Shown: in pieces, positions 1 through 64,000 of the stretch
How positions within the stretch are numbered: the stretch's first letter is position 1
Layout: each line of letters begins with the position of its first letter
Assembly (NCBI GenBank): GCA_030145325.1
Contig: JAQYVW010000008.1
Coordinates: 1-64,000, forward strand
Source of the DNA: Desulfurivibrionaceae bacterium
Lineage (GTDB): Bacteria > Desulfobacterota > Desulfobulbia > Desulfobulbales > UBA5123
Length of the DNA: 64,000 nucleotides
Direction: 5' to 3'
Notes under the pieces: model-generated
What the model saw: only the letters and a program-made list of their open reading frames with translations
What the model was told of the DNA's origin: nothing
Database searches by the model: none
Translations under genes and position numbers: made by a program

Positions 1-1926
1 AGCTTGCTCCAGGACAATACGGATCAACTCCATATTAATAAAATTGTCTTCCACCACCAAAATATTTAAATCATTACAGGTCCCCCATTGGTCAACGTCT
101 GGATTTTGACCAACATCAACTTCTTTCAGAGAAACCTTCTTGAACTTAGCGGTAAAGAAAAATGAACTGCCTTCTCCCTCCCGACTCTGCACCCAAATTT
201 CCCCCTGCATGACCTTTACCAATTGCTTACAAATAGCAAGCCCCAAGCCAGTACCACCATATTCCCGGGAGATACTACTATCAGCCTGCCGAAAATTATC
301 AAAAATATCTATTTCCAAGTTTTCCGGAATACCAATTCCAGTATCGCTGACCGAAAATTTAAGTTCAAGGTCATCACGATTTTCCTCCTGCACGCTGCAG
401 TTGATGGTGATCGTCCCGTTCTCGGTAAACTTTACGGCATTGCTGAGCAGATTACCAAGCACCTGACGTAACCGATTATCATCACCAAATAAGGCAGAAT
501 GAAGGTCTTTGTTAATATCAACCTTGAGTTGATTACCCTTTTGGGTAAGACTTTCAGCGAAAGTTGAAGCAATTGACTCAACAACCTTGAACAAATGGAA
601 AGGACGTTCTGAAATTTCAAGCTGTCCAGCCTCAATTTTAGACAAATCCAAAATATCATTAAGAACGGCAAGAAGAGCATCTGCCGATTGCTGGACAGTT
701 ACCAGGTAAGATCGAACCGCAGGAGTAGGAGATTGCTCTAAGGCCAAGCGATTCATCCCAATAATTGCATTCATGGGGGTGCGAATCTCGTGGCTCATGT
801 TAGCCAAAAAATCACTTTTGGCCTGATTCGCCCTTTCGGCCTCCTCCTTAGCAAGCTTCAAATCAATCTCAGCTTTTTTTCGATCGGTAATATCCCTAAA
901 ATCCTCTATGATACCAAGCAATTTCCCGCCGGAACCATAATAAGGCTGGGCCTTGACCACACAATAAATAGAACGCCCCCCCGGCAGATACTTCTCGACC
1001 TCGCCTTCTACTGCCACAGGACTTTTCATAATGCGGGTCAATGGACATTTCGGGGTGGAACAGGCACCACCGGAAAAGCTATCGTAACATTTGGAATTAA
1101 GCAGTTTTTCCCGATCCATTCCCACCATATTACAATATGTATCGTTAACCTTTATTATCTTAAAATTCTTATCTATTACCCGCATACCGCCGGCTGCGGT
1201 ATTAAAGATAAGTTCTAACTCAAGATGAGAGGCACGGAGAGCTTCTTCTGCATGTTTTAATTCTGTTATATCTACAGCAGAGACAATAATACCAATATCA
1301 TCCAGGTTAGCCGACGAACCAAAACCATTTTTTGAAATAATTAGATTGTGGGTAGTGCCGTCTGGATATATCAAAGAAGTTTCACTACGATGACTCCCCC
1401 CCCTTGCAATAAGCTCCATATCTATTTCATGATGACGGACTGCATCTTCCGGAAGCAAAAATTCATCGATAGAGTGGCTTGCCCCGAGAGGCCCAGAGCA
1501 ACCGAATAAATTATCAAAAGATTTATTTCCTCCTTTGCACCTGCCTTCCATGTCTTTATAAAAAACAGGGGTAGGGATTGAATCAATAAGAGTTTGCTGA
1601 AAAAGCAACCGTTTCAGGAGATGATGAGTAAAACGTTTATGACCAATCAAAATAAGCATAAAAAGAACTGAAATGATTATATAGACTGAATACAAATTCC
1701 TGACAAAAGAACTAACCACCGGATCTTCGAAATAGGAGATGAAATAGCCCACCGTCTCCTGCTCAATATTTTTTACCGGCATAAAAGCTACAATAAAATC
1801 AGCCCCATTCACCGAGATTGCTGTAGAGAATAATCCTTCCTGGGCAAGCATGGGCGAGATTGTGTTACGGATTCGTGAATTTATTTGCCGACGGATTTTA
1901 TCCTCAATGGTAAAAGTGCGAATCAA
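1..1926 (-). CDS. Hybrid sensor histidine kinase, C-terminal part (frameshifted from the ORF upstream, cut by left edge)
   Basis: This reading frame is open from about 1941 to the window edge, so the ORF track missed it. In order it encodes the end of an extracytoplasmic sensor domain, a transmembrane segment (VYIIISVLFMLILIG), two PAS-like regions (the second ending in FRDITDRKKAE), a HisKA box with the phospho-acceptor His in MSHEIRTPMNAIIGMN, and a HATPase_c domain with N box (LSNAVKFTENG), G1 (DTGIGIPE) and G2 (GGTGLGLAICKQL). The start of a receiver domain (ILVVEDNFINMELI) runs off the edge. This is the order of a membrane-bound hybrid two-component kinase. The first TM and the front half of the sensor are in another frame (1904-2668), so one gene has probably been split by a single-base shift. 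A TTG at 1926 with GGAG seven bases upstream could restart translation, but the product would lack the first TM. Confidence 0.85.
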   Translation of the reverse strand, partial: MIRTFTIEDKIRRQINSRIRNTISPMLAQEGLFSTAISVNGADFIVAFMPVKNIEQETVGYFISYFEDPVVSSFVRNLYSVYIIISVLFMLILIGHKRFTHHLLKRLLFQQTLIDSIPTPVFYKDMEGRCKGGNKSFDNLFGCSGPLGASHSIDEFLLPEDAVRHHEIDMELIARGGSHRSETSLIYPDGTTHNLIISKNGFGSSANLDDIGIIVSAVDITELKHAEEALRASHLELELIFNTAAGGMRVIDKNFKIIKVNDTYCNMVGMDREKLLNSKCYDSFSGGACSTPKCPLTRIMKSPVAVEGEVEKYLPGGRSIYCVVKAQPYYGSGGKLLGIIEDFRDITDRKKAEIDLKLAKEEAERANQAKSDFLANMSHEIRTPMNAIIGMNRLALEQSPTPAVRSYLVTVQQSADALLAVLNDILDLSKIEAGQLEISERPFHLFKVVESIASTFAESLTQKGNQLKVDINKDLHSALFGDDNRLRQVLGNLLSNAVKFTENGTITINCSVQEENRDDLELKFSVSDTGIGIPENLEIDIFDNFRQADSSISREYGGTGLGLAICKQLVKVMQGEIWVQSREGEGSSFFFTAKFKKVSLKEVDVGQNPDVDQWGTCNDLNILVVEDNFINMELIRIVLEQA

Positions 1927-2668
1927 CGATATTCTCCGGCATCATATCAACTTTTTCATGCAAATAATCTTCAGACAAATCAGTGGGAATATAATTATCC
2001 AAAGAATCTTGAAAAAGTTTACTACTGGCAACTTTTTTCTTGAGCATAAAGAAGTAATCGCCCGGAAAATGTTGATTTAATGTCCTCTGTAGAAGAAAAA
2101 AAGGCACCCCGGTCTCCACACTACCCAGATGCTGACCATTCAAGTTAATTGGCGCCAGAAAGCGAAATGCATGATAATGTCTTCCTAACTCAAAGGCCTC
2201 AACATATCTTTGCTCTTCATTGACCTTCTTAATCGTCGGGCGGACATCAAAAAGATAGTCATCGAATTTCTCCGGCTTATGCATGCGCAGAAAACTTTTT
2301 CCATCAGCAAAATGAAAATGAACCTGACGTAAATATTTTTTACTTATACGTCCGTAGGTAGGCAACAGCTTCTCATAAAGGCTCTGCCTTAATCTTTTTC
2401 TCTCGTTATCATTGGCATTTGTTGCCTCTGCCATAATATTGACCACAGAAGGTGTAATAATTATCTCCTCCAGGGTTATTCTGGCCAAGTTACTATAGAT
2501 ATCTAGCGTTGAATGAAATTCTGCGGACTGCTTATTACATACTTTTTCAAAATATTGATTTTCTTTCTGATCCTTCAGATAAAACAGCAAACTGATAAAA
2601 ACAGCCTGAAATACTATGAAAAGAATTGCATAGGATTGGTATGTCTTAATTTTATGTGAACTCAGCAT
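1904..2668 (-). CDS. Sensor histidine kinase, N-terminal part (TM1 and sensor domain), terminated by frameshift
   Basis: The 254-residue ORF starts with a transmembrane helix (SYAILFIVFQAVFISLLFYL) followed by a long extracytoplasmic region like a Cache/dCache sensor, with QVHFHFADGKSFLRMHKPE characteristic of such kinases. It stops at VDSHFYH in the middle of the sensor fold, while the neighbouring frame continues the same domain, then TM2, PAS and kinase domains. The stop lies just after a run of four T on the coding strand; reading that run as three T would join both frames (HFTIEDKIRRQ). Either the gene is inactivated or the base count is wrong here. The ligand is unknown. Confidence 0.75.
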   Translation of the reverse strand: MLSSHKIKTYQSYAILFIVFQAVFISLLFYLKDQKENQYFEKVCNKQSAEFHSTLDIYSNLARITLEEIIITPSVVNIMAEATNANDNERKRLRQSLYEKLLPTYGRISKKYLRQVHFHFADGKSFLRMHKPEKFDDYLFDVRPTIKKVNEEQRYVEAFELGRHYHAFRFLAPINLNGQHLGSVETGVPFFLLQRTLNQHFPGDYFFMLKKKVASSKLFQDSLDNYIPTDLSEDYLHEKVDMMPENIVDSHFYH

Positions 2669-2942
2669 TTATTATTAGTTTCCTACGTTGAGCAAGAAGA
2701 ATACAAAAGGTAACAATTATCTAATATCGATTTTATTTATTTCCACCTAACATCAATAATAAGCGCCAAAAGGCAGCATACCTGACCACGACATTAACCG
2801 AATTATTACAACGTATTTTTCGACTACTTACTACAAATATTGCGAACAATAAAATACAATAATCAAAAAAAAGTTCCAGCCCTAAAATGGACATGAGCCT
2901 GCTGAGAGGGAGGGGGGAAGGAGGAGGCTGGCGGCCATTTTA

Positions 2943-3183
2943 TCAGGTAGGACCAATGCTCATTACTGTGCTCGGATTCTCTATCTTGTTATTATTGATC
3001 CGCCAGTAGTAGAGATCTTCCATGTCTTTGTAAACCTGAATAACCTGAAATATTACGTGTTGGTAGTCTCAACCATGAAAGCAGAGGCCAGAACGGTAAA
3101 CACCGTTGCCACCACCCTATGGCTATTCACAGCCGCTATGCCTTTTTCTTGCCGGAACGATGCACCATTTCCATTGACGACAT
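2943..3183 (-). pseudogene. Small broken gene behind a sigma-54 promoter (one predicted TM helix)
   Basis: An ATG at 3183 has an excellent Shine-Dalgarno (AAGGAGG, seven bases away), but its frame stops after 15 residues (MSSMEMVHRSGKKKA). One extra A in the AAAAA run would join it to a protein-like second frame (GIAAVNSHRVVATVFTVLAS, a likely membrane helix). One more base near the next stop would join that to a third frame ending [21 protein letters not shown]. The span of 241 bases plus two missing bases gives exactly 81 codons, an 80-residue protein. I do not recognise the family. It could be a decayed gene, two assembly errors, or simply the 15-residue peptide. Confidence 0.35.
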
Positions 3184-3249
3184 GCAATCGCCTCCTTTCC
3201 ATCTCCTGAATCTTTGAAGGGACTTCACTTTCTCTCGTTTAATAATAAC

Positions 3250-3265
3250 AGCAAGGGCTATGCCA
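3250..3265 (-). promoter_or_regulatory. Putative sigma-54 (RpoN) promoter
   Basis: Read on the minus strand, TGGCATAGCCCTTGCT matches the -24/-12 consensus, with GG and GC separated by exactly ten bases. Transcription would start near 3239, about 56 bases before the ATG at 3183, which has a strong ribosome-binding site. Two palindromes lie at about -75 and -107, where enhancer-binding proteins usually bind. Confidence 0.6.
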
Positions 3266-3306
3266 CCCCTAAGCTAACGGATTAGGGTCCTTTTGATTTG
3301 TAAGAA

Positions 3307-3354
3307 TTACCGGTTCGTAACAGCACAACAATAACAACGTTACCGACTGGTAAC
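3307..3354 (-). promoter_or_regulatory. Two palindromic operator-like sites upstream of the sigma-54 promoter
   Basis: TTACCGGTTCGTAA (3307-3320) and GTTACCGACTGGTAAC (3339-3354) are two copies of a TTACCG-N4-GTAA inverted repeat. Their centres are 33 bases apart, about three helical turns. Upstream of a -24/-12 promoter this is the usual arrangement of activator-binding sites. The cognate regulator is not in the window. Confidence 0.5.
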
Positions 3355-3369
3355 GCCGTAAATATAAAG

Positions 3370-3407
3370 AAGATGGGGATGCGTTCCGCAGAATACATTC
3401 CCATCTT
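3370..3407 (-). terminator. Weak terminator-like hairpin after the TDT transporter gene
   Basis: AAGATGGGGATG and CATTCCCATCTT form a 12-bp stem with one G-U pair and a 14-base loop. On the minus strand the stem is followed by CTTTATATTT. It lies 260 bases past the transporter stop codon and would separate it from the sigma-54 unit. Confidence 0.35.
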
Positions 3408-3669
3408 TAACTACTTACCATCCCACCTTGGTGGTGATTGCAAGAGACTCCCCTGCCAAATCAAATCAACGGAGACTTTTTTATAAGTCCAACGATTGAG
3501 CATCCTAAGGTTCAGCATCGAAACCATCCCAGATGAGAGAACCGGGACAGACTTGCATAATTGCATAACCATAAGAGCATAGGGCACAGTTGACTTGGTA
3601 CAACTTCACTCAAAACAAAGAACAAATTCTAAGATAAGGAAGGAACTACCTATCATCTTCTTTGTCGCC

Positions 3670-4848
3670 TTAATTAATAGGCTCCTTGACAGATACGATG
3701 GGGGAGCCTGATGATGGCGGAGGCCGGAACAAATGTCCTTTTACCATCCCCTTGGTGGTGCCAAAAGCAGCCACTACCCAGGCGATGAGCAATCCTAGAT
3801 AATAGAGAATACTGGCCCATTTAAACATGGGCAGAGCGGTATGGTGCGCCAATTGGGCAATGCCAGTGACACAGGTACCCACAGGAAAGGTAAATGCCCA
3901 ATAGGTCAGGGCAAATTTCATTTGTCGGCGCCGGGCACGAAGGGTTAAGAGAGTTGCAAGACAGGTCCAGAGGAATACAAATCCAAAGATAGGCACACTG
4001 TACAGCACCGCAAACAATTCAAACCCATGGGCAAGTTGAGAAGGTAGCGCACCCTTAGCAACGGTACCCAGTATTCCCGCCGCAGTCATGGATTGCCCCA
4101 AGGGGCCTAAAACAATCCACAGGGTTGGTACCCGCGAGGTACCGGAAGTGCCATGATGTGCCAACCGGCTCCAGATCATTGAGATGATAATGAGCGCCGC
4201 CACAAGACTTAAACCAAACATGGAAAAACAAAGGTAGAACATGGTCTCTCTTAATACGCCCACCGGGGCGTAGGGAACAAGCATGGCTCCGATTGTCGCC
4301 GATACCATGGGCGAGACAACGGGCATTAGCCATCCCCCAAAGGCGGAGTCCGGTCGCACCTTAAATTTGGTAAACAATCGATAAGGGATAATTATCGCAA
4401 AGGCAAGACCGGTTATGGTGCCTGCACCCCAGAGAGCCCAAGCAATTTCATGGGCCAATGCCAGGCCGACAACATGATCACCCAGCAAAAGAGTTCCCCC
4501 AGCGATGGTGAGGATGGCCATTGGCGGCGCCCCATAAAACTGTGCCATCATGGGGTCGCTGAAATGCTTTCCCCAGACACTTTTCCCCTGGAGCAATTGA
4601 ACGCATGTCGCCAAGACAAGACCGATCAACATACAAGAAGCCAAGCACCAGACAACCAGGGCAAAACCGTGAAGTTGGTCTGATAACAGAGGTAACGAAG
4701 CCGCAGCATTGGCAATAATGCCGGTGCCCATCACCGAGGCAAACCAGTTGGGACCTAATTCAAAGTCATTGGTCGCGCCAGTGACCGAGTAGAAAAACCG
4801 CTTCCACCAAAACCCTTTGACGCTTGTGTTTTTAAGATCGTCATCCAT
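3670..4848 (-). CDS. TDT-family (TehA/SLAC1-like) transporter or anion channel
   Basis: This 392-residue, highly hydrophobic protein has about ten membrane segments and the family hallmarks near the start (GPNWFASVMGTGIIANAA) and in the C-terminal half (YWAFTFPVGTCVTG). TDT members (TehA, Mae1, SSU1, SLAC1) move dicarboxylates, sulfite or other anions across the cytoplasmic membrane; the substrate cannot be read from sequence. In a likely sulfur-metabolising anaerobe, sulfite or a C4-dicarboxylate are plausible guesses only. The ribosome-binding site is weak (AGGAT). A 27-codon ORF with a good Shine-Dalgarno ends ten bases before the start codon and might couple its translation. Confidence 0.85.
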   Translation of the reverse strand: MDDDLKNTSVKGFWWKRFFYSVTGATNDFELGPNWFASVMGTGIIANAAASLPLLSDQLHGFALVVWCLASCMLIGLVLATCVQLLQGKSVWGKHFSDPMMAQFYGAPPMAILTIAGGTLLLGDHVVGLALAHEIAWALWGAGTITGLAFAIIIPYRLFTKFKVRPDSAFGGWLMPVVSPMVSATIGAMLVPYAPVGVLRETMFYLCFSMFGLSLVAALIIISMIWSRLAHHGTSGTSRVPTLWIVLGPLGQSMTAAGILGTVAKGALPSQLAHGFELFAVLYSVPIFGFVFLWTCLATLLTLRARRRQMKFALTYWAFTFPVGTCVTGIAQLAHHTALPMFKWASILYYLGLLIAWVVAAFGTTKGMVKGHLFRPPPSSGSPIVSVKEPIN

Positions 4849-5205
4849 ATCTTTGATCCTATCGGTTGGAATAAAAAACGGGACGCATTGAAGTACGACT
4901 CCTACGGTTCAAACCGGGGAACGGCCTATTCCTGATAATCATGAGAAGGTACCTCCATAACATAGCCCTTTTATTGGTGGAAGTAATGGATGAAATTATA
5001 CGCTGGAATCTACCGACATACAAACACCTTGGCCAATTAAATGGTCAGGAAAATGTCTACTGTTTGCACTTCCGGGTAGGATGACAGTTATATTCTAGTG
5101 CTGCTGGCAGAAAATTATCGACAGGGAACGACGGAGATGGTCAAAAAACCAAAATACATCTGGTGAGTATTTTTTATCAACTACCTGGGCAATTTTAAAA
5201 AAACC
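4849..5205. other. Intergenic region, no confident gene
   Basis: This is the upstream region of the TDT gene. On the minus strand 4859-4942 is a 27-residue ORF (MIIRNRPFPGLN...) with GGAGG at good spacing, ending just before the transporter start. On the plus strand a 32-codon ORF begins at the ATG of TAATGGATGAAATT (MDEIIRWNLPTYKH...) with a GGAAG box. Neither resembles a known protein. No terminator or RNA gene was recognised. Confidence 0.4.
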
Positions 5206-5817
5206 CTACATTGACCGGCACTCATGGAAATACTGCACGGAATAGGTCTGCACCGCTAAGGTACCATCGCGCCAGGCGTCGGTGTTGAGCATGGCTTTCT
5301 GACAGAGGTGGCTGAGAAAACTCTCTGGCTCAGGAAGCTGCTCCCACACCTGGGGAAGAAAGGTCGCCCGCGCCCCCCCTTTGGCGATGATAACCCCGTC
5401 AACATTGGGCTTCAGCTTGGCGACAAGATCATCACCATCTGCATAATCCAAAGATTGCGGTTGAGAAAGGATACTGACCTCGATCTCGATGGTGGCCAAC
5501 TCCGCAACCGAAAGAGGCGCAAAACGGGGGTCACCAAAGGCGGCATTGAGAGCATTTTCACGAACCCCGTCAACAATGCAACTAACCGCAACCAGGGAGC
5601 CGATGCAACCGCGTAACAGCCCGCCGACCGTCAAGGTGACAAAAACGCCACGGTGTTGCTGTAGCTCAGCTTGCTTAAGAACAGCCGAATCATCACTTAC
5701 CGATAAAGATTCCGCCTCCACAGCTAGACGGGCGGAGATAACGGAACGTGCCAATCGGATCAATGCCTGCCCCTGTGCTTCGGTCAAAGATGTTGCCAAT
5801 ACCTTCTTGCTTTCCAT
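5206..5817 (-). CDS. AMMECR1-domain protein (AmmeMemoRadiSam protein A-like)
   Basis: The 203-residue product has the AMMECR1 hallmarks: RGCIGSL in the core, NALNAAFGDPRFAPL, and an IEVSILSQPQ strand. In many prokaryotes this domain occurs with Memo and a radical SAM enzyme; its chemistry is not established. No Memo gene is in the window and the radical SAM gene at 33541-34503 is a different subfamily. I chose the ATG at 5817 (MESKKV) over the track start at 5853 because GGAGGAGGGG lies immediately upstream and the longer start adds unconserved residues. It follows the selenoprotein gene but a strong hairpin separates them. Confidence 0.85.
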   Translation of the reverse strand: MESKKVLATSLTEAQGQALIRLARSVISARLAVEAESLSVSDDSAVLKQAELQQHRGVFVTLTVGGLLRGCIGSLVAVSCIVDGVRENALNAAFGDPRFAPLSVAELATIEIEVSILSQPQSLDYADGDDLVAKLKPNVDGVIIAKGGARATFLPQVWEQLPEPESFLSHLCQKAMLNTDAWRDGTLAVQTYSVQYFHECRSM

Positions 5818-5851
5818 AATCCCCTCCTCCCGCAAACGAACAGCCACAAAC

Positions 5852-5893
5852 AAAAAAAAGCCCCTGACCGAAAACGGCCAGAGGCTTTTTTTT
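5852..5893 (-). terminator. Rho-independent terminator, symmetric, between the selenoprotein gene and AMMECR1
   Basis: GCCCCTGACCG and CGGCCAGAGGC form an 11-bp stem with two mismatches around an AAAA loop. It is flanked by an A tract on one side and a T tract on the other, so it can act in both directions. It lies just after the stop codon of the selenoprotein gene. Confidence 0.75.
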
Positions 5894-5903
5894 AATCAAC
5901 TCA

Positions 5904-6275
5904 TCAACAGCCGCAGCCGCCTGAGTCCCCGGTGCCACAGCCACCGGAATCACCACCGGAGCCGCAGGAACTGCCGCAGCCACCACCGCCGCCGATGGGT
6001 ACCGGCGAAGAGATGGAGAACCCGGAACGGGGCCCAGCATCAATGAAATCAACCTTAATCTCCTGGCACTGAACCAGAAGGGCTTTGTCTACCAGAAATT
6101 TGATGCCTTCCTGATCAAAAACGTCGTCGTTGTCTTTTGGCTCATCCAGAGCCAATCCCAAAGAGGGGCCGGCTCAGCCGCCCTGCATGATGGCTACACG
6201 AATCGCAGAATCGATACTGTTCTGCGACATGTAGTCTTTCAGGTTCTTGATCGCAAGATCCGTTGCTGTAAACAT
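5904..6275 (-). CDS. HesB/IscA-like selenoprotein with in-frame UGA (Sec34)
   Basis: Reading from the ATG at 6275 (AAGGAGG nine bases upstream) gives 33 residues ending IMQGG, then TGA at 6176-6174, then AGPSLGLALDEPKDND. The ORF track shows only the part after the TGA. The joined 123-residue sequence is an IscA/HesB-type protein in which the first conserved metal-ligand Cys is replaced by the TGA codon; the distal Cys-x-Cys is kept at the very end (GCGC). A perfect 7-bp hairpin begins 18 bases after the TGA, as expected of a bacterial SECIS. HesB-like selenoproteins are known in Deltaproteobacteria. The tail is a Gly/Cys-rich stretch with five Cys. Possible roles are Fe-S or redox handling. 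A standard gene caller would truncate this gene or call it broken. Confidence 0.85.
6137..6155 (-). promoter_or_regulatory. Bacterial SECIS hairpin for Sec insertion
   Basis: On the coding strand TTGGCTCTGGATGAGCCAA folds into a perfect 7-bp stem with the five-base loop TGGAT. It lies within the ORF, starting 18 bases after the UGA. Position and an apical loop containing G residues fit bSECIS elements read by SelB. Confidence 0.7.
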
Positions 6276-6372
6276 AAAAAAAACCTCCTTACAATAAGAT
6301 GTTCGGTCACCAGATCGTCACACAACGATAAGAGCGACATAATTAACATCGGAATAGCAAATGTATTTAAGC

Positions 6373-6401
6373 AATTTAAGTTGCAGGTGCCAATAAGTCA
6401 A
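6373..6401 (-). promoter_or_regulatory. Putative sigma-70 promoter of the HesB-like selenoprotein gene
   Basis: On the minus strand, TTGACT and TAAATT are separated by 17 bases, about 100 bases before the start codon. The 305-base gap 6276-6580 is the divergent promoter region shared with the phosphofructokinase gene; no other feature was recognised in it. Confidence 0.45.
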
Positions 6402-6580
6402 GGGGTATGTCCCTAAAACACCCTACAAGCCTAACCTCTCCCCTCCCCTAAACGCAAGATAAGATGCAATCTACGAGATTATAATAACAAAATGCTTGAA
6501 CTTAGTATTTCTCCAACGGTATGGTCAAATAGAAAAAGTTCCCATCAATTATACCAACCAAAGGCTGGAGACAAACTAGG

Positions 6581-7669
6581 ATGAAAAAAATCGTCATTTC
6601 CACCGGCGGCGGCGACGCTCCCGGCCTCAACGCAGTGATTTACGCAGTGGTTATGTCAGCCCATGCCCGTGGTTGGGAGGTTTATGGTAGCCGCAGCGGC
6701 TATCGCGGCCTACTGGCCCCGGAAGAATTGATCCGCCTGACCCCGGAAATGGTGGCGGATATCACCCCCACCGGCGGCACCATCCTCGGCTCCACCAACA
6801 AAGGAAACCCTTTTGAGATGCCGGTTCGCTCAGTCACCGGTGAATACCAGAACCACGATGTATCCGATGAAATCATGAAACATTTCAACAGATTGGGCTT
6901 TTACTGCCATATCGCCGTGGGCGGTGACGGCAGCCTGGAGATTGCCCATCGCTTCGCCACCGAGAAAGGGATGCCGGTGATCGGAGTACCCAAGACCATC
7001 GACAACGATCTCCAGGCCACCCAACGCACCTTCGGTTTTGACACCGCCGTATCCACCGCCACTGAAGCGCTGGACAAACTCCACTCCACCGCCAAGTCAC
7101 ACGACCGGGTGATGGTGGTAGAGGTGATGGGCCGCGATTCGGGATGGATTGCCCTGAACTCCGGAATCTCCGGCTGCGCTGACGTTATCCTGATCCCGGA
7201 AATCCCCTTTGATATGGCTAAGGTTTGTGAGAAGATTGAGGACAACGAGTTGCACAAAAAACATTACGCCATCGTCGTGGTTGCCGAAGGGGCAAAACCT
7301 CTAGGAGTCGACGAGGTGATGGGCAAAGAAGGTGAGATGGGCAGAGCAGAAAAGGTTCTGGGCGGGATCGGCGAATGGGTTGCCAATAAAATAAACTGCT
7401 GCCTGGAGAAAGACACCCGCTCGCTGGTTCTTGGTCACCTGCAACGTGGCGGCAGCCCCACCACCTTTGATCGGTTGCTGGCGTTACGATTTGGCGCTGC
7501 GGCAGTAAGGATGGCTGAGGAAGGAATCTTTGACCATATGGTGGCCTTGAGCACCCCGACCATGAAAGCGGTGCCGCTGGCGGAAGCGATCCAATCACGG
7601 AAGAAAGTCCCTATGGACAGCGACAAATTGATGACCGCGAGAGAAATAGGCATCTGCATGGGCGACTAA
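6581..7669 (+). CDS. pfkA: 6-phosphofructokinase (PfkA family, mixed ATP/PPi-type signature)
   Basis: This 362-residue enzyme phosphorylates fructose 6-phosphate in glycolysis. Visible motifs are the nucleotide loop STGGGDAPGLNA, GGDGS near residue 110, PKTIDND near residue 130, the substrate loop MGRDSGWIAL, and LGHLQRGGSPTTFDR near the end. GGDGS (Gly) is typical of ATP-dependent enzymes, while Lys in PKTIDND is typical of PPi-dependent ones. This combination occurs in group III PFKs, where the donor cannot be assigned safely. GGAG lies 11 bases before the start. It is transcribed divergently from the selenoprotein gene and converges with the folC operon. Confidence 0.92.
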   Translation: MKKIVISTGGGDAPGLNAVIYAVVMSAHARGWEVYGSRSGYRGLLAPEELIRLTPEMVADITPTGGTILGSTNKGNPFEMPVRSVTGEYQNHDVSDEIMKHFNRLGFYCHIAVGGDGSLEIAHRFATEKGMPVIGVPKTIDNDLQATQRTFGFDTAVSTATEALDKLHSTAKSHDRVMVVEVMGRDSGWIALNSGISGCADVILIPEIPFDMAKVCEKIEDNELHKKHYAIVVVAEGAKPLGVDEVMGKEGEMGRAEKVLGGIGEWVANKINCCLEKDTRSLVLGHLQRGGSPTTFDRLLALRFGAAAVRMAEEGIFDHMVALSTPTMKAVPLAEAIQSRKKVPMDSDKLMTAREIGICMGD

Positions 7670-7671
7670 GG

Positions 7672-7974
7672 TTACTGTTGATCAAGCCGCTCCATGTAAT
7701 CCTCCCATTCCATGGGCAGCATGGTTTTCTTAAGGTTGTTGCATTCCTTGCAGGATGGAACCAGGTTATTCTTGACACTACGCCCCCCTCGCGCCAAGGG
7801 GACAAGATGATCCATGGTCAGTTCTTCCATGGCCGTCACCTGGCCACAGTAGTGACAGACCCTCTGGGCGATCTTGTTTTTCCACCAACGGGTACGGCGA
7901 AGATCTCTCGCCTTGCCCCGTTCACGACGGATAGTCGCATCATCTACGCCACTGAAGAAAAACCCGTCGTCCAT
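7672..7974 (-). CDS. HNH endonuclease-family protein
   Basis: This 100-residue protein has the compact HNH fold: a first CxxC (CHYCGQV), the catalytic block LTMDHLVPLARGGRSVKNN, and a second CxxC (CKECNNLK), so the beta-beta-alpha metal site should be intact. Such small HNH proteins cleave DNA but are often of unknown cellular role. The ATG at 7974 shares a base with the folC stop (TGATG), implying translational coupling; the track start at 7977 is GTG one codon earlier. It is the last gene of the helicase-folC operon, with only two bases to the converging pfkA. Confidence 0.85.
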   Translation of the reverse strand: MDDGFFFSGVDDATIRRERGKARDLRRTRWWKNKIAQRVCHYCGQVTAMEELTMDHLVPLARGGRSVKNNLVPSCKECNNLKKTMLPMEWEDYMERLDQQ

Positions 7975-9323
7975 CACTTAACCACTTCGCCCAAAAGAAG
8001 CTTACGGGCAGCGCCAATCAGATACAGGGAACCGGCCACCACAATCAAATCCTCAGCCGTAGCCTCTTGGGCTGCAAGATCAAGGGCCTCGGCAACGGTA
8101 TTCGCGCCGCCCGCCCGATTCTGAGCAAAATCCGGCAACAAGGCCATGAGTTGTGCGGTCTCAGCAGATCGATCGCTTTCCGGGCGGGTAAAAATAATTC
8201 GTGCGCACAGAGGAGCGATTTCAGCCAACATCGGCGCCACATCCTTATCGGCCATACTGGCCCAGACCATGATCACCCGGTGATGGGGAAAGGTGCCGGC
8301 AAGGGCTTTGCACAAAGCCTCTACCCCGGCGGGATTATGAGCGCCATCAAGGAGGTAACGGCGGAGGTTCGGATCAACGGCCAAACCTGCCGCAGACCCC
8401 GACGGGCAGGCAACCTCAACGCCAGTGGCACCATTGAGACAAAAATATTCCATCCGTCCCGGCCAGCGCACTACCGCAAGCCCCTTGCGAATCGCCTCCT
8501 CGCTCACCGGCAACTCCTGGTCCAAAGCCTCCAGGGTGGCAACCGCCAAAGCAGAATTAGCGATCTGATGAACGCCTCCCAACCTACACGGTAGACCAGC
8601 CATGGCCGCTAACTGTTCGCTTACTCCCCGATAATTCCATTCCTGCGGGCCAACCGCTACTCCGGCAAAATCTCGCCCCAACAACCGCAATGACGCGCCT
8701 CGTTCTCGGCACGCTTCTACCACCACCGCCCCGCTGGCATCATCTGCCACCGCCGACACCACCGGCACTCCAGGCTTAATCACCCCCGCCTTTTCAAAGG
8801 CCACCTCGGCCAGGGTGTTGCCAAGATACGCTTCATGATCCATGGAGACGTTGGTTATCACGCTAACCATAGGGGTAACCACATTGGTGGCATCAAGCCT
8901 GCCGCCCATCCCCACTTCAAGAATGGCTACATCAACCTCGCTCTTGGCAAACCAAAGCATGGCCACGGCAGTGGTGAACTCAAAATAGGTAATCTGCCGC
9001 TCCCCCAACACCGCACGAATTTCCGTGGCAATGGCCGCGAACTCTTCTTCGGGGATAAAGGTATCGTTGATGCGAAATCGTTCCCGTACCGAACTAAGAT
9101 GGGGCGAACTGTAAAACCCCACCCGGTATCCCGCCTCAGCAAGGATTGCCAACAAGGTCGCCGACACCGAACCCTTACCATTGGTACCGGCAACATGGAT
9201 AAAACGCAGCCGCTGTTGCGGATGCCCCACCGCGTCGAGAAAGCCGTTCATGCTCTCAAGGCCGAGTTTGATCTTAAAAAATTGCAGGTTATCGAGAAAT
9301 TGCCAAGCCTCTTGATAGTCCAT
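7974..9323 (-). CDS. folC: Bifunctional folylpolyglutamate synthase / dihydrofolate synthase
   Basis: The 449-residue protein is a Mur-ligase-type ATP-dependent ligase that adds glutamate to dihydropteroate and to folates. Evidence is the P-loop HVAGTNGKGSVSA at residues 43-55, the TYFEFTTAVA and ILEVGMGGRLDATN motifs of the central domain, ITNVSMDHEAYLG, and LLDGAHNPAGVEAL beginning the C-terminal domain. Its start overlaps the stop of the upstream helicase (TGATG) and its stop overlaps the HNH gene, so three genes are translated as a coupled unit. Confidence 0.95.
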   Translation of the reverse strand: MDYQEAWQFLDNLQFFKIKLGLESMNGFLDAVGHPQQRLRFIHVAGTNGKGSVSATLLAILAEAGYRVGFYSSPHLSSVRERFRINDTFIPEEEFAAIATEIRAVLGERQITYFEFTTAVAMLWFAKSEVDVAILEVGMGGRLDATNVVTPMVSVITNVSMDHEAYLGNTLAEVAFEKAGVIKPGVPVVSAVADDASGAVVVEACRERGASLRLLGRDFAGVAVGPQEWNYRGVSEQLAAMAGLPCRLGGVHQIANSALAVATLEALDQELPVSEEAIRKGLAVVRWPGRMEYFCLNGATGVEVACPSGSAAGLAVDPNLRRYLLDGAHNPAGVEALCKALAGTFPHHRVIMVWASMADKDVAPMLAEIAPLCARIIFTRPESDRSAETAQLMALLPDFAQNRAGGANTVAEALDLAAQEATAEDLIVVAGSLYLIGAARKLLLGEVVK

Positions 9324-11506
9324 CAGCCCACCACCTCCAGTTTGGCATAATCGAGATGCAGGGTTTTCCGGCCATGGCGAAGAAATTGCACATCCACCGA
9401 GCGCGGCGGCACCACCGCCTCAACCTTGCCCTCGCCGAAAAATGGGTGTTTCACCGCCATCCCCACCGTGAAGGTTGGGCTTGCCTTACTTTGCCTCGGT
9501 ATTTCAGGAGCCCGCGAAGCAGGCGAGCGCCGATATCCAGGCGGAGTGGTAAGGCCGCTACGGGTACTAAGCAGTCCGGGCGGTAATTCAGCTAGAAACG
9601 GGCTGAGGGTGCCCATGGAGAGCGAGCGATCGTAGCCCACCACCTGCCGAGGATAGATAAAATAAAGATTCTTCTTGGCGCGGGTGGCCGCCACATAAAG
9701 GAGCCGCCGCTCCTCTTCCAATTGATCCGGCAACTCAGCCTGCCCGGAGGGGAATTTACCTTCCACCAAATGAATAATGAACACCGCATCCCACTCCAGC
9801 CCCTTGGCAGAATGAACGGTGGAAAGAATCAAGCGGTCATCGCTGGCATCGGCTTGATGATCAACTCCGCTGTCGGGCGGATCAAGGGCGGTGGCATCAA
9901 TGAGGCTCTGTAGGTCTGGATATTCACCTAAGACCACCCGCAGCTGCTCAAGGTCGCGCATGCGGCGGGGATAATCATCGTGATATATGCGCTCAAAGAT
10001 CGGCTGGTAATATTCCATCACCAGATCAAACTGCTCCAATGGCGACAGCCCTTGCCCCAACAGGGAAACCAACAAATCCACAAGCTCGGAAAAACCTTTG
10101 CGCCAGGTGGGAGCTGCCGGATATGCCTTGAGCATGGTCAAGGGGTCATCGGCACCCTTAATGGTGCCAAGAATCTTCTGCACCGTTTTCGGACCCACCT
10201 TATCAAGGAGCAGCAACAAGCGGTTCCAGGAGAGGTGATCGCTGGGGTTGCAGGTGACCCGCAGGAATGAAAGCAGATCCTTGGTGTGCGCCGATTCAGT
10301 TAGCTTGAGCCCGCCTCGTTTTTCAAAAGGTACCTGACGATGATTAAGCTCCATCTCAAGCTTATAGGAATGAAATCCAGAGCGGAACAGCACCGCCATC
10401 TCGCGCAACGGCATCCCCTCCTGTTGATGGGCCAAAATCCGCTCCACCACAAAACGGGCCTGCTCACTTTCGTCCCTCGCCCCCATCAACACCGGCTGCT
10501 CTCCACCCTCAATGCGGCTAAACAACGACTTGGTGTAACGCTGGGCGGCCCGCTCGATCACCGCATTGGTGACGGTGAGGATGGGCTGACAAGAACGGTA
10601 GTTCTCCTCCAGGCGAATAATCTTGGTGCCAGGGAACAGATCGGGAAACTCCATGATATTTTTGAAATCTGCGCCTCGGAAACTGTAGATGGACTGCGAG
10701 TCATCCCCCACCACCATCACGTTGTCGTGGGTGTGGGCAATGGCGCGAACAATCCCGGCCTGAATGCGGTTAGTGTCCTGATACTCGTCAACCATCACAT
10801 GGCTAAAACGGTTTGAGATCTCCAGCTGCACCTCTGGGATCTCAAGAATCCGCTGCCAGTTGACCAGCAGATCGTCATAATCCATCAACCCGTGCTCAAG
10901 CTTGAACTTGCGGTAATGATCGTAAAGACGAACCAGATCATCCAAGAACTCGGCCAAATGACCAAATTCATCATCAAGAAGTTCGCCAAGGGGCGTTGAT
11001 TTATTTACTGATTTGCTGATCAGGTTAATGATCACCCGCTTGGAAGGAAAGCGCCTATTGGCAACCCCCATCGCCAACGAGGATTTGAGCAAGTTAACAA
11101 TGCCTTCGGCATCGGAACGATCAATAATGGTAAAATTGGGGGCAAAGCCAAGATGATGGCCGTAACGACGCAAGAGAAGGTTGGAAACAGCGTGAAAGGT
11201 ACCACCCATTACCCGCTGACAAGATTCGTCGATGAGGAAAGAAGCCCGGTGCAGCATCTCTTGGGCAGCTTTACGGGTAAAGGTGAGGAGAAGAATCTTC
11301 TCAGGCGCGATGCCCTGCTCGATGAGATGGGCCATCCGGTAAACCAGAGTCCGGGTCTTACCGCTACCCGCTCCGGCAATAACCAACACCGGCCCAGACA
11401 TGGTGGTGGCGGCCTGATACTGAGCCGGATTGAGATCCTGTTCACTGACCACCGGCTCGGCCTTTTGCGGCGGGGTGGCTCCCATGGGAAAAAGAGTCTG
11501 TTGCAT
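9323..11506 (-). CDS. UvrD/Rep-family superfamily 1 DNA helicase
   Basis: The roughly 727-residue 3'-5' helicase has Walker A VIAGAGSGKTRT, motif Ia LTFTRKAAQEM, motif II VDEYQDTN, motif III VVGDDSQSIYSFRGA, motif IV IIRLEENYRS, motif V STVHSAKGLEW and motif VI LYVAATRAKK. The last 50 residues (FTVGMAVKHPFFGEGKVEAV) resemble the small C-terminal module of PcrA. It should act in repair or replication restart. The track start at 11542 is a TTG; the ATG at 11506 (MQQTLFPMG) is preferred, although neither has a strong ribosome-binding site. Confidence 0.93.
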   Translation of the reverse strand: MQQTLFPMGATPPQKAEPVVSEQDLNPAQYQAATTMSGPVLVIAGAGSGKTRTLVYRMAHLIEQGIAPEKILLLTFTRKAAQEMLHRASFLIDESCQRVMGGTFHAVSNLLLRRYGHHLGFAPNFTIIDRSDAEGIVNLLKSSLAMGVANRRFPSKRVIINLISKSVNKSTPLGELLDDEFGHLAEFLDDLVRLYDHYRKFKLEHGLMDYDDLLVNWQRILEIPEVQLEISNRFSHVMVDEYQDTNRIQAGIVRAIAHTHDNVMVVGDDSQSIYSFRGADFKNIMEFPDLFPGTKIIRLEENYRSCQPILTVTNAVIERAAQRYTKSLFSRIEGGEQPVLMGARDESEQARFVVERILAHQQEGMPLREMAVLFRSGFHSYKLEMELNHRQVPFEKRGGLKLTESAHTKDLLSFLRVTCNPSDHLSWNRLLLLLDKVGPKTVQKILGTIKGADDPLTMLKAYPAAPTWRKGFSELVDLLVSLLGQGLSPLEQFDLVMEYYQPIFERIYHDDYPRRMRDLEQLRVVLGEYPDLQSLIDATALDPPDSGVDHQADASDDRLILSTVHSAKGLEWDAVFIIHLVEGKFPSGQAELPDQLEEERRLLYVAATRAKKNLYFIYPRQVVGYDRSLSMGTLSPFLAELPPGLLSTRSGLTTPPGYRRSPASRAPEIPRQSKASPTFTVGMAVKHPFFGEGKVEAVVPPRSVDVQFLRHGRKTLHLDYAKLEVVG

Positions 11507-11620
11507 GGCGGCCAATGTACCACAGAGACTATCCCCCTGCAACGCCGAAGCCCCAACATGATCTGCTCCGAGAAGGGGTCACACAAGTATTTTTTGATTT
11601 GCTAATTGACGGATTTTGAT

Positions 11621-11649
11621 TTGACGGTCACTGAAGGCCGATGTACTGT
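11621..11649 (+). promoter_or_regulatory. Putative sigma-70 promoter
   Basis: TTGACG and TACTGT are separated by 17 bases, about 75 bases before the ATG at 11725. The gene upstream is divergent, so a promoter is required here. Confidence 0.4.
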
Positions 11650-11724
11650 TACAAAGTTTTTGCTGCTAAAAATAATTTCCGATTAAACAATCACCGCCAA
11701 GTCATAAGAGCAAGAGGTGCCACC

Positions 11725-12123
11725 ATGAACAGCAACGAATTCAACAAAATTTTCAACCAACAAACGTTGGCCGAAATCTTTCCAGCCCACCGGGCCAACC
11801 AATTTTTTGAAGCCCTTTTCGGTGACGCTTCGGAAGGCGCATATGATATCAGCCTGGCCTTCATTGAACATCGCGCCACTGACAACACCCTTCTCTTCGA
11901 ACTGCAACTAAGTCAACGTCCGGGATGTTGCCTGGCCTGTAACCTTACCCATGGCCTGCCCACGGTCTTTACCCGTCATCCCATCATCAACATCAATGGC
12001 GTGGTGGCGGAGATCGACAAACTTATTGGCGACAACGTCTCCTGCAGAGATTGGCGACTGGGCGCAACCAACAGTGTCTCCAGTGCCTTGCACACCTTAC
12101 CACTGACCATCAACCTCGCCTGA
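11725..12123 (+). CDS. Conserved hypothetical protein with a Cys pair
   Basis: This 132-residue soluble protein has no recognised domain. I recall similar Deltaproteobacterial proteins carrying the same block (LFELQLSQRPGCCLACNLTHG), some labelled in databases with a misleading eukaryotic homeobox name. The start at 11725 (MNSNEFNK) is preferred to the track start because AGAGG precedes it and a promoter lies in the longer version. The CCLAC cluster could bind metal. It stands alone, divergent from the helicase operon. Confidence 0.7.
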   Translation: MNSNEFNKIFNQQTLAEIFPAHRANQFFEALFGDASEGAYDISLAFIEHRATDNTLLFELQLSQRPGCCLACNLTHGLPTVFTRHPIININGVVAEIDKLIGDNVSCRDWRLGATNSVSSALHTLPLTINLA

Positions 12124-12219
12124 TCCCACAAACCTCATCCGAACCCGGTGAGCATGGGGCAAAACACGTTTCTCCAACACCAAACAAGGGCGGTGACGAC
12201 GGCCACAAGCACCCAGACC

Positions 12220-12984
12220 CTACACGGGTAGGATTGAAAGATTAGAAAAATAACGGCCCACATCTTCAGGGCGATGCGCGTCAGAACCCGCTTCCAAGCG
12301 TAGGCCCAAGGCAACGGCCTGGTGGATGATCGCTAACGCCGGGTACGGCTCGTTACGCAACGGGAACCCGGACGTATTTACCTCCAGAGCCATATTCCGT
12401 TCCAGCAACGCGGCCAGGATTGCCTCTATCTGCTCAAGGTGATGGGGGCTGAGACATAAACCAGGGTGGTGCCGCAACGCCGCATCAAGATGGCAAAGGA
12501 CATTCCCCGGCAACTCACATATCGCGTCCAGTAAACCGGCAAAATATCGATCCAGAATCTTACTGACTCCCACCCCACGAAAAACATCCATATTTTCACG
12601 CTTCCGGCTCAACAGATTATAATGATGACCGGCAACCTCCATAAAATGATACGAGATGCCCACCCGGTCCCACCGGTACTTAGCGAGAAATTCTTTAAGC
12701 TCATCCACCCGCTCCGGATTATATCCCACCTCAACCCCTAGGCCGATATTGATCTGATCACCGTATTTGCCGCGCAACCTTCGCCCTTCCTGATGGTAGG
12801 AGGCAAAATCATCCTCGGTGAGCCAGGTGGTTTCAAAATAATTTATGCCTATCTCCAGGTGCTCCAGAAAAACCAACCCTTCCAGGCCACACTCAATTGC
12901 GGCCTGGACGTACTCCTCCATGGTGCCAACGGCATGATGACAGAGGAAAGTATGCACATGATGATCGACAGCGGTTTTGATCAT
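12220..12984 (-). CDS. PHP-domain phosphoesterase, histidinol-phosphatase-like (HisK type)
   Basis: The 254-residue PHP-fold protein carries the expected metal ligands: DHHVHTFLCHHAVG at the start, a FLEHLEIG motif, and the C-terminal GSDAHRPEDVGRYF. The family includes HisK-type histidinol-phosphate phosphatases of histidine synthesis and other phosphoesterases. No other his gene is nearby, so the substrate is not certain. Confidence 0.8.
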   Translation of the reverse strand: MIKTAVDHHVHTFLCHHAVGTMEEYVQAAIECGLEGLVFLEHLEIGINYFETTWLTEDDFASYHQEGRRLRGKYGDQINIGLGVEVGYNPERVDELKEFLAKYRWDRVGISYHFMEVAGHHYNLLSRKRENMDVFRGVGVSKILDRYFAGLLDAICELPGNVLCHLDAALRHHPGLCLSPHHLEQIEAILAALLERNMALEVNTSGFPLRNEPYPALAIIHQAVALGLRLEAGSDAHRPEDVGRYFSNLSILPV

Positions 12985-13017
12985 TGCTAATTAAACCCTT
13001 AACAGCTGATATCACAT

Positions 13018-13053
13018 AAAAAAAGGCACGTCCTCGCATAGCAAGAACGCGCC
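13018..13053 (-). terminator. Rho-independent terminator of the 62-residue ORF
   Basis: On the minus strand GGCGCGTTCTTGC and GCGAGGACGTGCC-type arms give a 13-bp stem with three G-U pairs and a three-base loop, followed by seven T. It begins about 25 bases after the stop codon at 13080. Confidence 0.8.
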
Positions 13054-13079
13054 CTCAAATTCATCACGATTCGTACTGA

Positions 13080-13268
13080 CTAACAGTTACCCTTGGGGAA
13101 GAAATGAAGGATACCGTTAACCTCAGAAGTATCACAGATATCACCGGGTCCAAATTCAATCAGATCTTCATAACCCTGAACCGGTAACGCCAAGGGCTGT
13201 CCGTCCGGCATGTGATAGACAATGGTTTTCACATTTTCCATATTGATCGCTGGAGATAGCCATTCCAT
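13080..13268 (-). CDS. Small acidic protein of unknown function
   Basis: The 62-residue protein starts MEWLSPAINMENVKTIVYHM and ends FPKGNC. A strong Shine-Dalgarno (AAGGAGG) lies nine bases before the ATG and a strong terminator follows, so it is very probably expressed as its own unit or as the end of the ftsK transcript. It has no TM helix or known motif; it carries two Cys, one at the very C-terminus. Confidence 0.65.
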   Translation of the reverse strand: MEWLSPAINMENVKTIVYHMPDGQPLALPVQGYEDLIEFGPGDICDTSEVNGILHFFPKGNC

Positions 13269-13428
13269 AGTTTGTTACCTCCTTGTAACTGGTTTCTCTT
13301 ACCTTACTTATCGGAATACAACAGCACCGACTGTAATCTATTCGTCGCTATTTTTTCAGCTGGTGGAAATACAGCAGTTGACATCAACACTGTTAAGCAT
13401 TTAAGCGGTTTCGGCAAGGATAAAAAAC

Positions 13429-15561
13429 TCAATAAGAATTTCTTACCAAAACCTCACGGGCTTTAGCGCCGTCAGCGGCACCGACCACCCCCTCCTGTTC
13501 CATGCGCTCAATTATTCGCGCCGCTCGATTGTAACCTATCCGCAGACGTCGCTGCACCATGGAAATGGAGGCCTGGCCCGCTTCACAGACCAAGGCCAAA
13601 GCCTCGTCATATTTCTCGTCATAATCCTCCTCAACAGTACCGTCATTCTCCGGCTCGTCGGTAATCTGAAGCATGGACTCTTCATACTTGGCGGTACCCT
13701 GCCCTTTCAAGAAGTTAACGATGCGTTCGATTTCCTTCTCGGAGATGTACGCACCATGGATCCGTTGCAGCTTAGCTACCCCCGGCGGTAGGAAGAGCAT
13801 GTCTCCTGCTCCCAGCAGATGCTCAGCACCACTGGTGTCGATGATGGTTCGCGAATCGATCTTGGAGGAAACCTTGAAGGAAATACGGGTGGGGAAGTTG
13901 GCCTTGATCAGGCCGGTAAGCACATCCACCGACGGTCTCTGGGTGGCTAGGATGAGATGCATCCCTGCGGCACGAGCCATCTGCGCCAAACGCGCCACCG
14001 AATCTTCAACCTCACGGGAGGAAACCATCATCAAGTCAGCCAACTCGTCGATGATGATGATAATCAATGGCAATTTTTCTTCGGCGACTTCATTATAACC
14101 GGCCAGACTCTTAACCCGCGCCTCTTCCATGAGCTGATAACGACGCTCCATTTCCCGCACCGCCCACTGCAGCGCGCGGCTGGCTAGTTTAGGATCAACC
14201 ACCACCGGATGAAGAAGATGGGGAATATCCTCATAGGCGGAAAGCTCAATCCGCTTGGGATCAACCATCAACATCCGCACCTCTGCAGGAGTTGATTTCA
14301 TCAGGATCGAGCTGATAATGGTATTGATCCCCACACTCTTACCCGCGCCGGTGGCCCCGGCGATGAGCAAATGGGGCATTTTGGCGAGATTAGCCACCAC
14401 CGGGTTACCCACCACATCCATACCCAAAGCGATGGTAAGTCGGGAAACCGCTTTCAGAAACGATTCACCAGCAACAATATCACGAAAATAAACAATATGT
14501 CGCTCGGGGTTAGGAATTTCAATCCCCAGGGCCGCCTTACCGGGAACAGAACCAACAATACGAACGCTTTCAGCCTTGAGGCCAAGGGCCAGGTCATCGG
14601 CCAAAGCGACAATCTTATTGATCTTCACCCCAGGGGCCGGAGCAAACTCGTAGGTGGTGATCACCGGGCCGGGAGAAATACCCTCGACCTTGCCGATCAC
14701 CCCAAAATCCTTTAATTTTTCCTCAAGCAGACGGCTCACCGCATAATAATGATCGCGATCAACAACCATCTCGCTCCGTTCCGGCTTATCCAATAGATTA
14801 ATGGACGGAAGCTGGTACTTACCGGGCGAAACCGGCAGGGTCTGAAACTCATCATCCTCGCCGCTATCTTCGGGTGGAGCCACCGGCGTATGAACATTGG
14901 GAACGCTGGCAGGAGATTCCTTTACCGGCGGTACTTCAGGCTTAAGCTCTTTCTTGACCCCAACCTTAGCAATGCTCCCCTCCTCTTTCACTTGCTTACG
15001 CAGCCGCTCCCGAACCAGCGTGGAAGTCTGGCCCAGCCTGCGGCCAAAACCATAGACGGAGAAACGAACCGAAACCATCAGGGAGACAAGGAGAACCAGA
15101 AGAAAAAGAAGAACGGAACCAGGCCCACCGAAATAAGTACCCAGATAAAAATAGAGCAGAGTACCCAGGGTACCACCAGCAGGGAAGGTATGAGCAAAGA
15201 TGGCAAAAGAATCAACCCCAGTGGCGGCCAAAAGACCACTGCTGGCGATAAGAATACCGGTGACCCCTCCACACACAAAGGGGAGGTCCTGTAAGGAAAA
15301 TCGGGAGAAAAATATCCGGACGGCAAAAAGGAAAAGAAGAATGGGAATCCAAAAACTACTGAAACCGAAAACACCCATCAGAGCCAAGGAGATGAGGTTA
15401 CCCACCACCCCCCCCCAGTTCTTCACCGGAAGAGCAGAAGAAGTGGGCAGGTAACTGAGCAGGCAGATCAACAAAAAAAGAGCGAAAAACCCCAGTACCA
15501 CCGCCAGGATTTCCCGATTCAAGGATGGCGCTGCCGACTCCTGACTTTGTCCCTTGGCCAT
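13429..15561 (-). CDS. ftsK: DNA translocase FtsK/SpoIIIE
   Basis: The 710-residue protein has an N-terminal membrane domain of about four helices (residues 18-170), a short linker rich in Pro and acidic residues (190-240), a RecA-like motor with Walker A GATGAGKS at 402-409 and Walker B around IIIIIDELADLM, and a C-terminal winged-helix gamma domain (640-705, ISMVQRRLRIGYNRAARIIE) that reads polar sequences. It pumps chromosome ends at the septum and activates XerCD. The linker is short compared with E. coli FtsK, as in SpoIIIE-like members. It follows nusB by 19 bases. Confidence 0.95.
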   Translation of the reverse strand: MAKGQSQESAAPSLNREILAVVLGFFALFLLICLLSYLPTSSALPVKNWGGVVGNLISLALMGVFGFSSFWIPILLFLFAVRIFFSRFSLQDLPFVCGGVTGILIASSGLLAATGVDSFAIFAHTFPAGGTLGTLLYFYLGTYFGGPGSVLLFLLVLLVSLMVSVRFSVYGFGRRLGQTSTLVRERLRKQVKEEGSIAKVGVKKELKPEVPPVKESPASVPNVHTPVAPPEDSGEDDEFQTLPVSPGKYQLPSINLLDKPERSEMVVDRDHYYAVSRLLEEKLKDFGVIGKVEGISPGPVITTYEFAPAPGVKINKIVALADDLALGLKAESVRIVGSVPGKAALGIEIPNPERHIVYFRDIVAGESFLKAVSRLTIALGMDVVGNPVVANLAKMPHLLIAGATGAGKSVGINTIISSILMKSTPAEVRMLMVDPKRIELSAYEDIPHLLHPVVVDPKLASRALQWAVREMERRYQLMEEARVKSLAGYNEVAEEKLPLIIIIIDELADLMMVSSREVEDSVARLAQMARAAGMHLILATQRPSVDVLTGLIKANFPTRISFKVSSKIDSRTIIDTSGAEHLLGAGDMLFLPPGVAKLQRIHGAYISEKEIERIVNFLKGQGTAKYEESMLQITDEPENDGTVEEDYDEKYDEALALVCEAGQASISMVQRRLRIGYNRAARIIERMEQEGVVGAADGAKAREVLVRNSY

Positions 15562-15580
15562 AAACTGATCTCAGAGCTGT

Positions 15581-16042
15581 TCAATCATTAGCGGCGGTAT
15601 CAACACTGCTACTCTTGGTTTCCAACTGGGTCTGCGGCTTGACATCCTTGGCAATCCCATCAAGGATACCATTGATAAACGGGGCCGATTCTTCACTACT
15701 AAATCGCTTTGATACTTCCAAGGCCTCATTAATCACCACCTGAGCCGGGATATCGGGCCTAAAACAAAGTTCATAGGCACCAATGCGGATGATATTCCGG
15801 TCCACCAAGGACATCCGCTCCATCCGCCAGTTTTGCGCCTGAGTGGATATACGTTGATCGAGTTCATCATGATGCGCCACCAACCCATCCACCAACTCGG
15901 TGGCATAGGGCAGAGCCTTCTTATTGATCTCAAAATGCTCACGGAGGAGCAAGAAGGTTTCAGAAACCGGCTTGCCACTTTGATCGCTCTGGTAAAGAGA
16001 TTGCAGAACCAGTTCCCTGGCCTTACGTCGTAAACTGCTCAT
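15581..16042 (-). CDS. nusB: Transcription antitermination factor NusB
   Basis: The 153-residue protein shows the NusB fold: SLRRKARELVLQSLYQSDQSG at the N-terminus, the SLVDRNIIRIGAYEL helix, and VVINEALEVSKRFS plus PFINGILDGIAK near the C-terminus. It binds boxA RNA with NusE in rRNA antitermination. It directly follows ribH, the common rib-nusB order. Confidence 0.95.
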   Translation of the reverse strand: MSSLRRKARELVLQSLYQSDQSGKPVSETFLLLREHFEINKKALPYATELVDGLVAHHDELDQRISTQAQNWRMERMSLVDRNIIRIGAYELCFRPDIPAQVVINEALEVSKRFSSEESAPFINGILDGIAKDVKPQTQLETKSSSVDTAAND

Positions 16043-16048
16043 TTATTA

Positions 16049-16513
16049 TTATATCTGCCCCAACAGATTGACCATTTCGATGGCGGCCATGGCGCACTCG
16101 GAGCCCTTGTTTCCAGCCTTGGAACCTGCCCGTTCAATGGCCTGCTCAATGCTGTCAGTGGTGAGAACGCCGAAAAGGATCGGCAAACCGGTATCCATGC
16201 CCACCTGGGCGATGCCCTTGGCCGCCTCGTTGATCACCAGATCAAAATGCGGGGTGGCTCCACGAATAACCACTCCGAGGCAGATTACGGCATCATACTT
16301 GCCTGAACGCGCCATCTTTTGCGCCACCAACGGCAGCTCATAAGCTCCTGGGACACGGGCGACATCGATATCGGTGCTGGCAGCGCCGGAACGCTGCAAC
16401 GAATCAATGGCACCTTCCAGGAGACGTTCGGATATAAAAGAGTTGAAACGGGCAACAATAATGCCGAATTTCTTGCCTTCCGCACTTAAATTACCTTCCA
16501 GAAAATTAGCCAT
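16049..16513 (-). CDS. ribH: 6,7-dimethyl-8-ribityllumazine synthase
   Basis: The 154-residue lumazine synthase condenses the ribityl-diaminopyrimidine with dihydroxybutanone phosphate. Motifs are [39 protein letters not shown], and [16 protein letters not shown] with the C-terminal [14 protein letters not shown]. The start at 16513 (MANFLEG) has GGAGG six bases upstream; the track start four codons earlier is GTG inside that ribosome-binding site. Confidence 0.95.
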
Positions 16514-16566
16514 TACTTCCTCCACATTTGGATATTTTGAAAATTAAAACCTTTAGAAGGTATTCT

Positions 16567-17787
16567 TTATTTGTTACCGCCAGACAACATATCCAGCATA
16601 TGTCCCATTTTATCTTTCTTGCATTTCAGATACTCGAGATTGTCCACTCCCGGCTCAACCTCAACCGGCAACCTCTCCGCAACCTCGATCCCATAGCCCT
16701 CTAACCCAACGATCTTCTTTGGGTTATTGGTGATCAAACGCATCTTGCGAATACCAAGATCACGAAGAATCTGGGCGCCGATACCATAATCACGCAGATC
16801 AGCCTTGAAGCCCAATTCCAGGTTCGCTTCCACAGTATCCATGCCCTGATCTTGCAAGGCATAGGCCTTGAGCTTGTTGACCAGACCGATGCCGCGCCCT
16901 TCCTGATGCATATAGAGAATGACGCCGTTGCCTTCCTTCTCCACCATCTTCATCGCCGCATGCAGCTGACTTCCACAGTCGCAACGCAGGGAACCAAAGA
17001 CATCGCCGGTGAGACACTCGGAATGCACCCGCACCATCACCGGTTTTTCAGGATTAATCTTGCCCTTAATCAAAGCCAGATGTTCATAGTTGTCAACATC
17101 GTTAGTATAAACGATGGCGGTGAAATCGCCACCATAACAGGTGGGCATCTTAGTCTCGGCTGCCCGATGGACAAGGCTGTCCTTCTCGATCCGATAGGCG
17201 ATGAGATCGGCAATGGTACAAACCTTAAGCTTATGTTTCTTGGCGAATTTTTTCAGATCCGGCAGCCGAGCCATGGTGCCGTCGTCCTTCATAATCTCGC
17301 AGATCACCCCAGCTGGTTGGAGCCCGGCAAGACGAGCCAAATCAACCGACCCTTCGGTCTGGCCGGTACGAACCAAAACCCCGCCCCGTTTAGCGCGGAG
17401 AGGGAATATATGCCCAGGGCTGACCAGATCGGATGGTTTCACATCCTCACGAGCCGCCACCTGAATGGTTCGGGCCCGATCAGCAGCAGAGATACCAGTG
17501 GTGACACCTGTACGAGCCTCAATACTGACCGTGAAAGCTGTCTCATAAGGAGACTGGTTGTCACGAACCATCATCGGCAGTTTTAATTTTTCCAGTTGAT
17601 CCGGGGTCAGAGTCAAACAGATCAACCCCCGGCCATGGGTAGCCATGAAATTAACCGCATCCGGGGTCACCAGATGGGCGGCCATACAGAGATCACCCTC
17701 GTTTTCGCGATCCTCGTCATCCATAAGGATAACCATCTTACCGGCACGAATATCTTCGATACATTCCTCAATGGTATTAACCGTCAT
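16567..17787 (-). CDS. ribBA: Bifunctional DHBP synthase / GTP cyclohydrolase II
   Basis: The 406-residue RibBA fusion makes both riboflavin precursors. The N-terminal half is DHBP synthase ([37 protein letters not shown]). The C-terminal half is GTP cyclohydrolase II with its zinc site ([17 protein letters not shown]) and [13 protein letters not shown]. The ATG at 17787 (MTVNTIEEC) is chosen; the track extension to 17832 adds 15 unconserved residues. GGTGGTGAAAG lies just upstream. Confidence 0.95.
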
Positions 17788-17894
17788 TCTTTCACCACCA
17801 CAACCGCCCTGAACACTAGGCGTAAGAAGCATTTACTCAAAAAAATGCCACCACTGATTGCATTCAGCAGCAACTTAAATATCAATTATATTTA

Positions 17895-18554
17895 CTATCG
17901 TAAAAAACCATGCTCAGCGAGAAAGGCGGGATTAAGCGCTGATTTCTCCGCCGCCCCGTCACCACCCTTGACGGCCAGCAGCTTTTCAACATATTTGCCG
18001 ATCAGATCAACCTCGATATTAACCGTATCACCCTGTTTCCGTTTGCCCAGAGTGGTAATCTCCAGGGTGTGGGGAATGATCGCCACCGAAAAGGTTTTAT
18101 CATCACAATGGTTGACGGTGAGGCTGATGCCGTCGATACAGATGGAACCCTTCTCGATAATGTAACGACCAAAACCTGCGGGGACAGAAAAGATGAAACG
18201 GATAAAATCCCCTTCAGGTTTGCGCTCAATGATGGAAGCAACCGCGTCCACATGGCCGCTTACCATGTGCCCGCCCAGCCGATCGGCAAGCCGTAAGGCC
18301 CGCTCCAAATTCACCACGCTGCCCACCGCCAGATCGCCGAGGTTAGTGCGCGACAAGGATTCAGGCGAGACATCAACGGTGAAACGTCGATCTTTAATCC
18401 CCATGGCGGTTAAGCAAACACCGTTAACGGCGATGCTTTCCCCTTCCTCGGGATCGGTGAGATCAAAATCAGCCTCCAGACCGAAGACCATGCCGCCACC
18501 AGATGGCCGTTTCTCGACCAGTTTGCCTTTGCCCAATACCAATCCGGTAAACAT
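17895..18554 (-). CDS. ribE: Riboflavin synthase alpha subunit
   Basis: The 219-residue enzyme has two lumazine-binding repeats beginning MFTGLV and HMVSGHVDAVA, each followed by its substrate motif (VNGVCLT and IDGISLTVNH). It dismutates lumazine to riboflavin, the last step of the pathway encoded by its neighbours ribD, ribBA and ribH. An AT-rich inverted repeat separates it from ribD. No FMN riboswitch was recognised upstream. Confidence 0.95.
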   Translation of the reverse strand: MFTGLVLGKGKLVEKRPSGGGMVFGLEADFDLTDPEEGESIAVNGVCLTAMGIKDRRFTVDVSPESLSRTNLGDLAVGSVVNLERALRLADRLGGHMVSGHVDAVASIIERKPEGDFIRFIFSVPAGFGRYIIEKGSICIDGISLTVNHCDDKTFSVAIIPHTLEITTLGKRKQGDTVNIEVDLIGKYVEKLLAVKGGDGAAEKSALNPAFLAEHGFLR

Positions 18555-18559
18555 TGTCT

Positions 18560-18665
18560 TAAAACCTTGTTTTAAGTGTTAAGTTTTAAGCTTTAAACAA
18601 CAAACACACTAAAAAAAAACAAACTATTCCAGCACTTTAACACGTAAAATCTAAAACTTAAAACT
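18560..18665. repeat. AT-rich intergenic inverted repeat, copy 1
   Basis: The ribD-ribE gap is bracketed by a left arm built from TTTTAAG/GTTAAG words and a right arm reading CTAAAACTTAAAAC. The same right-arm word and similar TTTTAAGTTTTAGG words bracket the rpiB-glyA gap at 21988-22120. This suggests a dispersed intergenic repeat rather than chance AT-richness. Confidence 0.4.
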
Positions 18666-19760
18666 GCTCTTCAAAAACCCCTGGATAAAAAAATCGTCGC
18701 CGTAGCGGCGGGTTTGCATCTTTTCAAGCCGCAGCGCACCCTGGACGGTATCAACCCCCATCCCTCCCACCACCGGCATCCCGTCGCCACCAATGAAACA
18801 GGGCGCGACGTAGAGATTAACCTCATCCACCAATTGCTGCTGTAAAAAGGCACCATGCACCTGGCCACCGCCTTCCACCAATACAGAGTTCAACTGCTGC
18901 CGACCAAGCTCCCGCAACACCGCAGTCAACTCAATGGTACCGGTGTCGGCAAGAGGAACCGGGGTGATCTTTGCACCTGCCGCCTCCAGAACCTCAACCT
19001 TTGTGGAATCAGGATTCGGCCCACAAAAAATCCAGGTAGGGGCTGACGATTCCTGCGACAACATCTTGGCGCTGGGCGATAAACGCAAGTTTGTATCAAG
19101 CACCACCCGCAGGGGGTCACGGCCCACCCTTTTTGGTAAACGAGTGGTCAATGATGGATCGTCAGCCAAGGCGGTGCCGATCCCCACCAAAATAACATCA
19201 ACCCGGTCACGCAACCGGTGCACTGCCGCCCGTGACTGCATATTGGTGATCCAACCACTATGACCCGTATGGGTAGCAATGCGTCCATCAAGGCTCATCC
19301 CCGCCTTCATAATCACCCATGGCAAGCCGGTGGTGACATGCTTGGCAAAGGGACGATTAATGGCCTGGCACTGGTCTACCAATACCTGGCGCGTAACAGA
19401 CATACCTTGGGCCTCTAGGAAATCAGCGCCGCCGGTGGCAATGGGGTTGGGGTCAGCCATGCCCACCACCAAGCGTTTGATCCCGGCAGCGAGAATTGCC
19501 TTGGTGCAGGGAGGGGTGCGACCAGTATGGTTGCACGGCTCCAAAGTTACGTAGATGGTGGCGTCCATGGCCGCTACACCGGCATCAACCAAGGCATTGA
19601 TCTCGGCATGGGGCTCGCCCGCTCGCTGGTGATAGCCCTTGCCAACCACCTGGCCGTTCTTCACCACCACCGCACCAACCGCCGGATTAGGGGAGGTGCA
19701 GCCTAATCCCTTCTTGGCCTCACGCAAGGCCAAGCGCATAAAATTCAGATCAGAGCTCAA
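18651..19760 (-). CDS. ribD: Bifunctional riboflavin biosynthesis deaminase/reductase
   Basis: The 369-residue RibD has an N-terminal zinc deaminase domain (HAEINAL at residues 51-57 and [11 protein letters not shown]) and a C-terminal DHFR-like reductase domain from about residue 150 ([27 protein letters not shown]). It carries out the second and third steps from the GTP cyclohydrolase II product. Its ATG overlaps the nrdR stop (ATGA), implying coupling. Confidence 0.95.
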
Positions 19761-20227
19761 CTGCCCTTGCCCTGATTATTATCCAGCATTCCCTTCAGCT
19801 CGTCCATGAACTCGCTGAGATCCTTAAACTGCCGATAAACGGAAGCGAAACGAACATAGGCAACTTCATCAAGATCCTTCAAACCCTTCATCACCCGCTC
19901 GCCAACCATATCCACCGAAATCTCACGCTCACCAAGATCCTGAAATTCACGCTCCATGGCATCGACAAACTCGTCGATCATCTCGATGCTCACCGGTCGC
20001 TTCTCGCAAGCTTTCTTCAGCCCTTCCACCACCTTGTGTCGGTCCCACGCTTCACGACGACCATCTTTCTTAACCAACATCGGCATGGTAACTTCCAACC
20101 GCTCATAGGTGGTAAAACGACGGGTACACTCTTCACAGAGCCGTCGCCGTCGGGTAATGGTGTATTCCTTGTTAAGTCGAGAATCAACCACCCTGTTCTC
20201 AAGATGTCCGCAGTAAGGACATTTCAT
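19757..20227 (-). CDS. nrdR: Transcriptional repressor NrdR
   Basis: The 156-residue protein has the NrdR zinc ribbon ([15 protein letters not shown] and [13 protein letters not shown]) and an ATP-cone domain ([11 protein letters not shown]-like, residues 49-140). It represses ribonucleotide reductase genes in response to dATP/ATP. NrdR next to ribD or glyA is a frequent bacterial arrangement. Confidence 0.96.
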
Positions 20228-20259
20228 GATCTATCACCTTAGATATATTGACAACTGAT

Positions 20260-20712
20260 CTAAAACTGTACCAATTCGACCCCTGCCTCTTCCAACATCT
20301 TCCCACCGAGAAAGTCAGCATACCCTTCCCGGTAATAAATCTTTTGAATCCCGGCATTAATCAGCATCTTGCTACAGATCGAACAAGGAGAATTGGTGCA
20401 ATAGAGGGTTGCTCCTTCAACACTCACCCCATGCAAAGCGGCCTGGATGATGGCGTTCTGCTCGGCGTGCAACCCCCGACAGAGTTCATGTCGCTCACCA
20501 GAGGGGATGTTTTGCTGTTCCCGAAGACAACCCACCTCTAAACAATGACTGACCTTCCGTGGCGCCCCATTGTAACCAGTGGCAATGATATGTTTATCGC
20601 GCACCAGAATCGCCCCCACCCGCCGCCGCAAACAAGTAGCACGCTGGGCAACCAGAGAGGTAATGGACATGAAGTATTCATCCCACGAAGGGCGATCGGT
20701 GGTTTCCAACAT
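20260..20712 (-). CDS. Deoxycytidylate (dCMP) deaminase, ComEB type
   Basis: The 150-residue zinc deaminase has HAEQNAI and [13 protein letters not shown] motifs plus [21 protein letters not shown], typical of dCMP deaminases that supply dUMP for thymidylate synthesis. I start at 20712 ([10 protein letters not shown]), four bases after the glyA stop; the 80-residue track extension lies entirely inside glyA and is a shadow. Extra Cys residues near HCLEVGC fit the second zinc site. Confidence 0.92.
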
Positions 20713-20716
20713 AAGA

Positions 20717-21973
20717 CTACTCTTCGCTCCGGTCAAAATCTGGATAGAGTGGAAACTCGTCACAGAGCAGCCGCACTTCCAAACGGATCTTGGCCAGTTC
20801 ATCTTTATTATCGCGATTATCGATGGCCCGGTTAATCCACTCGCCGATCTTCTCCATCTCCGCTTCCTTAAGGCCGCGGGTGGTAACAGCCGGAGTACCA
20901 ATGCGAATGCCACCGGTAACAAAACGACTTTCGGTATCAAAGGGGATGGCATTCTTGTTGACGGTCATGCCAGCATCTTCCAACACATGCTCAGCGTCCT
21001 TACCGGTGATGTTCTTGTTAGCCAGGTTGACCAGCAAAAGATGATTGTCACTGCCCCCCGACACCAGCCGGAAGCCAAAACTCTTCAACTTTTCACCCAA
21101 GGCTTGGGTATTACGTACCACCTGCTGCTGATAAACCTTGAAACCTGGCTCCATGGCCTCTTTAAAGGCTACGGCCTTGGCAGCGATCACATGCATCAAC
21201 GGCCCGCCCTGAATGCCGGGAAAGATCTTGCTATTCAAGGCTTTGCCAAACTCTTCCTTGGCCAAAATCAAACCACCACGAGGACCACGCATGGTCTTGT
21301 GGGTGGTGGTGGTGACAAAATGCGCGTGCGGCACCGGCGAGGGATGAACCCCGGCAGCAACCAAACCGGCAATATGAGCCATATCAACCATGAACAAGGC
21401 GCCAATCATATCGGCAATCTTGCGAAAAGCAGCGAAATCAATCACCCGGGGATAAGCGCTGGCCCCGGCCACGATCATCTTCGGCTTATGCTCCAACGCC
21501 AACCGCTCAACCTCGGCCATGTCGATCTGCTCGGTTTCTTTATCAACCCCGTATGAGACAAATTTGTAAAGCTGGCCGGAAAAGTTAACCCCGGCCCCAT
21601 GGGTGAGATGGCCGCCGTGGGCGAGATCCATCCCAAGCACGGTATCACCCGGTTGCAGGGTGGCGAAGTAAACCGCCATGTTGGCCTGGCTGCCGGAGTG
21701 GGCCTGAACATTGGCATACTCAGCGCCGAAGATGGTCTTGGCCCGCTCAATGGCCAGCCGCTCCACCTCATCAACGTACTCGCAACCGCCATAATAACGT
21801 TTCTGCGGATACCCTTCGGCATACTTGTTGGTGAGAATCGACCCCTGCGCTTCAAGCACCGCTTCACTAACAATATTTTCGGAAGCGATCAACTCAAGCT
21901 GGTTGGTCTGCCGCTCCAGTTCATACTGGAGGGAACGGAATATATCAGGATCACAATTTTTCAAAACAGACAC
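20717..21973 (-). CDS. glyA: Serine hydroxymethyltransferase
   Basis: The 418-residue PLP enzyme interconverts serine and glycine with tetrahydrofolate. Signatures are the N-terminal [12 protein letters not shown] and [16 protein letters not shown], the HGGHLTHG loop, and the PLP-lysine block [16 protein letters not shown]. Length and ends match the family. It lies downstream of rpiB and feeds one-carbon units to the folate pathway. Confidence 0.97.
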
Positions 21974-21987
21974 GGTGGTACCTTCAT

Positions 21988-22120
21988 AAAAGTTTTAGGT
22001 TTTAAGTTTTAGGTTTTAAGTTTTCAAAAATAAATTTCGGTTCAAACGACTATTATCCCACCACACCCGAAGGAATGGAGAGGGGGATTAAGACCTAACA
22101 CCTAAAACTTAAAACCGTTT
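21988..22120. repeat. AT-rich intergenic inverted repeat, copy 2
   Basis: On the left AAGTTTTAGGTTTTAAG repeats in tandem; on the right CACCTAAAACTTAAAAC is its inverse. The pair would form a long hairpin in the glyA-rpiB gap. See copy 1 at 18560-18665. Confidence 0.45.
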
Positions 22121-22543
22121 TTAGAACATGTCGATGCGACGCTGATGCCTCCCACCGGCAAATTCGGTGATCAACCAGGCCCGCACAACCTCCGCGGCCA
22201 AACCAGTGCCAACAATGCGCGAGCCCATGCAGAGAACATTGGCATCGTTATGCTCACGGCTCATCTTCGCAGAAAAAATCTCCTGACAGAGGGCAGCGCG
22301 GATACCGGTAAATTTGTTAGCCACCATGGACATACCGATGCCGGTGCCACAAAGCAAGATACCCCGCTCGCATTGGCCCGCCTGCACCTTAGCGCAAACT
22401 GACTTGGCAAAATCCGGGTAATCAACCGAATCGGAATTTTGACAACCCTGATCGTCCACCTGATGACCAAGATCCTCGACAACTCTAATCACTGTTTCCT
22501 TCAGATCAATGCCACCGTGGTCACAACCAATTGCTATTTTCAC
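22121..22543 (-). CDS. rpiB: Ribose 5-phosphate isomerase B
   Basis: The 140-residue LacA/RpiB-fold enzyme interconverts ribose 5-phosphate and ribulose 5-phosphate. Visible are IAIGCDHGGIDLK at the start, the catalytic Cys loop GILLCGTGIGMSMVANK, SREHNDANVLCMGSR, and a typical C-terminal GGRHQRRIDMF. rpiB before glyA is a widely conserved order. Confidence 0.95.
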   Translation of the reverse strand: MKIAIGCDHGGIDLKETVIRVVEDLGHQVDDQGCQNSDSVDYPDFAKSVCAKVQAGQCERGILLCGTGIGMSMVANKFTGIRAALCQEIFSAKMSREHNDANVLCMGSRIVGTGLAAEVVRAWLITEFAGGRHQRRIDMF

Positions 22544-22566
22544 AATCCCGTATCCTTAATTCTATT

Positions 22567-22711
22567 TAGTGTCTGTCCATAAATGAGGATTTTTGTTCGA
22601 GATCAAGGCATGCGAAAAAAATAAGCGCAGGCATATGTTTGATATTCCGAGCATTATTTTTTGAACATAACGCAGAGATCGGGCAAAAAGACCATTTATG
22701 GACAGACACTA
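22567..22711. mobile_element. MITE-like element with 19-bp perfect terminal inverted repeats flanked by TA
   Basis: TAGTGTCTGTCCATAAATG at the left end is matched exactly by its inverse at 22693-22711, giving a 145-bp element with no coding capacity in the fabF-rpiB gap. Both ends begin with TA, the target duplication typical of IS630/Tc1-mariner elements. The internal sequence (GTTCGAGATC ... ACGCAGAGATCGGGC) recurs in the repeats at 32850 and 36866. Confidence 0.6.
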
Positions 22712-22735
22712 GTTAACAATTTAACGGGTATAATG

Positions 22736-23983
22736 CTATCCATCATACCTTTTCATGACGATTACCGCATTGGTGCCACCAAAACCGAAGGAGTTGGAAA
22801 CAGCAGCCCGCATCTCCATCTTCCGCGCCACCTTAGGCACATAGTCAAGATCACACTCTTCAGAAGGATTTTCGAGATTAATGGTGGGCGGTGCGATCTG
22901 ATGATGCAGGGAGAGAGCAGTAAATACCGCCTCAATACCACCAGCGCCACCCAGCATGTGGCCGGTCATGGACTTGGTGGAACTAATCGCCAATTTTTTC
23001 GCATGGTCACCGAACACCGTCTTGATGGCACGGGTTTCCACCAAGTCATTCAAAGGGGTCGAGGTGCCATGGGCATTGATATAATCGATGTCCTCAGGCT
23101 TCATGCCAGCATCGGCTAGGGCCATCTGCATACAACGCACCGCGCCATCACCATCTTCAGGGGGCGCAGCCATATGATAGCCGTCGCCGGAAAGACCGTA
23201 ACCAGCCATTTCAGCATAGATTTTTGCCCCGCGTGCCTTGGCGTGTTCCAGTTCTTCAAGAATCAGTATGCCAGCGCCTTCGGAAATAATAAAACCGTCC
23301 CGGTCACGGTCAAAGGGCCGCGAAGCCTTGGTTGGATCATCATTACGGCGAGACAAAGCCTTCATGGAATTAAAACCACCCACTGCCAACGGACAAACCA
23401 CCGACTCACTACCGCCGGTGATTACCACATCGGAATCACCTCGAGAGATGGAACGAAACGCTTCGCCCACCGCATGGGTGCCGGCAGCGCAGGCAGTACA
23501 GGTGGCCAAGTTCGGCCCCTTGGTCTTGTAAATAATAGAGATCTGGCCCGCGCCCATATTAGGGATGACCATGGGGATGAAAAACGGCGTAATCCGCCGC
23601 GGCCCTTTCTCTTGACAGACCGTGTGATATTTTTCGATGGTTGGCAAACCGCCGAGACCGGTACCGGTAATGGATCCTACCCGAGTGGCGTTTTCCTCGG
23701 TGACGACAAAATTCGCGTCCTTCAAGGCCATACCCGCGCCAGCCACCGCATACTGAACAAAAAGTTCAAGATGCTTGGCGACCTTCTTTGCCATGAAATC
23801 TTCGGCATTGAAGTCTTTCACCTCAGCGGCGATCTTGACATCAAAATCACTGCTATCAAAGCGGGTGATATTATCAACACCACTCCGACCTGAGCAAATT
23901 CCTTCCCATGTCTTGTCAACCCCGGTTCCCAATGGGGTTACCAGACCGACACCTGTCACCACAACTCGTCTACTCACCTTCAA
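22736..23983 (-). CDS. fabF: Beta-ketoacyl-ACP synthase II
   Basis: The 415-residue thiolase-fold enzyme elongates acyl-ACP with malonyl-ACP. The catalytic triad is visible: the active Cys in TACAAGTHAVGEAF, His in INAHGTSTPLND and His in KSMTGHMLGGAGG. The start RRVVVTGVGLVTPLG and the end NSFGFGGTNAV are canonical. It follows acpP in the fatty-acid cluster. Confidence 0.97.
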   Translation of the reverse strand: MKVSRRVVVTGVGLVTPLGTGVDKTWEGICSGRSGVDNITRFDSSDFDVKIAAEVKDFNAEDFMAKKVAKHLELFVQYAVAGAGMALKDANFVVTEENATRVGSITGTGLGGLPTIEKYHTVCQEKGPRRITPFFIPMVIPNMGAGQISIIYKTKGPNLATCTACAAGTHAVGEAFRSISRGDSDVVITGGSESVVCPLAVGGFNSMKALSRRNDDPTKASRPFDRDRDGFIISEGAGILILEELEHAKARGAKIYAEMAGYGLSGDGYHMAAPPEDGDGAVRCMQMALADAGMKPEDIDYINAHGTSTPLNDLVETRAIKTVFGDHAKKLAISSTKSMTGHMLGGAGGIEAVFTALSLHHQIAPPTINLENPSEECDLDYVPKVARKMEMRAAVSNSFGFGGTNAVIVMKRYDG

Positions 23984-24229
23984 TCACCTCTTTAACAACG
24001 GATATCGTTGCAGAATTGGTCAAGGGTTGGGGTTCACTGGCACCAAACCATCCAGGGGGGAAAATCGACACCACCAGGAGATCCGCACCTTGCTTCCCCA
24101 CAGAATACAAGCCCCCTCCGGAGTTCTATCGCCAGCAACAAATACCAGTCAACGAGCTTCGGGAGGGGGGGAATACCGACATCAAACCGCCGGGGTCAGG
24201 ACAGATGCAACCCGTCCTGATAATCTTGC
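23984..24229. other. Structured spacer between acpP and fabF
   Basis: Just after the acpP stop a 7-bp hairpin (TCAGGAC/GTCCTGA, 24195-24221) is followed by a CCCCCTCC/GGAGGGGG pair. No T run follows, so these are more likely mRNA processing or stability elements than terminators. acpP is often expressed more strongly than its neighbours. No gene was found here. Confidence 0.35.
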
Positions 24230-24457
24230 TTACAGGGAGTTGATATGATCAATGGCGCCCTGAACGGTGGTGATTTTCTCGGCAAGCTCATCGGGAATCT
24301 CGGTATCAAAGGCCTCTTCCATGGCCATGATCAACTCAACCAGATCCAGGGAATCCGCTCCAAGGTCATCAACGAAGGAGGCCTTGGCCACAACCTTCTC
24401 ACGATCAACACTCAGCTGCTCAACGATAATATCAACAAGTTTCTCTTCTACGGACAT
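24230..24457 (-). CDS. acpP: Acyl carrier protein
   Basis: The 75-residue acidic protein has the phosphopantetheine site [19 protein letters not shown]. It carries acyl chains between FabG, FabF, FabH and PlsX, all encoded nearby. A purine-rich ribosome-binding site (GGGAGAAGAGAG) precedes the ATG. Confidence 0.97.
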
Positions 24458-24540
24458 CTCTCTTCTCCCTCTTTTTTCCCGGCAAATAACCGAGGTTCAT
24501 AAATAATTCATTGAGTAATAGCTATTGGAAAATAACTATA

Positions 24541-25287
24541 TTAACCCATAAACATTCCACCATTAACATGAATAACCTGCCCTGTCACATAACGAGCCTC
24601 ATCTGAGGCCAGATAGGCAACCGCGCTGGCAATATCTTCAGGCTCGCCAAGCAGTCCCATGGGGATCTCAGAGAGTACCTTATTCTTAACATCTTCCGAC
24701 AGTTCACTGGTCATATCGGTGACGATATAGCCGGGGGCCACCGCATTTACCGTTACCCCACGCGTAGCAAGCTCACGGGCAGCCGACTTGGTCAGCCCCA
24801 TCAAACCCGCCTTGGCAGCAGAGTAGTTGGCCTGACCGGCGTTACCGGAAAAACCCACCACCGAGGTAATGTTGATAATTCGCCCACCGCGCTGCTTCAT
24901 CATTGGCCGGTAAGCAGCCTTGATACTGTTGAATGCGCCCTTGAGATTGGTATCCATCACCTGATCCCAGGCTTCCTCTTTCATTTTCAGCAGCAAACCA
25001 TCACGGGTGATCCCGGCATTGTTGACCAGAATATCAATCCGGCCGCAGTCCGCCAACAACTTTTTGAAAGCATCCTGCACCTGGGTCGCGTCGCCAATAT
25101 CAAACTGGATGGTAAAAGCATCGCCACCAGCTTCCTTGATGGTGGCCACCGTATCATCCGCCGCATCGGGACGGCTAACATAATTAACTGCCACTTTTGC
25201 GCCCAAGGCGGCAAGCTTCAAACAAACAGCCCGGCCAATGCCCCGGCTACCGCCGGTGACCAACGCAATTTTTCCACTCAAATCCAT
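24541..25287 (-). CDS. fabG: 3-oxoacyl-ACP reductase
   Basis: The 248-residue short-chain dehydrogenase has the NADPH motif TGGSRGIG, NNAG (ILVNNAGITRDGLL), the catalytic Ser-Tyr-Lys (ITSVVGFSGNAGQANYSAAKAG) and FabG-specific MTSELSEDVK and VTGQVIHVNGGM. It reduces beta-ketoacyl-ACP. Its ATG overlaps the etfA stop (TAATG). Confidence 0.95.
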   Translation of the reverse strand: MDLSGKIALVTGGSRGIGRAVCLKLAALGAKVAVNYVSRPDAADDTVATIKEAGGDAFTIQFDIGDATQVQDAFKKLLADCGRIDILVNNAGITRDGLLLKMKEEAWDQVMDTNLKGAFNSIKAAYRPMMKQRGGRIINITSVVGFSGNAGQANYSAAKAGLMGLTKSAARELATRGVTVNAVAPGYIVTDMTSELSEDVKNKVLSEIPMGLLGEPEDIASAVAYLASDEARYVTGQVIHVNGGMFMG

Positions 25288-26477
25288 TATCCCTTCCTCT
25301 CGTTCAACTTTGCGGTGAGTTTCGGCAAGATCTCAAACACATCGCCCACCAGCCCGTAGGTAGCGACATCAAAGATCGGCGCATGCGGGTCTTTATTAAT
25401 GGCAACGATGGTCTCAGCCGACTGCATGCCGATAACATGCTGGATCGCCCCGGAAATCCCGGCCGCGACATATAATTTGGGAGCAACGGTCTTGCCGGTC
25501 TGGCCCACCTGGTGGGGATAGCCAACCCAACCGGAATCAACAGCGGCCCGCGAAGCGCCCACTGCGCCTCCCATGGCGTCAGCAAGATCCTTAACCAATT
25601 GAAATCCTTTCTCGCCGTCAAGGCCACGGCCACCGGCAACGACAATCTCCGATTCAGTGATATTGGCCTGCTCGCTTTCAGCAATGACGGACTCAATCAC
25701 CTTCACCCGGGATTGCATCCGCATGGCCAGAGGAGTTACCGTAATTATTTCACCCTGCCGAGTATCATCTGCCGCCCGGGGCGTCATCACCAAAGGCCGA
25801 ACCGTGGCCATCTGGGGCCTGGTATCCGGGCAAACAATGGTAGCCATGATATTACCACCAAAGGCGGGCCGGGTCTGCAGTAAGGCCCCGTCTTCCTTGC
25901 GAATGGCAAGATCGGTACAATCGGCGGTGAGCCCAGCCCCAAGAATAGTGGCAACCCTGGGGATCACAGAACGGCCAATGGCGGTGGCTCCGGCCAGGAC
26001 AATCTCCGGCTGATGCTCACGAATCAGATCGGTGAGAACATTACCATAAGCATCATCGGTAAAATGAGCAAAAGCGGGGTCATCGGCTACATAAACAGTA
26101 TCTGCGCCGTGGGCAACTAGATCTTTAGCAGTATCGCCAAGCTCGCTACCAAACAAAACTGCGGCCAGTTTAACCCCACGGGTATCAGCCAACCCGCGAC
26201 CGGCACCAAGTAACTCCATGGTCACTGGCGTAATCCGACCGTTGCGGTACTCAGCAAAAACCCAAACCCCCGACCATGCCACCAGGTCAACTTGATTAAC
26301 TTTTGTCTCTCGCTCAATGACCATGGCGTCAACCTCGCAGTTGTCGACGCAAGAGCCACAGAGGGTACATTTTTCATTGACCACCGGCTGCCCATCTTCC
26401 ATGGTGATGGCCGCAAAAGCACAATTGGCCTCGCAAACGCCACAGCCAATACAGGTATCAAGATCTATTTTCAGCAT
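25287..26477 (-). CDS. etfA: Electron transfer flavoprotein alpha subunit with N-terminal 2[4Fe-4S] ferredoxin domain
   Basis: Residues 1-60 form a bacterial ferredoxin domain with two cluster motifs ([11 protein letters not shown] and [11 protein letters not shown]). Residues 65-396 are ETF alpha, with the FAD-binding C-terminal half ([44 protein letters not shown]). Fd-EtfA fusions occur in anaerobes and can link ETF to ferredoxin pools, but whether this one bifurcates is not shown. It is co-transcribed with etfB and an acyl-CoA dehydrogenase inside a fatty-acid synthesis cluster. Confidence 0.93.
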
Positions 26478-26494
26478 AATTTCCGTTATTCCGT

Positions 26495-27274
26495 TTACAG
26501 AATCGCTTCCAGCTTGGTGGCCAGTTGCGCTACCTGCTCATCGGCAGTGCCCTCAAGCAGGCAACGCTCACCCCGCATCTCCGGGGGAAAAACATTGACC
26601 ACTTGGGTTGGCGAGCCCTTCAGGCCCAACAGATCAGGATCAGCGCCAATATCGGCGGCGGAAAGCATCACCAGTTCCTGCTTCTTAGCCTTCATCTTGC
26701 CCTTAAGCGACGGAATACGTGGCTCGTTTATCTCTTTCACCACCGTAAACAACATCGGCAACTCCGCCTCAACCAGGTCATAGCCGTCGTCCATCATCCG
26801 CTCCAGGCGAATAACTTGCCCAGCCACGGAGACAACCTTGCGCACACAGGTGAGATAGGGCATACCCATGCGCTCGGCCAGCCCCGGCCCCACTTGGGCG
26901 GTATCGCCGTCAATGGCCTGCTTGCCGCAGATAATCAGATCAGCGCCACCCAGTTTTTTTATCGCCATGGAGAGGGTATAGGTGGTGGCCCAGGTATCAG
27001 CGCCAGCAAAAGCACGATCAGAAACCAGCGCCATCTCATCGGCCCCACAGGAGATCGCCTCGCGTAAAGTAGCTTCAGCCTGGGGCGGGCCCATGCTGAT
27101 CACGGTTACCGTGCCGCCATGCTGCTCCTTCAACCGCACCGCCTCTTCCAGCGCGTGGCGATCATAAGGATTCATGATCGACTGCACCCCTTCCCGAGCC
27201 AGGGTATTGGTCTTGGGATCAAGGCGAACATCCTTGGCATCCGGCACCTGTTTGACGCAGACAAAGATCTTCAT
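26495..27274 (-). CDS. etfB: Electron transfer flavoprotein beta subunit
   Basis: The 259-residue protein begins MKIFVCVKQVPDAKDVRLD and has the ETF beta signatures YDRHALEEAVRLKEQ and ICGKQAIDGDTAQVGPGLAE. It pairs with the downstream alpha subunit to carry electrons from the acyl-CoA dehydrogenase encoded just upstream. The two genes overlap by one base (TAATG). Confidence 0.95.
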   Translation of the reverse strand: MKIFVCVKQVPDAKDVRLDPKTNTLAREGVQSIMNPYDRHALEEAVRLKEQHGGTVTVISMGPPQAEATLREAISCGADEMALVSDRAFAGADTWATTYTLSMAIKKLGGADLIICGKQAIDGDTAQVGPGLAERMGMPYLTCVRKVVSVAGQVIRLERMMDDGYDLVEAELPMLFTVVKEINEPRIPSLKGKMKAKKQELVMLSAADIGADPDLLGLKGSPTQVVNVFPPEMRGERCLLEGTADEQVAQLATKLEAIL

Positions 27275-28428
27275 TATTTCTTGCCGTATTCCTTGTTCAA
27301 CTCTTGACCGATGACGTTGCGCTGAATCTGGTTGGTGCCCTCGTAGATCTGGAGGATCTTAGCATCGCGCATCATCTTCTCCACCGGGTATTCACGCATA
27401 TATCCATAACCGGCCAAGACCTGCACTGCGTCGGTGGTGACCTTCATCGCCATGTCAGTGGCCATTACCTTGCACATGGAGGCAATCTTTGAGACCCCGG
27501 TCTTATGGGTATCAACATTGCGGGCGGTGGCATACACCAGAGCCCGAGACGCTTCCAGCTGGATGGCCATGTCGGCAAGGATATGCTGCACGGCCTGAAA
27601 GGATATAATCGGTTTATCGAACTGGACCCGCTGCTTGGCGTAGGTAACCGCCTCATCCAAAGCACCCTGACCAAGGCCAAGGCCCAAGGCGGCAATGCCA
27701 GGGCGAGACTGATCAAGGGTGCGCATGATGGTGATAAAGCCGGTGCCCTGGCGACCAATCATTCGATCCTTGGGTATCCGACAATCCTTGAAGATTAACT
27801 CACGGGTGGAGGAAGCACGAATGCCGAGCTTTTTTTCTTTAGCGCCGTAAGAGAACCCTTCGTCAGTATCCTCAACCACAAACATGGTGGCCCCACGCGG
27901 ACCTTTGGCGCGATCGGTAATGGCGATGACGGTATAGATATTGGCTTCACCGGCGTTGGTGATCCACTGTTTGGTGCCGTTAAGCACCCAATGATCGCCA
28001 TCAAGTTCGGCGGTGGTCTGAATGCCGGAGGCATCGCTACCAGCGTTGGCCTCGGTGAGAGCAAAGGCGGCATATTTCTTACCGCTGGCAATCTCGGGCA
28101 GATATTTTTGTTTTAATTCATCACTGCCGGCAATCAACATCGGATAGGCACCCAACGCATTGGCGGCAAAGGCGGTGGCAATCCCCACACACCCCCGGCC
28201 AAACTGCTCAAGGGCCAGAACCATATCAAAACAACCACCACCGAAACCACCATACTCCTCGGGAATGTAAAGTCCGAAGAGATCGGCTTGAGCAATGGTT
28301 TGCAAAATAGCGTCGGGAAATTCTTCCTTCTCGTCCAACTCAGCCCGCTGCGGAATGATCATCTCATCGGTGATCTGCCGGGCCACGTCAACGATCATCT
28401 CTTGTTCTTCACTCAGGAAATAATCCAC
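27274..28428 (-). CDS. Acyl-CoA dehydrogenase
   Basis: The roughly 384-residue FAD enzyme has the family motifs YAAFALTEANAGSDASG and GTKQWITNAGEANIY, the FAD-binding QAVQHILADMAIQLEASR, and the catalytic Glu in QIYEGTNQIQRNVIGQEL. The length and this Glu position fit short- to medium-chain enzymes. I chose the GTG at 28428 with AAGGA eight bases upstream; the track start at 28476 is also GTG and adds 16 residues not seen in the family. The operon position before etfBA identifies its electron acceptor. Confidence 0.92.
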   Translation of the reverse strand: MDYFLSEEQEMIVDVARQITDEMIIPQRAELDEKEEFPDAILQTIAQADLFGLYIPEEYGGFGGGCFDMVLALEQFGRGCVGIATAFAANALGAYPMLIAGSDELKQKYLPEIASGKKYAAFALTEANAGSDASGIQTTAELDGDHWVLNGTKQWITNAGEANIYTVIAITDRAKGPRGATMFVVEDTDEGFSYGAKEKKLGIRASSTRELIFKDCRIPKDRMIGRQGTGFITIMRTLDQSRPGIAALGLGLGQGALDEAVTYAKQRVQFDKPIISFQAVQHILADMAIQLEASRALVYATARNVDTHKTGVSKIASMCKVMATDMAMKVTTDAVQVLAGYGYMREYPVEKMMRDAKILQIYEGTNQIQRNVIGQELNKEYGKK

Positions 28429-28498
28429 GCTTGTGTCCTTGTCTCTTTGCGGCGCAATTCCTTCAAATAGTTGCACCTTTTGAGGCCTGAAACCAACC

Positions 28499-29476
28499 TT
28501 ACCAGCGCATCACCGCAGCACCCCAGGTAAAGCCGCCCCCGAAAGCGCAAAAAAGAACCAGATCACCAGGCTGCAGGCGACCTTCACGGTTAGCTTCATC
28601 AAGGGCAATAGGCATACTAGCCGCCGATGTATTACCATACTTATGGACATTTATATAGATTTTTTCAGCACTGATTCCCAACCGTCCGGTCAGGCTGTTA
28701 AGGATCCGAATATTGGCCTGATGCGGGATCACCAGCTTCACCGATTCGGGAGCAACATCCTCCTGCGCCAGCACCTTGACCACCCCGTCCTGCATGGCCC
28801 GAACGGCGTACTTAAACACCTCCTGCCCAGCCATGCGAATAAAGGGGCCATGATAATCCACCGGCACCAAATCTGGATTGAGGCTGGGGGCAGCATCCAT
28901 ATGCAGCAGATGCCAGAGACTGCCATCGGCAAAAAGACGGCTCCCCAAAATACCGCGCTCACCTTCACCGCCACCCATCACCACCGCGCCAGCGCCATCG
29001 CCAAAGAGGATACAGGTGGAGCGATCCTCCCAGTTGGTGCGGGCAGAAAGATTTTCCGCGCCAATTACCAACACCTTGAGGGCGGGATCAGCCTTAATAT
29101 ATTTTTCGGCAACATCCATCCCGTATAAAAAACCGGAACAGGCGGCATTGATATCCAAAGCAAAGGCATTAACCGCGCCGATTTCTTTCTGCACCAGACA
29201 GGCGCATGACGGCATCACCTTTTCGCAGGTCATGGTGCCAACAATGATCAGACCGATTTCTTCAGCACCAACACCGGCCATTGCCATGGCTTTACGGGCA
29301 GCACCAGACGCCAGCTTTGAGGTCTCTTCCCCTGCTCCGGCAATCCGTCGCTCCTTGATGCCGGTACGAACGGTGATCCACTCATCGGAGGTTTCAACCA
29401 TTTTTTCAAGTTCAGCGTTGGTCAATGTCCGTTTGGGCAGACAGGAGCCAGTGCCAAGGATAGCCGCCCGCTTCAT
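28499..29476 (-). CDS. fabH: Beta-ketoacyl-ACP synthase III
   Basis: The 325-residue initiator of fatty-acid synthesis shows the active Cys in INAACSGFLYG, His in VIPHQANIRI and Asn in KYGNTSAAS, plus the N-terminal GTGSCLPKRTLTNAELE. It condenses acetyl-CoA with malonyl-ACP. The ATG overlaps the plsX stop (ATGA), so the two are coupled. Confidence 0.97.
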   Translation of the reverse strand: MKRAAILGTGSCLPKRTLTNAELEKMVETSDEWITVRTGIKERRIAGAGEETSKLASGAARKAMAMAGVGAEEIGLIIVGTMTCEKVMPSCACLVQKEIGAVNAFALDINAACSGFLYGMDVAEKYIKADPALKVLVIGAENLSARTNWEDRSTCILFGDGAGAVVMGGGEGERGILGSRLFADGSLWHLLHMDAAPSLNPDLVPVDYHGPFIRMAGQEVFKYAVRAMQDGVVKVLAQEDVAPESVKLVIPHQANIRILNSLTGRLGISAEKIYINVHKYGNTSAASMPIALDEANREGRLQPGDLVLFCAFGGGFTWGAAVMRW

Positions 29477-30516
29477 GAGGTTTCTTCTCCCGCTGCCGCC
29501 GCCACCAAAACAGGTTCAACCTCATCAAGAAGGCGAAGGATATGATCATTGACGTTTTCACAGACTAACTCAGCCGCAACATTAATTGCATTTTTGATCG
29601 CAGTGGCGTTGGATCGCCCGTGACAAACAATGCCAGTGCCGTTAAGACCAAGCAGCGGCGCGCCACCATACTCGGCATAATCAACCCGCTTGCGAAACCT
29701 ACCAAAAGCATCCCTAGCCAACACATAGCCGACCTTGGCCTTAAAATCCTTGGAAATCTCTTCCCGCAACATGGAGAGCACCGCCTCGGCCAACCCCTCA
29801 CTAAGTTTCAGGCAGACATTGCCGACAAAGCCATCACAGACAATGACATCCACGTCACCATGGAAGATATCACGTCCCTCGACGTTGCCCTTATAGTTCA
29901 GGCTACTTTTACTGAATAATTCGTGGGATTTTTTAACCAGGATATTGCCCTTGCCACCCTCCTCACCGATACTGAGGAGACCGATACGCGGGCGCTGGTT
30001 AGCGAAAAGGACTTGTGAAAAGGCAGCGGCCATGATGCCGAACTGGAAGAGATGCTGGGGACGACAGTCGACATTGGCGCCAACGTCCATCATCACCAAC
30101 GGCCCCTTGAGGGTTGGGAAGATACCAGCGATACCGGGACGGGAGATCTTTTTCAGCCGCCCCAAGGTTCTGATTGCCGCCGCCATGGTGGCCCCGGAGT
30201 TACCGGCGCTGACAACCGCTTCAACCTCGCCCTGCTTATGCAGTTTGAAGGCAACGGCCACAGAAGAGTCTTTTTTCTTTCGCACCGCCTCAAAAGGCGA
30301 CTCGTCCATACCAACTACTTGAGTGGTATGGACGATGTGAAGCCGATCCTGATTAGGGCTTGATTGCGCGCGCAAGTAAGCATGCAACACCTCCTCGTCC
30401 CCGAGAAGGGTTACCTCAAGATCATCTCTCGCATTGACGGCCTGTACTGCCCCAGCCACAAGCACTTCTGGGCCTTGATCGCCGCCCATAGCGTCCAGGG
30501 CAATACGTACCGTCAT
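29473..30516 (-). CDS. plsX: Phosphate acyltransferase PlsX
   Basis: The 347-residue protein begins VRIALDAMGGDQGPEVLV and carries VVSAGNSGATMAAA, GRLKKISRPGIAGIFPT, GANVDCRP, and GFVGNVCLKLSEG. It makes acyl-phosphate from acyl-ACP for phospholipid synthesis. It sits four bases after rpmF, in the classic rpmF-plsX-fabH order. Confidence 0.97.
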   Translation of the reverse strand: MTVRIALDAMGGDQGPEVLVAGAVQAVNARDDLEVTLLGDEEVLHAYLRAQSSPNQDRLHIVHTTQVVGMDESPFEAVRKKKDSSVAVAFKLHKQGEVEAVVSAGNSGATMAAAIRTLGRLKKISRPGIAGIFPTLKGPLVMMDVGANVDCRPQHLFQFGIMAAAFSQVLFANQRPRIGLLSIGEEGGKGNILVKKSHELFSKSSLNYKGNVEGRDIFHGDVDVIVCDGFVGNVCLKLSEGLAEAVLSMLREEISKDFKAKVGYVLARDAFGRFRKRVDYAEYGGAPLLGLNGTGIVCHGRSNATAIKNAINVAAELVCENVNDHILRLLDEVEPVLVAAAAGEETS

Positions 30517-30520
30517 CAGC

Positions 30521-30712
30521 TTACTCTAACTCAGCCTCATCCATGCTGAAAACAGTGCGGCCTTTATAGGTTCCGCAACCAGCGCAAAGACGATGCGGCA
30601 TCTTGGGCTCACCGCATTCAGAGCATTTGGCGATGCTGGGGGTGGTAAGCGCATCATGGGAACGCCGTCTTCTGGTGCGGCCATGAGAATGTCTTCTTTT
30701 AGGTAATGCCAT
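30521..30712 (-). CDS. rpmF: 50S ribosomal protein L32
   Basis: The 63-residue basic protein MALPKRRHSHGRTRRRRSH has a zinc ribbon (CSECGEPKMPHRLCAGCG). The CxxC type of L32 needs zinc. AGGGAGG lies upstream of the ATG. Confidence 0.97.
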   Translation of the reverse strand: MALPKRRHSHGRTRRRRSHDALTTPSIAKCSECGEPKMPHRLCAGCGTYKGRTVFSMDEAELE

Positions 30713-30773
30713 TTTGTTTTCCTCCCTGAGGTCGTTTGCAAATGTATAATCCGATGATACGTTATCGGACGTA

Positions 30774-31304
30774 TTATTTTTTTATAGTCTTCAAACCGGC
30801 CAGGACACTAAATGGAGAAACGTTCTCCTTGGCGCCACACCGGCATGCTTCTTTATTATGGTTAGCACCGCAAGCACGGCACAACCCCTGACATTCATCA
30901 GCACATAGTAATCTTTCCGGCAGAGCCAAAAATACTTGTTGCCGCAAAAGCTGAAAAATATCGATGGCCGCTTCTTCGATAAAGATAGTATCCATCTCGT
31001 CGGCATCTATTTCATGCTCGCCAGAAATAGACGGGGCGGAACCGGTGAATTCAAATTCCACCTGAAAATCGTCACCAAGGGTCTTTTCAAACAACTCAAG
31101 ACAACGATCACAGGCCAGGATCACAGTTGCCGACAACGTCCCATCCACAAAGACCCGCTGCCCATCCCTCTTCAACAAAACCGCCGCTGAAACCTTGCCG
31201 CGCCGCTCAAGTTCCTGATCGGGGAACCAAGCCTCATCGGTTATGGTCAAGCTTGTTCCTTCAGCCGAAATCTCATCGAATCGAACTTTCAAACTCGCAC
31301 CCAT
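30774..31304 (-). CDS. DUF177 (YceD-like) protein
   Basis: This protein of about 176 residues has the DUF177 Cys motifs: ACDRCLELFEKTL in the middle and LLCADECQGLCRACGANHN near the C-terminus. YceD-type proteins are encoded upstream of rpmF in most bacteria and are linked to rRNA handling. I start at 31304 (MGASLKVRFDEI); the track start at 31355 adds 17 poorly conserved residues, and neither start has a clear ribosome-binding site. It heads the rpmF-plsX-fabH operon. Confidence 0.9.
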   Translation of the reverse strand: MGASLKVRFDEISAEGTSLTITDEAWFPDQELERRGKVSAAVLLKRDGQRVFVDGTLSATVILACDRCLELFEKTLGDDFQVEFEFTGSAPSISGEHEIDADEMDTIFIEEAAIDIFQLLRQQVFLALPERLLCADECQGLCRACGANHNKEACRCGAKENVSPFSVLAGLKTIKK

Positions 31305-31402
31305 ATCAATGAAGGGGTCACTGTTAACACAAAATGTCGGAATATATAAGATCATTCATCATTGTCAAGCTATTTCGCCACCTCACCCCTTTTCATCGCA
31401 GC

Positions 31403-31918
31403 TTACTTCCACTGTCGGCGATAGACGCCGATCACTTGCAAGAGCCATCTTAACCAGCTCAAGATCGCCATGACCAATATCAAATTAATGGCATAAAGAA
31501 CATATTGCCTGGCCAGTTGCGACGAACCGGTATGCAACATGATACTCCACTCCACAGGGAGAGAGACAACCACAGAAAAGACCAGGATATATCCCACCAA
31601 AAAAATAAAAAACAACAAAAAACCGGCCAGCAACGGCTGCATAACCGCAAGCAAACGTTCCCTGACCAAAGTAACACCCCGCCCAAAGAAATAAAGCAGC
31701 CAGCCAAGCACAAAACCAGCTGGTGCCGAGATAACAACTGCCCAAATGCCACCGCCATACCAATAGACAAATAAGCCGGTATGAATCGTGACCAGGAGGA
31801 GATAAAAAGCAGCCAATCGCCACTGCGGCGACAACGGACAGGGGGGCACCACCCTTTTGTTGGCAACAGGCGGAATAGATTGCGGGGACTCATTTTTTCG
31901 CCAAGATGTACGACGCAT
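31403..31918 (-). CDS. Small integral membrane protein of unknown function
   Basis: The 171-residue protein has about four membrane helices after a 35-residue soluble N-terminus (helices near residues 35-52, 58-76, 90-118 and 138-160). No motif was recognised. It sits immediately upstream of the DUF177 gene, in the same direction. Confidence 0.6.
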   Translation of the reverse strand: MRRTSWRKNESPQSIPPVANKRVVPPCPLSPQWRLAAFYLLLVTIHTGLFVYWYGGGIWAVVISAPAGFVLGWLLYFFGRGVTLVRERLLAVMQPLLAGFLLFFIFLVGYILVFSVVVSLPVEWSIMLHTGSSQLARQYVLYAINLILVMAILSWLRWLLQVIGVYRRQWK

Positions 31919-32420
31919 GCCAAAAAACCTTTTCTAACTGCTCAGAGTAACTACCCAGCCAAGAACCGCTAATGAACCACCAAGTAGGCGGATTCGTAAC
32001 CATGTGCTGCATTCTTGTCAAGACAAACAACCGAGGCCTTTGCCATTACAAGTATTTATAATGCCAAAACACCTTACAGAACTCGCAACAAAAGATCTCA
32101 GCACTGCAGAAGGTTGAGAACAGAAGTTACCCAAAGAAGAGAGACAAATCTTTTCTGACCAGGATTTGTACCCCCGCCAAGACGCAAGAGGCCATATTTT
32201 GGCAAAGTCATGAAAAAAATATCGAACAACATCAAAGATAGCAAAACTACGACCAATCAAACCACCATTGACCATGGGACACTTACCTAACCGACAACCC
32301 CAGCCTGACCAAATTAAAGAAATACATTTTTCCTGTTGACAACTGGAACATTCCTACCAATAATTAGTATTAAATTAATTGAATATTGCTGGGCTGACAA
32401 CATCAACGAGGCTGCACAAC
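31919..32420. other. Intergenic region with a promoter but no convincing gene
   Basis: The 85-residue minus-strand ORF of the track (32018-32275) has no ribosome-binding site and an unusual composition. The left half contains imperfect inverted repeats such as TTTGCCATTA/TAATGCCAAA. The right end holds the promoter of the first PilZ gene. Confidence 0.45.
32336..32364 (+). promoter_or_regulatory. Sigma-70 promoter of the first PilZ gene
   Basis: A consensus TTGACA is followed after 17 bases by AATAAT (or after 18 by ATAATT), about 60 bases before the ATG at 32421. Confidence 0.6.
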
Positions 32421-32813
32421 ATGCAATCGAATGAGCAAAACATTAACCGCCGAAAACACCCGCGCTTCTCACTCAAAAACAGCATCTTTGTTACCGGGTT
32501 GAAAATTGGGCGCCTTGTTGATATCAGCCATGGCGGCATGGCTTTTCATTACGCTGACCACCAAGAATGGCCAGAGGAATTGAGCGAGAAAAGTACTCTG
32601 CAATACAACAACGAGGATCTTCTTCAAGATATTGCCATCAAGACCGTCTCCGACACCGAACTACCCAACAGCTTTAAAAATGGATCTATAATCGTCCGTC
32701 GACGCTCAGTGTGTTTCCAACAACTCACCCCAGAACATGTCGATCAACTCAACAAGTTGATTGATATTGCTACCCCGCTGAGGCAGACAAACACTGCCTC
32801 AAATCCGCTCTAG
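32421..32813 (+). CDS. PilZ-domain protein (c-di-GMP binding type), paralogue 1
   Basis: The 130-residue single PilZ domain has the N-terminal arginine motif NRRKHPRFSLKN (RxxxR) and the DISHGGMAF motif (D-x-S-x-x-G), the two c-di-GMP contacts. I start at 32421 (MQSNEQN) because GAGG lies eight bases upstream. A closely similar gene follows at 33202, with a dispersed repeat between them. A single PilZ domain without an output domain would act by binding a partner. Confidence 0.85.
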   Translation: MQSNEQNINRRKHPRFSLKNSIFVTGLKIGRLVDISHGGMAFHYADHQEWPEELSEKSTLQYNNEDLLQDIAIKTVSDTELPNSFKNGSIIVRRRSVCFQQLTPEHVDQLNKLIDIATPLRQTNTASNPL

Positions 32814-32849
32814 GATAATTAGCAATTTTTTAGACCACTCCACTTAAGG

Positions 32850-33070
32850 GTGTCTTGAATAATTCTTTTGGTTCGAGATCTTGTAAGCGAGATCACGACC
32901 GAGACCCGCGAAAAATTTTACCGCAGGCACTTCCTGCGGGGTGCATATATTCGATATCGGAATCTCCACTTCGTTTCGCTTACCTCCGAGAATAAAATTC
33001 TGAGCGTAACGCAGAAATCGGGCGAGATCGTCGCTTGCTGAGAAACGAAAGACAATTCTTTAAGTTTCCT
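32850..33070. repeat. Dispersed repeat element between the PilZ paralogues
   Basis: The element begins GTGTCTTGAATAATTC and contains GTTCGAGATC near the left end, GATATCGGAATCTCC in the middle and ACGCAGAAATCGGGC near the right end, with an imperfect inverse of its left end (AATTCTTTAAG) closing it. The same words in the same order occur in the TA-flanked element at 22567 and a shortened copy at 36866. It is about 220 bp and non-coding. Confidence 0.5.
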
Positions 33071-33201
33071 TAAACTATCACCTTGACAGGCAAAACCTTA
33101 TTCCCCAAACAATAATAATTTACACAAAACCTAACAACCAGAACACCCATAAGGGTATTTTTTACCATCTTAACCATTCCCACATTTAAAAGAGGCTGCC
33201 C

Positions 33202-33576
33202 ATGACAACATTAAAAAAATCATTCTCAGATCGCAGAACACACCATCGAGTCACCATCGCCAATTGCATGTTCAACACCAACCTGAAAATCGGTCGGGTC
33301 ATTGATATTAGCTTAGGCGGGATCTCTTTCTACTATGCCGACCGACATTCATGGCCAGAACAGCAAACAAGCACAGGTACACTTTACTTTGAGGCCGCAC
33401 CACCGCTTAAGGAGTTACCTTTACACACCATTGCCGATCTAGAACTACCCAACAACTACACGCCCGGTTCCATGGTTATCCACCGCCGCTCAATGCGCTT
33501 CGGCGCCCTCTCCCCCTTCCAAAAAGAAATACTTACCACTCTACTCAAGGAGATCCCCCCCAAGGTGCCGAAATAA
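33202..33576 (+). CDS. PilZ-domain protein (c-di-GMP binding type), paralogue 2
   Basis: The 124-residue PilZ domain has DRRTHHRVTIAN (R-x-x-x-R) and IDISLGGISFYYADRHSWP, clearly a duplicate of the upstream gene (IGRLVDISHGGMAFHYADHQ). Both genes share the GAGGCTGC sequence at their ribosome-binding sites. The last 36 bases overlap the 3' end of the convergent radical SAM gene. Confidence 0.85.
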   Translation: MTTLKKSFSDRRTHHRVTIANCMFNTNLKIGRVIDISLGGISFYYADRHSWPEQQTSTGTLYFEAAPPLKELPLHTIADLELPNNYTPGSMVIHRRSMRFGALSPFQKEILTTLLKEIPPKVPK

Positions 33577-34503
33577 ACTCAGCAAATCACGGTTATCAAA
33601 CCGAGTCAGCCCAGCCTGTTTAGCAAGCCGTACCGCTTCCCGATATTCCTCATGGGCAAGGGATTGATTGAGGAGCGGGAATCCATCGACCCGCCCACAG
33701 GGACGATACTGATCCATAAGGTTAACATACGTAGCCGACGAAATTTCCGTAGCCAAAAACCGCATAATCCCACCGACTTCATCAGCTCCCCCCGGCATCA
33801 CCAGATGTCGCACCAAAAGACCCCTGCGGGCTAAACCCTCCCCATCAATAACCAGATCACCCACCTGCCGGTGCATCTCTCTAATTGCCGCCCGCGCCTG
33901 TTCAGGATAATCAGCGGCGTTAGCATAAATACGGCCCGACTCCTGTTCCCAAAACTTGAAATCCGGCATATAGATGTCCACCACCCCGGCCAACAAGCTC
34001 AAGGTTTCGACACGATCATAACCACTTGAGTTGTAGACCAACGGCAACGTCAAGCCTCGCTCCACAGCCAACACCAACGCGCCTAGGATCTGCGGAACAA
34101 CATGACTGGGAGTAACAAGATTGATATTCGAACAGCCCTGCTTCTGGAGGCTCATCATCACTGCCGCCAATTGCCCGGCACTCATCTCAACCCCATCACC
34201 TTGGTGACTGATCTCATAATTTTGACAGAAGAGACAAAGAAGATTGCAATTGCTAAAAAATATTGCCCCTGAGCCTCCCGTCCCCACCAGTACCGCCTCC
34301 TCACCAAAATGAGGATTATAACTGGCCACCCTGACTTGCTCTCCGGTTCGGCAACTCCCGCGTCGATTACTCAACCGATCCACAAGACAGCGCCGAGGAC
34401 AGAGTTGGCAACTTGCTAAACGCGCACGGGAAAGTTCCGCCCGTTGCGCCAACTCACCGCTACGGTAAAGGGCAAGATAGCCCGGCTCATAGTCCTTCTT
34501 CAT
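33541..34503 (-). CDS. Radical SAM protein, PflA-like (COG1313 type)
   Basis: The 320-residue protein has an N-terminal Cys-rich segment (CQLCPRRCLVDRL) and a radical SAM motif CNLLCLFCQNYEISHQ, followed by VTPSHVVPQILGAL and VDIYMPDFKFW. These are features of the PflX group of pyruvate-formate-lyase-activase-like proteins. The target is unknown. This group differs from the radical SAM of the AMMECR1/Memo set. The gene converges with the second PilZ gene. Confidence 0.85.
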   Translation of the reverse strand: MKKDYEPGYLALYRSGELAQRAELSRARLASCQLCPRRCLVDRLSNRRGSCRTGEQVRVASYNPHFGEEAVLVGTGGSGAIFFSNCNLLCLFCQNYEISHQGDGVEMSAGQLAAVMMSLQKQGCSNINLVTPSHVVPQILGALVLAVERGLTLPLVYNSSGYDRVETLSLLAGVVDIYMPDFKFWEQESGRIYANAADYPEQARAAIREMHRQVGDLVIDGEGLARRGLLVRHLVMPGGADEVGGIMRFLATEISSATYVNLMDQYRPCGRVDGFPLLNQSLAHEEYREAVRLAKQAGLTRFDNRDLLSLFRHLGGDLLE

Positions 34504-34632
34504 CTATCTCCTCTTCTTGGTCAGTAACCACCAGCTAAGAATCTTAGCCCACGATTGCATAATTTACTGAACTACGATACTTTGCAGCAAAACATTGATC
34601 CATATCAGCCTCCGTAAACTCCGGCCCCCCCC

Positions 34633-35676
34633 ATGACCAACTGGCAAAAAATACTCAACGCAAGCATCACCTCTCCCAGGCAACTGGCCAAACATTTCGA
34701 TCTCGACCCCACCGGGTTGGCGCAGGTGACAGATCGCTACCCCATGCGGATAAACCCCTACTACCTGAACCTGCTCAACAAAGTTGGCGATCCGCTCTGG
34801 CTCCAGGCGGTGCCGGATCAACGTGAACTTGCCGATCAAACCTGCTTAGACGATCCCCTGAACGAAGAGAACTTAAGCCCCGTGGCCAACCTGGTTCATA
34901 AATATCCAGACCGAGCACTCTTCCTCGTCTCCTCACAATGCGCCATGTACTGTCGCTTTTGCACCCGGAAGCGCAAAGTCGGCACCCACCGGATGACCGT
35001 CAGCGACGCCACCATCGAAGCGGGACTTGATTACCTCAGAAAAACACCAACCATTCACGACGTATTGGTTTCCGGCGGCGACCCCCTGCTGCTGAGCGAT
35101 GAACGTCTGGAGTGGATACTTGCCTCCTTGAGAGCAATCCCCTCCCTTGAGATCATTCGCATCGGCACCAGGGTTCCCTGCACTCTGCCCATGCGGGTAA
35201 CAGTAAAACTAGCATCAATGCTGAAAAAATTTCATCCCCTCTACATCAATACCCACTTCAACCACCCAGCCGAGATCACTCCCGCAGCAACCATCGCCGC
35301 CACCCGGCTTGCCAACGTCGGCATTCCCCTTGGCTGCCAGACCGTCCTTTTGCGCGGCGTCAACGACAACCCAGCCACCATGCGCGAACTGATGCAAAAA
35401 CTCCTGCAAATCCGTATCAAACCCTACTACATCTTTCAGGCCGATATGAGCCGAGGCACCGACCACCTCCGAACCCCTGTTGCCACCGGCATCGAGATCA
35501 TGAAAGCGCTCATCGGCCACACCTCAGGAATGGCAACCCCCACCCTGGCCGTCGACCTACCCGGCGGCGGCGGCAAGATCCCATTATCGCCAGAGTATGT
35601 TAAAACAATGACCGGAAACCGTATCGACGTCATCAACTACCAAGGCCTACCATGTTCCTATCTTGACGCAGGATAA
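34633..35676 (+). CDS. KamA-family radical SAM aminomutase (EpmB-like)
   Basis: The 347-residue protein carries the KamA-type Cys motif CAMYCRFCTRKRKVG, VLVSGGDPLLLSD, RIGTRVPCTLPMRV, YINTHFNHPAEIT and LRGVNDN, and GMATPTLAVDLPGGGGK, the PLP-site region of lysine 2,3-aminomutases. The length matches EpmB (which isomerises lysine for elongation factor P) better than clostridial KamA (about 416 residues). No EF-P or EpmA gene is present here, so substrate assignment is open. Confidence 0.85.
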   Translation: MTNWQKILNASITSPRQLAKHFDLDPTGLAQVTDRYPMRINPYYLNLLNKVGDPLWLQAVPDQRELADQTCLDDPLNEENLSPVANLVHKYPDRALFLVSSQCAMYCRFCTRKRKVGTHRMTVSDATIEAGLDYLRKTPTIHDVLVSGGDPLLLSDERLEWILASLRAIPSLEIIRIGTRVPCTLPMRVTVKLASMLKKFHPLYINTHFNHPAEITPAATIAATRLANVGIPLGCQTVLLRGVNDNPATMRELMQKLLQIRIKPYYIFQADMSRGTDHLRTPVATGIEIMKALIGHTSGMATPTLAVDLPGGGGKIPLSPEYVKTMTGNRIDVINYQGLPCSYLDAG

Positions 35677-35748
35677 ACAGAAACAAAAGACCTTTGAAAT
35701 ATTCGGTATTGCCTGGAAACACTTTCCACCATTGCCGCTTCCCTGTGC

Positions 35749-35785
35749 TATAATCAAAAAACAATTGCGGTACCCGACTGGTACC
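35749..35785 (+). promoter_or_regulatory. -10 box and GGTACC-N5-GGTACC motif before the USP gene
   Basis: A consensus TATAAT lies at 35749-35754 with no good -35, suggesting an activated promoter. At 35769-35785, probably just inside the transcript, GGTACCCGACTGGTACC forms a symmetric repeat. Its core (TACC-GACTGGTA) resembles the palindrome at 3339-3354. Confidence 0.35.
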
Positions 35786-35826
35786 CGCCGACATCTGACC
35801 ACTTTGCACCCCTGATGGAGCATAGG

Positions 35827-36759
35827 ATGAATCGCAAAATACTAATCGCTGTGGATGGCTCACCACACAGTTTCAGTATCCTTCGTTATCTGGGAAAACT
35901 TTTTGCCGGGGCAAAGGAAATACAATTCCACCTTCTGTGCATCGTCCCCTGCGGAGAACATGCCCTGGGCGAGGATTGGCTCAAGGAAGATGACATAATC
36001 AACTCCCTTCCCCACGAGGCCCACAAACGTTGGCATCAAGCCAAACGTTACATGGGCGAAGCTCTTCTCCAACTGGCCCGACACGGCATTGATCCGGATC
36101 AAGTCTCCACCGAAACCAGAATCAAACGTACCAGTATCAGCGCCGACCTCCTCACGGAAGCACGGAATGGTGTGTACGACGCGGTACTCATCGGTCGCCG
36201 GGGCTTAAGCAAGGTGGAGTCTTTGTTCATGGGTAGTGTTTCCGAAAAAATCCTCACCCAGTGCCACGACCTACCCATTTGGTTGATTGACGGCCAGGTA
36301 CACTCCGACAAGTTTTTGGTTCCCATCGACGGCACCGTCCATTCCCTCCGTGCAGTGGATCACCTTGCCTTTATCCTGCAAAACTCACCCCATTCCGAAA
36401 TCACCCTTTTTCACTCATCAGCCTTCCTTGCCAGCAAAGGCGCAAGCGCCAAAGATGATTTCCAAGAGATATGGGGCAAGGAGTGGTGTGACCTGCACCT
36501 AAGCGACGAGAACAGCGTCTTTCACGCCCCCGAACAACTGCTCCTGGGAAGCGGCATCCCCGCCCAAAATATCCACCGCCTCCATACCCGTCGCGGCTTA
36601 CACCCCAGCAGACAAATTCTCAGACAAGCGATGGTGGATGAATACGGTACCATTGTCATGGGTCGACGCGGCAAAGAAACCAAGAAAGGATTAATTGGCA
36701 GCATCTCCGAGCCAGTTCTCCTGATGGCCGAAGGACTTGCCGTCTGGCTGGTGGGCTGA
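35827..36759 (+). CDS. Universal stress protein with two Usp domains
   Basis: The 310-residue protein contains two tandem Usp folds. The first starts KILIAVDGSPHSFSIL and ends with an ATP-type loop (IGRRGLSKVESLFMGSVSEKIL). The second ends VMGRRGKETKKGLIGSISEPVLLM. The G-x2-G-x9-G(S/T) type loop is recognisable in both, so nucleotide binding is possible. The start at 35827 (MNRKIL) has GGAG upstream. Confidence 0.88.
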   Translation: MNRKILIAVDGSPHSFSILRYLGKLFAGAKEIQFHLLCIVPCGEHALGEDWLKEDDIINSLPHEAHKRWHQAKRYMGEALLQLARHGIDPDQVSTETRIKRTSISADLLTEARNGVYDAVLIGRRGLSKVESLFMGSVSEKILTQCHDLPIWLIDGQVHSDKFLVPIDGTVHSLRAVDHLAFILQNSPHSEITLFHSSAFLASKGASAKDDFQEIWGKEWCDLHLSDENSVFHAPEQLLLGSGIPAQNIHRLHTRRGLHPSRQILRQAMVDEYGTIVMGRRGKETKKGLIGSISEPVLLMAEGLAVWLVG

Positions 36760-36828
36760 CCCCACTGTTTTCAGAAAGAAAACCCCTCCCGCAGAGCAAA
36801 ACAAATACTCTTTGCGGCAAAAATCAGG

Positions 36829-36850
36829 GCCAGCAACGCTGGCAATCTTT
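36829..36850 (+). terminator. Weak terminator-like hairpin after the USP gene
   Basis: GCCAGC-AAC-GCTGGC is a perfect 6-bp hairpin followed by AATCTTT. It is about 70 bases past the stop codon. Confidence 0.3.
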
Positions 36851-36865
36851 AGCAAACATTTATAA

Positions 36866-36946
36866 TGTCTTGAATGTTTAGAATTTTGTTCGAGATCGTT
36901 AAGCGAGATAACTCCCTTGACGAGAATAGATAGAGAATTATTCAAG
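36866..36946. repeat. Short copy of the GTTCGAGATC dispersed repeat
   Basis: The repeat begins TGTCTTGAATGTTTAG, contains TTTTGTTCGAGATC and AAGCGAGAT, and closes with GAGAATTATTCAAG, the inverse of the start of the 32850 copy. The internal part of the longer copy is missing. Confidence 0.45.
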
Positions 36947-36958
36947 ATTTCCCTCTGC

Positions 36959-38269
36959 TCAATGGAACTTGATCTTCGCCAATGCCCTTTCACCAAGACC
37001 AAAATCACGATCAAGCTGCCCCACGTCCAATTGAAATAGCAACCAGAACGGTCTATTGCCCTTAGCCGACGACTTTAACATTGGGTAAGCAATCTCAAAC
37101 CCTTTGCACCCCATGGGAGTGGCGGCATCAGCATGAAAAAGACTAATAACCCGGAAGGGGGAGTTCTTCTCTCCTTTAAAGGGAATGGTGCTGTAACTAT
37201 CCCCAACCTTAATTCGGCTGGCGCCAGTAACCGGGGAATAAGCGGCGATCACCTCTTTGTCCCGGTTCAGCACCACCAAACCAGCAATGGCAAAAAATGA
37301 TGGGTTCTGGCGGGCAAAATAACTTTGCAGAATCGCCTTCATTGCTCCGTCATCCCCCCCGCCGAGAGGTTCAACCAAGGCCTTACCCAGGAACCGGCTA
37401 TCCTCGACGATGCGGTTGGAAAAACTTAGCTTGCGCTGGTCGAGGATTTTTACCCCCTTGCTGAAAGAGGGAATCGCCACGCAAAAAGCAATAAGAAGTA
37501 ACCCCGCCAACCCCAGAGCCGGGATCAACCATTGCTTCATCCGTCGATACCGTTTCTCAAGTTTTTTGCTTTTGCTGACATCACGACCGAGAAAAATAAA
37601 ACCGTTAACATTGTGATGACCATCATAGAGAATAGTGGTACTGGTGGAGACATAGCGGATCTCCTCGTCCGGATGCCTGATGGGCAGAATCTTTTCAGAC
37701 AGAGACCTTCCGGCATAAATATCATCAATGAACTGCCGGTATTCCTCGGGGCTCTGGTACACCTCAGCCAGCGACTGCTCACGCATCTGCTCCCAGCTTC
37801 TGCCATGCAACCTTTCCGCAGCCATATTCCAAGCCAGGATCTTTCGATCCTGATCAGTCATAATCACCGCATCGGGCAGCTGATCACAAAATTCCTTGAG
37901 ACCATGAACCACTTTTGTGGTTTCTTGCAGACGGCGGGCCAGGGTTCTAGAGATCTTCGGAGCCAGGGTTGGATAATTGCCGATAAATTCGGTGACCCGG
38001 TCGGCCGGGATGCAAATCGCCTTCACCGGGGTTACGGCTTTAACGGTGGCGGTTCGTTTTTCTCCCAACAGGTAGGCCATCTCTCCCACCAGTGACTCAG
38101 GCTCAGAGATAACCGACAACTTCTTATCATCCTTGAAAATGGCCAGCTCCCCCTCCACCAACATATAAATATCCTGCGAAGGGTCACCTTCAGCAAAAAT
38201 GGTGTCACCAACGGCAAAGGATACGAGGTACTTGTCATGTTCCGGCAGGTTGGTCCCATTAGCCATCAT
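36959..38269 (-). CDS. Cyclic nucleotide-binding / PAS membrane sensor protein
   Basis: The 436-residue protein has a cyclic-nucleotide-binding domain at residues 12-115 with the phosphate-binding cassette GEMAYLLGEKRTA (62-74). A PAS domain follows at about 122-232, then one membrane helix at 247-268, and a C-terminal region of about 165 residues that should lie outside the cytoplasm and looks like a Cache-type sensor. There is no kinase, cyclase or DNA-binding output. The first codon overlaps the stop of the upstream lipoprotein gene, making it the fifth gene of the MCE lipid-transport operon. It might adjust transport in response to cAMP; this is inference. Confidence 0.75.
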   Translation of the reverse strand: MMANGTNLPEHDKYLVSFAVGDTIFAEGDPSQDIYMLVEGELAIFKDDKKLSVISEPESLVGEMAYLLGEKRTATVKAVTPVKAICIPADRVTEFIGNYPTLAPKISRTLARRLQETTKVVHGLKEFCDQLPDAVIMTDQDRKILAWNMAAERLHGRSWEQMREQSLAEVYQSPEEYRQFIDDIYAGRSLSEKILPIRHPDEEIRYVSTSTTILYDGHHNVNGFIFLGRDVSKSKKLEKRYRRMKQWLIPALGLAGLLLIAFCVAIPSFSKGVKILDQRKLSFSNRIVEDSRFLGKALVEPLGGGDDGAMKAILQSYFARQNPSFFAIAGLVVLNRDKEVIAAYSPVTGASRIKVGDSYSTIPFKGEKNSPFRVISLFHADAATPMGCKGFEIAYPMLKSSAKGNRPFWLLFQLDVGQLDRDFGLGERALAKIKFH

Positions 38270-38913
38270 TATTGCTGTTCCTGAGCGACAAAGGTTTGGT
38301 AGATATGGGTTGTGATTTGTGCCGATATATCAGCCATGGCCTCGCTCATTGCTGCCGCTACTTCCTGCGGAGACTTGGCAGCGCAAGGATTTTTGGCACT
38401 AAACTTCTCCTGAAAAAGAACCCGTTTGTCCAAAGCTGACTCCTGGGCATCAATAAAAGCCACTCGCAAGACGATTACGGCCTGCCAGCCACCCTGCTCA
38501 TCCCACTCCATAAACTTCTCCACCGCTCCCTCCAAAAGGTGGGTGTGGGGCAGCTTAGCGAACGGCGATGACACGGCCTGAAACAAGCCGCTCTGCTGTA
38601 GATCTCTACTCAGAAAATAGGTTACCAACTGGGCAGGCTGGACACGCCACCGGTGATAAAAATAGAGATTGCTACGATACTGCTTGTCCCGATAAACAAT
38701 CTGGTTGGTTTGTAGAATTGGGCTGGCTGAGAAATTATCCACCCGCAAGCGCACCGGAAGTCTTGCCTGGAGATGCGGCACCGGGGGGCTAGCATATTCG
38801 AGGTTATAATATTCAATCTGCGGTTCGCGCTGCTGGAGGCCACCACAGCCGGCCAGTAGCAAACACACGGCCAGCAGGGCCAAAAAAATATTCAGCTTTG
38901 GAATCATGGTCAT
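38269..38913 (-). CDS. ABC-type transport auxiliary lipoprotein (PqiC/DUF330-like)
   Basis: The 214-residue protein has a lipoprotein signal peptide with lipobox LLLAGC near residue 23. The mature part (EYYNLEYASP, RVDNFSASPILQTNQIVYRD, YHRWRVQPAQLVTYFLSRDL) matches the auxiliary lipoproteins of MCE transporters, which bridge the periplasm to the outer membrane. It directly follows the MlaD-like gene. Confidence 0.85.
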   Translation of the reverse strand: MTMIPKLNIFLALLAVCLLLAGCGGLQQREPQIEYYNLEYASPPVPHLQARLPVRLRVDNFSASPILQTNQIVYRDKQYRSNLYFYHRWRVQPAQLVTYFLSRDLQQSGLFQAVSSPFAKLPHTHLLEGAVEKFMEWDEQGGWQAVIVLRVAFIDAQESALDKRVLFQEKFSAKNPCAAKSPQEVAAAMSEAMADISAQITTHIYQTFVAQEQQ

Positions 38914-38942
38914 CCCTCTTTGGTTAAAAAAATTATCCTTAC

Positions 38943-39908
38943 CTACTGACCACCCTGCGTAGCGGGAAATCGCCGGGCCGGCGGGGCGCTGAACAGTAAT
39001 CGGGATGGCTGATTATTCAGCTGCTCCATAAGTTGTCGCAACTGCAAAGTCGCCTCTTCGACATCCTTGCCGGCCATATGCAGGTGACGGTTAACCGTAT
39101 TAATGCTGCTATCGGTGGAGTCGGTCAACTCAGCCATCTCACCCAACAACAGGTCCGCTTTATTAACCGAACGATTCAACGAAACGATGGTTCCCTGTAA
39201 ACCGACCATAACCCCATCCCAGCGGGCTGGATCCAAGTCAGCATTAAGACTCGTCAGGGATTTTTTCAATTCGCCAGAAACCCCTTTCAAATCGAGATCA
39301 ACAATGGCCTGATTTAAGTTATCCAGAGTTACATTGGCCTTGTTGCCAATGCCTACCACGTCCGTTTTTACCACCGCCTGGTCGATATGATCCAGGGTTG
39401 CCGCCAACCGTTTTGAAATACCGCCCACATCCAAAGCGTTAAGCTTCTGAATCACCTCATCGATGCCGCGAAATAGTTCACTGATCTCCGATGGCCTGGA
39501 GGCCAAAACTGGATATTCGGTGGGGAAATGCAGCTCTGGACTGCTGCTTCTATCCTCAGGGAGACAGCGATCCAGCTCGATAAACATCGAACCGGTGATT
39601 CCCACCACCTTCAATTGGGCGATCAAGTTGTTATCAAGCTTAAGTTCAGATTCAATCTTAACAATCACCTCAATGAGCCGCGAATCAGCTGCCACCCCGA
39701 TCCGCTCAACCCTGCCAATGGCAACCCCCCGATATTTTACCGGCGAATCGATGGCCAGCCCTTGCACCGATTCATTAAAATAAACTGCATAATAACTGCC
39801 TTTCTCGAAAAAACGGCTCATCCCCAGCCAGATGATGGCCACCACCGCAATGGCAAGGCCACCGGCCACGAACAAGCCAACCCAGAATTTTGTTTTTTTG
39901 TCTGTCAT
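38943..39908 (-). CDS. mlaD: MCE-domain substrate-binding protein (MlaD-like)
   Basis: The 321-residue protein has an N-terminal membrane anchor (residues 7-30), one MCE domain (about 38-115: VQGLAIDSPVKYRGVAIGRVERIG) and a long helical tail with repeated NLNQAI/LDHIDQAV words, expected to form a hydrophobic tunnel. It binds lipids between the inner and outer membranes. It is longer than E. coli MlaD (183 residues) because of the tail. Confidence 0.92.
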   Translation of the reverse strand: MTDKKTKFWVGLFVAGGLAIAVVAIIWLGMSRFFEKGSYYAVYFNESVQGLAIDSPVKYRGVAIGRVERIGVAADSRLIEVIVKIESELKLDNNLIAQLKVVGITGSMFIELDRCLPEDRSSSPELHFPTEYPVLASRPSEISELFRGIDEVIQKLNALDVGGISKRLAATLDHIDQAVVKTDVVGIGNKANVTLDNLNQAIVDLDLKGVSGELKKSLTSLNADLDPARWDGVMVGLQGTIVSLNRSVNKADLLLGEMAELTDSTDSSINTVNRHLHMAGKDVEEATLQLRQLMEQLNNQPSRLLFSAPPARRFPATQGGQ

Positions 39909-39944
39909 CTATTCTTGCCTTTTATTGCTCATGCCGAGATGGCC

Positions 39945-40733
39945 TTATTCTAAACCAGTTTTATGCGGAGAAGGTTCCCGATTGAAAAACTGCCGTACAT
40001 AACTATTTTGACTGTTCTCTCGCAGATGAGCCGGATCACCAGCAGCGATGATCCCTTTGGCTCGTTTATCCAACATGATGATCCGGTCAGCCACCGTATA
40101 AATGCTGTCCAGTTCGTGGGTAACGATAATCATGGTGGTGCCGAGGGTTTTATTAAGATGGAGAATCAACTGGTCAAGCTCCGCCGAACTAATGGGATCC
40201 AGACCGGCTGAAGGTTCATCAAAAAAGAGGATCTGGGGATTGAGGGCCATGGCCCTTGCTAAACCGGCTCGTTTTTTCATCCCGCCACTGATCTCAGCAG
40301 GCAAATGATGCTCGTAACCAGCCAGATTAACCAGCGCAAGCTTCATCCTGACCAGCGTATCGATATGTGTTTGCGGCAGGTCGGTATACTCCTGGAGCGG
40401 CAAGGCGACGTTTTCGGCCAAAGTCATGGAGCCAAACAGAGCCCCGCTCTGGAAGAGAATTCCGCACTGGCGAAGAACCCGTTGCAAATTTTGTTCATCG
40501 GTGAGAGCAAGATCGTTAATGGTGATGGAACCGGCCATGGGTGGGCAAAGCCCGATCAGGTGTTTGAGCAGAGTACTTTTACCGCAACCGCTGCCGCCAA
40601 GGATAACAAAGATCTCACCCTCTAAAACGTCGAAATTAAGATCTTTGAGGATCACCTCTTCGCCATATCCCGCCACCAGATCCCGAACCTTAATTACCGG
40701 CTTAGCAGTGGCATGTTTACTATCACTCCTCAT
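39945..40733 (-). CDS. mlaF: Lipid-transport ABC ATPase (MlaF-like)
   Basis: The 262-residue ATPase has Walker A GGSGCGKSTLLKHL, signature EISGGMKKRAGLARAMA, Walker B ILFFDEPSAGLDP and switch His VTHELDS; GGMKKR is typical of MlaF/Ttg2A. I start at 40733 (MRSDSKHA) with AAGGGA directly upstream; the track extension lies in the permease gene. It powers the MlaE-like permease. Confidence 0.93.
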   Translation of the reverse strand: MRSDSKHATAKPVIKVRDLVAGYGEEVILKDLNFDVLEGEIFVILGGSGCGKSTLLKHLIGLCPPMAGSITINDLALTDEQNLQRVLRQCGILFQSGALFGSMTLAENVALPLQEYTDLPQTHIDTLVRMKLALVNLAGYEHHLPAEISGGMKKRAGLARAMALNPQILFFDEPSAGLDPISSAELDQLILHLNKTLGTTMIIVTHELDSIYTVADRIIMLDKRAKGIIAAGDPAHLRENSQNSYVRQFFNREPSPHKTGLE

Positions 40734-40737
40734 TCCC

Positions 40738-41901
40738 TTAGCCCTCCCAGTAACGCAGCATAACCACCAACAACGAGTCACTGAGAATAATCAAAAAGAT
40801 GCTACTCACCACAGCCGAGGTGGTGGCGCGACCAACCCCGGCCGCCCCTCCTTCCACCTGAAAACCACGTAAACAGCCGGTCCAAGAGATTAGCAGAGCA
40901 AAAATAACAGCCTTGCCGAAGCCCCAGAAAACATCAAAGAGGTCAAGGGTGCTAATGGTCTGAGCGATGTAACCGTTAAAGGTCAGATCCAACATGGATA
41001 CACCCACCAACAGACCACCAAGAATCGCGAAGAGATCGGAGAAAAGGGTCAAGAGCGGCATCACCAAAACGGTGGCGATTAAACGCGGCATGACCAGAAA
41101 AACATGGGGATCAATGCCCATGGTAAAGAGAGCGTCAACCTCCTCGGAGATCTTCATGGTGCCGATCTCAGCGGCAAAAGCCGAGCCGGAACGGCCAGCA
41201 ACAAGGATCGCGGTCATGATTGGCCCCAGTTCCCTGGTCATGGACAAGCTAACCAGGGAAGCCACGTAGATATTGGCCCCGAACTGGGCCAACTGTACCG
41301 AGGACATAAAAGCCATGATCAGACCAAGCAGAAAACTGATCAAAGCGACAATGGGCAGGGCGTCAACCCCTACTTTCTTCATAAAAAGAAGGGTATCGTT
41401 CCCCCGGAGCAGACGGGGATGGGAACAAACCCGCAACAAGGAAAGACAAGTGTCACCTAGAAAGATCAAGCTGTGGCGCAGAGACGAAAATGCCCCCAGA
41501 GTAAAGATGCCCAGATTAGTGATTGAGTCAGTCCGTTTGCGTTTTGTTGTCGTGATCTCGGGTTGGCAGAGGTCATTAAAACGATGCCTATCCAGCATCT
41601 CGGCCACCCCCTCCGGGATATTTTCCATCCGCAAACGACCATTACGAGCAGAGACGCTGGTGACAAAACCCACCAAAACCGCCACCCCAAAATCATCGAT
41701 ATATTCAACCCCGGCCAAGTCAAGAAACAGCTGTGGCACTTTCTCTTTGTTGAGTAAGGCAACAAAATCGTTGATCACTTGGGGCGCGGAAAGCTCATCC
41801 AAATGCCCGGCAAGGGCAACAAACAGACTGCCGGGTTGGTCACGATTTACCTGGATACGGCAACGGGCTGGAGGGGTAACGCTGCTTAGCGACGATGGCA
41901 T
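40738..41901 (-). CDS. mlaE: MlaE-family permease with N-terminal STAS (MlaB-like) domain
   Basis: Residues about 20-115 form a STAS domain (VALAGHLDELSAPQV, LFLDLAGVEYIDDFGVAVLV) like MlaB, fused to an MlaE permease with about five helices (VDALPIVALISFLLGLI, MTRELGPIMTAILVAGRSGSAFAAEIGTM). In E. coli MlaB is a separate subunit; here it is built into the permease. The ATG at 41901 (MPSSLSS) is preferred to 41943, with low certainty because neither has a good ribosome-binding site. Confidence 0.9.
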   Translation of the reverse strand: MPSSLSSVTPPARCRIQVNRDQPGSLFVALAGHLDELSAPQVINDFVALLNKEKVPQLFLDLAGVEYIDDFGVAVLVGFVTSVSARNGRLRMENIPEGVAEMLDRHRFNDLCQPEITTTKRKRTDSITNLGIFTLGAFSSLRHSLIFLGDTCLSLLRVCSHPRLLRGNDTLLFMKKVGVDALPIVALISFLLGLIMAFMSSVQLAQFGANIYVASLVSLSMTRELGPIMTAILVAGRSGSAFAAEIGTMKISEEVDALFTMGIDPHVFLVMPRLIATVLVMPLLTLFSDLFAILGGLLVGVSMLDLTFNGYIAQTISTLDLFDVFWGFGKAVIFALLISWTGCLRGFQVEGGAAGVGRATTSAVVSSIFLIILSDSLLVVMLRYWEG

Positions 41902-42036
41902 TAATGGTTCACACAGTGAATGGGAAATTACACCCCGACACAACCTGGGCAGTTAATTTTTTTGATCTCTGTTGGCGAGATTAGATATTTTTACCTTGTT
42001 GACGTTGGTTTCGCAAGGCGCTGGACAGCCCCCAAC

Positions 42037-42843
42037 TCAGACGAAGAGAACCTGATAGATAGCGAACAGGGCACAGGTGGCGAAAATACCGCCAAAGGCC
42101 GCATATAAAGCAATGGTGGCAAGAATCATCTTGTAGAGCTTGGCCCCGTAGACCCGCTTCATGGCAAGAAACAGGTAGATCACCGTGCTGACCAAGGCCA
42201 AGATGAAACCAATGGGCTTCTGAACCATATATAAGGGCAGGAAAAACATGTCCCGGAGGAAAGAAAACGACATCAAATGCAGGCAGAAGATCAAGTGCTC
42301 GACGTAATATCGTTTCTTGGCAAGAAATATAAGCTTAAAAACCACAGCGTAGATAAAAATGGCCAAAAACAGAAGCAACGAGATCTTGTTGTTCAACTGC
42401 TGATTGATGGTGCGATAAAATAGCTCATCGCTTAAAGAGCCAAGAAGTTGCTGCTTGGCTTGGATGGCTGGCAGCAAACGGTTGGTTAAGTCAAATTTAA
42501 CCAAGTGGCGAATATCAAGCAGGGCCGCCTTAGCGAAGAAGGAAAAACTGAAAAAGTACAGCATGCTCAAGACAAGATAGAGCCTGATCGGGCGGATATA
42601 TTTCTTCTTCCGCCCCAACAGATATTCATCGGTGAGCTGCCCTGGCTTTGTCACCAATAAGAGGATGGTTTTAAAGATCTTGGCATCTATATGAATGAGT
42701 TGGTAGATGATCTCGTGGAAATAATGCCGCAAAGCAAATTCATGGCGAAGGTGGATTTTCTCTCCACATTTAGAGCAGTATTTTCCGGCCAGAGGCTCGC
42801 CACAGGTGGCGCAAGGGGGGGTATTGATGGAGTCTACGGTCAA
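42037..42843 (-). CDS. DUF3667-like membrane protein with zinc ribbon
   Basis: The 268-residue protein starts with a CxxC-x(n)-CxxC ribbon (PCATCGEPLAGKYCSKCGEK), then the segment PGQLTDEYLLGRKKKYIRPIRLYL typical of DUF3667, followed by four or five membrane helices. Function is unknown. It is upstream of and in the same direction as the MCE operon, but with about 135 bases between them. Confidence 0.75.
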   Translation of the reverse strand: MTVDSINTPPCATCGEPLAGKYCSKCGEKIHLRHEFALRHYFHEIIYQLIHIDAKIFKTILLLVTKPGQLTDEYLLGRKKKYIRPIRLYLVLSMLYFFSFSFFAKAALLDIRHLVKFDLTNRLLPAIQAKQQLLGSLSDELFYRTINQQLNNKISLLLFLAIFIYAVVFKLIFLAKKRYYVEHLIFCLHLMSFSFLRDMFFLPLYMVQKPIGFILALVSTVIYLFLAMKRVYGAKLYKMILATIALYAAFGGIFATCALFAIYQVLFV

Positions 42844-42909
42844 TTAACTTAAAAGGAAAAAGTCTCCGCGACCAACCGCAGGATTACCCACAAGGATTTC
42901 CCCACTTGC

Positions 42910-43446
42910 TCATCCCACCTGCAATGGTCGCCAAGCCACTGCACATTCCCCCTTGGCGGCGGCAAAATAGGCGGTATCACCGCTAATGGTGACGGAAAGA
43001 TTCATCGTTCGTTTCACCAGCGTTGCCAGCGCCTGGATACCTTCCCACGGAAACTGAAAAACAGAAACCGGCAGCTCATTGAACTTTTCTTGCCCCTGAG
43101 CCCACCAAGTATCTGATTTTGAATTGAAACTATAAACCCTCACCGCAGCCGAAAGCCGGGTGGCTTTTCTTATTCTTTCCACCGCCGGTTCCCCCACATC
43201 AATCCATAGTGATATTCGATCATCCAAGGTACAAGCCCAGATATCCGGTTCTTCCACCGCACAAAGACCTTTTGTGAAGACTAAATACTCCTCAGCATTA
43301 ATACAAAAGGCAAGAACTCGAGCCATCATCCGCTCAAGTGTCTCCGAAGGGTGTTGCGCAACGGTCAAGTTGAGGGTGTCGTAAAAATCGCGGTCGGTAT
43401 CAACTAGATCAATTTTCAATTTATAGATGGTCGGCTTCAAGGCCAT
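42910..43446 (-). CDS. YaeQ family protein
   Basis: The 178-residue protein begins MALKPTIYKLKIDLVDTDRDFYDTLNLT and continues with HPSETLERMMARVLAFCIN and PDIWACTLDDRISLWIDVG, the conserved blocks of YaeQ, a PD-(D/E)xK-fold family of unclear function. The length matches the family (about 180). Confidence 0.9.
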   Translation of the reverse strand: MALKPTIYKLKIDLVDTDRDFYDTLNLTVAQHPSETLERMMARVLAFCINAEEYLVFTKGLCAVEEPDIWACTLDDRISLWIDVGEPAVERIRKATRLSAAVRVYSFNSKSDTWWAQGQEKFNELPVSVFQFPWEGIQALATLVKRTMNLSVTISGDTAYFAAAKGECAVAWRPLQVG

Positions 43447-43756
43447 GGGTAATTAGTCTCCATAAGCAAGCGCCCACGCCTTACAGCTATGGACTCTTAA
43501 TATTATTTCATATTGATTAAGAGGATGATTCCGAAGTCATATGGTAAAAGCAAGGGCAGGATATGCAATTGTTAACAGTGGCGAGATGATTTAGCCATCA
43601 CAATTCGACAACAAAGACAAGGATCGCCTCACCTTGTACCCTGTAAGGAAAACTTAAAAAAAAACGTCTAAAACCCTCAGTCGTTGCCAGCCTGGTTTTT
43701 TGTGAGTAGCATCGGCCACAGCCGATCAGAAATAATCCTGCGAGCAAACACATCCC
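43447..43756. other. Intergenic region, nothing recognised
   Basis: This is the shared upstream region of yaeQ and the gene at 43757. An 8-bp inverted repeat CTCTTAAT/ATTAAGAG with a 14-base spacer occurs near 43494. The track ORF at 43598 on the minus strand has no ribosome-binding site and overlaps the gene opposite. Confidence 0.4.
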
Positions 43757-44533
43757 ATGACCATGGCACCCTCTATTTCTATCCCCCCAAACTCTCCAAC
43801 CCACTGTTCTGGATATTGTCGCCGTTGCGGCAGAGATCATCTCCTCGAACAAGGCGGAAGCAGAAAAGAGGCCCTGACCCTGATGGCTGAACTTGAAAAA
43901 ATGGGCCGGATAGACCTCTTGGCCAGCGACCAAGAAGCCGACCCTCATCTTAGCCTAAACTATCTGGATGGCCCGGCCCTCGGGCAGATGTTCGGGGTTC
44001 TGGAATACCAAGCCCCAGATGGTAAGCGGGGCGTATTGCGTGCCTTTTCAGGTCAATACAACGGCAGGTGGCAGGTGGCAGGATGGGCCCCCCCTCTCTT
44101 TGCGGAAGAGATCTGGCAGGAGACAAATTACCCCATGGAGCGACAGATTAAAGCTCTTAGCCAAATCATCCAACAGCTACCCACCGACGATCTCCACCGT
44201 TTGCAACTGATTCAAAAACGCCGAGCCCTTTCACAACAACTAATGAAGGATCTCCACGCCGTCTACTGCCTCAATAATTTCCGCGGTGAAAGCAAATCCC
44301 TTGCCGATGTCTTTCTGGACAAGAAGGGCATTCCCACCGGCACCGGCGACTGTTGCGCCCCCAAACTGCTTAACTACGCCGCCCGCCATCGGCTAACTCC
44401 CCTTGGCATCAGCGAGTTTTACATGGGTCGGCAAAATCGTTCCCAGACCAAACAACATGGAGCTTTCTACCCATCTTGTTCAGGAAAGTGCCAACCCATT
44501 CTCGGTTTTCTACTCTGCGGCCTGGATGATTAA
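43757..44533 (+). CDS. Stand-alone protein like the N-terminal domain of large RluA-type pseudouridine synthases
   Basis: From memory of the family, the blocks GQMFGVLEYQAPDGKRGVLR, LRAFSGQYNGRWQVAGWAPP, GIPTGTGDCCAPKLLNYAA and FYPSCSGKCQPILGFLLCGL match the N-terminal extension of some RluA-family proteins. The 258-residue ORF stops right after GLDD, where those proteins continue into the catalytic domain. No RluA catalytic motif follows in any frame. It also has a Cys-rich head (CSGYCRRCGRDHLL). It could be an authentic one-domain protein or a truncated gene. The ribosome-binding site is weak. Confidence 0.6.
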   Translation: MTMAPSISIPPNSPTHCSGYCRRCGRDHLLEQGGSRKEALTLMAELEKMGRIDLLASDQEADPHLSLNYLDGPALGQMFGVLEYQAPDGKRGVLRAFSGQYNGRWQVAGWAPPLFAEEIWQETNYPMERQIKALSQIIQQLPTDDLHRLQLIQKRRALSQQLMKDLHAVYCLNNFRGESKSLADVFLDKKGIPTGTGDCCAPKLLNYAARHRLTPLGISEFYMGRQNRSQTKQHGAFYPSCSGKCQPILGFLLCGLDD

Positions 44534-44657
44534 AACACCCTCTCTTTTCGACAATTCAGCCGCCACCTTCTTTTATCCAGCCCCAAAGTACCATCTGGAC
44601 TATTATGGGCAGAACCAACTACTGTTACCAATACTACGGCAAAAACTCGCTCTATGA

Positions 44658-44684
44658 CTTGTCCAAGACAAGATCTTGGACAAG
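44658..44684. repeat. Perfect 11-bp inverted repeat with five-base loop
   Basis: CTTGTCCAAGA and TCTTGGACAAG flank CAAGA, about 125 bases after the preceding stop. No T run follows on either strand, so it is not a simple terminator. Confidence 0.5.
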
Positions 44685-44728
44685 AAACGAGACTCATTAA
44701 TGAACTCAGCACTGGTTAAAAGGGCATC

Positions 44729-44842
44729 AATGATGTCATCGCAGCGAACAAACCCTGCGACAGGTTGGACCTATTGGGAGGTGGCGGGTTCCCTAAATGC
44801 TCGCCACGCGGAGGTTTGTTGAGCATTCATGATGCCATCATT
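44729..44842. repeat. Long imperfect inverted repeat with nested hairpin
   Basis: The outer arms AATGATGTCATC/GATGCCATCATT and AACAAACC/GGTTTGTT enclose an inner GTGGCG/CGCCAC hairpin, giving a cruciform-like 114-base structure in the 489-base gap before the DUF560 gene. It could be a structured leader RNA or an element remnant; no known riboswitch was recognised. The gap 44534-45022 otherwise holds only the promoter at 44923. Confidence 0.4.
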
Positions 44843-44922
44843 CATTATCTGCTGATTTTTTTTACTTTGACGTTATCGTCTCTTGCAATCAGGCCGAGGT
44901 AGCGTCTAAATTATAAAAGAAA

Positions 44923-44951
44923 TTGACAATTACTTATCACCTTACTAAAAA
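44923..44951 (+). promoter_or_regulatory. Sigma-70 promoter of the DUF560-FecR-cyclase block
   Basis: TTGACA and TAAAAA are separated by 17 bases, about 70 bases before the ATG at 45023. No Fur-type palindrome was seen next to it. Confidence 0.5.
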
Positions 44952-45022
44952 TATTTTCTAAGAGATCAACAATATATTTGATATAAATAAAACTAAACCG
45001 ACAGGAACAATTAGGCAAAATT

Positions 45023-46342
45023 ATGAATCGATTAATTTCGCTAACGCTTCTTTCTTTCTTATTTGTTTTCCAGGCCCATGCTGCTGATCTTGTAAGCATA
45101 GATCAATTTGGCAAAGGCAAGCAAGCTTTTGCCGTGAGCAATTATTCTGAAGCCTACGACCATTTTTACCAAGCATTCCTCCATGATCCAACCAACAAAA
45201 ACATCAATTTCTACCTGGCACGGTCTGCCTTTGAAAAGGGCGACTATGAGACTGCGGTCATGGCCTATGAACGAATTCTCCTGCAAGATCCAGAAGCATC
45301 ACGAGTAAAGCTGGAGTTAGCACGCACATACTACAAGCTCAAGTCCTACGAGATGGCCAAACAGTATTTCAAGGAGGTTCTGGCGACAAATCCACCAGAA
45401 GCCGTGTGGAGTAATATCAAAAGATTTATAACCTCCATCGACGAGGCAGACAAACGCCATTTCTTCAACGGAATGGTTACGGTGGGACTCAGTTACGATG
45501 ACAACATTCGCACGGCTCCAACCGGAGAGACAGTAAACACCATCATCGGAGATATAACTCTTACCGGCAACACCGCCACGCCAATCAAAAATTATTTATT
45601 GAATACCACCGCCGTCCTTAATCATATCTATCGTTTCGACAACAAAAAATACACCTGGAAAACCAACATTACAAATTATAATGCATTCAATGAAACCGCC
45701 AAGGATCTGGATATTAATTTCCTCGGACTCAGCACTGGGCTTGTCTACCAGAAAGAAAAATTTTTATTGCAAGGAAATGCCATCGGCAACCAAGTCGACC
45801 TTGGCTATGATCACTACCTTGGCACCTTCGGCGTGGGTGGATCTGCAACCTATGTAAATTCCCAGAAGATGCTCCTGACCCTCAACGCCACCCTACAAGA
45901 GAAAAATTTCTACCTGGACGAAGACAAAGATTCGACCAATTTTAATATTAACGGTGGGCCAATCTTTAATTTGGGCAAAACCAGGATCAGTTTCACCCTT
46001 GGGCGCGAGATAGAGAGTGCCGAAACTGAACAGAATAGCTATCAGCGCACTTCAGCCAGCCTCCGTTGCGACCAGATCCTGCCCCATGATTTTAATTTAT
46101 ATGCCAGCGTCCGCATACAGGATACTGGCTATCAGGGCATCGAAGCCCTTTTTGGCAAAACCCGCTCCGACAAAAGTAAGGATCTCTCATGCGGACTTTC
46201 CAAAACTTTATGGAATTCTAAAGACAAGAGCAACAGCATAATAGGACAAATCAGCAACACTTACACCGACATAAAATCCAATTGTGATATCTACACCTAT
46301 AGAAAAAACGTCACCGCAACTTCATTGACTTATACATTTTAA
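45023..46342 (+). CDS. DUF560/SLAM-type outer-membrane secretion protein (type XI secretion-like)
   Basis: The 439-residue protein has a signal peptide (LLSFLFVFQAHA), TPR-like helical repeats at about 25-140 (NYSEAYDHFYQAFLHDPTN, GDYETAVMAYERILLQDP, KSYEMAKQYFKEVLATNP), and a C-terminal beta-barrel from about 150 opening with MVTVGLSYDDNIRTAP and ending in Phe (TSLTYTF). This plan is that of surface lipoprotein assembly modifiers (DUF560), which move TbpB-like cargo to the cell surface. The next gene encodes a protein with TbpB-like repeats, so a secretor-cargo pair is likely. Confidence 0.8.
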   Translation: MNRLISLTLLSFLFVFQAHAADLVSIDQFGKGKQAFAVSNYSEAYDHFYQAFLHDPTNKNINFYLARSAFEKGDYETAVMAYERILLQDPEASRVKLELARTYYKLKSYEMAKQYFKEVLATNPPEAVWSNIKRFITSIDEADKRHFFNGMVTVGLSYDDNIRTAPTGETVNTIIGDITLTGNTATPIKNYLLNTTAVLNHIYRFDNKKYTWKTNITNYNAFNETAKDLDINFLGLSTGLVYQKEKFLLQGNAIGNQVDLGYDHYLGTFGVGGSATYVNSQKMLLTLNATLQEKNFYLDEDKDSTNFNINGGPIFNLGKTRISFTLGREIESAETEQNSYQRTSASLRCDQILPHDFNLYASVRIQDTGYQGIEALFGKTRSDKSKDLSCGLSKTLWNSKDKSNSIIGQISNTYTDIKSNCDIYTYRKNVTATSLTYTF

Positions 46343-46405
46343 TTTTCAGCTTAATAGCCCAATGAGGAGATCCACTCCCCATTTTTTGAAACAATGAGGC
46401 ATCTC

Positions 46406-49400
46406 ATGCATCAGAAAAAATCGACCACTGGTTCAATCCTTCTTTTGGTGGCGCTCCTGCTCTCCTGCGCCATCCCCGTTTTCGCAGCCAACTCTTCACC
46501 AGGCAAGGCTGTAGCAACAGTCGTCGCGCTGCGAGGCAAGGTTGTGGCCTTAAACACGGGCGGAGAACAGCGCCAATTGGCCATCAAGGGAAAGATATTT
46601 CAGTCAGATACAATTAAAACTGACGCCCGCGGCCGGATTCAATTCCTTTTCACCGATAACACCATCATCAGTCTCGGCCAGCGAGCGGAAATGAAAATTG
46701 ACAAGTATCAGTGGCAAAACACCTCTACTGACACCCTCAAGACCACCGTCAAGGAGGGTGCCTTCCGGGTCATGGGCGGAACTCTTGCCAAATCTACTCC
46801 GCAAAATTTCACCACCGAAACACCCAGCGCCACCATCGGCATTCGTGGCTCCATGTATGCTGGACGGGTCAAAGGGCAGATGCTTTCAGTTGTCTTTCAG
46901 GGCGGTAAGGGCATCTTTGTCCGCAACCCCGCTGGTGTAGTGGAAATCAGTAAACCCGGCTTCGGTACCCGGGTGCTCTCCCCTACCGCTGCTCCTGCCC
47001 CCCCGACAAAATTCAGCAGCGCCGAAATCAGCAAAATCAGCAATGGTGTTGATCAAGATGAACCGAAAGATGTGCCACCCGCTGAGGAAAAACCGGCGGA
47101 TCAGAAAAAAGATGATTCCCCCAGCGATAATCCACCCAGCGACAATCCCCCCAGCGATAATCCACCCAACGACAATCCACCCAGCGATAATCCACCCAGC
47201 GATAATCCACCCAGCGATCCTACGGACTGGACCGAATACCCCGACACCGGCCCTGACACCGGCCCCGACTTAGCCCCTCCTAGCTTCCCCGAGCCGCCAC
47301 CGGTTATCCCTATTCCTGATCCGCCCGAGGTGTTTGTGCCGCCTATTATTGTCACCCCCGCTTACACCGGCGCTACTCTTACGGCCACCGAGAACTATGC
47401 AACCACTCCCCCGCTGTTCACTTGGGGGCAAGACAGCCTCTCCCTGGCAGATGACCTTACCGCCATCAGCGGTAACATCACCGCCCCGGATGGCACCTTA
47501 GTGCCATTCTCCCTCCCAAGTTTCACCCCCACCGATACAACCTATAATTTTGCCAGCATTTATTCTGGATCAGATTATAGCCAAACCCAGGAAATAACCA
47601 TTCAAGGAAACAGCTTATCCTTGGATGGAATCAATTACACCGCCGACAACCTCGGGGAATTTTTCACCTATAACCGCTATTTTTACAGCGCCGATCTAAT
47701 TTTGCAGGAATTTGGCTTTGCCGGTACCCCCTCTCCCTCTGCACCCTCCACCGGCATCAACGTTTATTCCGGTACCATGACCGGTTCCTTGCAAGGCGCA
47801 GACTTTGACGACACCATCCCTGCCCTGCCAAATATCGGCGGCCTAGCCACTATCAAAACCAACTTCACCAACCACACCGTCTTCGGCTATTATCAAGATG
47901 ATCAGGATCAAGCCTCCTTCTCCACGCCCATGGAGGATGGTTTTTTCTTCGCCACCACTTCAGGCCATGATTTGACCGATATCACTTTCTTCGGTTCTGG
48001 TGAAGATTTAAACGATGACTTTGTCCTCAACATGGCCACGGCAAAATCTGCGGATTTCTACGGCAGCGCCAATCAGGGTTTCGGCTGGAGCGCAACAGGT
48101 GATGCCATTGCAACTGTCAACAACACCGACGTTGGTGATTTCAAGGTAATCGGCGCCGCGTTCCTTGAGCAAACCCTCACTGCTCCCACCACCGACAAGA
48201 CATGGAATGGTTTTGCCACTGGCTTAAGTGAATTTACCAATCTTTCGACATCCACCACCAGCTACACCATTAACAAGAACTCCAGTGATTCGGCAACCGA
48301 TCTCGTCGTCTCTTTGGGCGCAACCACCGGTTTGGTGGGCGGCTCAATCAACATGGCTGACAACGACAGCGCCAATCCATTCTCCATCAACCTTGGCACC
48401 GATGCCAGCGCCTACATCGATGACTCATGGTTTGCGGCCATGACCACCTCATCTATTTCTGCTGCCACCAAAGGCCTCTTCATCCCCGAGCTGACCGACC
48501 CTCAATGGTCACAGTATTTCACCTGGGGATGGTGGGGGTTAACCCCCTATGCAAACGGAACATCTAAAGTCGAGATGGATGGATTATGGGTTGCCGGCGA
48601 ACGATCCGCCAATCTCCCGGCAACAACCGGTTTAGCCCTCTCCGACCTGCTGGGCCAGGGAAGCGGCATCACCGGCCATTATGCAGGACAAGCCGAAGTA
48701 AATATCGGCAATGCAACGACCGGTGGATACAATGAGTATACCGGCAGCTCTGTTTTCGATATTGATTTCAGCACAAGTACATTTAATAACGGTAGCATTG
48801 ATTTCAATACCGCCAGCGGCCCTACGTTCTCCAACATCACCGGCAATGTGGACGCCAACGGCATCCATGCCACCACCCTTGATCTTGACGGCACAAGTAT
48901 GGGAGCAGCTTTTTTCGGTCTCGATGGAGATTTTTTCGGCAACGATCTTGCCGCTCTGGCTGGAAATTTCTTCGCCCAGGACTCCACTTACTACTATAGC
49001 GGCATCTTCGGTGGCGATCTTGACAGCAACGGGATTGTAATCCCGACCCCACCAAACACCTTCGCCCTCAGCGGCAACTTCATCTCAACCCTTAACAATT
49101 TCACCGATGTCCAGGAATCATGGTGGTACGGCCCCACAACCCCTCTTACAATTGATGTTAGCTCCGGTCTCCTCTCGGGGACCCTGGTGGCTCAAGACAG
49201 CACGCCCATCCCCATCAATCTATCTCTTCCTTCTTCAGTCGAGCCCACCGCAACCTATGATCCCCTGCTGGTTACATACGACGACATTGTTTCTTTCTCA
49301 ACCGACCTTACCGGTACCACCCAAACCACCGACTACTATCTCTCCTATGATAACCTGGGAGAATTCTTCACCTATAAAAGCGATCTTTTTTTTACCGAAA

Positions 49401-52400
49401 CCATAACAGATTACATGTTTACCGATTTCGGCTATGCCGGTATCCCGTCGACAACCCTTCCCACCGACGGCATTGTCAAATATTCCGGCCAGATGTCCGG
49501 AGAGATATCTAACTACACTACTGCTCCGAACATGTTTATCTGGGAAGAAGAAGACATCTTAGGCGACATGAAAATCATTGCCAATTTCAAAAACAACACC
49601 GTACTTGGCTACTTTGAGGATTGGGGAGTCGGCTTTTCGCATTTTCCAATTGAAGACGGTTTTTTCATCGGCACCATCAGCGGCACCGATGTCACCGCTA
49701 TCACCTTTGTCGCAGGTGGTAACGATTTTAACGGAACACCGCTTCTCTCCCTATCCACAACCGGCACCGCCAACTTTTTCGGCAGCGCCCAGCAGGGATT
49801 TGGCCTGTCGCTCACCGGCGACACCTATTTTGAACCGACGGCAACCCAAGTCGGCAATTTCAATCTGCTGGCCGCAGGGTTCCAGGATTCAGCCCTTGCC
49901 GCTCCGTCAGGCAGTAAATCCTGGAACGGTTTTGCCATTGAAACGGCTTATCAGTATAGCGACCTCACCGACAACACCCTGCTTAACACCTACTGGGTTG
50001 CTAATACCGATGACCTGGCAAGCAACTTCACTCTTACCTTGAACGCCGACACCGGCACGGTGGCAGGCACCATGGCCACCACCGATGCCTATGGCTCTAG
50101 CCAAACCTTATCACTTGGCGAGACCGGCTCAGTCCTTAACGCCTATATCGATGACACACATTTCCTGACCGGTATTTATTCCAGCCAAGCTGCCAACAAC
50201 CTGGGCGGACTTTTAGTAACGCAAAGAGATGAGGTGCAATGGTCCAGCTTTTTCAGCTGGGGCGAGTGGGGAGAGATTCAAGCCGATGCCACAGCCACCA
50301 CCAGCACCCAGACGCAAGGACTATGGCTTGCTGGCGAATTAAGCAACACTCTTGTCCCCACCTACCTTTCCAGCCTCCTCAGCACTGGCACTAATCTCAC
50401 CGGTAATTACCAGGGAGGAGCGACTATAATCACAAGTATTTCAGATCCAGACTATAGTATCTACTTCAATGAAGAACATATCGGAGTATCTAATTTTGAA
50501 ATAAACTTTACCAACAATTCATTTACAGGGATGATTGATTTCTCTTCTTCCTACGGTCCATACTTTGACAATATATCAGGCACCGTTAATGGAACCGGCA
50601 TCCATGCCGACAACTTGCGCGCCAACGGTGTTACCCTTGCTTCAACTGACTTTAACCTTGACGGAGATTTTTTCGGCTCGGGGCTGAATGCCCTGGGTGG
50701 CAGTTTTTGGGCCATAATTGATAGCTACGCTGTTGGCACCGGCATCTTTGGTGGCGATCTTGACAGCAACGGGATTGCCGAAACCAGCACCACCTCATCA
50801 GTGCTGGCCATGACCGGCAAGTTGAGTGGAGTTGTCACCGGCTCCGGGACCGGCTCTCCGTCACCAGCCCCTGGGATTTGGCTGGGTGATGTTACAACCG
50901 CCAGTTCCACTGACGGTACGCTGACCGGTTCCGCCGGGGTTACCGAACTTATTACTTCCGACACCGCCACCTTGGACTTTGGCTTCCTGATGGAACCATA
51001 CGATCCAACCAACACCTATTTCGAGATATTTCCAGAGGAGCAAGGTGTCACCCTTGACCGGCACGGGCTAACCATGAGCAACCTGTCGGTGCATACCGAA
51101 ACATTAGGGGAATTTGCCATCTTCTCCGGCACGGTCACTGACGGCACCGCAACTTGGAATGAATTGGGATTCGTTGGCGAAGAAACTTCGTCCACTATCC
51201 TTACCTCTCTGCCGGGAACAGACTTGATCGAGTCTTATAACGGTCATGCCCTTTACGCTATCCAAGATCAACTGGGGAACATTGGATCCGAAGCAACCGG
51301 CTTACATCTGGAATTTAACTGGCACACAGGTAAGGTCGTCGGCCTCATCAAAGAGGCAACATTTATCAACCACCCCGTCATTTTCTATGGCGACGTCTCC
51401 TCAACCGGATTGACCAATATATCCTTTTTAGGTGGGGGCATTAGCGATCATTGGGATACAACCTCAACCCCTTACGTAGTAGCTTCCTATAACGAATTAT
51501 TCTCTTTTGACGGTACCTTAGATTTCAACAGTTTCTACGGCAGTGAACATCAGGGGATCGGCGCTACGTTCTCGGGAACTACCCCGTTCATTTACGACCC
51601 CGCGGCTTCTGCCGCTGATTGGAACACAACCATTGCCGCGGTCAAGGATCCCTACTCGCCAAATACCGACTCCCTCTCTTTTACCGGTATCGACTCTTGG
51701 GAAGGATTTGCGGTGAGCGGCACAACCCTAATGAGCACCGATCCCAGTCAACTTTCGTTCACAATCGACAAAGACACCGGCCTTGTCACCTCGGGTGATC
51801 TATCTCTGCAATGCGTGCTAGGAGGGGACTTTGCCGTTAATAATGTAGAAATCGGCGGCACAAACGGCTCGGCCTATGCAAGCAATAAAGCCTTTGTGGC
51901 AGAAATGGGCTGTTCTACCAATGACTGTATTGCTACCCTTGATGACTTAGCCAACCCGATCAATGTTGGCTTGGAGGCCCTTGGCAACTACATGTTTAGC
52001 TCTCCTGATTCATTTTATGGCAACGATTACACGGCCTGGGGCTACTGGCAGGTTACCTATACTGACCCGACCACAAGCAAGGTAACCATTACCCCCGGCC
52101 TATGGACAGCAGGTCACGAGAGAACCCCGGCCACCGTGGTGCAAGGATTAATCGCCGACACTGCGCTTATCACCGGCACCTACAACGGCGAAGCACATGC
52201 CCTGCGCAACTACAGCACTTTCATTGACCGGGTTAACGGGACCTCCGACCTGACCGTTGACTTCAACGCCAGAAACGTAACCGGCACCATGGATTTTGCC
52301 GACGACCCCAATATCGGCTTCAGCGGCAGCACTCTGAATATCACCGCCACGGTTGCAGCCGATGGTTCAGGACTTACCGGCACCATCACTAACGGCGCTA

Positions 52401-52552
52401 GCAGTGTCGTCAACGGTGCCTTCTTCGGGCCAACGGCGGAAGCCATCGCTGGCAATTTCCGGGCTGAAAGTGTTATGGAAACAAACGGAGTTGATAGTGC
52501 GACCTACAATGGTATTTTTAACGGGGCACTGACCAGTGGCTCTCTGCAGTAG
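46406..52552 (+). CDS. Giant FecR-domain protein with three TbpB-like barrel repeats (putative type XI cargo)
   Basis: The 2048-residue protein has a signal peptide (ILLLVALLLSCAIPVFA; signal peptidase I cleavage after VFA is most likely, though LLSC could be a weak lipobox). A FecR domain follows (about 35-200: FQSDTIKTDARGRIQFLF, TPSATIGIRGSMYAG), then a linker of six SDNPP units. Numbering from the ATG at 46394, three tandem repeats of about 570 residues lie at roughly 331-898, 899-1478 and 1479-2052. Each has NLGEFFTY-like, FYGSANQGFG-like and W-G-W segments and ends with the motif of TbpB beta-barrel domains (DGDFFGNDLAALAGNFFA, DGDFFGSGLNALGGSFW, NGAFFGPTAEAIAGNFRA). Repeats 1 and 2 share a 37-base near-identical DNA stretch; repeat 3 is more diverged and has three Cys (CVLGG, GCSTNDC). 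The start at 46406 has GAGG eight bases upstream. Function is probably surface display; the ligand is unknown. Confidence 0.8.
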   Translation: MHQKKSTTGSILLLVALLLSCAIPVFAANSSPGKAVATVVALRGKVVALNTGGEQRQLAIKGKIFQSDTIKTDARGRIQFLFTDNTIISLGQRAEMKIDKYQWQNTSTDTLKTTVKEGAFRVMGGTLAKSTPQNFTTETPSATIGIRGSMYAGRVKGQMLSVVFQGGKGIFVRNPAGVVEISKPGFGTRVLSPTAAPAPPTKFSSAEISKISNGVDQDEPKDVPPAEEKPADQKKDDSPSDNPPSDNPPSDNPPNDNPPSDNPPSDNPPSDPTDWTEYPDTGPDTGPDLAPPSFPEPPPVIPIPDPPEVFVPPIIVTPAYTGATLTATENYATTPPLFTWGQDSLSLADDLTAISGNITAPDGTLVPFSLPSFTPTDTTYNFASIYSGSDYSQTQEITIQGNSLSLDGINYTADNLGEFFTYNRYFYSADLILQEFGFAGTPSPSAPSTGINVYSGTMTGSLQGADFDDTIPALPNIGGLATIKTNFTNHTVFGYYQDDQDQASFSTPMEDGFFFATTSGHDLTDITFFGSGEDLNDDFVLNMATAKSADFYGSANQGFGWSATGDAIATVNNTDVGDFKVIGAAFLEQTLTAPTTDKTWNGFATGLSEFTNLSTSTTSYTINKNSSDSATDLVVSLGATTGLVGGSINMADNDSANPFSINLGTDASAYIDDSWFAAMTTSSISAATKGLFIPELTDPQWSQYFTWGWWGLTPYANGTSKVEMDGLWVAGERSANLPATTGLALSDLLGQGSGITGHYAGQAEVNIGNATTGGYNEYTGSSVFDIDFSTSTFNNGSIDFNTASGPTFSNITGNVDANGIHATTLDLDGTSMGAAFFGLDGDFFGNDLAALAGNFFAQDSTYYYSGIFGGDLDSNGIVIPTPPNTFALSGNFISTLNNFTDVQESWWYGPTTPLTIDVSSGLLSGTLVAQDSTPIPINLSLPSSVEPTATYDPLLVTYDDIVSFSTDLTGTTQTTDYYLSYDNLGEFFTYKSDLFFTETITDYMFTDFGYAGIPSTTLPTDGIVKYSGQMSGEISNYTTAPNMFIWEEEDILGDMKIIANFKNNTVLGYFEDWGVGFSHFPIEDGFFIGTISGTDVTAITFVAGGNDFNGTPLLSLSTTGTANFFGSAQQGFGLSLTGDTYFEPTATQVGNFNLLAAGFQDSALAAPSGSKSWNGFAIETAYQYSDLTDNTLLNTYWVANTDDLASNFTLTLNADTGTVAGTMATTDAYGSSQTLSLGETGSVLNAYIDDTHFLTGIYSSQAANNLGGLLVTQRDEVQWSSFFSWGEWGEIQADATATTSTQTQGLWLAGELSNTLVPTYLSSLLSTGTNLTGNYQGGATIITSISDPDYSIYFNEEHIGVSNFEINFTNNSFTGMIDFSSSYGPYFDNISGTVNGTGIHADNLRANGVTLASTDFNLDGDFFGSGLNALGGSFWAIIDSYAVGTGIFGGDLDSNGIAETSTTSSVLAMTGKLSGVVTGSGTGSPSPAPGIWLGDVTTASSTDGTLTGSAGVTELITSDTATLDFGFLMEPYDPTNTYFEIFPEEQGVTLDRHGLTMSNLSVHTETLGEFAIFSGTVTDGTATWNELGFVGEETSSTILTSLPGTDLIESYNGHALYAIQDQLGNIGSEATGLHLEFNWHTGKVVGLIKEATFINHPVIFYGDVSSTGLTNISFLGGGISDHWDTTSTPYVVASYNELFSFDGTLDFNSFYGSEHQGIGATFSGTTPFIYDPAASAADWNTTIAAVKDPYSPNTDSLSFTGIDSWEGFAVSGTTLMSTDPSQLSFTIDKDTGLVTSGDLSLQCVLGGDFAVNNVEIGGTNGSAYASNKAFVAEMGCSTNDCIATLDDLANPINVGLEALGNYMFSSPDSFYGNDYTAWGYWQVTYTDPTTSKVTITPGLWTAGHERTPATVVQGLIADTALITGTYNGEAHALRNYSTFIDRVNGTSDLTVDFNARNVTGTMDFADDPNIGFSGSTLNITATVAADGSGLTGTITNGASSVVNGAFFGPTAEAIAGNFRAESVMETNGVDSATYNGIFNGALTSGSLQ
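47123..47212 (+). repeat. Six tandem 15-bp units encoding SDNPP
   Basis: Units of AGCGATAATCCACCC, with few substitutions, run for six copies and a partial seventh. They form the Pro/Asp linker between the FecR domain and the repeats. The multiple-of-three length means copy number can change without frameshift. Confidence 0.9.
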
Positions 52553-52576
52553 CCTGATGCCATTGGCTTCCAGAGA

Positions 52577-52619
52577 TGCCGACACGATTAAATGCCAACT
52601 ATTTTTGATCGTGTCGGCA
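52577..52619 (+). repeat. Perfect 12-bp inverted repeat between the giant gene and the cyclase gene
   Basis: TGCCGACACGAT and ATCGTGTCGGCA enclose a 19-base loop, 24 bases after the stop codon. No long T run follows, so it may be a partial terminator or mRNA-protecting hairpin that sets the level of the downstream cyclase. Confidence 0.55.
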
Positions 52620-52660
52620 AATAGTTTCCCCAACAACATTCAATATCATGTGCTGGCATC

Positions 52661-54904
52661 ATGTTTTTTCACATAATAAAAAAACTGCTGGTGCCAACAC
52701 CATTCAAAATAGGGTTCCTCGTTGTTATTGTCGCCGCCCTTACCTACTACTCTTTCGGCACCCAAAAACCTGAGATCATCACCTCACTGGACAATCGTAT
52801 TATCGATGCCATGTTTCTCTGGCGGGGCGCACAAGATACTACTGACTCAGTGGTGATTGTCGATATCGATGAGAAAAGCCTTAAACAACTGGGGCAATGG
52901 CCATGGCCACGGGATACCGTTGCCAAACTGGTCTCAAATCTTCAAGCAGGCGGGGCAAAGGTAATCGGCCTAGATATCGTTTTCGCCGAGCCGGATCGGA
53001 CCTCGCCTAAAGAATTTGTCGATCAGCTGGGAAATTATCTGCACGGAGAGGTTCCCGCCGCGACCCTGCAACGTCTGCGGGATGACCCTACCATTGATCA
53101 TGACCTTATCTTGGGCCAGGCAGTCAGCACTGGTCACACCGTCCTAGGCTATGTTTTTCAAACCACCGACGACGGACTAAAAACAGCCTATGACCAACCT
53201 TTTCCCGCAGCCATTATCAGGGGCTTGCCAACCGGGGACACATACGACCAATTAGCCATTTACAAAGCTTATCGTGCCATCATTAATGTAGCCGAGGTAG
53301 CCCAGGCGGAAAGCGAAGGATTTTTCAATGTTTTCCCAGATGCCTCAGGTACGGTTCGCATGGTGCCCCTCCTCATGACCATGGACGGAATCCCTTACCC
53401 TTCCCTGGCTCTTGAAATGGTCAGAATCGGCATGAACAAAGACACAATAAAACTTCATCCCTCCCAACAAATCAGAGATAGGCAACGTGGCCTACTGGGG
53501 GTCAGCGTCGGCAAAAGCTATATACCCACCAATAACCGCGGCCAAATGACGGTTAATTTTCGTGGTTCAAATAAAACCTTCCCCTATCTTTCCGCCATTG
53601 ACATTATCAACGGCAAAGAACTCAACCGAGTTCGCAACAAATACGTTTTGATCGGTACTTCTGCGGCTGGCATCCTTGATCTCCGGGCCACGCCCTTTTC
53701 CAATGTTTTCCCCGGCGTCGAGGTCCATGCCAACGTTATAGACAACGTCCTGGCCGGAGATCCGTTTGTTTTCGATCTCCTCACTGAGATCGGCATTACC
53801 TATCTGCTCATTGTTCTTGGTGGCCTTTTTCTCGTTGCCCTCCTTGCATTCAGTAGTCCGCTGGCTGGCGGTTTGGGTGGCTTCTTATTGCTGGAAGCTA
53901 CCATTATTGGCAATTACCATTATTTATTTCTACATAACAAGATCATCGGCATCACCTACCCGCTACTAACCATTATCATCATTTTTATGATCGTAACCCT
54001 CTTCAACTACTTCTTTGAAGGCCGCGAGAAGAAGTTCATCAGCCATGCCTTCGGTCATTATGTTTCGCCGCAAGTGGTCAAAAAGTTGATGGCCCATCCG
54101 GAAAATCTTGCTCTGGCCGGTGAAGAAAAAACTTTGACCGTGCTCTTCAGCGACATCCGGGGCTTCACCACCATTTCCGAATCAATGAGTTCCACCCAAC
54201 TGGCTCTGTTTATGAATCGCTATCTCACCGCCATGAGTTCGGTAATCATGCAATGCCAAGGGACGGTGGACAAATTTATCGGCGACGCGATCATGGCAAT
54301 ATGGGGCGCTCCCCTTGATGACCATGACCATGCCGCCAATGCGGTACGATCAGCCCTAGGGATGATGGAGAAACTACGTGAAAAACAACCACAATGGCAA
54401 GCCGAGGGAATCCCGGCCATTGATATCGGCATCGGTATCAACACCGGCACCATGAGTGTCGGCAACTTTGGCAGCGCCGAACGGTTCGACTATACGGTAC
54501 TGGGTGACGCCGTCAATCTCGGCGCTCGTCTGGAAGGATCCAACAAGACATACGGCACCAACATCATTATCTCCCAATACACCCTCACAGAACTGGGCGA
54601 CCGGTTTTTCTGCCGCTTTATTGATATGGTAAAAGTAAAGGGGAAACTAAAACCGGTTAAAATATACGAACCGTTGACCGAGGGTGAACCCAGCGAAGAG
54701 TTACGCCGGGAAGTAGCAGTATTTGAAGAGGCGATGGAGGAATATCACTGCCAAAACTTTGCCAAGGCAGCAACAATTATTAACGAATTACACGAAACCA
54801 ACCCCAGCAAGCTTTATTGCCTTTACCGTGATCGGATCAGGAAATATCAGAAAACTCCACCACCGCCAGACTGGGACGGCTCTTTCACCTTCACATCGAA
54901 ATAA
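52661..54904 (+). CDS. CHASE2-domain class III adenylate cyclase
   Basis: The 747-residue protein has an N-terminal TM helix (residues 15-32), a CHASE2 sensor domain (about 40-365; VVIVDIDEKSLKQLGQWPWPR, KYVLIGTSAAGILDLRATPF), three closely spaced TM helices (about 378-450) and a cyclase domain. The metal Asp residues are in FSDIRGFT (497-504) and GDAIMAIWG; the purine-site Lys is in VDKFIGD, and Thr in FDYTVLGDAVNLG fits adenylate rather than guanylate cyclase. It should sense an extracytoplasmic signal and make cAMP. It is about 110 bases after the FecR giant gene, a pairing common for CHASE2 cyclases. The start lacks a clear ribosome-binding site. Confidence 0.9.
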   Translation: MFFHIIKKLLVPTPFKIGFLVVIVAALTYYSFGTQKPEIITSLDNRIIDAMFLWRGAQDTTDSVVIVDIDEKSLKQLGQWPWPRDTVAKLVSNLQAGGAKVIGLDIVFAEPDRTSPKEFVDQLGNYLHGEVPAATLQRLRDDPTIDHDLILGQAVSTGHTVLGYVFQTTDDGLKTAYDQPFPAAIIRGLPTGDTYDQLAIYKAYRAIINVAEVAQAESEGFFNVFPDASGTVRMVPLLMTMDGIPYPSLALEMVRIGMNKDTIKLHPSQQIRDRQRGLLGVSVGKSYIPTNNRGQMTVNFRGSNKTFPYLSAIDIINGKELNRVRNKYVLIGTSAAGILDLRATPFSNVFPGVEVHANVIDNVLAGDPFVFDLLTEIGITYLLIVLGGLFLVALLAFSSPLAGGLGGFLLLEATIIGNYHYLFLHNKIIGITYPLLTIIIIFMIVTLFNYFFEGREKKFISHAFGHYVSPQVVKKLMAHPENLALAGEEKTLTVLFSDIRGFTTISESMSSTQLALFMNRYLTAMSSVIMQCQGTVDKFIGDAIMAIWGAPLDDHDHAANAVRSALGMMEKLREKQPQWQAEGIPAIDIGIGINTGTMSVGNFGSAERFDYTVLGDAVNLGARLEGSNKTYGTNIIISQYTLTELGDRFFCRFIDMVKVKGKLKPVKIYEPLTEGEPSEELRREVAVFEEAMEEYHCQNFAKAATIINELHETNPSKLYCLYRDRIRKYQKTPPPPDWDGSFTFTSK

Positions 54905-55407
54905 AATAACGCTGCTGGTGACTCAACCAAGATAATCAATTGTATAAGTAGTCATAGGCCGGGGAAGGTGCGCAGCGTTTCCCCAACGCCGAAGGAGGCC
55001 AATTCTTCAGCACTCAGCCACCGCATCACTTTTTTCAAAAACATCGGCGCATCAAGAAGGTTGACGGAAGCGGTTTATAAAAGATTATGACATTTTATAC
55101 CAACAAACGTCCAAAGCTTAGACCACATCAAGAAATCATGAACAGGCAACACCTTTACTGCTAAACGCGGCCAAGATCGTTACCCAGAGAAAAACAAGAA
55201 GTTATGAGCCAAGAAAAATATGCAAGATTCTAACTGAAAGGCCTGAAGCCAAATAGAAATAAAACTATTTTTTTCAAACAAATAAAGCCATTAAACACTG
55301 GTGCAATTCGCCAGGAAGTTGATATACTAGCTTTCATAGTCAATAAAAATCGAATAATATAACAAAGAGCAACGACACAAACCTACGAAACAGAACTGGA
55401 GAACAAG
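54905..55407. other. Intergenic region with a possible gene remnant
   Basis: On the minus strand 54952-55044 encodes 30 residues (MFLKKVMRWLSAEELASFGV...) with protein-like composition but no ribosome-binding site, perhaps the tail of a lost gene. A GGGGAA/TTCCCC hairpin lies within it. Near 55319 TTGATA may belong to the promoter of the following PilZ-like gene. Nothing else was recognised. Confidence 0.35.
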
Positions 55408-55758
55408 ATGGATCTGGAACAAATTACCCGTGACATCTTTCGGATACCTATCCTTGATTCTAATGATGTGACGGCATTAATTGAGAAACAATCCCTACCG
55501 GTAATCAATCTAGGCAGTAAAGGAATAGGCATTCTGCTGAGCGAGGACGAAGCCTTCCCGGTGAGCGACGAAACATTTGCCATTTCTTTACACCTCAGCG
55601 GAAAACAATTTGAATTACAGGGAAAAATAGTCCATGCTTCCCCACAGGAATCGGGGAATTACCTTTGCGGGGTCGAATTTATCGACATGAGCAAACAGTG
55701 CGGAAAAACTATTACCAATTATATAAAAAAACACCGTAGCAGTATGTTTAAAGAATAA
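55408..55758 (+). CDS. PilZ-like domain protein (divergent)
   Basis: The 116-residue protein resembles a single PilZ beta-barrel: FRIPILDSNDVTALI, then VINLGSKGIGILLSED, and a C-terminal helix. The second c-di-GMP motif is altered (NLGSKG rather than D/N-x-S-x-x-G) and the first has one Arg, so ligand binding is doubtful. GGAG lies six bases upstream of the start. It leads a three-gene run with a small basic protein and a ParA-like ATPase. Confidence 0.65.
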   Translation: MDLEQITRDIFRIPILDSNDVTALIEKQSLPVINLGSKGIGILLSEDEAFPVSDETFAISLHLSGKQFELQGKIVHASPQESGNYLCGVEFIDMSKQCGKTITNYIKKHRSSMFKE

Positions 55759-55801
55759 ACGGCCGTTAAGAAGTCATTTCCCGGCTACTTTTAGGATAAA
55801 A

Positions 55802-56200
55802 ATGAACATGGCAAATAAGAAAGCAGGCAAAGATATCCTTGCAGATATCCTGACCGGAGACCATGATCACCACTTGCCGGGCCTTGATGAACTTACCCAG
55901 CTAATCAGGCACAACTCCAAACCCCAACCTGCTAAAAAAAAGAAACCCAGCAAAAAAGCCAGCCGACAGCAACATGGCATAAAAAGAAAATCCACTCACT
56001 ATCTCTCTGAGGGGGTTTTTGAAGACTTAGGTGACGCCCGCGATACCCTTAAAGATATGCTGCCAGAAGAGGTTCGTTCACAGATTTCCAAATCCGGCAT
56101 CGTTGACACGGCTTTAAAAATGATCTTACAAGAACTGGCGGCCAAAGGAAAAGATAGTGTCCTTTTCAAGCAGCTCAAGAAAGATCATAAGAGCGAATAA
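55802..56200 (+). CDS. Small basic protein, ribbon-helix-helix-like, partner of the ParA-like ATPase
   Basis: The 132-residue protein has a Lys-rich linker (PAKKKKPSKKASRQQ) followed by KRKSTHYLSEGVFEDLGDAR and SKSGIVDTALKMILQELAAKG, which reads as a strand and two helices, as in centromere-binding proteins of ParA/Soj systems. DNA binding is inferred, not shown. It lies directly before the ATPase gene with its own AGGA box. Confidence 0.5.
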   Translation: MNMANKKAGKDILADILTGDHDHHLPGLDELTQLIRHNSKPQPAKKKKPSKKASRQQHGIKRKSTHYLSEGVFEDLGDARDTLKDMLPEEVRSQISKSGIVDTALKMILQELAAKGKDSVLFKQLKKDHKSE

Positions 56201-56296
56201 AGTGGGCATCTTGCCACAACCCAATATCATCCCGGCAATGCCACAACAACAAGAATGTTCAAACCCTGATCTCATAAACCGAGCGGAGACTGCCTG

Positions 56297-57226
56297 ATGG
56301 TTCTCACATGCCCTCATTGCAAGAAGCAGCACAATATTGATGAAAAACTGATCCCGCCGAATATAAAAAAGGCGCGCTGTAAATATTGCGGCAACCAATT
56401 CCTCTTGCCTGGTCGCCAAGACACTGAGGCTCCCGACCTTACTGCGCCCCCCCCCCCAGAACAAAAAGGGCCACGACGAATCGGTATCTCCATTAGCAAG
56501 GGTGGAGTGGGCAAAACCACCACCGCTGTTAACCTTGCCGCCGGACTTGCCTTCGCTGGCTTCAAAGTCTTACTGGTTGACACCGATACCCAAGGGCAAG
56601 ACAGCTTCATGCTTGGCATCAAACCTAAGGCTGGGCTTACTGAACTGGTAACTGAGGAATTAACTGCCAATGAAGCCGTGGTCAAAGCCCGCGAGCGACT
56701 ATGGTTGTTGTCCGGCGGGAAATCCCTTGCCGGCATCAAGAGATTAATTGATCGCAAGGACTTCGGTGGCGAGATGACCCTCTCTGACGCCCTAAAACCC
56801 ATTGAAGACCAATATGACTATGTCATCGTGGACACTTCACCAGGCTGGGACCCTTTGACTGTTAACGTTCTCTTCTATGTCAATGAAGTGTTAACACCGG
56901 TCTCCTTAGAGGTAATGACCCTGCAAGGACTTCTCGAATTCTTAAAAAGTATTGCCACCATCCAAAAACATCGCAAAGATGTCGCATTACGTTACATCTT
57001 GCCGACATTTATGGATAAACGAGTTAAGCAATCCATAGGCATTATGGAAAAAATAAAAGAACTGTACGGACCCTTACTTTGCTCTCCAGTCCGATATAAT
57101 GTCCGGCTCTCTGAAGCTCCGGCTTACGGACAAACTATTTTTGAATTTGCTCCTGGCTCGCCAGGAGCTGAAGATTACCGGGAACTGGTACGCAAAGTTG
57201 CGGGCAACCCGAAACTGCTCCGCTAA
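56297..57226 (+). CDS. ParA-family ATPase with N-terminal zinc ribbon
   Basis: Residues 1-38 form an MJ0042-type zinc ribbon (CPHCKKQHNID, CKYCGNQFLLPG). From residue 55 the protein is a ParA/Soj ATPase: deviant Walker A SKGGVGKTTTAVNLAAGLA, Walker A' VDTDTQGQ, Walker B YDYVIVDTSPGW and the C-terminal YNVRLSEAPAYGQTIFEF. At 309 residues it is a normal ParA plus the ribbon. No parB or par site is nearby. ParA proteins position plasmids, chromosomes or protein clusters; with PilZ and RHH-like neighbours a cargo-positioning role is possible. Confidence 0.88.
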   Translation: MVLTCPHCKKQHNIDEKLIPPNIKKARCKYCGNQFLLPGRQDTEAPDLTAPPPPEQKGPRRIGISISKGGVGKTTTAVNLAAGLAFAGFKVLLVDTDTQGQDSFMLGIKPKAGLTELVTEELTANEAVVKARERLWLLSGGKSLAGIKRLIDRKDFGGEMTLSDALKPIEDQYDYVIVDTSPGWDPLTVNVLFYVNEVLTPVSLEVMTLQGLLEFLKSIATIQKHRKDVALRYILPTFMDKRVKQSIGIMEKIKELYGPLLCSPVRYNVRLSEAPAYGQTIFEFAPGSPGAEDYRELVRKVAGNPKLLR

Positions 57227-57279
57227 CCGCCAATCCAATCACTCCTTTGATGGGTTCTCAGGGTAGTACCAAAAAAGAT

Positions 57280-57322
57280 TAAAAAAAAAGGCTTCAGGCG
57301 TAAACGCCTGAAGCCTTTTTTT
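57280..57322. terminator. Bidirectional rho-independent terminator
   Basis: AGGCTTCAGGCG-TAAA-CGCCTGAAGCCT is a perfect 12-bp stem with nine A before it and seven T after it. It serves both the ParA gene (plus) and the convergent Skp gene (minus). Confidence 0.9.
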
Positions 57323-57342
57323 ATCTGCGAACAATTATATTC

Positions 57343-57900
57343 TTATTTCTTTTTGGCCATTTGCACATCCAGTTGCTTCAAAATAGTTTTACTGACATCA
57401 AGGGTCTCATCGACATACAAAATACCGGAACGGGCACCCTGGCCGGTATTATCCATTATAACCGTGAAACCCTCTTTCTTACCAAAATCCTTGATGATAG
57501 CCCCCAACTCATCCAAAATTGGCCCCATCAATTTCTTTTTCAAAGCCTGCATCTCAAAGGTTGCATCACTGGAGACAATTTTTCCGTACTCTTCAATCTT
57601 TTGCAGCTCCCTAAGCTTCCCCTGCAGGATGTCCTGAGACCAAACTGTTTTCTTTTTATCTATCTCATTTTTAAGGAAATCATATTTATCACGCTCTTTC
57701 TGAACTGTTTTCTGTAATTCAGCACCCTTGTCCTGCAATTGCGACTGCACGGAATTTGCGATCTTTGAATTTGCAACAATATACTGCAAATCAATAACAC
57801 CTATTTTTAATGGTTTTGCAGCCAAGACAGTGGTACCAGCCGACAAAGTCAAAGCAAAAACAAGGGCAGCAGTAATAATCCCTCTGGTCATGATTTTCAT
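57343..57900 (-). CDS. OmpH/Skp-family periplasmic chaperone
   Basis: The 185-residue protein has a signal peptide ending TVLAAKPL, then IGVIDLQYIVANSKIANSVQSQLQ and a long helical region (QKERDKYDFLKNEIDKKK) that would form the coiled-coil arms of Skp. It ends with the conserved FTVIMDNTGQGARSGILYVD strand. It guards outer-membrane proteins in the periplasm. The third in-frame ATG (57900) has the best spacing to AGAGGA. Confidence 0.85.
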   Translation of the reverse strand: MKIMTRGIITAALVFALTLSAGTTVLAAKPLKIGVIDLQYIVANSKIANSVQSQLQDKGAELQKTVQKERDKYDFLKNEIDKKKTVWSQDILQGKLRELQKIEEYGKIVSSDATFEMQALKKKLMGPILDELGAIIKDFGKKEGFTVIMDNTGQGARSGILYVDETLDVSKTILKQLDVQMAKKK

Positions 57901-57960
57901 CTTCATTCCTCTTGGTTAGATATTATCTAAAAAATCTCAGCTATAATTATAAAAAGGACT

Positions 57961-58014
57961 ACAACAAATCGCCGGGAAAGAATGTATAAACATCCCTTCC
58001 CGGCGATTTGTTGT
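57961..58014 (-). terminator. Long perfect hairpin after pal
   Basis: ACAACAAATCGCCGGGAA and its exact 18-base inverse flank an 18-base loop. On the minus strand it lies about 29 bases after the pal stop and is followed by AGTCCTTTTTATAA, so it is the likely pal terminator. Confidence 0.7.
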
Positions 58015-58042
58015 AAAAATACAACTCACTGATTTCTATGAA

Positions 58043-58633
58043 TTACTTGATGAGGAAAAAGTCATCCCGACGATTTTGCGCCCAAGACAATTCATCATGT
58101 CCATAAACCAAAGGTTTTTCCTCACCAAAGCTCACGGTCTTGAGCCGATCCTCTGAGATACCCATATTGAGCAGATATTTCATGGCAGCCCGAGCCCTTC
58201 TTTCCCCAAGAGCCATATTATACTCATTGGTACCGCGCTCGTCACAATTGCCTTCAATACGGATGACAGATCGAGAATTATTCTTAAGATAATACGCATT
58301 GCCGTCAATGCGTCCCCTTTGATCGTTACGAATACCAGATTGATCAAAGTCAAAATAAACCGGGAGCAACTCGCCAGAAGTTCTACCTTCAGAGTAGGTA
58401 TTAGTCTCGGTGGCACGAGACGAAGAAGTTGCCGAAGAAAGTGATTCTTCGGCTCCCATGGCTTCGCCACCATCTTGTTGGTTTGCCATGGCTTGACCAT
58501 TAGCTTGCCCACTGGTTTGACCAGCAGACTGACCATCAGTACGAACAGTTTTTTGTGCACAACCAGTAGCGAAAAAAGACAGTGAGACAACAACGGCTCC
58601 CACGGTTAAAACTCGAATCATCTCATACTTCAT
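58043..58633 (-). CDS. pal: Peptidoglycan-associated lipoprotein (OmpA-family)
   Basis: The 196-residue protein has a lipoprotein signal (SLSFFATGC), a Gln/Gly/Ser-rich spacer and an OmpA C-terminal domain (VYFDFDQSGIRND-like, IRIEGNCDERGTNEYNMALGERRARAA) whose NCDERGT block is typical of Pal. It tethers the outer membrane to peptidoglycan with the Tol system. The ATG at 58633 (MKYEMIR) is chosen because AAGGAGAG precedes it; the track start adds 23 residues before the signal peptide. Confidence 0.93.
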   Translation of the reverse strand: MKYEMIRVLTVGAVVVSLSFFATGCAQKTVRTDGQSAGQTSGQANGQAMANQQDGGEAMGAEESLSSATSSSRATETNTYSEGRTSGELLPVYFDFDQSGIRNDQRGRIDGNAYYLKNNSRSVIRIEGNCDERGTNEYNMALGERRARAAMKYLLNMGISEDRLKTVSFGEEKPLVYGHDELSWAQNRRDDFFLIK

Positions 58634-58967
58634 AATTACTCTCTCCTTGTCCCAAAATCTCGCTGAATAAATCGACGGAATAATCGTCAAACGATTTGAC
58701 AATATTATCTAATAAAATCCATTATAGAGAAACGATTGGGAAATTCAATTTTTTTTTAATAAATTATGCTACTCGCAACAAATGCCGGTCACCAATGAGT
58801 AACACATCATCATGACCATCACAATAATTGAGGTTGCAAATTCACTCGTGACAACATAGATTATTTTGATAATAATTTCCAACTTTCATACGGAAAGAAC
58901 ACTTCCTAAGTGTTTTTGTTCCCTGACTAATTTATTCAACATACCCTAAAAGACAGATAATACAAAT

Positions 58968-61196
58968 ATGAAAAGAAACAGGACATCATCCATTGACAAC
59001 GACTTAGCCATACATGAGATGCTTGCTTCAAATCAATATGGGACATTCTTCGGAGTTTCTCAGGATGTGCTTGATCAGGTGTGGGCAAACTTGACAACCC
59101 CAGAAGGTGATTCTGTCACCTATGTATCCATGGAAATAGGTGCTGAACGCGATGTTTTTCATCCTATAAAACGCCGCCTGCAAGAACTTGAGGTAACTGA
59201 CAGCACCGATCCTCAGTTAGATGATTTTATCAAAAGATTTCTCAATGGCCCCGAGAAGATCCCTAACTACAGCGGCGGCTTGGGAGTTCTTGCCGGTGAC
59301 ACCCTGAAAAGTCTTGCCGATAGCAGAATTCCGGTCCTGGCCATCACCCTTCTCTACCGCAAGGGCTACTTTTCGCAGATCGTTGATTCAAACCTAGGTC
59401 AAATCGTCTGCACCTCCCAATGGAGCCCAGAAGAGACACCATCCCTGTATCTATTAAAAGACCCAGCCTCCCCTGATTTACCTTTGGAAATAGAGGTTCC
59501 CTTTTCAGACGGTCATAACAATAATATCATGGCTCGTGCGCAAGTATGGCTCAAAATGGAAGTAAATCACTGCCTGGATTTTTTTGTCCCGCACCTCCTG
59601 CTGGATTTCAGCATCTCATCCTCACCACAATGGATCAGAGAGACCGCTTTACATCTCTATGACAGCAGTTCGGAAAAAACCAAGGCCATCCAGCGCCGCC
59701 TCCTGGGGGCAGGAATAGGCCCGGCCATGCAAGCTCTGGGCATCACTTCAAAAACCATCCACCTCAACGAACAGCACGGGGTAGTCATAGTTCTACACCT
59801 GATTGCCGAACAGTTACGCGCAACCCTTGGCGATGAATTTGAGCAAAACGCCAGCAACGACGATATCTTAAGGGCTGCCGATAAGGTCTCGCAAAAAATC
59901 GTCTACACCATCCACACCCCGGTTAAGGCTGGTCATGATCGTTTCAACAAGGATATCTATGCGGAGATCACTCCCCCCTTCAGCCAACGAGTACTAAACC
60001 TGATTGCTGAGGATAAAGAGGACCACCATCTTTACAATTTCACCGCCTTGGCAATGCGGGTCAACCGCGCCACCAACAGCGTCAGTCGCCTACATAAGGA
60101 AGTCACGCGCAAGCAATTCCCGGAATATGTGGACAAAATCACCGCTATAACCAACGGTGTCCATCACCTAACCTGGATAAGTGACGCCAAGGCAAAGCTA
60201 TATGATTCCTTCCCTGAATTACAAAACTGGCGTATTGACCCCAGCGTTTTTGCCAATGCGGAACAGCTCAGAAGCAACAACAAGTTTCGCTCCTACTTGG
60301 AACAGGCCTGGCTGGAGGACTCCCGCCATTTGAGTTCCTATGTCGACGAGATGCTGGTGCTCCACCGCAACCAGATGCAAGAGACCTGGATCGACCCCCC
60401 GAACTATCTCTCTTACCTTGACGAAAAAGAACGTTTTCTTGATCCCACCGCTCTGACCATCGGCTTTGCGCGCCGCTTTTCAACCTATAAACGTGCTGAT
60501 TTGATTTTTGATAACCTTGATACCCTGGCCGAAATAATCAACCAGGCCAACAAGCCGGTAAATTTCATCTTTGCCGGTAAGGCACACCCTGAGGATGTAC
60601 CGGGCCGAAACCTTATCAAGTCAATTCTTGATTATCAGAAGGACCTCTATCTCAGAACCAAGGGGTTAGCAAAAGTCATTTTTATCCCCGGTTATGATAT
60701 GAAGATTGCCAAAATGATGGTGGCCGGCGTCCACGCCTGGCTTAACAGCCCCAAACGCCCCTTGGAGGCCAGCGGCACCAGCGGCATGAAAGCAGCCCTG
60801 AACGGCATTCCCAACATCAGCATTATCGACGGCTGGTGGGGGGAAGGCTACCACGAGGGTAAAACCGGTTGGAAATTCGGTTATGAAGGACCGGTTGATA
60901 TAGAAGCACTGAGTGAATCACCATCTGACCTACTCTACGCTGAGGATGCCGCCTCCTTCTATCAACTGTTCCCACAGATCATCGATTCTTTCTACGACCC
61001 GGGACAGCGGGCGGAATATCTCGACAAATGCATTATGAACATTGCTCTTAATTGCCCCATCTTCAACACCCACCGCATGGCGGCAGAATATCTGAACAGA
61101 TACGAAATCAACCTCCCCAAACAGGTCAAGGCTCGCATCAAAAAATTTGCCAGTCTGTACCAGAGTGACAAGGAAAGACGAAGGCATAAACGCTGA
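58968..61196 (+). CDS. glgP: Alpha-glucan (glycogen) phosphorylase, GT35
   Basis: The 742-residue PLP enzyme releases glucose 1-phosphate from glycogen or maltodextrin. Recognisable are KIPNYSGGLGVLAGDTLKS, HLNEQHGVVI, ITNGVHHLTW, the phosphate/PLP region FARRFSTYKRADLIF, IFAGKAHPEDVPG and the PLP-lysine motif EASGTSGMKAALNGIPN. The short form belongs to the alpha-glucan phosphorylase type with a divergent N-terminus. Together with pfkA it points to glycogen use. Confidence 0.93.
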   Translation: MKRNRTSSIDNDLAIHEMLASNQYGTFFGVSQDVLDQVWANLTTPEGDSVTYVSMEIGAERDVFHPIKRRLQELEVTDSTDPQLDDFIKRFLNGPEKIPNYSGGLGVLAGDTLKSLADSRIPVLAITLLYRKGYFSQIVDSNLGQIVCTSQWSPEETPSLYLLKDPASPDLPLEIEVPFSDGHNNNIMARAQVWLKMEVNHCLDFFVPHLLLDFSISSSPQWIRETALHLYDSSSEKTKAIQRRLLGAGIGPAMQALGITSKTIHLNEQHGVVIVLHLIAEQLRATLGDEFEQNASNDDILRAADKVSQKIVYTIHTPVKAGHDRFNKDIYAEITPPFSQRVLNLIAEDKEDHHLYNFTALAMRVNRATNSVSRLHKEVTRKQFPEYVDKITAITNGVHHLTWISDAKAKLYDSFPELQNWRIDPSVFANAEQLRSNNKFRSYLEQAWLEDSRHLSSYVDEMLVLHRNQMQETWIDPPNYLSYLDEKERFLDPTALTIGFARRFSTYKRADLIFDNLDTLAEIINQANKPVNFIFAGKAHPEDVPGRNLIKSILDYQKDLYLRTKGLAKVIFIPGYDMKIAKMMVAGVHAWLNSPKRPLEASGTSGMKAALNGIPNISIIDGWWGEGYHEGKTGWKFGYEGPVDIEALSESPSDLLYAEDAASFYQLFPQIIDSFYDPGQRAEYLDKCIMNIALNCPIFNTHRMAAEYLNRYEINLPKQVKARIKKFASLYQSDKERRRHKR

Positions 61197-61246
61197 ACAG
61201 AGTTCGCACCACACCATCAGCGCCATAAGCCAAAGGGACTAACCGC

Positions 61247-62080
61247 ATGTGGAAATCCAAAGATGTATATTACCTCTCCGACAGCACCGGCATTCTGGCC
61301 ACCAATCTCGGCCAGTCACTTCTCTGCCAGTTCCCGGAAACGAACTTTCACGAAGAGACCTTCGCCTTTATCCGAACCCCCCCCGAAGCAGAAAAGGTAC
61401 TGGCCTATATCCTCAAAAATTCGGCGGCAAGAAGGCCGATCATTTTCAGTACCATCATGACCGAGGAGGTTCTCAAGGTTTTTGACACTCCGGAAGTAGA
61501 ATTTTTTGACGCCTATGATTTTTATCTTAAACGATTGGCAAATTGCCTGGAGGCAAAACCGCTACGGGTACCCGGATATTCACGGCGCACTGACGACGTC
61601 GGGATGGCTAAACGGGCGGCGGCGATCAACTTCTGCCTTGAGCATGACGACGGCACCAAGATTGAGGAACTGGACGAAGCTGACGTTATTCTGCTGGGGG
61701 TCTCCAGGGCCGGCAAGACCCCGGTGAGCGTCTATCTCGCCACCCAGCACGGCCTTAAATCCGCCAATTTCCCCCTCACCGTCGAATACCTGAACCAGTA
61801 TCGACTGCCGGACGGCATCCGCCGGAACAGCCGTCGCGTCATAGGGCTTACCACCAGCGCGGAACTACTCCACAGTGTGCGGGAAAAAAGGTATCCAGAC
61901 AGCAAGTACGCCAAGATGACCACCTGCATTGAAGAGATTCAGCAAGCGGAACAAATCTACATGAAACACCACATCCCGATAATCAGAACCGCCAGCAAAT
62001 CCATTGAGGAAATCGCCACCGAGGTCTTTCAGGAACTGGGACTCTCAAAAAAACCGATCAATCTGAATCATAACAGCTAA
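61247..62080 (+). CDS. Pyruvate,phosphate dikinase / PEP synthase regulatory protein (DUF299)
   Basis: The 277-residue bifunctional kinase/phosphorylase has the start VYYLSDSTGILATNLGQSLL, the P-loop LLGVSRAGKTPVSVYLA and ANFPLTVEYLNQYRLP. The family switches PPDK or PEP synthase by Thr phosphorylation using ADP and by Pi-dependent dephosphorylation. The target enzyme is not in the window. It lies 50 bases after glgP, probably co-transcribed, suggesting joint control of glycogen breakdown and gluconeogenesis. Confidence 0.93.
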   Translation: MWKSKDVYYLSDSTGILATNLGQSLLCQFPETNFHEETFAFIRTPPEAEKVLAYILKNSAARRPIIFSTIMTEEVLKVFDTPEVEFFDAYDFYLKRLANCLEAKPLRVPGYSRRTDDVGMAKRAAAINFCLEHDDGTKIEELDEADVILLGVSRAGKTPVSVYLATQHGLKSANFPLTVEYLNQYRLPDGIRRNSRRVIGLTTSAELLHSVREKRYPDSKYAKMTTCIEEIQQAEQIYMKHHIPIIRTASKSIEEIATEVFQELGLSKKPINLNHNS

Positions 62081-62084
62081 CAGA

Positions 62085-62966
62085 TCAAAGAGAGGCCCGC
62101 CGGAGAACAGCAAGACTGAGTCGTTGTTCTGGAGCAATCACCATGCCCATCTCTCCAGGATAATGACACCCTCCCTGCATCCGGCTAAGACGATACAATT
62201 CACCAAATTGAAACGACCTTTCGGCACTGCCAAATCCAGCCAGCAACTCGCTGCCCCGGCGCACCGTATCCATCATCCGAAACGGCAACTGGGCATGGTA
62301 AGGGTGGCGGCATATTTCACCCCGGTGCTGGCCAACCGCCGTGACCAACAAAGCCAGATCTTCTTCACTCACCCCCACTAACAAATTGGCCGCCCTTAGC
62401 GGTCGCCAAAACTCTGTTTCCACAACCATTATCTCCTCACCATAACTCTGTGAATAGAGCAACAGAGCCTCCAAACAGAGATGATGGGTACCGATATGGG
62501 TGGGATGCATATCATCGCCATGGGGAACCAGCACCAACTCGGGCTTCCTCGCCACCAGGATATCAACAAGGGCCACAACCCATTTTTGCCATGCGAGAGG
62601 ATCTTGATCTCGATTTTCGATGGTAACCCTATCAAAGGCAAGGGGGAGGCGAGCAAGTTGCCACTCCCAACCAAGAACAGTACACGCCGCAGCAAACTCC
62701 TCTAATCGTGATTCTTTTCGAGATGGCTCACTGCCCAGGGTGATAGCCACCGCTGTCACCGGGCAGCCATCCTCCTGGCCCAGCCGAAGGGATAACGAAC
62801 CGCACAGAGATTCATCATCAGGATGCGGCACACAGATCAATACCCCACCCGATCCGGCCACAACTTGCCCACTTGCCACCGCCGTCGCAACCCGTAACTT
62901 TGGATCATAGGTGGCCGCCACCTTCTGCACATAGGAAAGCGCTTCGTCCTTATCCCCGCCAGCCAT
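62085..62966 (-). CDS. PIG-L family deacetylase
   Basis: The 293-residue zinc hydrolase has the PHPDDE motif (CVPHPDDESLCGSL, residues 46-59) and the distal His in PHGDDMHPTHIGTHHL. It likely removes an acetyl group from an N-acetylglucosaminyl or similar substrate, not determined. Its ATG shares a base with the stop of the DUF362 gene, so they are coupled. Confidence 0.88.
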   Translation of the reverse strand: MAGGDKDEALSYVQKVAATYDPKLRVATAVASGQVVAGSGGVLICVPHPDDESLCGSLSLRLGQEDGCPVTAVAITLGSEPSRKESRLEEFAAACTVLGWEWQLARLPLAFDRVTIENRDQDPLAWQKWVVALVDILVARKPELVLVPHGDDMHPTHIGTHHLCLEALLLYSQSYGEEIMVVETEFWRPLRAANLLVGVSEEDLALLVTAVGQHRGEICRHPYHAQLPFRMMDTVRRGSELLAGFGSAERSFQFGELYRLSRMQGGCHYPGEMGMVIAPEQRLSLAVLRRASL

Positions 62967-63778
62967 TACCCCACCTCAAGAACAGAGCCGGCAGCGGAAC
63001 CCAAAACACCATTGGCCATCTGAATATGCCCTACTTGACGCCAATCCCGGTCAAGAAGACCGGTACCAAAGGCATCCACGGCCACCGGATCAAAGCCTGC
63101 CACCAACATGTTCGGTGGCGGCTCGCAAGTTGCCCCCCACAGATGCGCCTCGCGCATGCCGACAGTGGCGTCAAGCAAGGTAAAATCTGGGGCACGATAA
63201 CGATTGAGATCAAAGATCGCTTCCTGAATCCGCTCATGAATGGCCGCCTTCTTCCAATGTCCGCCCTGCTGATAATGGGCGGGAGGAGCAAGACCCATCA
63301 TATTCTTCATGGTCAAGGTTACCCCGGCCAAGGTATGCGCCTTCAAAACCGGCACCGAAATGAGGAAACTTTCAAAAACAATGGCTGGCAGATACATCTG
63401 TGGCCAGCGGCGACAGTCGGGATTACTGATGGAAATCAATTCAGCCTGATTAAGATCAAGAAGTTCAACCCCATAACGGCGTGACAAATCAAGGTATCCC
63501 AACTCAGCAAAGGAACGGTTGGTGTCATAGTCTTTTGAACCACAACCTTCGCCAATAATAATCTCGGCCCCCGGCACCTTTTCTTGGAGATACTCGACCA
63601 AGGCCGCAATAAGCTCCACCGGAGTAGTGATCGGCGGCGGCAAAGGTTCCACTAAATTAGGTTTAATGAGAATCCGTCCCTGCCCTGGCAACTCCTCAGG
63701 CAGAAGGGTTGCCTCCAACAAAGAATAAAGGTCACGTCGCCAATCGCTACATCTCCGAATCCAGACCGTATCTACCAT
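62966..63778 (-). CDS. DUF362 domain protein
   Basis: The 270-residue protein has the DUF362 blocks ILIKPNLVEPLPPPITTP, IIIGEGCGSKDYDTN, ISVPVLKAHTLAGVTLTMKNMMGL and GFDPVAVDAFGTGLL. It lacks the C-terminal ferredoxin domain found in many members. Function is unknown; DUF362 proteins are common in anaerobes. It is coupled to the PIG-L gene. Confidence 0.88.
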   Translation of the reverse strand: MVDTVWIRRCSDWRRDLYSLLEATLLPEELPGQGRILIKPNLVEPLPPPITTPVELIAALVEYLQEKVPGAEIIIGEGCGSKDYDTNRSFAELGYLDLSRRYGVELLDLNQAELISISNPDCRRWPQMYLPAIVFESFLISVPVLKAHTLAGVTLTMKNMMGLAPPAHYQQGGHWKKAAIHERIQEAIFDLNRYRAPDFTLLDATVGMREAHLWGATCEPPPNMLVAGFDPVAVDAFGTGLLDRDWRQVGHIQMANGVLGSAAGSVLEVG

Positions 63779-63814
63779 CTCAGCAAGCTCATTTTCTTCA
63801 TCCTGTTAACCGCA

Positions 63815-64000
63815 TTACCTCATCTTCGCAAATCCAGAGGCTGAAAACCTTACCTGAAACAACTGAACCAGGCAATAAAGAGGTAAGGCAAGAAAAAACG
63901 TAACAGAAATTAAGATAACAACAAAGAGGGTCTCAATAGGAAGAGAAACAAGGCGAGATGTTTCGACAAACACCTGGGGAGCACTTAACATCCAAACAAG
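63815..64000 (-). CDS. C-terminal end of a membrane protein (cut by right edge)
   Basis: The frame is open from the right edge to a TAA at 63815-63817 and was not in the ORF track. The 61 visible residues contain one strong membrane helix (ETLFVVILISVTFFLALPLYCLV) and a short basic tail. The family cannot be named from this piece. It reads into the DUF362 gene 36 bases further on. Confidence 0.6.
   Translation of the reverse strand, partial: LVWMLSAPQVFVETSRLVSLPIETLFVVILISVTFFLALPLYCLVQLFQVRFSASGFAKMR

Follow-up and report, generated by a model that had tools for sequence, protein, structure and literature searches.

A C-terminal motif is thought to mark the cargo of Slam, the outer-membrane translocon of the type XI route, for recognition (PMC9090332), and a lipoprotein signal is no requirement for this cargo class since the hemophilin-type cargo is soluble. 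Cargoes with several TbpBBD copies, arranged as two to three handle-barrel pairs, have been described in Sphingomonas and Psychrobacter (PMC12282271). Adhesins of the LapA and CdrA types are kept in their outer-membrane conduit by a retention module that remains in the periplasm, and LapG cuts the retention module of LapA free (PMC13090378). Surface signals are also known to reach adenylate cyclases carrying a CHASE2 sensor: in S. meliloti, the outer-membrane beta-barrel NsrA relays a protein signal to CHASE2 cyclases (PMC7529298, PMC13001267), and a cyclase construct without CHASE2 produces cAMP constitutively (PMC5498481). In Campylobacterota, a cluster encoding a CHASE2 cyclase, a phosphodiesterase, a FecR outer-membrane protein and a TPR protein has been proposed to form one signalling pathway (PMC9239204). 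The locus analyzed here, in a window of 64,000 nucleotides from a Desulfurivibrionaceae bacterium, brings elements of these systems together in three consecutive + strand genes coding for a Slam translocon, a FecR-TbpB cargo and a CHASE2 adenylate cyclase.

An earlier note on this DNA had placed a TPR plus beta-barrel protein of the DUF560 type at 45023-46342, and the 439-aa open reading frame found there bears this out. It is composed of a signal peptide, TPR helices (aa ~32-140) and a 14-strand barrel (aa ~146-439). Pfam detects SlipAM (PF04575) over residues 152-439 with a score of 37.1 bits (cut-off of 22), together with TPR repeats and TPR_Slam, and in the AlphaFold model (pLDDT of 92.9) 14 long strands come after the TPR helices; the protein thus combines a score above the family cut-off with the domain organization of a Slam/DUF560 translocon. 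A fold search of the PDB with this model returned 14-strand porin-type barrels and TPR-linked polysaccharide exporters, with BcsC-type TPR barrels among the nearest solved folds, and none of the best 50 matches was recognized as a Slam. Because matches of both kinds were obtained, the fold alone does not separate Slam from porins and TPR exporters, and it is the Pfam score that separates them. A weak sigma-70-like promoter match lies 5′ of the gene (44923-44952, + strand).

The next gene (46394-52552, + strand) codes for a protein of 2052 aa from its first ATG, or 2048 aa from Met5, the length given in the earlier note, which correctly described a FecR protein directly adjoining the translocon. 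Its open reading frame, Pfam and NCBIfam matches and repeat alignment together delineate a Sec signal peptide, a FecR domain, a linker and three homologous modules of ~570 aa. The signal peptide (aa 1-31, 46394-46486), read directly from the sequence, ends at a VFA/AN site. The FecR domain (aa 27-200, 46472-46993) matches PF04773 at 28.4 bits (cut-off of 24) and is followed by a Pro/Asp/Ser-rich linker (aa 201-319, 46994-47350) containing (SDNPP)n, encoded by a 15-bp tandem repeat present in 6.6 copies at 47120-47218; small and polar residues are abundant in the 90 aa that follow FecR in all relatives examined. TbpB_B_D (PF01298) matches three stretches of the cargo at 62.2 bits, and the NCBIfam profile 'Slam-dependent surface lipoprotein' scores 75.7 bits, slightly below its cut-off of 80. 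A lipobox-like LLSC lies within the hydrophobic segment of the signal peptide, ahead of the good VFA/AN site, and the window cargo may therefore be lipidated. It is however one of only 2 out of 56 distinct N-termini with a PROSITE-type lipobox, a count from which we conclude that the family of FecR-TbpB cargoes as a whole is probably non-lipidated.

Each module carries a C-terminal TbpB barrel: module 1 spans aa 320-885 (47351-49048, barrel at aa 710-876), module 2 aa 885-1465 (49046-50788, barrel at aa 1288-1456) and module 3 aa 1465-2052 (50786-52549, barrel at aa 1881-2046), the last being the probable Slam-targeting barrel. The modules are homologous end to end with 25-38% identity (38% and E of about 1e-84 between modules 1 and 2, 26% and E of about 1e-15 between modules 1 and 3), a divergence that rules out a duplication introduced during assembly. 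As the earlier note had pointed out, each of these three long repeats closes with a D/N-G-x-FFG...AGNF motif, which we confirmed by direct reading.

The proposal that the repeats are TbpB-like also held, by Pfam, by sequence profile and by structure prediction. When the cargo was searched against the PDB with phmmer, the sole match was the C-terminal barrel of NHBA (Gna2132; E of 6e-7), and a profile of the module, using nothing but sequence, matches TbpB, LbpB, NHBA and hemophilin. The AlphaFold model of module 3, for which 38 related modules were taken from the window and relatives' loci, is almost all-beta (pLDDT of 85.9, pTM of 0.89). Its best 22 Foldseek matches in the PDB are all TbpB or LbpB chains, aligned over about their full length (534-652 columns, E of 2e-11 to 6e-8), followed by the NHBA barrel (TM of 0.74-0.76) and, further down, by the LbpB N-lobe, the TbpB C-lobe, hemophilin, HpuA and factor H binding protein. 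The C-terminal TbpB_B_D barrel, detected by Pfam and matching the fold of TbpB and NHBA, places the protein among TbpB-type Slam cargoes. Each ~570-aa unit probably resembles a whole two-lobed TbpB, not a single barrel. Whole module 3 matches two-lobed TbpB with an E of 2e-11 but with a global TM of only ~0.25, which means that the lobes are arranged differently or are placed with low certainty in the model; we therefore describe the module as resembling TbpB over its length. No clear homology between the two halves of a module was found by profile comparison (hhalign, 16%). Repeats unlike TbpB, or another barrel family at 45023-46342, were the two outcomes that the earlier note had named as fatal to its reading; both were examined and neither was found.

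The third gene of the conserved cassette, which the earlier note had not connected to the pair, starts 108 bp past the cargo gene (52661-54904, + strand). Pfam detects CHASE2 at 213.8 bits and Guanylate_cyc at 76.1 bits, and the metal and transition-state motifs can be read in the sequence; with both its sensor and its catalytic domain, the product is a CHASE2-domain class III adenylate cyclase. No terminator-like site was found on the + strand between the Slam, cargo and cyclase genes. A single OmpH/Skp-like chaperone gene was found in the genome, further along at 57346-57906. Skp is required for TbpB export in Neisseria. A link between this gene and the cassette was considered and dropped, as no such linkage was seen in the other relatives' loci examined.

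We surveyed 96 relatives of the same order or closer, among which TbpB_B_D occurs in 25 genomes, SlipAM in 29 and CHASE2 in 68. Slam is present in all 25 genomes with TbpB, and TbpB in none of the 67 genomes without Slam (Fisher p of 3e-19, counting genomes as independent despite species relatedness). It is this co-occurrence that suggests that the product of 45023-46342 would translocate a TbpB-type protein to the surface. CHASE2 is encoded within 1 kb downstream and on the same strand for 24 of the 27 TbpB open reading frames. An alignment-based search of genome contigs yielded 62 named loci, compared to no match when a single sequence was used as query. These loci belong to Desulfurivibrio, Desulfobulbaceae, Desulfobacula, Desulfobacterium, Syntrophaceae, a Helicobacteraceae MAG, Sulfurospirillum, and MAGs labelled Planctomycetota and Lentisphaerae (PVC), and the order Slam, FecR-TbpB, CHASE2 cyclase is found again in most of those long enough to show it. 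The cassette thus spans Desulfobulbales, Desulfobacula, Syntrophaceae, Campylobacterota and some PVC-labelled MAGs. The earlier note had proposed a search for conserved pairing of DUF560 with FecR multi-repeat proteins; the pairing with FecR-TbpB proteins recurs, and most relatives have a single module. Their cargo is usually 650-1000 aa long with one detected barrel, the smallest (L040, 397 aa) consisting of FecR, a linker and one barrel; two barrels are found in L096 and L097, two were detected in the 2128-aa cargo of L092, and three are present in the window. In L060 and L104, one Slam is accompanied by two cargoes, and in L033/L092 (2128 aa) no cyclase lies directly downstream.

Departures from this organization bear on how the cassette arose. 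In L110, L111, L113 and L115, paralogous pairs combine a barrel-less TPR protein of 139-158 aa with a TbpB-less FecR protein of 324-367 aa, such that the Slam barrel and the TbpB barrel are missing together; the gene next to the pair encodes a DUF4347 protein in L110 and a 2474-aa protein with a similar N-terminus in L113. Conversely, L042 encodes a TbpB cargo without FecR, with weak esterase/lipase matches at its N-terminus, that adjoins Slam and has no CHASE2 neighbour. FecR genes also lie near CHASE2 cyclases without Slam or TbpB, both in the window's own genome (L123, L124) and on rhizobial plasmids, in one case with a TPR gene in between. The simplest reading of the joint absence of the barrels, of L042 and of these FecR-CHASE2 pairs is that of an ancient TPR/FecR/CHASE2 signalling unit that would later have acquired a Slam barrel together with its matching TbpB barrel. 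One exception is L084, in which Slam and the cyclase are present with a FecR protein lacking a barrel. An apparent FecR-CHASE2 fusion of 1230 aa in L069, which if true would have pointed strongly to direct contact between the two domains, was dropped because it spans a scaffold gap filled with N.

FecR is the most conserved part of the cargo. The profile of the LapA-type retention module (NF033682) matches it in 26 of 27 members with E <= 0.01, below the profile cut-off, and scores 29.7 bits on the window FecR against a cut-off of 50, so that the domain is related to this family and not classed as a member. In a FecR profile search the only solved relative was an 'Antifreeze protein' chain (PDB 5ix9, E of 8e-7), which we take to be the N-terminal cell-anchoring (retention) domain of the adhesin MpAFP. 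The FecR domain is thus homologous to the LapA/MpAFP retention domain, and it is N-terminal in the cargo, as are LapA-type retention modules. This homology lends indirect support to the earlier note's suggestion that the FecR part may stay in the periplasm.

Among 31 complete cassettes, pairwise identity averages 55% in the Slam TPR domain, 54% in FecR, 54% in CHASE2 and 60% in the cyclase domain, compared to 38% in the Slam barrel, 41% in the C-terminal barrel and 31% in the module middle. Distances to CHASE2 correlate at 0.90 for TPR, 0.87 for FecR and 0.59 for the C-terminal barrel, shared ancestry contributing to all three values. Such a pattern fits conserved periplasmic contacts combined with a fast-changing surface part.

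The sequences give good support to the identity of each of the three proteins, to the conservation of their cluster and to the TbpB fold; what we infer is Slam-dependent export, periplasmic retention and cyclase coupling. In the model that we favour, Slam would recognize the 2052-aa cargo by its C-terminal TbpB-like barrel and thread the three modules across the outer membrane, onto the cell surface. If cargo is recognized by its C-terminal motif, a folded N-terminal domain would come last and could jam the pore; with C-terminus-first export as an assumption, the already folded FecR would arrive last and remain periplasmic as a retention plug while the Pro-rich linker occupies the Slam pore, following the logic of the LapA/MpAFP module with a probably non-lipidated Slam cargo. 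The Slam TPR domain, FecR and CHASE2 would all face the periplasm, and FecR, held beside the TPR domain, would face the CHASE2 sensor of the co-encoded cyclase, so that ligand binding or pulling at the surface modules would be reported as cAMP. We give even weight for and against a transenvelope receptor assembled by the type XI route, with a periplasmic FecR plug and a relay to the cyclase. That the route serves here to assemble an outer-membrane-spanning receptor instead of secreting its cargo, with a FecR plug, displayed modules and binding converted to cAMP, is a tentative proposal whose chances we place slightly below even. The FecR protein SMc02177 of S. meliloti is dispensable for perceiving the plant signal that activates CHASE2 cyclases (PMC5498481), which counts against a simple relay from FecR to the cyclase.

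The FecR domain could itself be exported, by analogy with classical Slam cargo, whose N-terminus passes to the surface. The protein would then be an ordinary type XI cargo, exported whole and lipid-anchored or released, with an adhesion or peptidoglycan-type FecR and a merely co-regulated cyclase. The LLSC motif of the window cargo, the view that known Slam cargo is transported over its entire length (PMC9090332) and the presence of FecR-like domains in the Leptospira surface proteins Lsa33 (NF047849) and LipL45 (NF033165) are all compatible with this possibility, but we consider it unlikely given the rarity of the lipobox among the N-termini, the far better conservation of FecR than of the modules and its co-variation with CHASE2, and the FecR-CHASE2 pairing known without TbpB or the Slam barrel (PMC5192318, and loci described above). 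Less probable still is a periplasmic ligand-sensing complex without export, in which barrels were added to the old TPR, FecR and CHASE2 set, the Slam-like barrel acting as a channel or sensor and the modules remaining periplasmic. The Rhizobiaceae do have a cluster of barrel-less TPR protein, FecR protein and CHASE2 cyclase, the Campylobacterota clusters are described simply as a FecR outer-membrane protein, a TPR protein and a CHASE2 cyclase (PMC9239204), and BcsC-type exporters resemble the translocon. On the contrary, the restriction of TbpB barrels to Slam-bearing genomes, the absence of both barrels together from the paralogues and the known role of the TbpB barrel as recognition element for the Slam translocon (PMC12282271, PMC9090332) all speak for export. 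Regulated release as in LapA, by a periplasmic protease that would cut the FecR-linker junction and shed the modules, is suggested by homology of FecR to the module freed by LapG (PMC13090378) but is highly improbable, LapG-type release in particular being unlikely with no LapG (PF06035) found in this genome by Pfam profile, no [T/A/P]AAG motif seen at the junction by direct reading, and a cyclase, not LapD/LapG, as conserved partner.

If the transenvelope receptor model is true, cell-surface signalling gains a new class, which would be widespread among Desulfobacterota and would also occur in Campylobacterota. Type XI secretion would extend far past host-associated Proteobacteria and be tied to second-messenger signalling, and retention by an N-terminal FecR/RM-type domain would seem to be a general device that could serve T1SS, T5bSS and T11SS alike. 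What CHASE2 domains sense also becomes testable, as a likely upstream partner is encoded next door. The main text of the 2021 and 2025 type XI surveys mentions neither FecR, cyclases nor Desulfo- organisms, and our literature search, which covered few subscription journals, returned no paper in which Slam is linked to either FecR or CHASE2; the three-gene set thus appears undescribed as a way to build a cross-envelope sensor. The new cargo architecture proposed by the earlier note stands for the FecR fusion, absent from these surveys, but not for tandem repetition alone, as multi-copy TbpB cargoes were already known (PMC12282271).

Compared to LapA and MpAFP (T1SS), the cargo has a related N-terminal domain, which in those adhesins is periplasmic and holds the surface part in an outer-membrane pore; P. 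aeruginosa CdrA (type Vb) is compared here by its retention logic alone. Unlike in these three adhesins, the conduit is a Slam, the cargo is much shorter, no LapG was found in the genome and the partner is cAMP instead of c-di-GMP. The S. meliloti NsrA - CyaK/CyaD1/CyaD2 system likewise uses an outer-membrane beta-barrel to sense a surface ligand and activate CHASE2 adenylate cyclases, but NsrA is itself the barrel receptor, and no Slam/TbpB cargo has been described for it. The Campylobacterota cluster is probably the same cassette under other names, an identity that L107 and L112 suggest for some of the clusters; Slam and TbpB go unmentioned in the accessible portion of that report (PMC9239204), which would make the type XI link new here. 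For the multi-TbpBBD cargoes of Sphingomonas and Psychrobacter (PMC12282271) no FecR or cyclase partner is mentioned, and the repeats of the present cargo, at ~570 aa each, resemble a two-lobed unit. As in the type XI systems of TbpB, LbpB, HpuA, fHbp and hemophilin, a TPR and 14-strand translocon adjoins a cargo with a C-terminal TbpB-type barrel, and the module matches TbpB over its length. In contrast with these classical systems, the cargo starts with FecR and a polar linker, is probably non-lipidated in most members, has up to three modules and shares its locus with a CHASE2 cyclase gene, mostly in Desulfobacterota. What is new is the attachment of a retention-type domain to a type XI cargo, together with a gene order that couples this cargo to a cAMP sensor.

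At locus L042, which belongs to the genome of a relative, a type XI Slam gene (L042:7858-9174) is partnered by a gene on the minus strand encoding an 860-aa cargo (L042:9187-11769), in which weak lipase/esterase matches (Mbeg1-like, Lipase_3) lie N-terminal to a C-terminal TbpB barrel and a GHSLGGG motif is present. This cargo is possibly a hydrolase exported by Slam. In two stretches, L110:2251-9530 and L113:9866-18897, small TPR and barrel-less FecR genes occur as a pair directly upstream of a gene for a giant protein, of 1900 aa in L110 and 2474 aa in L113. Both giants have LEPRIMFD in their N-terminus, and the one in L110 contains DUF4347. This adjacency hints that TPR-FecR pairs also serve further secreted giants.

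Slam genes that are closely related were found at three loci (L085, L091 and L099) in MAGs labelled Planctomycetota or Lentisphaerae, the relationship extending to the entire cassette at L085. Their presence in such MAGs would reflect either horizontal transfer or mis-binned contigs.

Upstream of the window cassette, a 258-aa ORF (43757-44533, plus strand) without a Pfam match at E 0.001 is possibly a decayed gene. On the other side, 2.4 kb beyond the CHASE2 cyclase, lies an OmpH/Skp-like gene (57346-57906, minus strand), the single one of its kind detected in this genome. Slam export of TbpB in Neisseria requires Skp; linkage of a Skp-like gene was looked for in the other cassettes examined and not seen.

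Further CHASE2 cyclases of the same genome are encoded close to further FecR proteins (L123:2-3613 and L124, on contigs C58 and C8). One of these proteins, of 1203 aa and with no Pfam match besides FecR, is perhaps a FecR-barrel receptor resembling NsrA, the S. meliloti outer-membrane barrel that signals to CHASE2 cyclases.
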